Part shown: one piece after another, positions 1 to 28,385 of the stretch
Layout of the letters: every line of letters begins with the position of its first letter
How positions within the stretch are numbered: the stretch's first letter is position 1
Virus record (IMG/VR): IMGVR_UViG_3300023440_000018
Location: 1-28,385 of that record
DNA from: a virus
Reading direction: 5' to 3' (one strand)
Length of the DNA: 28,385 bases
Notes under the pieces: model-generated
Databases searched by the model: none
The model's input: only the letters and a program-made list of their open reading frames with translations
What the model was told of the DNA's origin: nothing
Translations under genes and position numbers: made by a program

Positions 1-1508
1 ATAGCTACGCCATCAATCGAGTTTCCACTGTTAAATACCCGAGAAATTGTGCTTCCGATAATTGTTGCGGTTATTAAAGTATTTGTCGAAGTATGAAAAT
101 TTAAAATGTTTTGCGGAGCTGTTACGTAGTCATTTTTGTCCACGTCGCACAAAATAGAATATGTATTTAGAGTAATATTTCCAGATGGCTGCAAAGTGAA
201 GACGTCCCGCGCTCTCGTCACCGTCGCCGTGGTGGTTGGGATTGGGGAGCTTCCAAAGGGGAGCTGCTCAGCTTGGACATGTGCAATGTAAAAGCCTGAT
301 GTTCCGTCTCCAGTGTAGTTAGTTTGCCCTGAGTCATCGACTATCCAAAAGAGAATATTACTAGAAGTTGTTGATGTTCCGCTAACTTCGCACCAGTACC
401 AACCATTGGGGAGAGCTTTAATACGGGCACTCCCAACTGTGGTAGTTGCAGACTCGGTGGCTAGATCAAAAGTGGCAAATGCAATGTCATTATCTGTGCT
501 ATTCCAGATCTGAACTTTACATTTTGTTCGACCTGCTGGCTTTACTATAATATAAAAACTACCAGTACCTGCCGGAATAACAGAAGAGTGATAAAACCTA
601 TGATTACCTGTCGTAGTGTTTTCGTACACAAAATCAGCAGATAACCCATCTACAAAACTTGCTATAGCCCCTGCTGTTACTAGACACCCTTCTTTAGTCC
701 AATACGTATTAGCTATATCGCGGGAATATAACGCTAGATTCGTACTGCTCCCTTCAACCAACAACCCAATCCCACCATCTGCCATCCTCTCAAACCTTGG
801 GGTATCAATAGCCGCCGTCTTGAGCAGGCCGTCGAGCGGGTCTATGTAGGTAGCCGTCGAGGCCCGGGTGAACGATGCAGCACCGCTATACTTCGCCCCT
901 GCCGCTGCTTGGGTGCCGGTAATTTCCTCAGCGTGCTTGAGCGGCAGGTGGACGAGGGGGTTCATGATACGACCGACATCAAGAGGCCCTGCTAAAGCGC
1001 CAATCTGGGCAGCTGTAACATTATGAGGATTATTAGTATCCAGTCTGTGCGCAGTATTTAATGCAATATCACCATGATTGTAGTCCGTCTCATGAGTTGC
1101 AGCTAAGGCTCCAACTTGTGCAGCCGTGACATTATGAGGATTGTTGGTGTCTTGTCTATGCGCGCTGTTAAGAACAATCTCACCAATCTGAGGGTCAAAA
1201 GTGTTAGCAGCCGAAGGTGCATAGTACACCTGATTACCATCAGCATCAAACACTTTTATAGAATAGTCATCGGCCACAGAAAGCTTAACCGGGCTTCCGT
1301 TGTAGAGAGGTACACCACCAGCACTTAAGTAGATAGGCTGGGAGGCTAGTACTTGGTTACCAGATTCTTGTTCGTAGTAAACAGTTTTTTGGTTGTTTGG
1401 GACTGTAGGATCTGTATTTGGATTACCTATATACAAATATCCTCCACTGAGGGGACGTCCAGTATTAGGGTCTGGAAAATATGGTAACTCAAGATTTACA
1501 AATAGCAT
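1..1508 (-). CDS. Tailspike-like receptor-binding protein, P22 head-binding domain, C-terminus cut by window edge
   Basis: An open frame from ATG at 1508 reads to the left edge without a stop (about 502 residues seen). GGAGGT lies 4 bases upstream of the ATG. Residues 1-105 resemble the P22 tailspike head-binding domain: LPYFPDPNTGRPLSGG, then YIGNPNTDPT, ASQPIYLSAGGVPLYNG and GNQVYYAPS. Residues 110-172 carry two copies of a NTAHRxDTNNPHNVTAAQ repeat. A phage tail segment FTRASTATYIDPLDG follows at 213-227, then a beta-rich, probably carbohydrate-binding region. Expected role: attached to the tail hub, it binds the host surface. It is a paralog of the upstream gene 1526-3238 over roughly the first 260 residues and differs after that. 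No catalytic residues of a polysaccharide-cleaving domain can be claimed from the visible part. Head-binding call confident; substrate unknown. Confidence 0.85.
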   Translation of the reverse strand, partial: MLFVNLELPYFPDPNTGRPLSGGYLYIGNPNTDPTVPNNQKTVYYEQESGNQVLASQPIYLSAGGVPLYNGSPVKLSVADDYSIKVFDADGNQVYYAPSAANTFDPQIGEIVLNSAHRQDTNNPHNVTAAQVGALAATHETDYNHGDIALNTAHRLDTNNPHNVTAAQIGALAGPLDVGRIMNPLVHLPLKHAEEITGTQAAAGAKYSGAASFTRASTATYIDPLDGLLKTAAIDTPRFERMADGGIGLLVEGSSTNLALYSRDIANTYWTKEGCLVTAGAIASFVDGLSADFVYENTTTGNHRFYHSSVIPAGTGSFYIIVKPAGRTKCKVQIWNSTDNDIAFATFDLATESATTTVGSARIKALPNGWYWCEVSGTSTTSSNILFWIVDDSGQTNYTGDGTSGFYIAHVQAEQLPFGSSPIPTTTATVTRARDVFTLQPSGNITLNTYSILCDVDKNDYVTAPQNILNFHTSTNTLITATIIGSTISRVFNSGNSIDGVA

Positions 1509-1525
1509 ATAGACCTCCGTTTATA

Positions 1526-3238
1526 TTATGCTATGCCTAATGTGTCATCAGCTAATGCTACATCATAAATTCTAAAGTTTTTGAATATGCCATAAGCTGT
1601 GCCAGACGCTCCAAGATAAATTCTCATTAATGTACCACTAAAAGCGGCGGGAGAATAGGAACCTTGTTTTTGCCCATTTATAAACCCGGTAACAAGGTTA
1701 GTTGACTTAGAATAACGCATAGCTAGTCTCGAAACCTGCCCCGCAGATACCGTCCCAGCATTAACTCCGTAAAAATCTCTATAGACTCTAAAAAGACCAC
1801 CATCAAGTACCCGCATAGTCCATCGAGTTGTATCCCAAGCTAAAAATACACTAGCATAGGTAGTTGGAAGATCAACACTTAAAGGCTCATAATCGACCAA
1901 AATAGTGAAACTACTTGTATTACCATCAATTATATTACCTGGTGCGTCAATATAAAAGCCGTCCTCCTGCCTAGTTACAGCGGTGGTAGTAGTTGGAATA
2001 TAGCTTGTGGCAAATTTTGAAGTTTCAAATTGCCTGCCGCTAATTTTAAATCCTTTACCTGAGTTGCCAACATATTTAATAACTCCATGGGTATCCCCAG
2101 GGTCAGATGCTGAAGTGGTACGGTACACTGAAACTCTGTAGACGTCATTAGCTGGATCGACCAATGTTATTGTATAATTTGAGCCAGTATTAAAAATAGG
2201 AACGGCGTTAATAACGAGTACAAAGTCTCCAGAAGAATCAGTACTACTAGTGGCAATTACTGGTTTACTTCCGTCATCCATTTGTACAAAAACAGATAAA
2301 CAAAAGGAATTGCCAGCATTAACTGTAATTGATTTATACGAATAAGCATCTGAAGTTAAAGACCCGGGGTACTGTACAGAGTTTGTGAACCAACCAAAAG
2401 CGCCACCTTCTGAAAGGTTTGAAGTGTAACTAGACATATCTACTAGTCTAGCATCGCTCGGAACATGTGTGTTTGATTTTTGTCCTTCAAGAAGTAACCC
2501 AAGGTCACCATCCGACGCCCGCACTATGCGCGGAGCGTTAGCCGCGGCTGTTTTAAGGGTACCATCAAAAGGGTCTATATATGTAGCAGTAGATCCTCTA
2601 GTAAAAACTGCAGAACCTTTAAATTTTGCTCCTAAAGCAGCTGTGGTTCCTGTAAACTCTTCAGGCCGTTTAAAAGGTATATGTACTAAAGGGCTTATCA
2701 AAGACCCCACACTTACTTTATCAGAGATTGTACCTAGCTGTGCGGCTGTAACACTATGTGGATTATTTGTATCAGTTCTATGAGCAGAATTTAAGGCTAT
2801 ATCCCCGTGGCTATACGCCGTAAGGTGTGAGGCGGGTAAGGCGTTTATTTGAGCTAATGTAGTCCCATGAGGATTATTAGTATCCAACCTATGGGCGGTA
2901 TTTAAGTCAATCCCATCTTTGTTGAAATCTGTACTTAAAGAATTAGGTACATAATAAACTTGGGCACCGTATTTATCATGAACAGCGATAGAAAAATTTC
3001 CAGTAATTACAAGTTTTACAGGCCCTCCATTATAAAGAGGCACACCCCCAGCGCCTATTGTAATGGGCTGAGAGACGCTTACTAAAGCCCCAGTCTCAGT
3101 AAGAAGCTGAACAGCTTTTTGATTAGCCACAATAGTGGGGTCAGTTCCAGGCTCTCCTACGTAAATTAACCCACCATTCAACGGACGCCCCGTTTTAGGG
3201 TCCGGAAAATATGGCAATTTCAGGTCAATGTAATTCAT
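1526..3238 (-). CDS. Tailspike-like receptor-binding protein, P22 head-binding domain plus C-terminal lectin-like domain
   Basis: A complete 570-aa protein. Residues 1-105 match the P22 tailspike N-terminal head-binding domain (GLIYVGEPGTDPT, VSQPITIGAGGVPLYNGG, YGAQVYYVP). Residues about 110-170 hold AHRxDTNNPH repeats like those of the paralog at 1-1508. A FTRGSTATYIDPFDG segment follows near 210. The last ~140 residues (FYIDAPGNIIDGNTSSFTI onward, ending in KNFRIYDVALADD) look like a laminin-G/concanavalin-type jelly roll. Role by analogy: surface receptor binding, docked on the tail hub. The start is supported by AGGAGG 9 bases upstream and by an ATGA overlap with the preceding ejection-protein gene. 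The C-terminal half is not related by eye to the P22 endorhamnosidase beta-helix, so binding rather than cleavage is likelier. Confidence 0.85.
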   Translation of the reverse strand: MNYIDLKLPYFPDPKTGRPLNGGLIYVGEPGTDPTIVANQKAVQLLTETGALVSVSQPITIGAGGVPLYNGGPVKLVITGNFSIAVHDKYGAQVYYVPNSLSTDFNKDGIDLNTAHRLDTNNPHGTTLAQINALPASHLTAYSHGDIALNSAHRTDTNNPHSVTAAQLGTISDKVSVGSLISPLVHIPFKRPEEFTGTTAALGAKFKGSAVFTRGSTATYIDPFDGTLKTAAANAPRIVRASDGDLGLLLEGQKSNTHVPSDARLVDMSSYTSNLSEGGAFGWFTNSVQYPGSLTSDAYSYKSITVNAGNSFCLSVFVQMDDGSKPVIATSSTDSSGDFVLVINAVPIFNTGSNYTITLVDPANDVYRVSVYRTTSASDPGDTHGVIKYVGNSGKGFKISGRQFETSKFATSYIPTTTTAVTRQEDGFYIDAPGNIIDGNTSSFTILVDYEPLSVDLPTTYASVFLAWDTTRWTMRVLDGGLFRVYRDFYGVNAGTVSAGQVSRLAMRYSKSTNLVTGFINGQKQGSYSPAAFSGTLMRIYLGASGTAYGIFKNFRIYDVALADDTLGIA

Positions 3239-5406
3239 TTATTTTCCTCCTGAGCCGCAGAAAGAGCACCGATTCCAATAGCTGAAGCAATGCCCGGATA
3301 CATACGACTAATATACCCACGGACTGCTTTAATCTTTTCAGGAGTTGGTTTAGTAGCTTTACGGGCGGCGTAGCGCACAGTGGCAGGTGCAGCAACCGAC
3401 TTGAGGGCGCCCGCCAGCGTAGCACCAAGTAATTTAAACTTGAACAGTGCAATTCGCTCTGCTACATTGGCTACTGTGAAGTCTTTAAATGCGGCAGACT
3501 TATCCTGTGCCACATCTTCAGCAATCCTCAAGAAGTTTTTCAGTTTCTTGTACACTTGAGGATTGGAGTAGAAAATTTCCTTGAGCTTTTCTTCTCCAAT
3601 AGTCTCAGCCCGTTTAATAAAAGCTCTTGCATCAAAGACAGGAACTCCATCAGAGCTTTTAGCAAACCCGGCGTTAAGCATATCAAGAAGGGTGGTAGCC
3701 TGCAGCTTCTCAATAGCTTCCTTTCCTCCAGGGGCTTTACGAGTCGTCCTAAGAAGCTGACGAATATGCTCGGGGGCAACAGACTTACGCATGAGCCGAT
3801 TATACACTTGAGAAGCCGGAATAAAATCCATCTCTTTTTCTTTGGTAACTAGTTTACCGGCCAAAGTTTTAGGATTAAATTCAACATCTCTTTGGGCGAC
3901 TTTCTGCCAAGCTTTTTTAAGAAGCCTAACAGTATGATCATCTTCGCCCAGTTTATTAAGAGCTTCACCTACGAGTGTAAATTCTTCGTCTGCAGCCTGC
4001 TTAATAGGCTGAATAAGATAATTCAAAGAAGGATGCTCAGAGGCTATGGTATTCAATGCCGTCCTGAAGTCATCAAAATTCTCTAGATTCAGAGGCTCTG
4101 AAACAAAATCTGCGAGGTCCTCCTCTGAAGCATTTTTCAGTACCCTAGGAGGCGGCGCAGTAATTTCATAATATGCTAAGGTATCTTCAAGTTTCTTAGC
4201 CCCAGTTTCATCGAGAATGTATGCACGGCGCATTTTCTTAGTGTCGGGGGCAACCTTGAAGATATTACTAGTTTCAACAGGAATATCTTCGGCTTTATTA
4301 GCGTACTCCGCGGCCTTGTCATAGAGCTCACGTTTCTGAGTAGCTAAGAGCTCATCCTGCTCTGTGAGGGCGCGTTTAATAGTTTCTCCGAATTCTGTAG
4401 CATCTGGAGCATTGCCGGCAAGCTCTTGAAGCTTTTCCTGAATTGCCCGAGCCTGGTCTTCTTTATAAACTCTAAGGCGGCCTGCCGCAGACTCTTGAGC
4501 AAGAAGACGCTCTTTAGCTTTGATATCCCCGGTCTGACGCAGTTCACCTCGAGTCAGGGGAACACCTTCTTGAGCTGCACGTGCACCACGTACAACCTGT
4601 TCCGGTTTGTACCCATGCTGGTATCTTTTAATATAGTCAACCGCACTTTGCGACAAGTCTTCAAAAGAGAGCCCAGCTTCTTCAAGATACTTCATTAGCT
4701 CGGGAGTCGGTTCTCCGGCCTTAGTGAGTAATTGTTTTCCAGGACGCCGACCAAGAGCCCAAGCAACACGCCGGCCGAGGTAATTAAGGACGGGCGCAAT
4801 AGCCTCACCACCGAGCCCGAGTGCGCCACCTACAACAGCTCCTGCGGTAGGGTCTTGACCTTTTCCTTTTGCAATAACCCCGCCTTCAAGAGCTCCAAGA
4901 GCTGTAGTGCTCGCAGCCATCGCTGCACCAGAAGGAAGGGCTGCAGGGGCCGCTATAGCCGCAGGAATAAAAGGGGCTGTCTCACCGGCAAACTCACCCG
5001 CAAAACTTGCAACAGGGTGAATATTGCTCAGCTCTTTCATTGCTGCCTTTTCAGTTTCGTCTACAGGTTCTACTAACCCTAGACCGCGTCCAACCGTAGT
5101 GAGACCCTGTCCCATTTTAATGAGAAAAGCTTCAACAGGATTTACACTTTGAGCAAGGTCTCGGTATCCTTTGGTATGCGTATCTATTTGAGGGCCTTCA
5201 ATGCCTCGGCGTTTCAGCTCTTCAAGTGCAGCTCGCTTAGCCCAATCATCGTAGCCACCGGTAGTAGGAATGCCAGCGTTAGGGTCTTGCTCAATCTCCG
5301 CAAATGGATCTTCAGACCCTAGAACTTCCTGCTCAATAGCGGCAAAAGGATCTTCAACCCCCGATATAACAGCAGCTTCAATTTCAGCAAACGGGTCTTT
5401 AGTCAT
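3235..5406 (-). CDS. Large virion ejection (DNA-transfer) protein, gp16-like position
   Basis: A 723-aa protein, last of three consecutive genes in the place where P22 encodes its ejection proteins gp7, gp20 and gp16. It begins with three copies of a short acidic motif, DPFA(E/A)IE, at residues 4-10, 19-25 and 33-39. A Gly/Ala-rich hydrophobic stretch (about 131-210) follows, which could insert in or cross a membrane. The rest is long, charged and helical, and the C-terminus is again Gly/Ala-rich (IASAIGIGALSAAQEENK). Such proteins sit in the capsid and leave with the DNA to form a channel through the envelope. No lysozyme or transglycosylase motif was recognised. The start overlaps the stop of the upstream gene by 4 bases (ATGA). 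Assignment rests mainly on position and composition. Confidence 0.65.
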   Translation of the reverse strand: MTKDPFAEIEAAVISGVEDPFAAIEQEVLGSEDPFAEIEQDPNAGIPTTGGYDDWAKRAALEELKRRGIEGPQIDTHTKGYRDLAQSVNPVEAFLIKMGQGLTTVGRGLGLVEPVDETEKAAMKELSNIHPVASFAGEFAGETAPFIPAAIAAPAALPSGAAMAASTTALGALEGGVIAKGKGQDPTAGAVVGGALGLGGEAIAPVLNYLGRRVAWALGRRPGKQLLTKAGEPTPELMKYLEEAGLSFEDLSQSAVDYIKRYQHGYKPEQVVRGARAAQEGVPLTRGELRQTGDIKAKERLLAQESAAGRLRVYKEDQARAIQEKLQELAGNAPDATEFGETIKRALTEQDELLATQKRELYDKAAEYANKAEDIPVETSNIFKVAPDTKKMRRAYILDETGAKKLEDTLAYYEITAPPPRVLKNASEEDLADFVSEPLNLENFDDFRTALNTIASEHPSLNYLIQPIKQAADEEFTLVGEALNKLGEDDHTVRLLKKAWQKVAQRDVEFNPKTLAGKLVTKEKEMDFIPASQVYNRLMRKSVAPEHIRQLLRTTRKAPGGKEAIEKLQATTLLDMLNAGFAKSSDGVPVFDARAFIKRAETIGEEKLKEIFYSNPQVYKKLKNFLRIAEDVAQDKSAAFKDFTVANVAERIALFKFKLLGATLAGALKSVAAPATVRYAARKATKPTPEKIKAVRGYISRMYPGIASAIGIGALSAAQEENK

Positions 5407-6755
5407 TGTTCAATCCCCTTAGGAATGTAGCCGTAGCGGTTCTTAAACATCTGAAGGAGCTCAGGACGCTGTTTATAATTGGCCCTAAGATACTCTTCAG
5501 CTTTCATTTGAGCAAGACCCATTTTTCTAGCATGTTCACCCCCTCGTCTAACTGAGTCATAAACACTAGGATCGATATACGGAGATAATTCTTTAGCAAT
5601 TGTACCATCTCCAAATCGTTCACTTAACAAAGCCAAAGCCGCCATATTAGCTTCAAAGTCTGTTTTTTCATTTGTGGCTGCCTGCATGTAAAAATCAAGC
5701 TCTTTTTCACTGTCCATTCCTCGAGCTTTCATATCTGTAGCTCGACGAATTTCTTGCAAAAGAAGAGGCTTTATACTGCGAATGGTGTCACGGGCTTTCT
5801 GCTCATTTGTACCTAACCATCGACTAACACCTTGGCCAACAGTAGAGGTTTTTATAGCCGCCCAAATATTTTCAAGCGTGCCATTTTTAGCATTAATCAT
5901 GCCTTTAACATTGTTTAAGTCGGTATATAATTTAGCGAGTTTAGCTAAGTAGCCTTCAACGGCTTGTTTTGCTTGGGCTTTCTTTTCCTCAGGCGTAAGT
6001 TCACCTTTAGCATGAATAAGTTGTTTAGCTGTGGCAATTTCAGCCAAGCGCTTACCCATCTCAGTGGCCCGGGAAAGCTTTCCAGCAAACTCAAGGTCTA
6101 CCTGTTTCTCAGCAAGACGATTTCTGCGTTTTTCTTCAGCTTGGGCACGCTTAAATTGAAGACGCGCTTCATTACGCATCTTAGCTAAATCGGCCTCAGT
6201 GGCATTAGGATGTTCATCAAGATAAACTGTTTCAGCGTCTTTAACGAAGTCATCAATATCAGTAGGAGTCGGTTTAGGAGCACCATCCCCACTCCCGAAA
6301 ATTGTATTCCAATAGGTTTTCAGCGCATCACGGTCATACCGAGCCAACACACCGATAGCTTCACGTTGAATAATGCCAGGATATTGCTCTTCAAGAGCGA
6401 GAAGCCGCTTTGAATCTGAGGCATTGCCTCCGCGGGCCTCAATCTCCCCAATGCGCTCAGTAAGTACATCTTTGGGTGACTTTTTACCTGTGATAATATC
6501 CCAAGCCTGTTTAACATCTTCTTCACGCTTAAGAACGTCAGTAGTCGCTTTAGCTTTAGAATAGGCTTCGGCCATGTCGGGGTTTTCCAAGAAAAACTTA
6601 CCTACTTCTTCCGGTGAGCCTTCAGTGTATAAGCGCTTCAATTCTTCTTCTTTTTGCTGCTTTTCCTTTTCAGCAAAATACTCACGCTGACCTTGAAAAG
6701 CCATCTGAAGACCGGGAAGTGCGGACGCGGGCTGAACGAAAAACTGATTGGCCAT
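5403..6755 (-). CDS. Virion ejection protein, gp20-like position
   Basis: A 450-aa, mostly helical, Lys/Glu/Ala-rich protein with a strongly charged segment at 30-60 (REYFAEKEKQQKEEELKR) and further coiled-coil-like stretches around 180-260. It lies between a gp7-like and a gp16-like gene, which matches the position of P22 gp20, an internal protein ejected with the DNA. The start at 6755 (MANQFF) is chosen because its ATG overlaps the upstream stop as TAATG and has GGAAAGGGG about 8 bases upstream. An in-frame start at 6782 would add only nine residues and lie deeper in the upstream gene. No enzymatic motif is visible. Confidence 0.6.
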   Translation of the reverse strand: MANQFFVQPASALPGLQMAFQGQREYFAEKEKQQKEEELKRLYTEGSPEEVGKFFLENPDMAEAYSKAKATTDVLKREEDVKQAWDIITGKKSPKDVLTERIGEIEARGGNASDSKRLLALEEQYPGIIQREAIGVLARYDRDALKTYWNTIFGSGDGAPKPTPTDIDDFVKDAETVYLDEHPNATEADLAKMRNEARLQFKRAQAEEKRRNRLAEKQVDLEFAGKLSRATEMGKRLAEIATAKQLIHAKGELTPEEKKAQAKQAVEGYLAKLAKLYTDLNNVKGMINAKNGTLENIWAAIKTSTVGQGVSRWLGTNEQKARDTIRSIKPLLLQEIRRATDMKARGMDSEKELDFYMQAATNEKTDFEANMAALALLSERFGDGTIAKELSPYIDPSVYDSVRRGGEHARKMGLAQMKAEEYLRANYKQRPELLQMFKNRYGYIPKGIEQ

Positions 6756-7387
6756 TAGAGTAACCCCTTTCCTTTCGCCCAAAGATATTGATTAATTCCA
6801 GTGCCTACAGTATTCATAATCCCTTGTAAACCAGCCTGCTGGGCTTGGGCTGCAGCAATTTGTCCTTGGGCTAGAGTGCTGCCAATATTCCCCATAGTAT
6901 TGGCAATTGCATTTTCATTCGTCCTAACTTGGGCGAGTCCTTGTAACCCTAAAAGCTGTTCCTTATAAGCCGCTAAAAGAGAGTCTTTAGCTAACTGAGA
7001 ATTATATTGAGCTAAAGCTTCTTGGATATTGCCAGATCTTAAGCCTCCAGTTGCGGCCGCGTTTCGAAGAATGGCATCTTCACCCTCTTTACGGGTCTCC
7101 ATAAGTGCTTGATAAAGAGGTGACTGTTTAGCCTGGTTAATAAGGGCCTGTTGGCTGCCTTCACCGCCTTCAAGTCCGTAAAGCCCTCCCAGCTGTTGAA
7201 GAGCTTCTTCTCTAAACTGCTGAGGAACCTTATTGATCTCTTGCAGATACTCGAGCTTTTGTCGCTCAGCATCCGCGGCGGTCTGTGCAGCTTGTTCACT
7301 AGCTTTAGCAGACTTTTTAGACGAAGCGTATGTGGCCCCAGCGCCGATAACTGCCCCACCAACTATTGCTGTTGCGATTCCGGACAT
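6755..7387 (-). CDS. Small virion ejection protein, gp7-like
   Basis: A 210-aa protein opening with a Gly/Ala-rich hydrophobic segment (residues 3-22, IATAIVGGAVIGAGATYASS), then a Gln/Ala-rich helical body. The central part, ILRNAAATGGLRSGNIQEAL (about 110-128), resembles the 'AAATGGLxSG' segment I know from P22 gp7-type DNA-transfer proteins. It is first of the three putative ejection-protein genes and overlaps the upstream cupin-SET gene by 25 bases and the next gene by one base (TAATG). Expected role: packaged in the capsid and released with the DNA on infection. Confidence 0.68.
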   Translation of the reverse strand: MSGIATAIVGGAVIGAGATYASSKKSAKASEQAAQTAADAERQKLEYLQEINKVPQQFREEALQQLGGLYGLEGGEGSQQALINQAKQSPLYQALMETRKEGEDAILRNAAATGGLRSGNIQEALAQYNSQLAKDSLLAAYKEQLLGLQGLAQVRTNENAIANTMGNIGSTLAQGQIAAAQAQQAGLQGIMNTVGTGINQYLWAKGKGLL

Positions 7388-8214
7388 AATAATCCCCTTA
7401 TTAAAGCTACAGATTGACGGTAGTCAACTAAAATTTCCTCCCCTAGCTGTCCCCCGCATTGTCCTCGTATGTCTTTAACAGCCTGCAAATAAACATCGTT
7501 CCCTATTGCTACCATTATAGCATTAGGGTCATCAGAATGGTTTGTATAACGACCTGCAGGAGTTCGTTTATCTCCAATTTTAGCAGGGACTATTAAATCC
7601 CCACTTTTAAACTTATTGACAGCAAACAAACCTTTTCCTTCTACAGGCGAGGGGGCTACTTGAACCCCTATAGTACCTAGAGGAAAGGGAATTAAATCCT
7701 CAGTATTTTCAGACTGCTGCCGTACTAACTCTTCAGTAACTCCTAAGTCCTCCAACATTTTTGCATAGCCTAAATCCCCGACATAAGGCAGTTTTAATTG
7801 CGCTGTTGAGTAATTATTTGAATATTTTTTAAATACTTCACTCTTTTCTAAAAATTCATCTTCTAACTTCTCAATATCCCGCTCCTCAGTAGCATAAACA
7901 TTGAGCCAAACCATGTCCTCTAATACGTACCCAATTTTTCGCCCCGGTTGACCGACAAAAAGCTGAGGAGCTTCTAAAATTTCAGTGGTACCATCCTCTT
8001 TTAGAATTTTAACCTTCCCTTTTAAAAATATATTTAAATGTGGTTTTTTCTGCTTGTGTCCTATAGCGAAACTTCCAGCTGGCACTATAACTTCACGAAT
8101 ATAGATTCCAGGCCCAAAATGATGATTAACAGGGCACTCTACTTGAGATAACTGCAGAAAAATTTCTTCTAACTTTTCTACTTCTTTGTCAAAGTCGGCA
8201 ATTAAGTCACTCAT
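7363..8214 (-). CDS. Cupin-SET domain fusion protein
   Basis: A 283-aa two-domain protein. Residues 28-108 look like a single cupin barrel (CPVNHHFGPGIYIREVIVPA, SFAIGHKQKKPHLNIFLKG, VWLNVYAT) of a type common in phage structural clusters; H53 and H59 are possible metal ligands. Residues 183-266 look like a SET domain: GKGLFA (193-198), the cofactor-site motif GRYTNHSDDPNA (221-232) and GEEILVDY (258-265). SET domains usually transfer methyl groups from S-adenosylmethionine to lysine. The linker (110-180) is acidic and helical. The gene overlaps its neighbours at both ends inside the virion operon, so it is made with late proteins. Substrate is unknown: a virion protein or a host protein are both possible. 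Domain calls are by motif reading only. Confidence 0.75.
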   Translation of the reverse strand: MSDLIADFDKEVEKLEEIFLQLSQVECPVNHHFGPGIYIREVIVPAGSFAIGHKQKKPHLNIFLKGKVKILKEDGTTEILEAPQLFVGQPGRKIGYVLEDMVWLNVYATEERDIEKLEDEFLEKSEVFKKYSNNYSTAQLKLPYVGDLGYAKMLEDLGVTEELVRQQSENTEDLIPFPLGTIGVQVAPSPVEGKGLFAVNKFKSGDLIVPAKIGDKRTPAGRYTNHSDDPNAIMVAIGNDVYLQAVKDIRGQCGGQLGEEILVDYRQSVALIRGLLCPESQQQ

Positions 8215-9479
8215 AACAGCTCTCTCACGCCCAAGGAAGCTAAAAAGTTTTTATTTGCAGAAAGAGAAGTTACTGCGAGTATAAGTTCATCAGGGCTACC
8301 CGAGATAGAAGACCCGATTCTTAAAGTAGTTTCAAGGATATCCCTAGTAGCTCGGGCCTGATCAGAAACATAGCCGCTTACAACTAAAGTCCCATCGGCT
8401 GTAATAACTTGAGTCCCATCTCCATAAGCAATTTGCAAAGCACTGTTGGTTGCGTCGGTATATGTTAAAGTTCCACTAACGGTGGGATTTAAATGTAAAG
8501 ACCACCTAAAATCACCTCGATCAATGTTTAATATGCTGAAGGACTCAGGATTAACCGTTGTATCAAGATGCGTCGATTTAAGACGTAACCCAATTAAAGC
8601 GTAGGTAGTATTTGCAGCTGCGGCGTTTGCAACTGTAGAGCCCATGTCAAAAGACTTCAAAACACCGAGCGGCTCAGCCCCTCCTTCGCTAATTACTGAA
8701 GAGCAGATATGCATAAGTTGGCCTGAAGCCGTGCCACTAGACTCGATGCTATATCTTAAAGGATGATTAGGTGTCGCAGTATATACACTAGAAAATCCAT
8801 TGTTTGCATGCTTAAAAGTGTGTACATAGTGAATTGTTTGATCAATAATAAACCCAACTCTCACATCACCGACACCTAGCCACTCGTAATCTATAACTAG
8901 AATCTGAGCTGAATTTAACGACAGGGTGAGGCCGCTAGGCCCCGTACCGTCAAGTTTATCAATATTCCAATTGGCTTGAGAAACAGACTCAGTAATAGCT
9001 CCGTTTTTACAAATATTCCAGCTAAGAGTAGAACCTACTTCAAAAAAGATACCATTATTGGGGGTTAAAAAGTTGGTCCCCGTACCGTCAAAGCACCCAA
9101 TACGACTAGTGACACCAGCCACTTGTGGGGCATAAAATGTCATAAAAATCAACTGAGACTTACCCGGCTGATAATTAAACCGCTGACGGGTTTGTCGAAT
9201 AGCAAAATCAGAAGCTGAGGCTGTTACGGCTAAAGTAGTTGCCGATTCAGCAGAATTATAGGTGCTCGTCGCACTTCCGCCCAGGGATTCATCCCAAAAA
9301 AGAGGGAGATTCTCATTCAGTTGTTTACTGTCAAAAATTGACAATGGAGCACTGATGCGCAGGCGCGCAAACGCATCTAAACTCGGGCCTTTGAAAGCGA
9401 CAGGCAGCGCGCCCCAGCTCGTCTGATTCCAAGGGTTGCCGCTAGCGTCATGGAGATTTACGTTGCGCACTCGAGACAT
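8211..9479 (-). CDS. Virion structural protein with AFARLRIS...IFDSKQ signature
   Basis: A 422-aa beta-rich protein. Its N-terminal segment (about residues 30-55, SLDAFARLRISAPLSIFDSK) resembles a signature I recall from virion proteins of many marine and myovirus-type phages (DAFGRLRxSxPxxLFDSQ). The rest is Ser/Thr/Gly-rich, typical of a tail or capsid decoration protein. It lies between a possible tail needle and the cupin-SET gene. The start at 9479 is preferred because its ATG overlaps the upstream stop as TAATG with GGGTGGGA just upstream; an in-frame GTG lies nine bases earlier. The exact place in the virion is unknown. Confidence 0.6.
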   Translation of the reverse strand: MSRVRNVNLHDASGNPWNQTSWGALPVAFKGPSLDAFARLRISAPLSIFDSKQLNENLPLFWDESLGGSATSTYNSAESATTLAVTASASDFAIRQTRQRFNYQPGKSQLIFMTFYAPQVAGVTSRIGCFDGTGTNFLTPNNGIFFEVGSTLSWNICKNGAITESVSQANWNIDKLDGTGPSGLTLSLNSAQILVIDYEWLGVGDVRVGFIIDQTIHYVHTFKHANNGFSSVYTATPNHPLRYSIESSGTASGQLMHICSSVISEGGAEPLGVLKSFDMGSTVANAAAANTTYALIGLRLKSTHLDTTVNPESFSILNIDRGDFRWSLHLNPTVSGTLTYTDATNSALQIAYGDGTQVITADGTLVVSGYVSDQARATRDILETTLRIGSSISGSPDELILAVTSLSANKNFLASLGVRELL

Positions 9480-9910
9480 TATTCCCACCCAAAAGTGGAG
9501 TTAAAGGTTATAATAAAAACCTCACCGTCGGCTAAATATTCAGAAGAGTTACTTCCAAACAGTTTCTCGGTTCCATACGGGTTCAACCAAACTTTATTAC
9601 CAGAAGACCCCGCATTTATTAATCGATATTGACGACCATCTACTCCAGGCCTAAGATTAGCTGTTATATCCCCAGCTGAAGTGTCAAAGAAAATGACCTC
9701 ATCTGTATCTTTAATTTCGTAAGGACTCGCTGAAATTATTGCTACATTTTTCAGGCTGTCCTGCTTTGTATCAACTTCATTTGCAAGAGTGGTCAAAGAC
9801 TCAATAAGCGCTAAGTAGTCTTCAACCATAGGGTCAGGCCAATTTGTTAGGGCCTTAATATCTTCAGCGTGGAGTATTAATCCACGTAATTTTGCTGCAG
9901 TGCTAGTCAT
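9479..9910 (-). CDS. Virion protein, possible tail-needle analog
   Basis: A 143-aa protein encoded directly after the gp10-like hub gene, the slot occupied by the tail needle gene (gp26) in P22. Residues 25-55 (MVEDYLALIESLTTLANEVDT...) read as an amphipathic helix or coiled coil. Residues 60-143 are beta-rich with conserved-looking Gly, Asn and aromatic residues (GRQYRLINAGSSGNKVWLNP), which would suit a small trimeric knob. It is much shorter than P22 gp26 (233 aa) and I see no clear sequence match, so the needle role is inference from position and architecture. It overlaps the upstream gene by 8 bases. Confidence 0.5.
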   Translation of the reverse strand: MTSTAAKLRGLILHAEDIKALTNWPDPMVEDYLALIESLTTLANEVDTKQDSLKNVAIISASPYEIKDTDEVIFFDTSAGDITANLRPGVDGRQYRLINAGSSGNKVWLNPYGTEKLFGSNSSEYLADGEVFIITFNSTFGWE

Positions 9911-11312
9911 AGGTTATAAAGCCTCGAGCAAAAGCGACACGAGCATCAGAGATGCCTCGAAACTTGAAACCCACCCAGTTATTCACATAACCGAGTCTGC
10001 GTAGAATAAAACGCTTATTATACTCATTCGGTGCTCCATATGAAGCCCAAAATTCTTTACTATAGGTTCTACCATCCTTAGTCATAGAAAATGCAACTGT
10101 GACTTCACCATCGCTTGTATAGTCACCAGAAATAGTTTCAAGTTCCAGCTCATTTATAGAAGCTGTCTCTAAAGCAAGAAACGGAGAGTACAAAATCCAT
10201 TCAACTTTATTTCCGTACTGTGTGGCTTTAGAGAGGTCAAGTTTTCCAATATTGGTGTTCTGTTTATCCCCAACAATAAAAGCAGAAAACCGGGGATCGT
10301 AAACACCATTAATAGCCCGATAAGGAGTATTCCCCTGAATATCAGATTTAAGCTTAAACCAAGCTACTTCAGGTGAATATTTAACTGCAATATCTGGACG
10401 AAAGCAAAGAACCTCATTTGGTAGATGAATAATTACAAGAGAAGAATTCTCAAATTCCCAAGTCTCCATGCGGACGTTCTTAAAATCTGCATCGGAGTAC
10501 TGTGCAAGAAGCTTATCAATTTCCCTAGTTGAGATTTTTTGAGTCTGTCCAGCACTCAGTACGTGCACTCCAAGAGTTTCATTCTTTCGGCTACCAATAA
10601 AATACCAATGCCCGTGAACCTCACATTTACAAAGAGAAGAAATAATACCAATTTTAAGCCCTCTAGAATTGACACGCTGAAAGGCAAAATTATCTGCCGC
10701 AACGTCAATAAAATACTCAATAGAATATCGACCAAAAACAACTATTTTATTATCTTGAGTTTTAACCACCGCTAAAGATGGATCCGGCATAAACTCGGCA
10801 GTGGCAAATTTCAGAGGGTCAATACTACTTTCATCTGTTAAATCAGTATGATAAATATATTCTCCGTCTGTGAGAAAATAATACCCATCAATCCAAGTAG
10901 CGTCATACGGAGAACCTAGATCCGGGTCTGTGACTTGTCTGAAACCGTTGGTCCGGTCATAAAGATACATGTTGCCTTCAGCAATAATACACTGTGTATT
11001 AAAACTGTAAGGCATAACTACTTGATTAGTTCCAGGAATTGTTCCTAACTTAGTAACAGACCCATCAGACAAAACCTCAACAAAATCTGTACCAGTAACG
11101 CGGAATTGTGTAGACAACCGTTCGTTATAAACAGCACCCCTGTCGGTACCATACCCCGTAGCCACCTGGGTTAACCCAGGGAACGAAATATAGTAGCCTG
11201 GAGTGTCGAGAATATTATGCAAAATAGGCATCATATTCTCAGGGAGATTATCACGGTAGTCAACATTCTCCACCGCGTCTCCTTTTAATAAACTAAATGG
11301 CTGTCTAGGCAT
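9903..11312 (-). CDS. Tail hub / packaged-DNA stabilisation protein, P22 gp10-like
   Basis: A 469-aa protein, close to P22 gp10 in length and recognisably similar along it: the start MPRQPFSLLKGDAVENVDYRDNLPENMMP, the FPGL segment, RGAVYNERLSTQFRV, FGRYSIEYF, SLVIIHLPNEVLC, and the end WVGFKFRGISDARVAF. In P22, gp10 forms the hexameric hub that binds the gp4 ring below the portal, closes the filled head, and carries the tailspikes and needle. This fits the P22-type head-binding domains of the two tail proteins here. The start at 11312 has GAGGTGG with good spacing; a start at 11345 would add 11 residues and extend further into the upstream gene. Confidence 0.88.
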   Translation of the reverse strand: MPRQPFSLLKGDAVENVDYRDNLPENMMPILHNILDTPGYYISFPGLTQVATGYGTDRGAVYNERLSTQFRVTGTDFVEVLSDGSVTKLGTIPGTNQVVMPYSFNTQCIIAEGNMYLYDRTNGFRQVTDPDLGSPYDATWIDGYYFLTDGEYIYHTDLTDESSIDPLKFATAEFMPDPSLAVVKTQDNKIVVFGRYSIEYFIDVAADNFAFQRVNSRGLKIGIISSLCKCEVHGHWYFIGSRKNETLGVHVLSAGQTQKISTREIDKLLAQYSDADFKNVRMETWEFENSSLVIIHLPNEVLCFRPDIAVKYSPEVAWFKLKSDIQGNTPYRAINGVYDPRFSAFIVGDKQNTNIGKLDLSKATQYGNKVEWILYSPFLALETASINELELETISGDYTSDGEVTVAFSMTKDGRTYSKEFWASYGAPNEYNKRFILRRLGYVNNWVGFKFRGISDARVAFARGFITYD

Positions 11313-12003
11313 CGGCCACCTCAAAATTAACTGTGCGAACCTCAACCCGCCCAGAAGAAGTTGTAACGGTTATTTTAACAGACCGGTAAGCTGGAGTACC
11401 TGTAGCCAAAGCCTCAGCTTTAAGCCTGTAATTGACATCAGGAGTGGAAAGAGACTCGGACAGGACAGTGAGTCCGCTATCAGCCTCCAAGGTATAGCTT
11501 GTAAGAGACTCACCGAGCATAAGATAATTATCAAAATGCTCAGTAAAGTCTTTAACTTCTCCCACCACCATACGAATAGCGCTAGCTGGGGCCTCAATAA
11601 CGGTAGAATGAAAATGAGGATACCCATAAACACGCCCGCGAGGTGCACGACTCGGATGGGGAACGGGTTTAACAACTGCAGTAGCTGAAGCGAGCGCAGA
11701 AAGAGTTCCCTGCGCCTCTGCAATCAAAGGTGCAGGGGCTTCTTTTCCATAGTCACTCAATAACAAGACAGCAAGGTTGGCCTTGAATGCAGCAACATGT
11801 TCTCTCGGGATATTGTGAGGAGTGCTGGGGTTTGGGCTGTCTTCAAAGGCATACCCCACCCGCATATTGCGGCTTTCCCAATGAGCCGCCATGTCCTCTA
11901 ATTTCTCAAGCGCTAATTTGACGTCATCGGCTGTTGGTTGTACTGTGAGACCAGAAATTCTCGCCCGAGAAAAAGCCGCATTAACAAGGTCACCTTTAGT
12001 CAT
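11305..12003 (-). CDS. Tail accessory factor, P22 gp4-like, with extra C-terminal Ig-like domain
   Basis: A 232-aa protein. Residues 1-145 resemble P22 gp4, the ring that attaches to the portal and starts tail assembly: TKGDLVNAAF at the start, a helical ALEKLEDMAAHWESRNMRVGYAF segment, then LLSDYGKEAPAPLIAEA and PHPSRAPRGRG. P22 gp4 is 166 aa. Here about 85 extra residues form a beta-rich unit (FDNYLMLGESLTSYTLEADS ... VKITVTTSSGRVEVRTVNFEV) resembling a small Ig-like domain that I recall from many phage virion proteins (LxxGExI ... ITTSxGRxxxRTxxxxV). It overlaps the gp10-like gene by 8 bases and follows the 51-aa gene by 3 bases. Confidence 0.82.
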   Translation of the reverse strand: MTKGDLVNAAFSRARISGLTVQPTADDVKLALEKLEDMAAHWESRNMRVGYAFEDSPNPSTPHNIPREHVAAFKANLAVLLLSDYGKEAPAPLIAEAQGTLSALASATAVVKPVPHPSRAPRGRVYGYPHFHSTVIEAPASAIRMVVGEVKDFTEHFDNYLMLGESLTSYTLEADSGLTVLSESLSTPDVNYRLKAEALATGTPAYRSVKITVTTSSGRVEVRTVNFEVADA

Positions 12004-12006
12004 TGC

Positions 12007-12162
12007 TTATCCCTTGCTTTTGGACTTGGGTTTCGCCGAAGCCTTTTCTTTGGCTTTGGCAGCTTCTTCGCGAGTGAAGCAATATCCCTGCTTCAGCTTA
12101 GCTTGAACATCACAAGCCTCTACAAGAATCTCTTCATCGCCTTTGTACATGAAAGTTGCCAT
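12007..12162 (-). CDS. 51-aa basic protein between coat and tail genes
   Basis: A small frame from ATG 12162 (AGAGGTGA about 5 bases upstream) to TAA at 12007-12009 encodes MATFMYKGDEEILVEACDVQ and on to a C-terminus rich in Lys, Ala and Ser (KAKEKASAKPKSKSKG). The middle, LKQGYCFTREEA, resembles the 'KGWfxTkeEA' type motif often seen in tiny phage head-tail genes. It follows the hairpin behind the coat gene and precedes the gp4-like gene by 3 bases. Function unknown; a minor virion or assembly protein is plausible. Confidence 0.62.
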   Translation of the reverse strand: MATFMYKGDEEILVEACDVQAKLKQGYCFTREEAAKAKEKASAKPKSKSKG

Positions 12163-12184
12163 AGCTTCACCTCTTTGAAAAGTA

Positions 12185-12215
12185 GCTGCTGAGGGCTGTG
12201 GCGACCCTCAGCAGC
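12185..12215 (-). terminator. Hairpin behind the coat gene, probable partial terminator
   Basis: A perfect 11-bp inverted repeat (GCTGCTGAGGG / CCCTCAGCAGC) with a 9-base loop lies 22 bases past the coat stop on the leftward strand. It is followed by TACTTTTC, a weak U-tract. It could end part of the coat transcript or protect its 3' end, lowering expression of the tail genes relative to coat. Confidence 0.6.
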
Positions 12216-12237
12216 CTAATGCGGCCCGCCTAGGCCG

Positions 12238-13500
12238 TTAGAACGTCACAGCAACCCCGGCGGCCTGGGGATTCGCCATGGTAATCCCGTACCAAGTGAA
12301 GATACGGTACCGGAAGGACAACGTGGCGATGTCACCGTCGTAGACCATGTACAAGGTCTGGCCATTAGACATGGTGTCAGTGATGACTTTCATGCCGTCA
12401 TACTGCTGGAACAGCTGAGCCGGAATAGTGCCACCAAGAACCAGGATGGCATCGCGGTCCCAGAACAGGTTCACTTTGGCCGAGGCGTCGGTATTCAGCC
12501 GGTTAACCGTGTCGAGGTTCTTGATGGTGGTGTCAACGTTGGCATACGCCTTCTCCAGGGTGGTAAGAGAAGCATCATCCGCAGCAATCGGCTTCGGATA
12601 AATCTGCAGTGTAGTGGCGTCCGGCTTACCGACCACGGTGAAAGTCATCAGCTGGCCAGTTGGAGTCTTGTCAGCGAGGCCAACCGACTGAACAGAGCCG
12701 ATGGTGACCTTATCACCGATGTTGTAACCAGACGAATCAGCAACCGGAATAGAGGCGATGCGGCAGTCGACGTTGGTAACGACGCCAGTTGCAGTATTAA
12801 CCGTACCACCTTCAGGTTTGAACGACTGATTGCCAGTGACCGTAGTGGCCGGGTCAGCGCCGCCCGTGAGGTTCGGCAGGAACGAGCCGGTGTACACGTC
12901 GAACTCGGCAATGTTCTGACCAATCTGACCAGTCTTCCAGGTCGTCTCCGGCCGGCCCTGCAGGGTCTGCCGCGCTGCGAGATCCTGACCGAACTTCAGG
13001 TTATCGCGGTCATTGAGCAGGAAGTAGCGCTGGTTCATGGCGCCCTGCCGCTCGTTCATAATGGCCTGAGCCTGAGCGATGAAGTCGTAGCCGCTAGTCA
13101 CGTTAGACCGATAGAACAGCGAGCCCTGCAGAGCGATGACACTGGCAATCTGCTTGTTCAGTTCAGTAGCCTGCCGAAGACCAGACTGTTTACCACGCCG
13201 CTCCCAATATGAGATGTCACGCAGCTCATCAGCACGCTGCTTAACGAAGTCGTTCTTGGGAGTACCGAGCAGGGCCGGGAAGGCCTCTTCAATGATGTCG
13301 GTTTCCATGCCCGTCAGGTCAAAGCCATCAATGACCGGGGCATGCTGCTGCACATTACGCCAGATGACATTTCCAGCATTCTGCAGCGACGCGGGGTCCG
13401 GCTGCTCGAAATCCGTGAGCGGCAGCAACGACATCTGATGCTCATAAGCTTCCTTCGTGCTCTCAAAAAGAGCCTCAACAACTTTGGTAGTAGTAGCCAT
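12238..13500 (-). CDS. Major capsid (coat) protein, P22 gp5 family
   Basis: A 420-aa protein, nearly the length of P22 gp5 (430 aa), with recognisable blocks along its length: NVIWRNVQQHAPVIDGFDLT near 45-62, a segment matching FFxLRADDLRD (here FVKQRADELRD), NQSFKPEGG, then PKPIAADDASLTTLEKAYANV (P22 has [21 protein letters not shown]), NLFWDRDAI and WYGITMANPQAAGV. It should form the icosahedral shell with an HK97 fold plus the inserted domain typical of P22. It has a strong site (AAGGAGATAACCT) before ATG 13500. The gene is noticeably richer in G+C than its neighbours, and it is isolated by a hairpin downstream, which fits strong expression. Confidence 0.93.
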   Translation of the reverse strand: MATTTKVVEALFESTKEAYEHQMSLLPLTDFEQPDPASLQNAGNVIWRNVQQHAPVIDGFDLTGMETDIIEEAFPALLGTPKNDFVKQRADELRDISYWERRGKQSGLRQATELNKQIASVIALQGSLFYRSNVTSGYDFIAQAQAIMNERQGAMNQRYFLLNDRDNLKFGQDLAARQTLQGRPETTWKTGQIGQNIAEFDVYTGSFLPNLTGGADPATTVTGNQSFKPEGGTVNTATGVVTNVDCRIASIPVADSSGYNIGDKVTIGSVQSVGLADKTPTGQLMTFTVVGKPDATTLQIYPKPIAADDASLTTLEKAYANVDTTIKNLDTVNRLNTDASAKVNLFWDRDAILVLGGTIPAQLFQQYDGMKVITDTMSNGQTLYMVYDGDIATLSFRYRIFTWYGITMANPQAAGVAVTF

Positions 13501-13511
13501 AGGTTATCTCC

Positions 13512-14573
13512 TTAACTCCATGTGGAAGTGTCGATTCCCTCAGCCTTAGCTTGCTTCTTGATGTTGTAGGCGAGCTGAACATCACCCCGTTTGTGAGCCT
13601 CCCTATATTTACGTAGCAAGGCATTACTCTTGGACGAGGGTGAAGCATCACCTTTAACTTCAGTAGCTGGCTTCGGAGCTCGACTAGTTTTAACTGTTTG
13701 CGCGCCATTGATTTTGGCGACAATCTGTCCCAACTGAAACACCGCTTTCAGCCCGGTTCGGTCAGTCGCAAGCAGAGACTTAAACTGCTCACGAGCAGTC
13801 TTATTCCGCCCAAGGTAAAACATAGCTTTTTCCGAGCCCTCGCCAACGATGTTGACGAATTCGTTAAACACGGACTCGCCAGCTCCCGGCAGAACTTCTT
13901 CAATGGCTTCTTTCACTTGGGCATCTGCTTGCTGGTACACTTCTGGGCTTATGCCAGCCTCCTTTACAAGCTTGCTGGCCCGCTCATAGTGGGCGTCAAT
14001 ACTACGAGCGAGTTGTTCTGCACGTTTCTGGGCTTCAAGTTCCTGCTGCTGCTTAGCCAGCGCAACCTTCTGAATGTACTCAAGCTTCTTCTCCTCGTAC
14101 TCGTCAAGCGCTGCCTCAAACTCTTCTTCAGTGTCAAAATCTTCGAGTCGAGGACGCTTAGGCTTCTCAATTTGAGGATCTGCCGAGCCACCAGCTTTCT
14201 GAGCTTTAAGTTCCTCCAGCTCACGTCTGAGGGCTTGAATTTCGTCATCTTTCTCACGAATCTTGCCCTTCAGCTTTTTCTTAATGTGCACTAGCGTAGC
14301 TTCAGGAACACTGCCAGAGGATGTCTGGGAGTCCTCATCAGTGTCCTCTTCATCTTGAAGCCAGAACGGCTTTTCTTCCTCTTCCGAAGAGTTATCGGGA
14401 TTAGAAGTTTCCTTCTCTCCGTCATCAGAGTTATCGTTGTCGTTATCGTTGTTGTCAATGGAAGTGTGCTGATCGGTCCTACTGTCAGAATTTTCGTCCT
14501 TCTCAGCCGGATCAATGGCCACTTCCAGCCCCTCTAACTCTTCAGAACCTAATTCTTTCTTCTCCAGACCCAT
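13512..14573 (-). CDS. Scaffolding protein, P22 gp8-like
   Basis: A 353-aa highly charged protein directly before the coat gene. Residues 1-85 are very acidic and Asp/Glu/Ser/Asn-rich. Residues 90-200 form a long helical, coiled-coil-like region (EKDDEIQALRRELEELKAQK; EEFEAALDEYEEKKLEYIQK). The C-terminus (LLRKYREAHKRGDVQLAYNIKKQAKAEGIDTSTWS) is a short basic helix-loop-helix like the coat-binding end of P22 scaffold. Scaffold directs procapsid assembly and then leaves. P22 gp8 is 303 aa, so this one is longer at the acidic end. AGGAGG precedes the start. Confidence 0.87.
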   Translation of the reverse strand: MGLEKKELGSEELEGLEVAIDPAEKDENSDSRTDQHTSIDNNDNDNDNSDDGEKETSNPDNSSEEEEKPFWLQDEEDTDEDSQTSSGSVPEATLVHIKKKLKGKIREKDDEIQALRRELEELKAQKAGGSADPQIEKPKRPRLEDFDTEEEFEAALDEYEEKKLEYIQKVALAKQQQELEAQKRAEQLARSIDAHYERASKLVKEAGISPEVYQQADAQVKEAIEEVLPGAGESVFNEFVNIVGEGSEKAMFYLGRNKTAREQFKSLLATDRTGLKAVFQLGQIVAKINGAQTVKTSRAPKPATEVKGDASPSSKSNALLRKYREAHKRGDVQLAYNIKKQAKAEGIDTSTWS

Positions 14574-14585
14574 ATCAACCTCCTC

Positions 14586-14675
14586 CGGGGTTGCCCCGTT
14601 ATTACCTGCTAAGCCGCAGGCTGGCTTTTGCGTTTGTCACAGTTCGCCTCTGCTTATCCAGTGAGGCCCCACTGG
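14586..14675 (-). promoter_or_regulatory. Structured untranslated leader before the scaffold gene
   Basis: The 120-base gap between portal and scaffold holds three short inverted repeats on the leftward strand: CCAGTG-6-CACTGG (14658-14675), AAGCC-7-GGCTT (14611-14627) and CGGGG-3-CCCCG (14586-14598). The last sits immediately upstream of the scaffold ribosome site. Most other junctions in this operon overlap, so this spacer stands out. It may tune scaffold translation or mark an RNA processing point. Confidence 0.45.
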
Positions 14676-14693
14676 CAGGGTTTGGCACTACGC

Positions 14694-16826
14694 CTATCCA
14701 TTTACAATCCTAAGAAGCTCCTCAGTACTCATGTTGCGAATATCTTGGAGCTGTTTAGCTTTTAACTGGTTGTCCAAGAACTTACCAAAGGTATCAATTC
14801 GTTTATAATCGATATCCGCTCCAGCTTCCTGAGCGTCAATCTGAGTAGCAATACGCTTGGTCTCCGCATCAAAGCCCTGAATCTGAAGCTTACCTTGATC
14901 AGTGGCCACTTTAGCCTGGGCCAGGAAAGCTTTAATTTCAGCTTCCTTATTCTGCGCCTGGCCTTTAAGAAGCTCAGCCTGAGCAAGAAGCATTTCAGCA
15001 CTAGGTTGCTGATTCTGAGCCGCCTGCTCCAACATAGCTTGCTCCTCAGGTGTCTCAGGCTGCTTGACACCAAGAAGAATAAGTTGTTTGTTAGCGTACT
15101 TACGAACGTCATCAAAATCAATTCCATCCATAAGACGCAAAGCTTTAAGAAGCAGAATATTGCGTAGAGGATCGCCGGCAGGCAAGGACTGGATCATAGT
15201 CTCAAGCCGTGCAAGAGTCTGCTCTTTTTGCGAAGAATAATTCGCAGAAATGCGGCTATAGACTCGGAATTCCGCATTACGCAGGTCTCGTAAAGTTTTT
15301 ATCTCACCAGTCTCAGGATCAAGAACAGTCTCTAACAATTGAACTTGACGGCGAGTGCCATCAGGAGCCTCGATAACTACTTTACGAGGGACATCATAAA
15401 TTTCAGCCGCCATTGACGCATAAATTTCACCATCACGACGAATTGCATGCTTTCGATGTTCTTGGTAGACCATCGACTGCATATCAATTCGCGCTTGAAC
15501 AGCCAAAACTGCTCGCCCAGAAGTTTCTGGGTCCGCAATAGACTGCGGTAACCCGGGATTGGCGACATCTTCAATTGCCTGACGAGTCAATTCAATAACT
15601 GAAGCAAGAGCTGGCGGGATATTGGGTGCCGGCATTGTATTAACCGGGCCAAACGGTAGCTCTGTGCCATCAGGAGCCCGTCGGTTCTGAAGTAGGTACG
15701 GATAATTATTGTCCGCGCCTGTCTCAGAATACATGTCTTCAAACCCGGCAACTTGCTCAGGCAAGAAGATAGGCTTCTCCCGCGGAGAACGTGAAGCAAT
15801 GTCAGCTAAGAACGAAAGCTGGAAATTGCGTAAACGCTGGGGGTCCTTAGCAAGACGCGTGATTCCTTCGTAATGTTCTTCGCCTTCAATGACTGCCCGC
15901 TCACCATACTCAGGAACAATCGGAATATGCTCTCCAGGAATTGTATCAATCTTGAGAATGCGTTCTCCGGAGCACAAATATTTGTAAACTCGAGTGCGAG
16001 TAACCTCCTTTTCATTAATAATAGAATACCCGCTGTCAATAAGATCATCCATAACACCTTCGAGAGCCGACTCATAGACAACCGTAGTTTGTCCGAGAAA
16101 ATTCTCAAAGGTAATGATCTTATCCTTTTCTTCTACTTTATAATAAAATTCACTAATATAAATTTTCTCGGCTTTACCTTGGATCCAAGGAAATACATAC
16201 GAGCGCTCAGGAGTCTTAAAAGACTCCATAGTAAACTCATAATCGTCTTCACCTGTCAAGTTTTTAACAAGCTCTTCATAGGCCTCTTTAGAAAAAGCTG
16301 TTAAAACTGAACAGTATTTAGCATCTGACTTATCAAGAAGCTGTGCATTAGGATCAAAGAAAACCGTGTTGTTGGCCTCAGGAATAGGCTTCCGACGGAT
16401 TACTTGATGAGTTGTACCGTCTCTCAAAGACTCGTATTCAGTATAAAGCTTCCAAGCACCAAAACCGCAGACAACACTCTCAGTATCTGCGTTTGCAAAA
16501 GCTTCAATACTGGCATTATGCCGGGCATCAGCCCTATAAAGCCCGTCAAGAACCTCAGCTCCATCCATACGAGATTCGTCAATGGGCTCAAAATCAACTT
16601 GCACAGGGTTAGCAGCTAAGTCTGCAAGAATACTTCGACCTGCTTTCCGTAAAACATCAAACTCGCCACGAAAAGCAAGCTGTGAATCCTCTAAGAGTGC
16701 ACTATCCCATTGAGTGACCCAATAAAACACTAGGTCATCGGCGGCTCTTTCACGAGTTACTTGATTAGCTTGATACGCTTTATCATGTAACTCTTTTATT
16801 TCTTCAAGATCAAGTTTTTTAGACAT
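14694..16826 (-). CDS. Portal protein, P22 gp1 family
   Basis: A 710-aa protein (P22 gp1 is 725 aa) in the expected place between terminase and scaffold. P22-portal-like features: an N-terminal helix with RERAADDLVFYWVTQWDSALLE, RSILADLAANPVQVDFEP, a central core with FDPNAQLLDKSDAKYC and HIPIVPEYGERAVIEGEEHYEG, and a long Gln/Ala-rich helical C-terminus (about 590-700) suited to the barrel that reaches into the capsid. Twelve copies would form the DNA channel at one vertex, dock terminase and then the gp4-like ring. The start overlaps the upstream stop as TAATG. Confidence 0.92.
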   Translation of the reverse strand: MSKKLDLEEIKELHDKAYQANQVTRERAADDLVFYWVTQWDSALLEDSQLAFRGEFDVLRKAGRSILADLAANPVQVDFEPIDESRMDGAEVLDGLYRADARHNASIEAFANADTESVVCGFGAWKLYTEYESLRDGTTHQVIRRKPIPEANNTVFFDPNAQLLDKSDAKYCSVLTAFSKEAYEELVKNLTGEDDYEFTMESFKTPERSYVFPWIQGKAEKIYISEFYYKVEEKDKIITFENFLGQTTVVYESALEGVMDDLIDSGYSIINEKEVTRTRVYKYLCSGERILKIDTIPGEHIPIVPEYGERAVIEGEEHYEGITRLAKDPQRLRNFQLSFLADIASRSPREKPIFLPEQVAGFEDMYSETGADNNYPYLLQNRRAPDGTELPFGPVNTMPAPNIPPALASVIELTRQAIEDVANPGLPQSIADPETSGRAVLAVQARIDMQSMVYQEHRKHAIRRDGEIYASMAAEIYDVPRKVVIEAPDGTRRQVQLLETVLDPETGEIKTLRDLRNAEFRVYSRISANYSSQKEQTLARLETMIQSLPAGDPLRNILLLKALRLMDGIDFDDVRKYANKQLILLGVKQPETPEEQAMLEQAAQNQQPSAEMLLAQAELLKGQAQNKEAEIKAFLAQAKVATDQGKLQIQGFDAETKRIATQIDAQEAGADIDYKRIDTFGKFLDNQLKAKQLQDIRNMSTEELLRIVNG

Positions 16827-17290
16827 TATTTATTCCCTGTAATAAGAGAAACAAGTCTTCCTACGTTAGTATCAGTTGTCCCCTTGATCTTCTCAGCTGA
16901 CCGCCCCAAAATCCAGGTACCAACTACACCGCCCCAAGCAACCCAAAACTCAGTAGGTAATTGAAGAGGCTCTACAAGCTTCAAATAAACTACGTCAGCG
17001 CCCTTATAAAGTGCCAAAAACCGTCCAATTAAGGGAAAAATAACATAGTTAATGGCAATCATGACTAGCCCACCGTAAACCACAGTAGGCCGAGCACGCT
17101 TAGTATAATTATCCTGCTGCTGCATTTCAGCAGAAATAATCTGAGCTTTCGCTTTGTCACGATTACTAATTTCCTGAATCAGTGCTTGTTCTGTTGCAGC
17201 ACGCAATTCAGGAGACGCCTCAGGCGGAAAGAACCGGTCGAGGACACCTTTAACAAGATCTGCAACTTCTCCAATACCAGATAAACTCAT
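16826..17290 (-). CDS. Holin-like membrane protein, GTA-holin 3TM type
   Basis: A 154-aa protein with a soluble N-terminal part (VKGVLDRFFPPEASPELRA, then a charged helix 35-65) and a C-terminal membrane part. The order RARPTVVYGGLVMIAINYVIFPL (about 65-88), then LPTEFWVAWGGVVGTWILGRSAEK (about 112-136), matches my knowledge of the 'holin of 3TMs, for gene-transfer release' family. The two clear hydrophobic segments are VVYGGLVMIAINYVIFPLIG and FWVAWGGVVGTWILG. Holins permeabilise the inner membrane to time lysis. The gene overlaps its neighbours (ATGA, TAATG). Its place between terminase and portal is not that of a classic lysis cassette, and no endolysin is next to it. Confidence 0.72.
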   Translation of the reverse strand: MSLSGIGEVADLVKGVLDRFFPPEASPELRAATEQALIQEISNRDKAKAQIISAEMQQQDNYTKRARPTVVYGGLVMIAINYVIFPLIGRFLALYKGADVVYLKLVEPLQLPTEFWVAWGGVVGTWILGRSAEKIKGTTDTNVGRLVSLITGNK

Positions 17291-17583
17291 TCGGGTCTCT
17301 CCACAGGGTCATAGCGGCGACGGCCACCATGATTAGCTTTATGCTCGCCCTCAAGGCGTGCTATTCTTGTTTCGTGATTATCAAGCTTTTCCCACTGTCT
17401 ACGATTATTATCGTCACTAGTTTTAATGTACCTGGCAACTAACCAAAGGGCGCCTAGAAGAAGTATCCCTAAAAACCATTGAAAAACTCCAGGGTACTTT
17501 TGAACAACCTCAAGTTCAGGAACTATTGTAGCCGCCACTGCGGCGCTCGGTACCAATACGATCGACCAGAAAATATAATTCAT
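17287..17583 (-). CDS. Small membrane protein, candidate second holin or lysis regulator
   Basis: A 98-aa protein with a hydrophobic N-terminus (IFWSIVLVPSAAVAATIV, residues 4-21) that could be a signal or first membrane helix. A second clear membrane helix follows (FQWFLGILLLGALWLVARYI, about 34-53), then a polar tail (NNRRQWEKLDNHETRIARLEGEHK), probably helical and cytoplasmic. It sits directly before the holin-like gene, sharing ATGA overlaps at both ends. This could be a holin/antiholin pair or an inner-membrane spanin-like subunit. No family was recognised with certainty. Confidence 0.55.
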   Translation of the reverse strand: MNYIFWSIVLVPSAAVAATIVPELEVVQKYPGVFQWFLGILLLGALWLVARYIKTSDDNNRRQWEKLDNHETRIARLEGEHKANHGGRRRYDPVERPE

Positions 17584-19022
17584 TTCACGATCCCCTTAGG
17601 CCGGATGGGGCGAGGTCTTGCGCCTTGCACAACAAACATGTGTGGCTGACGCATTAGCATCATAACCGCATCAGCGCAGTTAGGTGACGCAATATTAAAC
17701 TTGTTCTTCATAACGGGCTTAGAGTACAATTCAAACAGCCCGTTCGGGTTTGGTTTAATCGGAAGCCGGCACAATTCAGAACGCAAAGTCTCAAGAGCGG
17801 TAATCCCTGAGCTGAAAGAAATCATCTTGTCAGGATCACAGTACTTACCTTTGGTAACCGCATTATAAGTATTAAGAATCCGCCGGCGAAGCTCGTAGTA
17901 GTATTGAGCGCGTTTATTCTTCAGAGCCTGTTTGTTAGTTTTTCGATCTTGAATCGTCGTATGTTCATCAGGCTCAAAAATCGCTTCAGGGTGGTCGACT
18001 TTCTCAGAGCCTTTAAACATAGCAACCTTCGTATGTTTTCCTTCGAACGCGCGAGAGATGTCTCGCGCGAGTCCAGCACCGATGCCATCAGCATCCCAGG
18101 TAAAGGCATCAATATTGTTGTTCAACGCTAGACCAAGCGCCCAATCACAACCTTCATTGACATTGCCGCCAGCCCGCTCGAGAACTTCCAAAACCACGGA
18201 ACCATGCCGCAGTGCAAAGGCCTTAGCGTCACTATGTTCACCTTCATCGGCAGGATCGAAAGCCGCCATACGCAAACCAACTGGCTCAAAGCCCAACTTC
18301 TTATGCGCGTCAACGCAGGCGTCAAACCATTCGGCCAGGATAAGCGCATCTTCAACCGAATCGTTGAATTCGCCCTCCCAAATATGATCGTATTTTGCGC
18401 GTGACAGATGTTCCAAGTCCCACAACCTCTGTTGTTCGAGCACTCCATGCCACGGGTTATCCCGCCAATTCATCTTTATAATGAGGTGCATATCGTCCTG
18501 ATAATAGCCCTTCGTGCGAAGGTCGGACAGATATGGCACAATAAAGCGCTGGCTAAATGGATCCGCGGAGGCTTGAGGGTTTGCTGTAAAGAACAACTGA
18601 GACCCTTCAGCACGGATAGTCGGCAAAAGGTCATCAATCGACTTTTGACTCAGTGACTGCGCCTCCTCAATCCAACTATACTTAAAATCTTGGGCGGATT
18701 TAACAGCCTCTGAGTTACGAGCGAACCCTTTAAACCTAAAGCCGCCTCCTGTGAGACAATCTATTTTCTTGTCAGTGATCTTAAAGCCCTTGAGTTTCAG
18801 CTTTTCAATCAAGCCTTTAAGAAGCTTGTAAACTGAATCCTCAATGCTGTTCTGATACTCACGGCCACAGAGAACGTCGGCGCCTTCAGTTTGGACCTTC
18901 ATCAACAGAAGGCGTGCTACTGATTCCGACTTTGCTGACCCACGGCCTCCTATGATAACAATCAGCCGCGCCTTAGACCTAAGAATAGGTAGAAGTTTTT
19001 CCGGCAATTGTATTTTAGGCAT
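17580..19022 (-). CDS. terL: Terminase large subunit
   Basis: A 480-aa packaging motor. The N-terminal ATPase has a Walker A GGRGSAKS (25-32), a Walker B-like YSWIEEAQ (115-122) with the catalytic Glu pair, and FFTANPQ (144-150) as coupling motif. The C-terminal nuclease has the acidic motifs AFDPADEGEHSD (254-265), WDADGIGAG (309-317) and SPNCADAVM (446-454), typical of an RNase-H-fold terminase nuclease. It pumps DNA into the prohead through the portal and cuts the concatemer. ATG 19022 is preferred; a TTG six bases earlier is in frame. No clear ribosome site is visible, and the start lies 8 bases inside the small-subunit gene, so translational coupling is likely. The genome order is P22-like, but headful packaging is only inferred. 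Confidence 0.93.
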   Translation of the reverse strand: MPKIQLPEKLLPILRSKARLIVIIGGRGSAKSESVARLLLMKVQTEGADVLCGREYQNSIEDSVYKLLKGLIEKLKLKGFKITDKKIDCLTGGGFRFKGFARNSEAVKSAQDFKYSWIEEAQSLSQKSIDDLLPTIRAEGSQLFFTANPQASADPFSQRFIVPYLSDLRTKGYYQDDMHLIIKMNWRDNPWHGVLEQQRLWDLEHLSRAKYDHIWEGEFNDSVEDALILAEWFDACVDAHKKLGFEPVGLRMAAFDPADEGEHSDAKAFALRHGSVVLEVLERAGGNVNEGCDWALGLALNNNIDAFTWDADGIGAGLARDISRAFEGKHTKVAMFKGSEKVDHPEAIFEPDEHTTIQDRKTNKQALKNKRAQYYYELRRRILNTYNAVTKGKYCDPDKMISFSSGITALETLRSELCRLPIKPNPNGLFELYSKPVMKNKFNIASPNCADAVMMLMRQPHMFVVQGARPRPIRPKGIVK

Positions 19023-19542
19023 TTGCAACTGACGCGGGCAACTGCTTATTTAAATTATTGATGGCGTGTTTAGCCTCAACAATCTCAATAGTCCAATCAA
19101 AGTCCTCATCGGAATACTCATCATGCTGCACAGAAGCATTGATGATCTTCCGGTCTGTGAGTGCAGAAACGGTTTGAGCTAAAGCACGTAACGCATTAGG
19201 CGTTTTAGGATCTGCCGGGTCCAATTCGCCCAAGGTAGCTTTAAGCTTACTGATAAGCTCGCCCTCGATCTTGTTAAGCTCGGGAAAGAGCGCCATATCT
19301 CTGTACAGCGCGGCCAGAGTGAGCTTAGACTTATGGAGCTGGATTACATCTTTGAGGTGCTTCTTGAGATTTTCGGGGGAGGGAGGTTCCTGAGACCAGC
19401 CTTCTTCCTCAGCAACCTGCTTAAGGCTTTCATAGGGAATATCATGCATGTACGCAATTTTGCGTAATGAATCACCCATCACCTCATATTGGATGCGGTA
19501 GGTGTCCCAGTCTACAACTGTAGCCATCCAATCTTGACTCAT
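19015..19542 (-). CDS. terS: Terminase small subunit (probable)
   Basis: A 175-aa protein directly upstream of and overlapping the large subunit gene, first in the late operon. The N-terminal 50 residues (YRIQYEVMGDSLRKIAYMHDIPYESLKQVAEEEGW) read as a helix-turn-helix: 'S(L)RKIAxxxxIPYxSLKQxAxxxGW'. The middle is helical, suited to ring oligomerisation, and the C-terminus is acidic then basic. It should bind the packaging start site and hand DNA to the large subunit. The start ATG 19542 is preferred because GGAG lies 7 bases upstream; the ATG at 19548 has GGAG only one base away. Confidence 0.8.
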   Translation of the reverse strand: MSQDWMATVVDWDTYRIQYEVMGDSLRKIAYMHDIPYESLKQVAEEEGWSQEPPSPENLKKHLKDVIQLHKSKLTLAALYRDMALFPELNKIEGELISKLKATLGELDPADPKTPNALRALAQTVSALTDRKIINASVQHDEYSDEDFDWTIEIVEAKHAINNLNKQLPASVANA

Positions 19543-19576
19543 TACCATGCTCCGGGATACTGAAAACCTTATAACA

Positions 19577-19625
19577 TATATAGCGAAATAAGAGCACTTT
19601 GTAAAGTAAAAAATGATTAGAATTT
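19577..19625 (-). promoter_or_regulatory. Late promoter with upstream box
   Basis: On the leftward strand: -35 TTTACA (19600-19605), 17-bp spacer, -10 TATATA (19577-19582), about 35 bases before the small terminase start. A 13-bp upstream box (AAATTCTAATCAT, 19613-19625) ends exactly 30 bp before the -10. The extended sequence TAAGAAATTCTAATC (19615-19629) recurs in the nearby 61-bp repeats. Confidence 0.7.
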
Positions 19626-19672
19626 CTTAGTTTATGTAAGTACTTGATTTTATTACGCTTTTCGAGAGTGCT

Positions 19673-19749
19673 CTTCATATAAAGGCTTCATATGGGACAA
19701 GTGTTAGGATAAAGGTTAGTCGAAAATCTAGTTCATATGAGCTTCATAT
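19673..19749. promoter_or_regulatory. Cluster of CTTCATAT motifs (operator candidates)
   Basis: CTTCATAT occurs at 19673-19680, 19686-19693 and 19742-19749, with TTCATATGA at 19732-19740. Inverted copies (ATATGAAG) lie at 21612-21619 and 21814-21821, upstream of the primase promoter. TTCATATGAA (21811-21820) is a perfect 10-bp palindrome. They look like binding sites shared by the late and early control regions; the protein is unknown. Confidence 0.4.
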
Positions 19750-19815
19750 AGACTCGATAGAAGGGTATCAACACAGTTATTTTAGTTATTTTCTTCGAGT
19801 TTATCAGGTTTGGAG

Positions 19816-20046
19816 TATTATTAAGAAATTCTAATCAAGAATCGTGAAACAGGGTGGGCGAGAACAACTGCAGAGGTATTATTAAGAAATTCTAATCGAG
19901 AATCGTGAAACAGGGTGGGCGAGAACAGCTGCAAGAGTTAAATTAAGAATTTCTAATCGAGAATCGTGAAACAGGGTAGGCGAGAACAACTGCAGAGGTA
20001 TTATTAAGAAATTCTAATCGAGAATCGTGAAACAGGGTAGGCGAGA
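19816..20046. repeat. Four 61-bp tandem direct repeats
   Basis: Units start at 19816, 19877, 19938 and 19999, each exactly 61 bp apart and nearly identical; the fourth diverges after 20046. Each holds TAAGAAATTCTAATC (one change in unit three) at 19822, 19883, 19944 and 20005, then ATCGTGAAACAGGGT and, in the first three units, a CTGC-containing tail. The period is close to six helical turns, so the sites would face nearly the same side of the DNA. The shared motif is also the upstream box of the late promoter. An array for a regulator or a replication initiator (iterons) is likely. The repeats are contiguous, without unique spacers, so this is not CRISPR. Confidence 0.85.
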
Positions 20047-20111
20047 GACTGGGACCCGGTTCTTGTCTTTGTTTATCTGTTATTGTCCCCCTGGCCGGGC
20101 CCAGAGTCTAA

Positions 20112-20279
20112 GGTTCCCTGTTGCCGAGCAACGCGAGTGCCACTGTACCAGAGCGGAGCGGACCAACGGTTCCTTGTTGCCGAGCAACGCGAGTGCCACT
20201 TTACAAGATCCTAATGTGACGTAATTGCCGAGCAACGCGAGGCTATTTATTGCGGAGCGGAGCAACGCGGAGCGGAGCG
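20112..20279. repeat. GC-rich hairpin repeat cluster
   Basis: A 33-bp sequence starting GGTTCCCTGTTGCCGAGCAA occurs at 20112-20144 and 20168-20200 (one mismatch), with a shortened third copy TTGCCGAGCAACGCGAG at 20225-20241. Each full copy contains the small hairpin GTTGC-CGA-GCAAC. It ends with CGGAGCGGAGC repeated at 20253 and 20268; a related copy lies near 20152. The block is far richer in G+C than the AT-rich DNA on both sides, which suggests an inserted or mobile short repeat, or a structured RNA/origin element. No gene is visible in it. Confidence 0.7.
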
Positions 20280-20339
20280 AAAGGTGATATGAGGATATAT
20301 GAATATTTATATAATAGAAGTTTGTAGGAGTTAATGAAA

Positions 20340-20388
20340 GAAAAATAATATTTTTTAGGGTTGTTTTTATTTAAAAAGTGGGTATAAT
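20340..20388 (+). promoter_or_regulatory. Promoter of the winged-helix gene with upstream box
   Basis: -10 TATAAT at 20383-20388; -35 candidates are GTTGTT (17-bp spacer) or TTGTTT (20361-20366, 16-bp spacer). The box GAAAAATAATATT (20340-20352) ends exactly 30 bp before the -10 and is identical to boxes at the next two rightward promoters. Confidence 0.68.
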
Positions 20389-20426
20389 GTTTATAAATCA
20401 AGGGCGCAACAGAGGAGAATTGAAAG

Positions 20427-20711
20427 ATGAATTATGAAAAGATGTCAAAGGAAGAGCTGCTTAAACTGATTAAGTCTGGTCATTTTAGTAAAAAGAGGGG
20501 CCGTAAGGAAGAAGTACTTGAGCTGCTGAAAAAGGGTTATGACACAATTGAGGCAATCGCTGAAGAGTTGGGCATTACCTCTAAAAATGTCTCGTCTGTC
20601 CTGACGGCACTCAGGAAAGATGGGCACTTCATCATGAGCTATAAGATTAAAGGCCAGGCTGTGGTTCATCTGGTCGAGGATGAAGAAGAGATTAAGAAAT
20701 TTCTGAAGTAA
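20427..20711 (+). CDS. Small winged-helix DNA-binding protein, candidate phage regulator
   Basis: A 94-aa protein. An N-terminal helix (MNYEKMSKEELLKLIKSG) is followed by a basic patch KKRGRK (22-27). A helix-turn-helix comes next, EEVLELLKKGYDTIEAIAEE then LGITSKNVSSVLTALRKDGH (about 28-67), then a beta wing (FIMSYKIKGQAVVHLVE) and an acidic tail. This is the pattern of a winged-helix repressor or activator; I cannot name the family. AGGAGAA lies 8 bases before the start. The gene stands alone between its own promoter and a strong terminator, inside the region full of repeats, which suits a regulator acting on nearby sites and perhaps on its own promoter. Confidence 0.78.
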   Translation: MNYEKMSKEELLKLIKSGHFSKKRGRKEEVLELLKKGYDTIEAIAEELGITSKNVSSVLTALRKDGHFIMSYKIKGQAVVHLVEDEEEIKKFLK

Positions 20712-20717
20712 AGAGTG

Positions 20718-20754
20718 AAAGCCACCTAACTAAAGCGCCCGGTTAGGTGGCTTT
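20718..20754 (+). terminator. Intrinsic terminator after the winged-helix gene
   Basis: A perfect 13-bp inverted repeat (AAAGCCACCTAAC / GTTAGGTGGCTTT) with an 11-base loop begins 7 bases after the stop codon and is followed by AATTTG. The A/T ends of the stem supply a short U-run in either direction. Confidence 0.78.
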
Positions 20755-20757
20755 AAT

Positions 20758-21159
20758 TTGATGATAGTATCGCAAAATTTATATACATGAAATATTAAAA
20801 TTAAATTTATTCCCATTTAAATAATTTAATTAATCCCCCATAATTAAACCCAGCTAGTCAAAAAATACACCAATATACGAAATAATAAATATTCAGATAT
20901 CTGCATGCCTCTTAACCCTATAATTAAGCGGCGCCGATTGATGATAGTTTAAGCCGACCGGGTGATTTTGGCTCAGCAAGTCAGCCTCCACTCAGCCAAC
21001 CAGATTCTTCCAGCCACAAACTCTCCATGGCCTCCGTCTCACGGAAACAACTCGTCACCACAACAATCCTTCGGCCGCTCAAGAGTGTCTCAGATATACA
21101 ATGCTCTTTTGCCCTTTAAAAATAGAGTGAGTGATTGATGATAGTTTAAGCTGACCGGG
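20758..21159. repeat. TTGATGATAGT direct repeats, two within 27-bp copies
   Basis: A 27-bp sequence (GATTGATGATAGTTTAAGCC then GACCGGG) occurs at 20936-20962 and, with one mismatch, at 21133-21159. Its core TTGATGATAGT also occurs at 20758-20768. An inverted GATGATAGTT lies at 24898-24907 just behind the primase operon. The 20936-21330 stretch is richer in G+C than its flanks and I find no convincing reading frame in it; a non-coding RNA or origin element is possible. Confidence 0.6.
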
Positions 21160-21254
21160 CCGTCCGACCAAAAGAAGTCAACCTTCATCGCCGTCTCAAT
21201 TGGGCACGCTGAAGCTGCGTTGCCGAGCTACTCAGGCTCAGCGAAGCGGCGCCA

Positions 21255-21275
21255 CTCAGTAACACAAATACTGAG
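21255..21275. other. Inverted repeat, CTCAGTA hairpin
   Basis: CTCAGTA and TACTGAG form a perfect 7-bp stem with a 7-base loop. It lies in the gene-free stretch 20712-21947. No U-tract follows, so a terminator is unlikely. Confidence 0.45.
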
Positions 21276-21493
21276 GATAAGCGTTATTAGTGAGTCAGTG
21301 AGCCGGCTTTTCGACCAAATAATTGGTGCTCAACTTACCAACTTTGGATATGGTGTATACAGTTAATATTAAAATAGACTTACATTATATAAAAAGTATA
21401 ATAAAATCAGGTATTTATTAGTTTATACAGTGTATTAGTGAATAGTGTATTTATGAATAGAGCATTATGGAATATTAGGGCTCCTAAATCTTT

Positions 21494-21533
21494 GATTGGG
21501 GGTGTCATATATGGTACTCTAATACCCCCAATC
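21494..21533. other. Perfect 10-bp inverted repeat with 20-base loop
   Basis: GATTGGGGGT and ACCCCCAATC are exact reverse complements, separated by 20 bases, in very AT-rich DNA. The G/C-tract arms stand out sharply. Neither side is followed by a proper U-tract. It could be a protein site or a structured RNA. Confidence 0.55.
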
Positions 21534-21583
21534 CCGATATAGAAAATAAATAATAAAAAAATAAATATAAAATAGGTAGAGAA

Positions 21584-21699
21584 AAAACTCACTATTACAC
21601 TATTCGAGCTCATATGAAGAGCTAAGTGCTTGATTTTATTACATTTTTCTTTTAGTGAAAAGTCCTATATTTTTTCACTAAAACTCACTATTACACTAT
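21584..21699. repeat. 20-bp direct repeat flanking a 12-bp inverted repeat
   Basis: AAAACTCACTATTACACTAT occurs exactly at 21584-21603 and 21680-21699, 96 bp apart. Between them, overlapping the second copy, is a perfect 12-bp inverted repeat TTTTAGTGAAAA / TTTTCACTAAAA (21650-21661 and 21672-21683) with a 10-base spacer. They lie about 200-300 bp upstream of the primase promoter in otherwise gene-free AT-rich DNA. Confidence 0.7.
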
Positions 21700-21858
21700 A
21701 ACTGATTAAAATTTAATTAGAAAATAAGGCTCATATTCTATATGAAATAATTTCTACCTTAAGCGGTGTTCAAGTTTTTTCATCGTTCATTTTAAATTTT
21801 TTCTAATCAATTCATATGAAGTCTCCACTTATACCGCATATCTCATTTTCTTATTAAG

Positions 21859-21907
21859 GAAAAATAATATTAGAATCATGTACTTTTGTCATTTAATAAT
21901 ATATAAT
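21859..21907 (+). promoter_or_regulatory. Primase-operon promoter with upstream box
   Basis: -10 TATAAT (21902-21907), 17-bp spacer, -35-like TGTACT (21879-21884), and box GAAAAATAATATT (21859-21871) ending exactly 30 bp before the -10. The box is identical to those of the winged-helix and small-gene promoters. It drives the primase gene at 21960. Confidence 0.72.
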
Positions 21908-21949
21908 AACATTCAACAATGAGATTATTCCTCTATTTCATTCACACAT

Positions 21950-21954
21950 GGAGG
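21950..21954 (+). promoter_or_regulatory. Ribosome site deciding the primase start
   Basis: GGAGG sits 5 bases before ATG 21960. An in-frame ATG at 21948 overlaps this site (ATGGAGG-5-ATG) and has no site of its own, so the later ATG is preferred. The next gene shows the same arrangement. Confidence 0.7.
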
Positions 21955-21959
21955 CTTCT

Positions 21960-24494
21960 ATGTCGAACCAGAACCCACCTAGCACCAACACCAACACAAC
22001 CTCTGCTCAAGATCCTCTGTATCATCTTAAACAAGCTCCCACTTGGTCGCCAAGCCGCACCATAAAAGGGAAACAGAAAGCCCCTCATCATAAGATAGAC
22101 GAACCAGACACCTTTCAAACCTTTGAAGCAGCTAAAGCTCTTCAGCCACTTTTGGTCGATAAAGGCCACGAGTCTCTTTTCTTGGGCGTCATGGCACAAG
22201 CTAATGACCCTTATATTTACATTGATATTGACATTGACCCATCAGGTAATGACCCTAAGAAGCACACCTCCATTTCACCTGAGGTCTTGTCTCTGCTAGA
22301 GCAGTTTCCGACTTACACAGAGATATCACCATCAGGTAACGGTCTCCACATAATTTATAAACTCTCAGCCCGAGACGCTGCGACGCTAAGGACACTCGGC
22401 TTTACTAAGATGTCCTCGACAAGCACAAAAGCGCCTTATACAGGTGAGCTGATTTTTAGCGGCGCTTATCTCATCATCACTGAACGGCCATACTTTACAC
22501 CTCAACACCCTATTGCTCAGGTGGGTATGGATGTTATATTTCAGTACATGCCAAAGTTAAAGCAGCGGCTTGTGCAGAATATAACTCCTAAGTCCAATCA
22601 GCCAAATCAGTCGGCTAACAAGAAGCAGGAGTCGAAAGTCATTGGAATGCGATCTCGGCAACCACTTAACGGTGAGCCATTGTTCGAGGACATTCAGAGA
22701 CAGCTGCTCAGACTCCCGACTCGCTTAGACTTTTATGTCACAAAAGCTTATGCGCAGCTCGAGACTCCATTGCATCCTAACAACTATGACCACTGGGTAA
22801 ACGTCTGCATGTGTCTGGCGCATGCTGCATTATCTCAATCATTCACTGATGTCGCGATTCATAATCTCTACTACGAGCTCTTTGATTTTTGGTCGTCAAG
22901 GGACACTGAGGCTTATAAAGGGCCTGACGACACTTGGGACAAATGGGAATCGGTTCTGCGCTCGACCAAAGAGAAGATGGAGCAGAATGACAACTACAAG
23001 CCGGCGCTTACCAAGTCCACACTCTTCCGCCTAGTGAATCTCTGTTACCCTAAGTATCCTGTTCGCGACCATCAGAAGAACGAAGTGCTATGGGAGTCAC
23101 ACCATAACTTGCAAGCAGTCATTGACTTTCACCAGCTCATCTTCAAGGCTGATGTTTATGACTTTTCAACCTTGTATGTCGAGTGTCATAAAGACGTAGA
23201 GCGCCGACTTTTCAATGGGCGATTCCAGATTGAACAGTCAGAAAAGCCAGATCATGTCCTAGTGTTTCTTAAGACGCCTGAGCTAGCTTTTCGCATTATC
23301 TTAGAGGAATCCTATTACAAGGTGCCGGCGATTCAGCGGTGCTTAGCACCATTTAAGCAGCTCGCTGTGCAGAACATCAACATTGACTTAAATATTAATA
23401 TCCACGATCGCTTTAAAGCTTGGGTAGAATCGAAGCCTTGGGACGGCACGCCTAGAGTCGACCAAGTAATCTCGACACTTGAGTTTGATCCTCACGAAGA
23501 CCCGACATGGCTAGAGCACTATAAAAAGGGACTACGAAAATGCCTGCTATGGCTTGTTGGCTCGAGGTATCTCGGGAAGCCTTCATCTCCTCCTTGTGTT
23601 CCTATTTTGGTCGGTACTGAGGGCATTTATAAGTCCACGTGGGTTAAGTCGCTTTTACATGACACACCTTTTGCCCTTCAGTACGTTAGAACAGTTTCTG
23701 GTCTCTTGAATGACCGTCGCGAGTTATCTAGGGCTCTTCAGGGCACCTTAATCGCTCTTATAGATGAGATTGAAACATCGCTGACAAACGCTGACAAAGC
23801 AAAAGACATCCTCTCAGAAGAGACTTTGAATATACGAGCACACTATGAGAACAGCTACGTGAATATTCCGAAGCTTGGGCTCATTTTCGGCACAACCAAT
23901 AACCCATATATGACAGCGTCTGATGATGGCAACCGACGGTACCTTCGTATAAGGGTACTCAACTGTGACACGGATGCACTTTGGAAGATTGACATGCAAC
24001 AAGTATATGCTGAGCTCCTCGTGGAGTATAAAGAGCATGTGAAGAAAGGGAACAAAATGCCTTGGGTCTTTACCAAGGAAGAAAACCGAATGAATAATAT
24101 AATTATGGGCTATGCTGCGGCTAAGTCTGAAGAAGCTCATCTCCTGGAAGAATATTTTGGTGGACCACCTGAGTCCTTTGAATTTAATGAGTCGCTTTAC
24201 ATAGGACCTCGAGGAGGATTTAAACAGAACCATGTGCTTCTGAAGGAGGGCCTAGCCACCACAGTGTCTAAGATGGCGAATGACCTCTTCTGCTTTATTC
24301 AGTCTCAGAACTTCAACGCTCCTGTGAAGCATATAAAGCGTCCAGTATTAAAACGCAAGCTTCAAGCATTCGCGGCTAAATACACTCAGACTGAGCATAA
24401 GTCACGGACACTTGGTAATATTACCTGTCTTAACGGAATGGTCTTTGTTAAACATCAAACCCTGTTTCTCGTGCCTCGCCGGCGTGAGGACTGA
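21960..24494 (+). CDS. Primase-polymerase / VirE-type superfamily 3 helicase
   Basis: An 844-aa replication protein. The N-terminal archaeo-eukaryotic-type primase has acidic catalytic motif YIDIDIDPS (about 87-95), SPSGNGLHIIY (123-133) and GELIFSGAYLIIT (162-174). A PriCT-2-like linker follows (WVNVCMCLAHA ... FWSSRDTEAY ... DTWDKWESV, about 280-335). The C-terminal VirE/D5-like helicase begins with WDGTPR (494-499), then Walker A-like GTEGIYKST (552-560), Walker B LIALIDEIE (597-605) and FGTTNNPYMTASDDGNRRYL (about 643-662). It should prime and unwind DNA at the phage origin. The Walker A has Tyr where the loop normally has Gly before Lys. The last ~110 residues resemble the protein encoded next door. 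Confidence 0.9.
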   Translation: MSNQNPPSTNTNTTSAQDPLYHLKQAPTWSPSRTIKGKQKAPHHKIDEPDTFQTFEAAKALQPLLVDKGHESLFLGVMAQANDPYIYIDIDIDPSGNDPKKHTSISPEVLSLLEQFPTYTEISPSGNGLHIIYKLSARDAATLRTLGFTKMSSTSTKAPYTGELIFSGAYLIITERPYFTPQHPIAQVGMDVIFQYMPKLKQRLVQNITPKSNQPNQSANKKQESKVIGMRSRQPLNGEPLFEDIQRQLLRLPTRLDFYVTKAYAQLETPLHPNNYDHWVNVCMCLAHAALSQSFTDVAIHNLYYELFDFWSSRDTEAYKGPDDTWDKWESVLRSTKEKMEQNDNYKPALTKSTLFRLVNLCYPKYPVRDHQKNEVLWESHHNLQAVIDFHQLIFKADVYDFSTLYVECHKDVERRLFNGRFQIEQSEKPDHVLVFLKTPELAFRIILEESYYKVPAIQRCLAPFKQLAVQNINIDLNINIHDRFKAWVESKPWDGTPRVDQVISTLEFDPHEDPTWLEHYKKGLRKCLLWLVGSRYLGKPSSPPCVPILVGTEGIYKSTWVKSLLHDTPFALQYVRTVSGLLNDRRELSRALQGTLIALIDEIETSLTNADKAKDILSEETLNIRAHYENSYVNIPKLGLIFGTTNNPYMTASDDGNRRYLRIRVLNCDTDALWKIDMQQVYAELLVEYKEHVKKGNKMPWVFTKEENRMNNIIMGYAAAKSEEAHLLEEYFGGPPESFEFNESLYIGPRGGFKQNHVLLKEGLATTVSKMANDLFCFIQSQNFNAPVKHIKRPVLKRKLQAFAAKYTQTEHKSRTLGNITCLNGMVFVKHQTLFLVPRRRED

Positions 24495-24495
24495 T

Positions 24496-24500
24496 GGAGG
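24496..24500 (+). promoter_or_regulatory. Ribosome site deciding the start of the 128-aa gene
   Basis: GGAGG lies 5 bases before ATG 24506. The in-frame ATG at 24494 overlaps it and overlaps the primase stop (TGATG). The arrangement ATGGAGG-5-ATG copies that at the primase start. Confidence 0.6.
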
Positions 24501-24505
24501 ACAAT

Positions 24506-24892
24506 ATGACTGAAGCTAAACAAGTTCTTTACGAGTATCTCGGCAGCCCTGATGAATATACCTTTCGACCAGAAGATTACATGGGTCCTTATGGCGGAGT
24601 AATTAATGCTCTAGGTCTTAAGTATCGAGGCTTGATCATCTCTGGGCGAGAAATGTATAATCGTGTCACTGAATATTCTGGGCGGAAGGTAGATCGTGTA
24701 GAGTTTATGCAAGCTCTCAAAGAGTGGGCTATGGAGTATATTGGAAGTGAAGTTTACCAAATAGGGAAACGCTTCATAGAGCAAGGGCGTCTGCGTCATG
24801 GATGCTCGCGGTACTTCTGTATACCTATTCGCGAAGCTGAAGACAGGCTTATGAAACAAGAAGGTTTTGATAAAAAAGTTCAGTCTCTGTGA
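24506..24892 (+). CDS. Stand-alone homolog of the helicase C-terminal domain
   Basis: A 128-aa protein, second gene of the primase operon. Its N-terminus, VLYEYLGSPDEYTFRPEDYMGPYGG, lines up with LLEEYFGGPPESFEFNESLYIGPRGG near residue 725 of the helicase encoded just upstream. Both continue with a helical segment (SGREMYNRVTEYSGRKVDRVEFMQALKEWA here) and a basic, winged-helix-like end (RLRHGCSRYFCIPI). The likely origin is duplication of that domain. A role as a DNA-binding accessory subunit or competitor of the helicase is inference. If the ATG at 24494 is used the protein gains four residues. A hairpin with a U-tract follows the stop. Confidence 0.72.
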   Translation: MTEAKQVLYEYLGSPDEYTFRPEDYMGPYGGVINALGLKYRGLIISGREMYNRVTEYSGRKVDRVEFMQALKEWAMEYIGSEVYQIGKRFIEQGRLRHGCSRYFCIPIREAEDRLMKQEGFDKKVQSL

Positions 24893-24910
24893 AACGGAAC
24901 TATCATCGCG

Positions 24911-24948
24911 ACCCGGTGGGTAGAAGTTACTTAGTCGGGTTTTTATTT
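24911..24948 (+). terminator. Probable terminator of the primase operon
   Basis: ACCCG (24911-24915) pairs with CGGGT (24936-24940), extendable by a G-T pair, and the right arm runs into TTTTTATTT. The stem is short and the loop long, so strength is uncertain. Confidence 0.5.
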
Positions 24949-24983
24949 CCCGCGTTACAAAATACAGAATAATTTTAATTAGG

Positions 24984-25032
24984 GAAAAATAATATTTTTA
25001 TTATTTACTTTTGTGACGTAAAATGTTATAAT
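24984..25032 (+). promoter_or_regulatory. Promoter of the small-gene operon with upstream box
   Basis: -10 TATAAT (25027-25032), 17-bp spacer, -35-like TTTACT (25004-25009), and box GAAAAATAATATT (24984-24996) ending exactly 30 bp before the -10. TTTTGTGACGT (25009-25019) recurs as TTTTGTGACAT at 25074-25084 in the leader, 65 bp away, a possible operator pair. Confidence 0.72.
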
Positions 25033-25095
25033 AATTGTAGATGATGAAAATAATACTTGTGTAACATTAATAATTTTGTGACATGAGGAACCATA

Positions 25096-25425
25096 ATGAA
25101 ACAGAGAATAATTTATGAAAAAAGTAGTTATCAGCGTGGCAAAGTTATAATGTCGCATTGGACTGAATTTTCACAAGACAAACTGAAGTTTCACTTGAAT
25201 GAACGTATCCGTATTAACGAAAAGAATAAAGCCTGTCTTGATGTTACCATTCTTGTTAAAGAAAATTCTAAATCGGGTCTGTTTATGACTAAGCACGGCC
25301 CCACTTGTCTTACTTGCCTCACTAATGAGCATATCAAAGATATTAAATCTAAAGAATCAAATTGGTTTCAGCAGAAAATCTTAGGTTATAAGTGTGACTG
25401 TTGTGGTTCATACTTAGATGCCTAA
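25096..25425 (+). CDS. Zinc-ribbon-like protein of unknown function
   Basis: A 109-aa protein, first gene of the small-gene operon. The C-terminal half has CLTC (about residues 75-78) and, some 25 residues on, CDCCG (about 99-103), a spacing that suits a zinc ribbon. The N-terminal half is basic and mixed alpha/beta. GAGGAA lies about 6 bases before ATG 25096. No family recognised. Such small early phage proteins often bind host proteins or nucleic acid, but nothing here shows which. Confidence 0.65.
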   Translation: MKQRIIYEKSSYQRGKVIMSHWTEFSQDKLKFHLNERIRINEKNKACLDVTILVKENSKSGLFMTKHGPTCLTCLTNEHIKDIKSKESNWFQQKILGYKCDCCGSYLDA

Positions 25426-25447
25426 CAAACAGAAAAGGAGAATTAAA

Positions 25448-25936
25448 ATGACTTACAAAGAATTTGAAGCCGAACTTAAGTACTTTGATGAACCTTGGAC
25501 CTACAATTCTGAAAAATTGGAAGAAGTTATTAATGCTTGTATCCAGCTCCGTCAGGCGTATTCTTCTAATGGATCCATTGAATGCCCATTTTGCAATATC
25601 TTTTTAAATATTACTGGGTGTGATACTTGCATTTGGACTTTGTTTACACGGAATACATGCTCAGATGAATATGATTATTTTATGGAGAGTGTCATTACGT
25701 ACTCATACGCAATACCTTCTATCAGTGAAGTACGGGCGCACTGTGAACTTCCACAAGAGTATTATAACCACTATTATACTACATTGGATCTAAGTTATGA
25801 AGAGTTTCAAGACCTCATTGAAGAGGTTGAAATAGCACTTGAAAGCTGGATTAAAAAGCGAATCACAGAGCTGGATGAGTGGATTGCTCTTCTGCAAAAG
25901 CATCTTGAAGTAATTAAACAAGAAAAAGGAGAGTAA
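25448..25936 (+). CDS. Cys-rich early protein A, paralog of the next gene
   Basis: A 162-aa acidic protein of unknown function. A Cys cluster lies near residues 45-75: ECPFCN, GCDTCIW, NTCSDEY. Around it are an N-terminal helix (LEEVINACIQLRQAY) and a long C-terminal helix (RITELDEWIALLQKHLEVIK). The next protein repeats the same pattern: CPLC, CDDCVW, NCSEKY and MLETWITVLQEHLEFLK. The four to five cysteines could bind zinc. The start at 25448 is chosen for AAAGGAGAATTAAA directly before it; an upstream in-frame ATG at 25418 lies inside the previous gene with no site. Confidence 0.72.
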   Translation: MTYKEFEAELKYFDEPWTYNSEKLEEVINACIQLRQAYSSNGSIECPFCNIFLNITGCDTCIWTLFTRNTCSDEYDYFMESVITYSYAIPSISEVRAHCELPQEYYNHYYTTLDLSYEEFQDLIEEVEIALESWIKKRITELDEWIALLQKHLEVIKQEKGE

Positions 25937-25938
25937 GA

Positions 25939-26391
25939 ATGACTGAATTGCAAAAACTTGTCAAACAGCACCCTGAATTTAGCGCTCTTTGGGTAAATAA
26001 TCATGAACTTATTGATAAGCATATAAAAGCCTGTCATAAATTGCTTCTTCATTACCGACGAGAAAAGTTTTCTCTTAACTGTCCTTTGTGTGATATTACT
26101 GATACGTGTGACGATTGTGTTTGGCTTCTCATGACCGGTTTGAACTGCTCAGAAAAGTATACTAACTTTGTAGGGGAACTATTTTCAACTAAGCGCCCAA
26201 TAGTGGCTATAGATGAAATTCGTAACTACTTTTCAGAACCTTTTAAAAATAAATTTCTGAAAGACAAAGTTGAAGTTATCCGTGATAAATGGTTTAAGAT
26301 GCGTCAAGCAATGCTTGAGACTTGGATTACAGTTTTGCAAGAACATCTTGAATTCCTTAAAGCACAAACAGAGGAGAATCAAAATGACTAA
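25939..26391 (+). CDS. Cys-rich early protein B, paralog of the previous gene
   Basis: A 150-aa protein, tandem duplicate in pattern of protein A: IKACHKLLLHY, LNCPLCD, TCDDCVWLLMTGLNCSEKY, IDEIR, and a C-terminal helix MLETWITVLQEHLEFLK. The spacing between CPxC and CxxC is a few residues shorter than in A. AAAGGAGAGTAAG precedes the ATG, which begins 2 bases after the stop of A. It ends 8 bases inside the next gene. The shared skeleton implies duplication and divergence; biochemical role unknown. Confidence 0.72.
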   Translation: MTELQKLVKQHPEFSALWVNNHELIDKHIKACHKLLLHYRREKFSLNCPLCDITDTCDDCVWLLMTGLNCSEKYTNFVGELFSTKRPIVAIDEIRNYFSEPFKNKFLKDKVEVIRDKWFKMRQAMLETWITVLQEHLEFLKAQTEENQND

Positions 26392-26599
26392 TTACCGCTT
26401 ACTTGTAACTTTCCATGATGAAACAGGAGAGTGCGTTCATAAAGCTGTTCAATATCATAGTAAAGTTACAAAGCGTTTAGCTCTCAATGTGTGTATGAAG
26501 CGATTTGGTCCTATTCGCCAGAAAATCGGTAATACTTATGTTTTTCTTGAACGAACAGGTCTTCGTGTTAGAGTAACTTTTTATAAAGAAAAGAACTGA
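26384..26599 (+). CDS. Small basic early protein
   Basis: A 71-aa basic protein (MTNYRLLVTFHDETGECVHK ... LRVRVTFYKEKN) predicted to be beta-helix-beta, with two basic strands at the end. GAGGAGAATCAAA precedes ATG 26384. The frame is open further upstream, but that part lies within protein B and lacks a site. It overlaps protein B by 8 bases. No family recognised. Confidence 0.6.
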   Translation: MTNYRLLVTFHDETGECVHKAVQYHSKVTKRLALNVCMKRFGPIRQKIGNTYVFLERTGLRVRVTFYKEKN

Positions 26600-26612
26600 A
26601 AGGAGAATTAAA

Positions 26613-26792
26613 ATGGCTGTGAAAATCACGTATCACTGTGATACCTGTGGAGAAGAGCTGACTTATACCAAACCTCAGTTTGTTCTTCGGTCTTACGGAG
26701 AAAACCGGTTTTACTTTTGCAGTATTAACTGCATGAAAGAGCACATTGAGGAGTTTGGCTACCCCAGCCCCATCGTGAAAGGAGCAAAATAA
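26613..26792 (+). CDS. 59-aa zinc-finger-like protein
   Basis: A frame from ATG 26613 (AAAGGAGAATTAAA before it) to TAA 26790-26792 gives MAVKITYHCDTCGEELTYTK and a second half with FYFCSINCMKEHIEEFGYP. The four cysteines, C9-x2-C12 and C36-x3-C40, form one zinc site. The stop overlaps the next start as TAATG. The pattern CxxCGxEL ... FCxxxC returns in the gene at 27317. Confidence 0.7.
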   Translation: MAVKITYHCDTCGEELTYTKPQFVLRSYGENRFYFCSINCMKEHIEEFGYPSPIVKGAK

Positions 26793-27202
26793 TGCAAGAG
26801 AAACCAATTGTCAAAAAACAGCATATTTGGGCAACTTTGAAAGGCCAAATCATTCTGCAAAAAGCAGATAACTTTCTCAGCGTAACAGACACTGTAAAAC
26901 AACAGACTTTTCAGATTGTTCTTTCAACGTGTGATATAGATGACTTATCTTACATTCTCGATAAGATTCTGGAATCGATTTTGAATATCGATGAACAGTA
27001 CACATATGAACGTGCAGCTACAATGCTTAGCATTATATTGTTCGAAAAGAACTATAATGACTTTATCCTGGCCATGGATATAGTCTTTAGTTATCGTAGC
27101 TCTCATAATAAGAAGTTTCAGGATACGAGGCTTTACCGGCACGCAGAACTTGTTTTGAAGCACTACGCTAAGCACGTGAGAGAGGAGGCTAAAAATGGCT
27201 GA
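26792..27202 (+). CDS. Helical early protein of unknown function
   Basis: A 136-aa protein, mostly helical after a short beta-rich start (HIWATLKGQIILQKADNFLS). It has hydrophobic helices around LSYILDKILESILNI and AATMLSIILFEKNYNDFILAMDIVF, and a basic C-terminus (LKHYAKHVREEAKNG). GAAAGGAG lies about 7 bases upstream. It overlaps neighbours at both ends (TAATG; 8 bases), so it belongs to the same operon. No recognised domain. Confidence 0.62.
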   Translation: MQEKPIVKKQHIWATLKGQIILQKADNFLSVTDTVKQQTFQIVLSTCDIDDLSYILDKILESILNIDEQYTYERAATMLSIILFEKNYNDFILAMDIVFSYRSSHNKKFQDTRLYRHAELVLKHYAKHVREEAKNG

Positions 27203-27317
27203 ACTGTGTTTCTTGAGTCTTTTGGTTCTGATTATCATTCTTGCATATCTTCAAGCAACTGGAGCGCAGGATACTTTGGCGAAGCTTCTTTGGCGTAAGT
27301 TTAAAGGAGGAGACTGA
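27195..27317 (+). CDS. 40-aa single-pass membrane peptide
   Basis: A short frame from ATG 27195 (GAGAGGAGG upstream) to TGA 27315-27317. An N-terminal hydrophobic helix, LCFLSLLVLIIILAYL (about 4-19), is followed by a short basic tail (LAKLLWRKFKGGD). It overlaps the previous gene by 8 bases and the next start as TGATG. The layout suits a small inner-membrane peptide; function unknown. Confidence 0.55.
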   Translation: MAELCFLSLLVLIIILAYLQATGAQDTLAKLLWRKFKGGD

Positions 27318-27490
27318 TGCCTGGAAAACTTTCTACTGGTCAGTGTAAATACTGTGGAGCCGAACTGAACTCTCCTCGCGAGTTTTGTGATTATATCTGT
27401 AAACAGGACTTTTATGATGAATATGCAGACCAGGTGATGCATAGACGCCATGAAGGTGAAATGACTTTTGAGCGTATTAAGCGAAGTTGA
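27317..27490 (+). CDS. 57-aa zinc-finger-like protein
   Basis: MPGKLSTGQCKYCGAELNSP then REFCDYICKQDFYDEYADQ, ending in a basic tail. Cysteines C10-x2-C13 and C24-x3-C28 form a single likely zinc site, with the same CxxCGAEL ... FCxxxC skeleton as the 59-aa protein at 26613 but with a shorter loop. AGGAGGAG lies just before the ATG, which overlaps the upstream stop. Last gene before the next promoter. Confidence 0.66.
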   Translation: MPGKLSTGQCKYCGAELNSPREFCDYICKQDFYDEYADQVMHRRHEGEMTFERIKRS

Positions 27491-27511
27491 GACCACCTGG
27501 ATTTAATTAAG

Positions 27512-27560
27512 GAATTTTAATCATTTTATTGTGTACATTGGTGTTGCGATTTGCTATAAT
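27512..27560 (+). promoter_or_regulatory. Promoter of the membrane-protein/DUF2800 operon
   Basis: -10 TATAAT (27555-27560), 17-bp spacer, -35-like TGTACA (27532-27537). At the same offset as in the other promoters, GAATTTTAATCAT (27512-27524) ends 30 bp before the -10; it matches the late box at 11 of 13 positions. The -10 lies within a large palindrome. Confidence 0.68.
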
Positions 27561-27590
27561 ATATTTACATTATACGCAAGTCGCAACACC
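27540..27590. promoter_or_regulatory. 51-bp palindrome enclosing the -10 (operator candidate)
   Basis: Outer arms GGTGTTGCGA (27540-27549) and TCGCAACACC (27581-27590) are perfect complements. Inside, TTTGC-TATAAT pairs with ATTATA-C-GCAAG apart from one extra base and one G-T pair, leaving an 8-base centre. The symmetry covers the -10 and the expected start point, so a dimeric repressor site is likely. The transcript itself would contain only the right arm. Confidence 0.7.
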
Positions 27591-27615
27591 CTTAAAAATC
27601 AGCAAAAGGACAAAT

Positions 27616-27783
27616 ATGATGGCTGTTATTCTTTCTTATATAGACCCTTCTATTGTTGACTTCCTGTCAAAGCTTTTACTTATCACTATTTTAATGGTGG
27701 CTTTGTGGCTGATTGATACTGCTCCTCTTATTGGTATCTGTTTAGCTATATTTCTTACTTTTCTTTTAGCTTTTATATTTTAA
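27616..27783 (+). CDS. 55-aa membrane protein
   Basis: Starts MMAVILSYIDPSIVDFLSKL with AAAGGA about 6 bases upstream. Two hydrophobic helices (LLLITILMVALWLI and IGICLAIFLTFLLAFIF) are joined by a short polar turn (DTAPL). An in-frame ATG at 27529 lies upstream of the promoter's -10, so it cannot be used by this transcript. First gene of the last operon; function unknown. Confidence 0.6.
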   Translation: MMAVILSYIDPSIVDFLSKLLLITILMVALWLIDTAPLIGICLAIFLTFLLAFIF

Positions 27784-27793
27784 GGAGATAATC

Positions 27794-28385
27794 ATGGCGC
27801 ATGCTAAGTTTAGCCCGTCTAAACTGCATCGTATTCTCAATTGCCCAGCTTCAGGGCAATTTGAAGATTCTAAGCGTCAGTCCTCCTATGCTGAGGAAGG
27901 CGAGATGCTGCATGAGGTTGTTGCAGCTTGTTTAATGCTGCATTTGAGAGAAGGCGCTTGGATTGAGCTCTTGAAAAAGAAGGACCTCACAGTCGACCAA
28001 TTTAATGCCTGTGAAGAATGTATTTTATATGCTTTGGATCTTATGGCGAAATACCCGCCCAAAGATGCTCGCATAGAACATCGTGTCTTTATTGAAGATG
28101 ACTGTGATGGAACTGCAGATTTTATTCTCATTTCTGAGAAACGAATTGATATTGTAGATTGGAAATTTGGCGCAGGTGTCGAGGTCTCAGCAATCGATAA
28201 TCCACAGCTTATGGCTTACGGTGTAGGTGCCATAAAAGAGGCCGGCTGGGAAGAAAACTATCATCGGCTAGTTGGGCTGCATGTTGTACAGCCTAGACTT
28301 AATAACTACAGCACTGATGAACACACTGTCGGCTCTTTGATACGTTGGCACCAACATGAGCTAGCACCTGGGTTGCAGAAAGCCC
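27794..28385 (+). CDS. DUF2800 family, RecB/Cas4-like nuclease-fold protein, C-terminus cut by window edge
   Basis: Open from ATG 27794 (AAGGAG 8 bases upstream) to the right edge; 197 residues visible. Motifs match the phage DUF2800 family: SPSKLHRILNCPAS (7-20), EEGEMLHEV (34-42), GTADFILI (107-114), IDIVDWKFGAGVEV (119-132) and NPQLMAYGVGA (137-147). GTAD plus DWK make a plausible PD-(D/E)xK site with Asp, Asp and Lys, and the downstream QL/Y pair is typical of the RecB/Cas4 branch. The family is usually encoded with phage replication and single-strand annealing genes, so a role in recombination or DNA-end processing is probable but unproven. The cysteines of a Cas4 iron-sulfur cluster cannot be assessed without the C-terminus. 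Confidence 0.87.
   Translation, partial: MAHAKFSPSKLHRILNCPASGQFEDSKRQSSYAEEGEMLHEVVAACLMLHLREGAWIELLKKKDLTVDQFNACEECILYALDLMAKYPPKDARIEHRVFIEDDCDGTADFILISEKRIDIVDWKFGAGVEVSAIDNPQLMAYGVGAIKEAGWEENYHRLVGLHVVQPRLNNYSTDEHTVGSLIRWHQHELAPGLQKA

Follow-up and report, generated by a model that had tools for sequence, protein, structure and literature searches.

Does a single factor read one DNA element at all promoters of a phage, early and late alike? This question is raised by a 28,385-bp IMG/VR fragment from an uncultivated bacterial virus (the window), in which an initial annotation had marked five promoters (S1–S5, Table 1), each with a box ending 30 bp before the −10, and had proposed that one factor reads this box. 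All five boxes were found at the places claimed, with exactly 30 bp separating each from its −10. Three are copies of GAAAAATAATATT (20340-20352, 21859-21871, and 24984-24996, before TATAAT at 20383, 21902, and 25027, respectively), and no other copy occurs in the whole record. The second box form has the same offset at 19613-19625 (minus strand; −10 TATATA, 19582-19577) and at 27512-27524 (TATAAT at 27555). The −35-like hexamers likewise lie where they had been placed, 17 bp before the −10 in all five promoters, which is within the 16–18 bp of sigma-70 spacing, and the −10 is TATAAT or a near match. The −10 is extended in S3 (TGTTATAAT) and S5 (TGCTATAAT); a simple promoter scanner detected these two promoters and missed S1, S2, and S4.

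Table 1. Promoters, array, genes, and other features of the window
Feature	Position	Strand	Details
S1, winged-helix gene promoter	20334..20388	+	dyad ATGAA-N6-ATAAT 20334-20349; -35-like GTTGTT 20360-20365; -10 TATAAT 20383-20388
S2, primase/helicase operon promoter	21853..21907	+	dyad ATTAA-GGAAAA-ATAAT 21853-21868; -35 TGTACT 21879-21884; -10 TATAAT 21902-21907
S3, promoter of small early gene operon (from 25096)	24978..25032	+	dyad ATTAG-GGAAAA-ATAAT 24978-24993; -35 TTTACT 25004-25009; -10 TATAAT 25027-25032
S4, leftward terminase/structural (late) operon promoter	19577..19631	-	dyad ACTAA-GAAATT-CTAAT 19631-19616; -35 TTTACA 19605-19600; -10 TATATA 19582-19577
S5, DUF2800/exonuclease operon promoter	27506..27560	+	dyad ATTAA-GGAATT-TTAAT 27506-27521; -35 TGTACA 27532-27537; -10 TATAAT 27555-27560
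Tandem array, 61-bp period, four dyad copies	19813..20046	+	19820-19835, 19881-19896, 19942-19957, 20003-20018; no -10 at +33
94-aa winged-helix protein, candidate dyad-binding regulator	20427..20711	+	window and L004: gene directly behind dyad promoter
Strong hairpin, probable terminator	20718..20754	+	directly behind winged-helix gene; z -5.5
Small-terminase-like protein, 177 aa	19015..19548	-	first gene behind late promoter; identified by adjacency to large terminase
IHF-consensus site AATCAAGTACTTA (WATCARNNNNTTR)	19637..19649	-	immediately upstream of late-promoter dyad
IHF-consensus site AATCAAGCACTTA	21623..21635	-	upstream of primase promoter

The 13-bp box, real and fixed in its offset, proved to be the right-hand part of a larger element, a 16-bp dyad beginning 6 bp further upstream. 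The full element consists of the dyad ATTAR-N6-NTAAT, N10, a TGTACA-like −35, N17, and the −10, with the dyad half-sites one helical turn apart. In the window it is present at every transcription unit seen (late operon, regulator, primase, small genes, and exonuclease), the left half-site of S1 being the poorest among the five. Across the window record and three uncultivated relatives (L004, L013, and L015), the element was found at 12 promoters, among which the L004 regulator promoters at 6099 and 6383 are near-duplicates and hence not independent. L004 alone among the relatives covers the early region, while in L013 and L015 the sequence ahead of the small terminase gene extends for about 225 bp. 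The gap from the dyad to the −10 is exactly 33 bp in 11 promoters and 32 bp in the remaining one, with the dyad centred at about −53.5 and spanning about −61 to −46 (the first T of the −10 set as −12). This spacing is kept although the remaining noncoding DNA of these phages barely aligns.

In simulated noncoding DNA of matched composition, a dyad followed by 33 bp and a −10 is expected 0.018 times per noncoding set for the window and 0.004 times for L004; we observed three such composites both in the noncoding DNA of the window and in L004, whereas L013 and L015 have one apiece. One further window composite, at 7016, is located inside a coding region and represents a chance match. When the window was scanned with a matrix built from the relatives only, four of the five promoters ranked as the top four of the 482 positions having a −10 at the fixed distance. 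The fifth site (19631, minus strand) has a weaker −10 (4/6); scored on the dyad only, it ranks 12th among 56,650. Reciprocally, the top matches of window-only matrices in the relatives were their promoters and array. Matrix matches also occur at a few places that belong neither to a promoter nor to the array, e.g., at 27859 within a gene. When −10 sites were compared pairwise at every offset in a general test, A/T-rich coincidences dominated, and the outcome is uninformative by itself.

One can suggest that these promoters carry a UP element only, i.e., A/T-rich DNA bound by the alpha C-terminal domain of the host polymerase as at T4-like early promoters, with no phage protein involved and with their likeness produced by selection for strong constitutive promoters. 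The span of the dyad fits the position of UP elements (about −38 to −59), the region is A/T-rich, and some −35 variants, e.g., TTTACT, are similar to the GTTTAC found in T4 early promoters (PMC1524935). However, six positions in the two half-sites (A1, A4, T13, A14, A15, and T16) are invariant in the 12 promoters and T2 and T3 are kept in 11, while the A/T-rich stretch from the dyad to the −35 drifts. Position 5 is limited to G (eight promoters) or A (four), which differs from the degenerate A/T tracts of a UP element. The symmetry, the conserved G, and the G/C-containing dyads that recur in an array lacking any −10 are left unexplained by a bare UP element; the earlier preference for a specific protein is therefore upheld, and the UP element alone appears quite unlikely. 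An extended −10 G is present in eight of the 12 promoters.

The two box forms differ chiefly in the 6-bp spacer and in one half-site letter, and their proposed division into early and late classes was not borne out. The second form is common to the late promoter and the early-side operon (27506), and the L004 late promoter carries the same form as the L004 early promoters.

The dyads are not restricted to promoters. Between the late and early promoters, both phages having that region contain a dyad array without a −10 and with a period of 61-62 bp; in the window, each dyad copy is followed by a block containing GTGAAACAGGG. The array dyads are more symmetric than the promoter dyads (ATTAGG-N4-CCTAAT in L004), with G/C inside. 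The array adjoins the gene of the 177-aa small-terminase-like protein, which has an N-terminal HTH predicted with low confidence (pLDDT 65), is conserved in L004, L013, and L015, and represents a rival candidate for array binding. Together with the 61-62-bp composite units and their second conserved block, this is consistent with a primary function in packaging or replication (a small-terminase pac site or origin repeats), the promoter boxes being copies with another role or none. We regard this reading as very improbable, as it leaves the exact distance of the dyad from the −10 at every promoter unexplained. IHF-consensus sites neighbour these elements (Table 1): in L004, one occupies the same place relative to the late-promoter dyad (5369, minus strand) and two lie upstream of the primase promoter (7443 and 7507).

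Such sites suggest that host factors are in use, and a dimeric host transcription factor reading the dyad would account for the firing of S1 before phage proteins exist; all promoters would then be on from the start of infection. The distribution of the element argues against this explanation. In 2.9 million viral contigs, the composite pattern gave, besides the three relatives, single chance-like matches: one DNA pattern scan of all viral contigs returned seven single matches in unrelated A/T-rich contigs, and the other returned nine, i.e., the three known relatives and six contigs with one match each and without any of the phage’s proteins. The dyad class is absent from four named phages whose large terminases are related (AH02, ZP9, 4_4512, and 5P1a). 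On these viral sequences, we consider a host regulator unlikely. Alignments of the primase, winged-helix, and small-terminase proteins against viral contigs revealed no relatives beyond L004, L013, and L015; none were found in genome contigs as well, and Rfam gave no match in 19300-28385.

The most likely candidate for the factor reading the dyad is the 94-aa winged-helix protein, because both phages keep its gene between a dyad promoter and strong hairpins, and because its predicted fold resembles dimeric ArsR/MarR regulators. Its Pfam matches (HTH/ArsR/MarR/TrmB) are weak, with scores below the curated cut-offs; the predicted fold is an ArsR/MarR-like winged helix (pLDDT 79), and no fold match reached E 0.001. 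The protein is 47% identical to its L004 counterpart, the HTH segment being better conserved than the remainder, and has no cysteines. The record, which lacks the right end of the genome, also encodes small Cys-containing proteins at 26613 and 27317. In L004, two hairpins (z −6.4 and −8.5) occupy the same place behind the gene as the single one in the window. Since a hairpin right behind the gene is a probable terminator, the winged-helix gene is probably transcribed alone.

Most small winged-helix proteins of the ArsR/MarR-like type are repressors, the arrayed perfect palindromes resemble operators, and the regulator’s own promoter has the site. A repressor or autoregulator might thus occupy the array and promoters and turn the genes down late in infection. 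Yet every promoter has its site at the same fixed distance ahead of the −35, the usual position of an activator, while repressor sites normally overlap the −35/−10 or the start; we assign little probability to repression.

The conserved dyad, its single spacing across phages, and the promoter-free array together favour one specific factor, so that the proposal of one factor reading the box is retained as the best explanation of the element, though without the early/late split by box form. On balance, we lean towards activation of these sigma-70 promoters from about −53 by a dimeric regulator of the phage, the 94-aa winged-helix protein being the likeliest one. We suppose that a dimeric sequence-specific protein binds the 16-bp operator-like dyad, and that its placement would allow contact with the host sigma-70 RNA polymerase (alpha C-terminal domain and/or sigma region 4). 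This contact may raise transcription from promoters with a merely moderate (TGTACA-like) −35. As the dyad region is also A/T-rich, alpha-CTD binding probably contributes. Transcription of the regulator gene alone from S1, itself a dyad promoter, would make the circuit feed back on itself. If S1 is strictly dependent on a phage protein, basal transcription, a virion protein, or a host factor has to start the first round. The four high-symmetry dyads of the array may serve as nearby sites for the same protein (an enhancer or a reservoir), and an IHF bend possibly brings the array to the late promoter.

Parts of this arrangement are known from other systems. The site of P2 Ogr and P4 Delta is centred near −55. 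These phage-coded activators use a short dyad, TGT-N12-ACA, upstream of several sigma-70 promoters (PMC3931495). The element described here likewise recurs at several phage promoters, with a similar centre and a nearly constant gap (11/12), but its dyad is ATTAR-N6-NTAAT. Moreover, P2 Ogr is a zinc-finger protein (CX2CX22CX4C), in contrast to our winged-helix candidate, and in P2 the site is found at late promoters only, while here it occurs at both early and late promoters and in an array.

The Mor dimer of phage Mu, bound to a dyad centred at −43.5 of a phage promoter, is an established precedent, and Mor/C dimers contact alpha-CTD and sigma at promoters read by the host polymerase (PMC4287176). 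The dyad studied here is similarly located upstream of the −10; however, the Mor site overlaps the −35 region, whereas here a separate −35-like hexamer follows 10 bp downstream of the dyad. In T4 early promoters, GTTTAC is combined with a UP-like stretch, rich in A, between −40 and −44 (PMC1524935). These promoters and UP elements share with ours an A/T-rich stretch upstream of the −35, but have no dyad, fixed 16-bp sequence, or promoter-free array. In the Caulobacter GTA, the sigma-70 promoter of a phage-like structural cluster has a far-upstream GafY site and an IHF site; GafY binds upstream of IHF only, and its partner is the anti-terminator GafZ (PMC11150451). The combination of a far-upstream site with IHF is shared, IHF in our case being a consensus match only, but here the dyad is also present directly at the promoter.

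The occurrence of one dyad class at all these promoters suggests common switching of early and late genes by one small DNA-binding protein. A bolder version, which the sequences make conceivable but which we hold to be rather improbable, is a one-factor circuit with the 94-aa protein as activator of all phage promoters (early, replication, late, and that of the protein itself) via one dyad class at −53.5. The IHF-helped promoter-free array of high-affinity dyads would then be a sigma-70 enhancer or a titration switch timing the late genes, in a lineage without a named member among the phage records searched. In phages that have neither a polymerase nor a sigma factor of their own, the timing of early and late genes is known for a few models only. 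As the site, its exact geometry, the array, and a candidate protein are all available here, two questions become directly testable: can a single small regulator suffice for an entire phage, and can an array of sites act as an enhancer for sigma-70 promoters?

The dyad-type promoters seen in the window are confined to five (S1–S5), which together serve every transcription unit inferable in this 28,385-bp virus fragment of IMG/VR. At its right end the record stops short, with the exonuclease gene running past the edge. Judged from its sequence, the fragment belongs to a podovirus-like phage whose structural genes are of P22 type and directed leftward, because the terminase, portal and coat proteins match those of relatives and of named phages, in one of which the coat protein is annotated as P22-family. 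The rightward early genes encode a 94-aa winged-helix protein, a VapE/PriCT-type primase–helicase and a DUF2800-type exonuclease, and include several small genes as well. In both the window and L004, the primase gene is followed directly by one for a conserved protein of 118–132 aa, its family unassigned, which had no match in PHROGs or Pfam.

Positions of promoters and other elements in the window and in the relatives L004, L013 and L015 (uncultivated viral contigs)
Feature	Genome	Position (strand)	Unit served
S1	window	20334-20388 (+)	winged-helix gene
S2	window	21853-21907 (+)	primase pair
S3	window	24978-25032 (+)	small genes
S4	window	19577-19631 (-)	left operon
S5	window	27506-27560 (+)	exonuclease operon
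Paired promoters	L004	6099-6153, 6383-6437	
Dyad array	window	19813-20046 (+)	
IHF-consensus sites	window	19637-19649 (-), 21405-21417 (+), 21623-21635 (-)	
IHF-consensus sites	L004	5369 (-), 7443, 7507	
TCATATGA sites	window	19733-19740, 21610-21617, 21812-21819	
TCATATGA sites	L004	5394, 5463	
TCATATGA sites	L013	45, 115	
TCATATGA sites	L015	46, 57, 114	
GATGATAGTTT element	window	20760, 20940, 21137, 24907 (-)	
GATGATAGTTT element	L004	6953, 7036	
GC-rich stretch	window	20112-20282	
118-132-aa protein	window	24494-24892	
118-132-aa protein	L004	10101-10457	

The initial annotation had described three copies of a 13-bp box, GAAAAATAATATT, and two of another form, all ending exactly 30 bp before the -10, with -35-like hexamers 17 bp before it; these were found where it placed them, the late-promoter -10 being TATATA, not TATAAT. 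The box is real, yet side-by-side reading of the relatives reveals it as no more than the right-hand portion of a longer unit, the 16-bp dyad ATTAR-N6-NTAAT, whose half-sites are separated by 11 bp. Across 12 promoters of four phages, among which the duplicated L004 promoters 6099 and 6383 should count as one, six dyad positions are invariant, two more are kept in 11, and the fifth is G in eight and A in four. The gap from the dyad end to the -10 is 33 bp in 11 of the 12 (32 bp at L004 10453), a TGTACA-like -35 begins 10 bp past the dyad, and eight promoters have an extended -10 (G two bases before it). The proposed early/late code of box forms does not stand, since the early-side S5 has the late-promoter form and the L004 late promoter the early one; the forms are spacer and half-site variants. 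The two near-identical L004 promoters flank a 44-aa ORF before the winged-helix gene, an arrangement that looks like a duplication of the regulator promoter.

A matrix scan of the relatives, a kind of check suggested in the initial annotation, recovered promoters as top matches in all three: when the matrix was built from the nine dyads of the window, the five L004 promoters and its array sites top about 21,000 positions, and the single promoter ranks first in both L013 and L015. Conversely, a relatives-only matrix gave S3, S5, S2 and S1 as the best four among the 482 positions in the window that have a correctly spaced -10. Simulated noncoding DNA yielded, per set, 0.018 (window) and 0.004 (L004) composites of a dyad and such a -10. 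L004, alone among the relatives in covering the whole region, keeps the whole arrangement, with identities over matched stretches of 76% (TerL), 67% (portal), 55% (primase), 50% (winged-helix protein) and 45% (TerS); L013 and L015 keep the small terminase and about 225 bp before it. Other noncoding DNA of the window phage and L004 has only short patches in common, so recent shared ancestry of entire regions does not by itself account for the conserved dyads. No close phage was present in the named-phage collection searched: neither the window DNA nor the winged-helix and small-terminase proteins found a match in it.

We consider it highly probable that a specific dimeric protein reads the dyad at its fixed place. 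By itself, an UP element is a poor fit to the site, and A/T-rich DNA at the dyad position probably adds alpha-CTD contact. The best candidate for the reader, at moderate confidence, is the winged-helix protein, whose gene is kept directly behind a dyad promoter in the window phage and L004. Strong hairpins immediately follow this gene, and therefore the protein is probably made alone. Within the protein, the helix-turn-helix segment shows more conservation than the remainder, which is what a conserved site would lead one to expect, and the predicted fold resembles ArsR/MarR-type dimers, with no strong match.

Between the late and early promoters, the window array carries four dyads at a 61-bp period, none with a -10 at +33. 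In L004 there are two dyads spaced at a 62-bp period, and another two shortly ahead of the first early promoter. The array copies, which have G and C in their cores, are more symmetrical than those at promoters; each 61–62-bp unit also holds, at a fixed distance in both phages, a second block, AG-N4-G-N-GAAA-N2-GGG. A rival binder of the array may be the small terminase, for which a low-confidence model predicts an HTH.

Other noncoding repeats were also observed. A second palindrome, TCATATGA, which frequently takes the form TTCATATGAAG or CTTCATATGAG, occurs in two to three copies in each of the four phages near the late promoter, in the window also upstream of the primase promoter, and is perhaps a second regulator site. 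An element starting GATGATAGTTT, which in L004 runs on into CGCCACCTATAAGGCTCAGTCTACCGGTGG, is repeated between the winged-helix gene and primase in both phages; it had no Rfam match and is possibly an origin, RNA or protein site. The GC-rich stretch between array and S1 contains three TTGCCGAGCAACGCGAG copies, and its 12-mer TGTTGCCGAGCA recurs in L004 near 5875.

Counting the -10 hexamer's first T as position -12 places the dyad at -61 to -46 and its centre near -53.5. The P2 Ogr site is centred near -55. It is fairly probable that the dyad-binding factor is an activator, and a dimer on the dyad would probably be positioned for alpha-CTD contact. Among phage activators contacting alpha-CTD, Mu Mor uses a dyad at -43.5 (PMC4287176) and P2 Ogr the site TGT-N12-ACA (PMC3931495). 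Both phages have IHF-consensus sites upstream of the late and primase promoters, in the late case directly upstream of the dyad, and before most of these sites stands AATAAA or a comparable stretch rich in A. Their presence suggests that the host has IHF and that the DNA is bent at these promoters. The proposed pairing of dyad and IHF, the latter here a consensus match, is comparable to the GTA promoter activated by GafY plus IHF (PMC11150451). The IHF site beside the late-promoter dyad could bring the array near, and the early promoters, with their good -10s, could fire weakly without the protein and then rise as it builds up.
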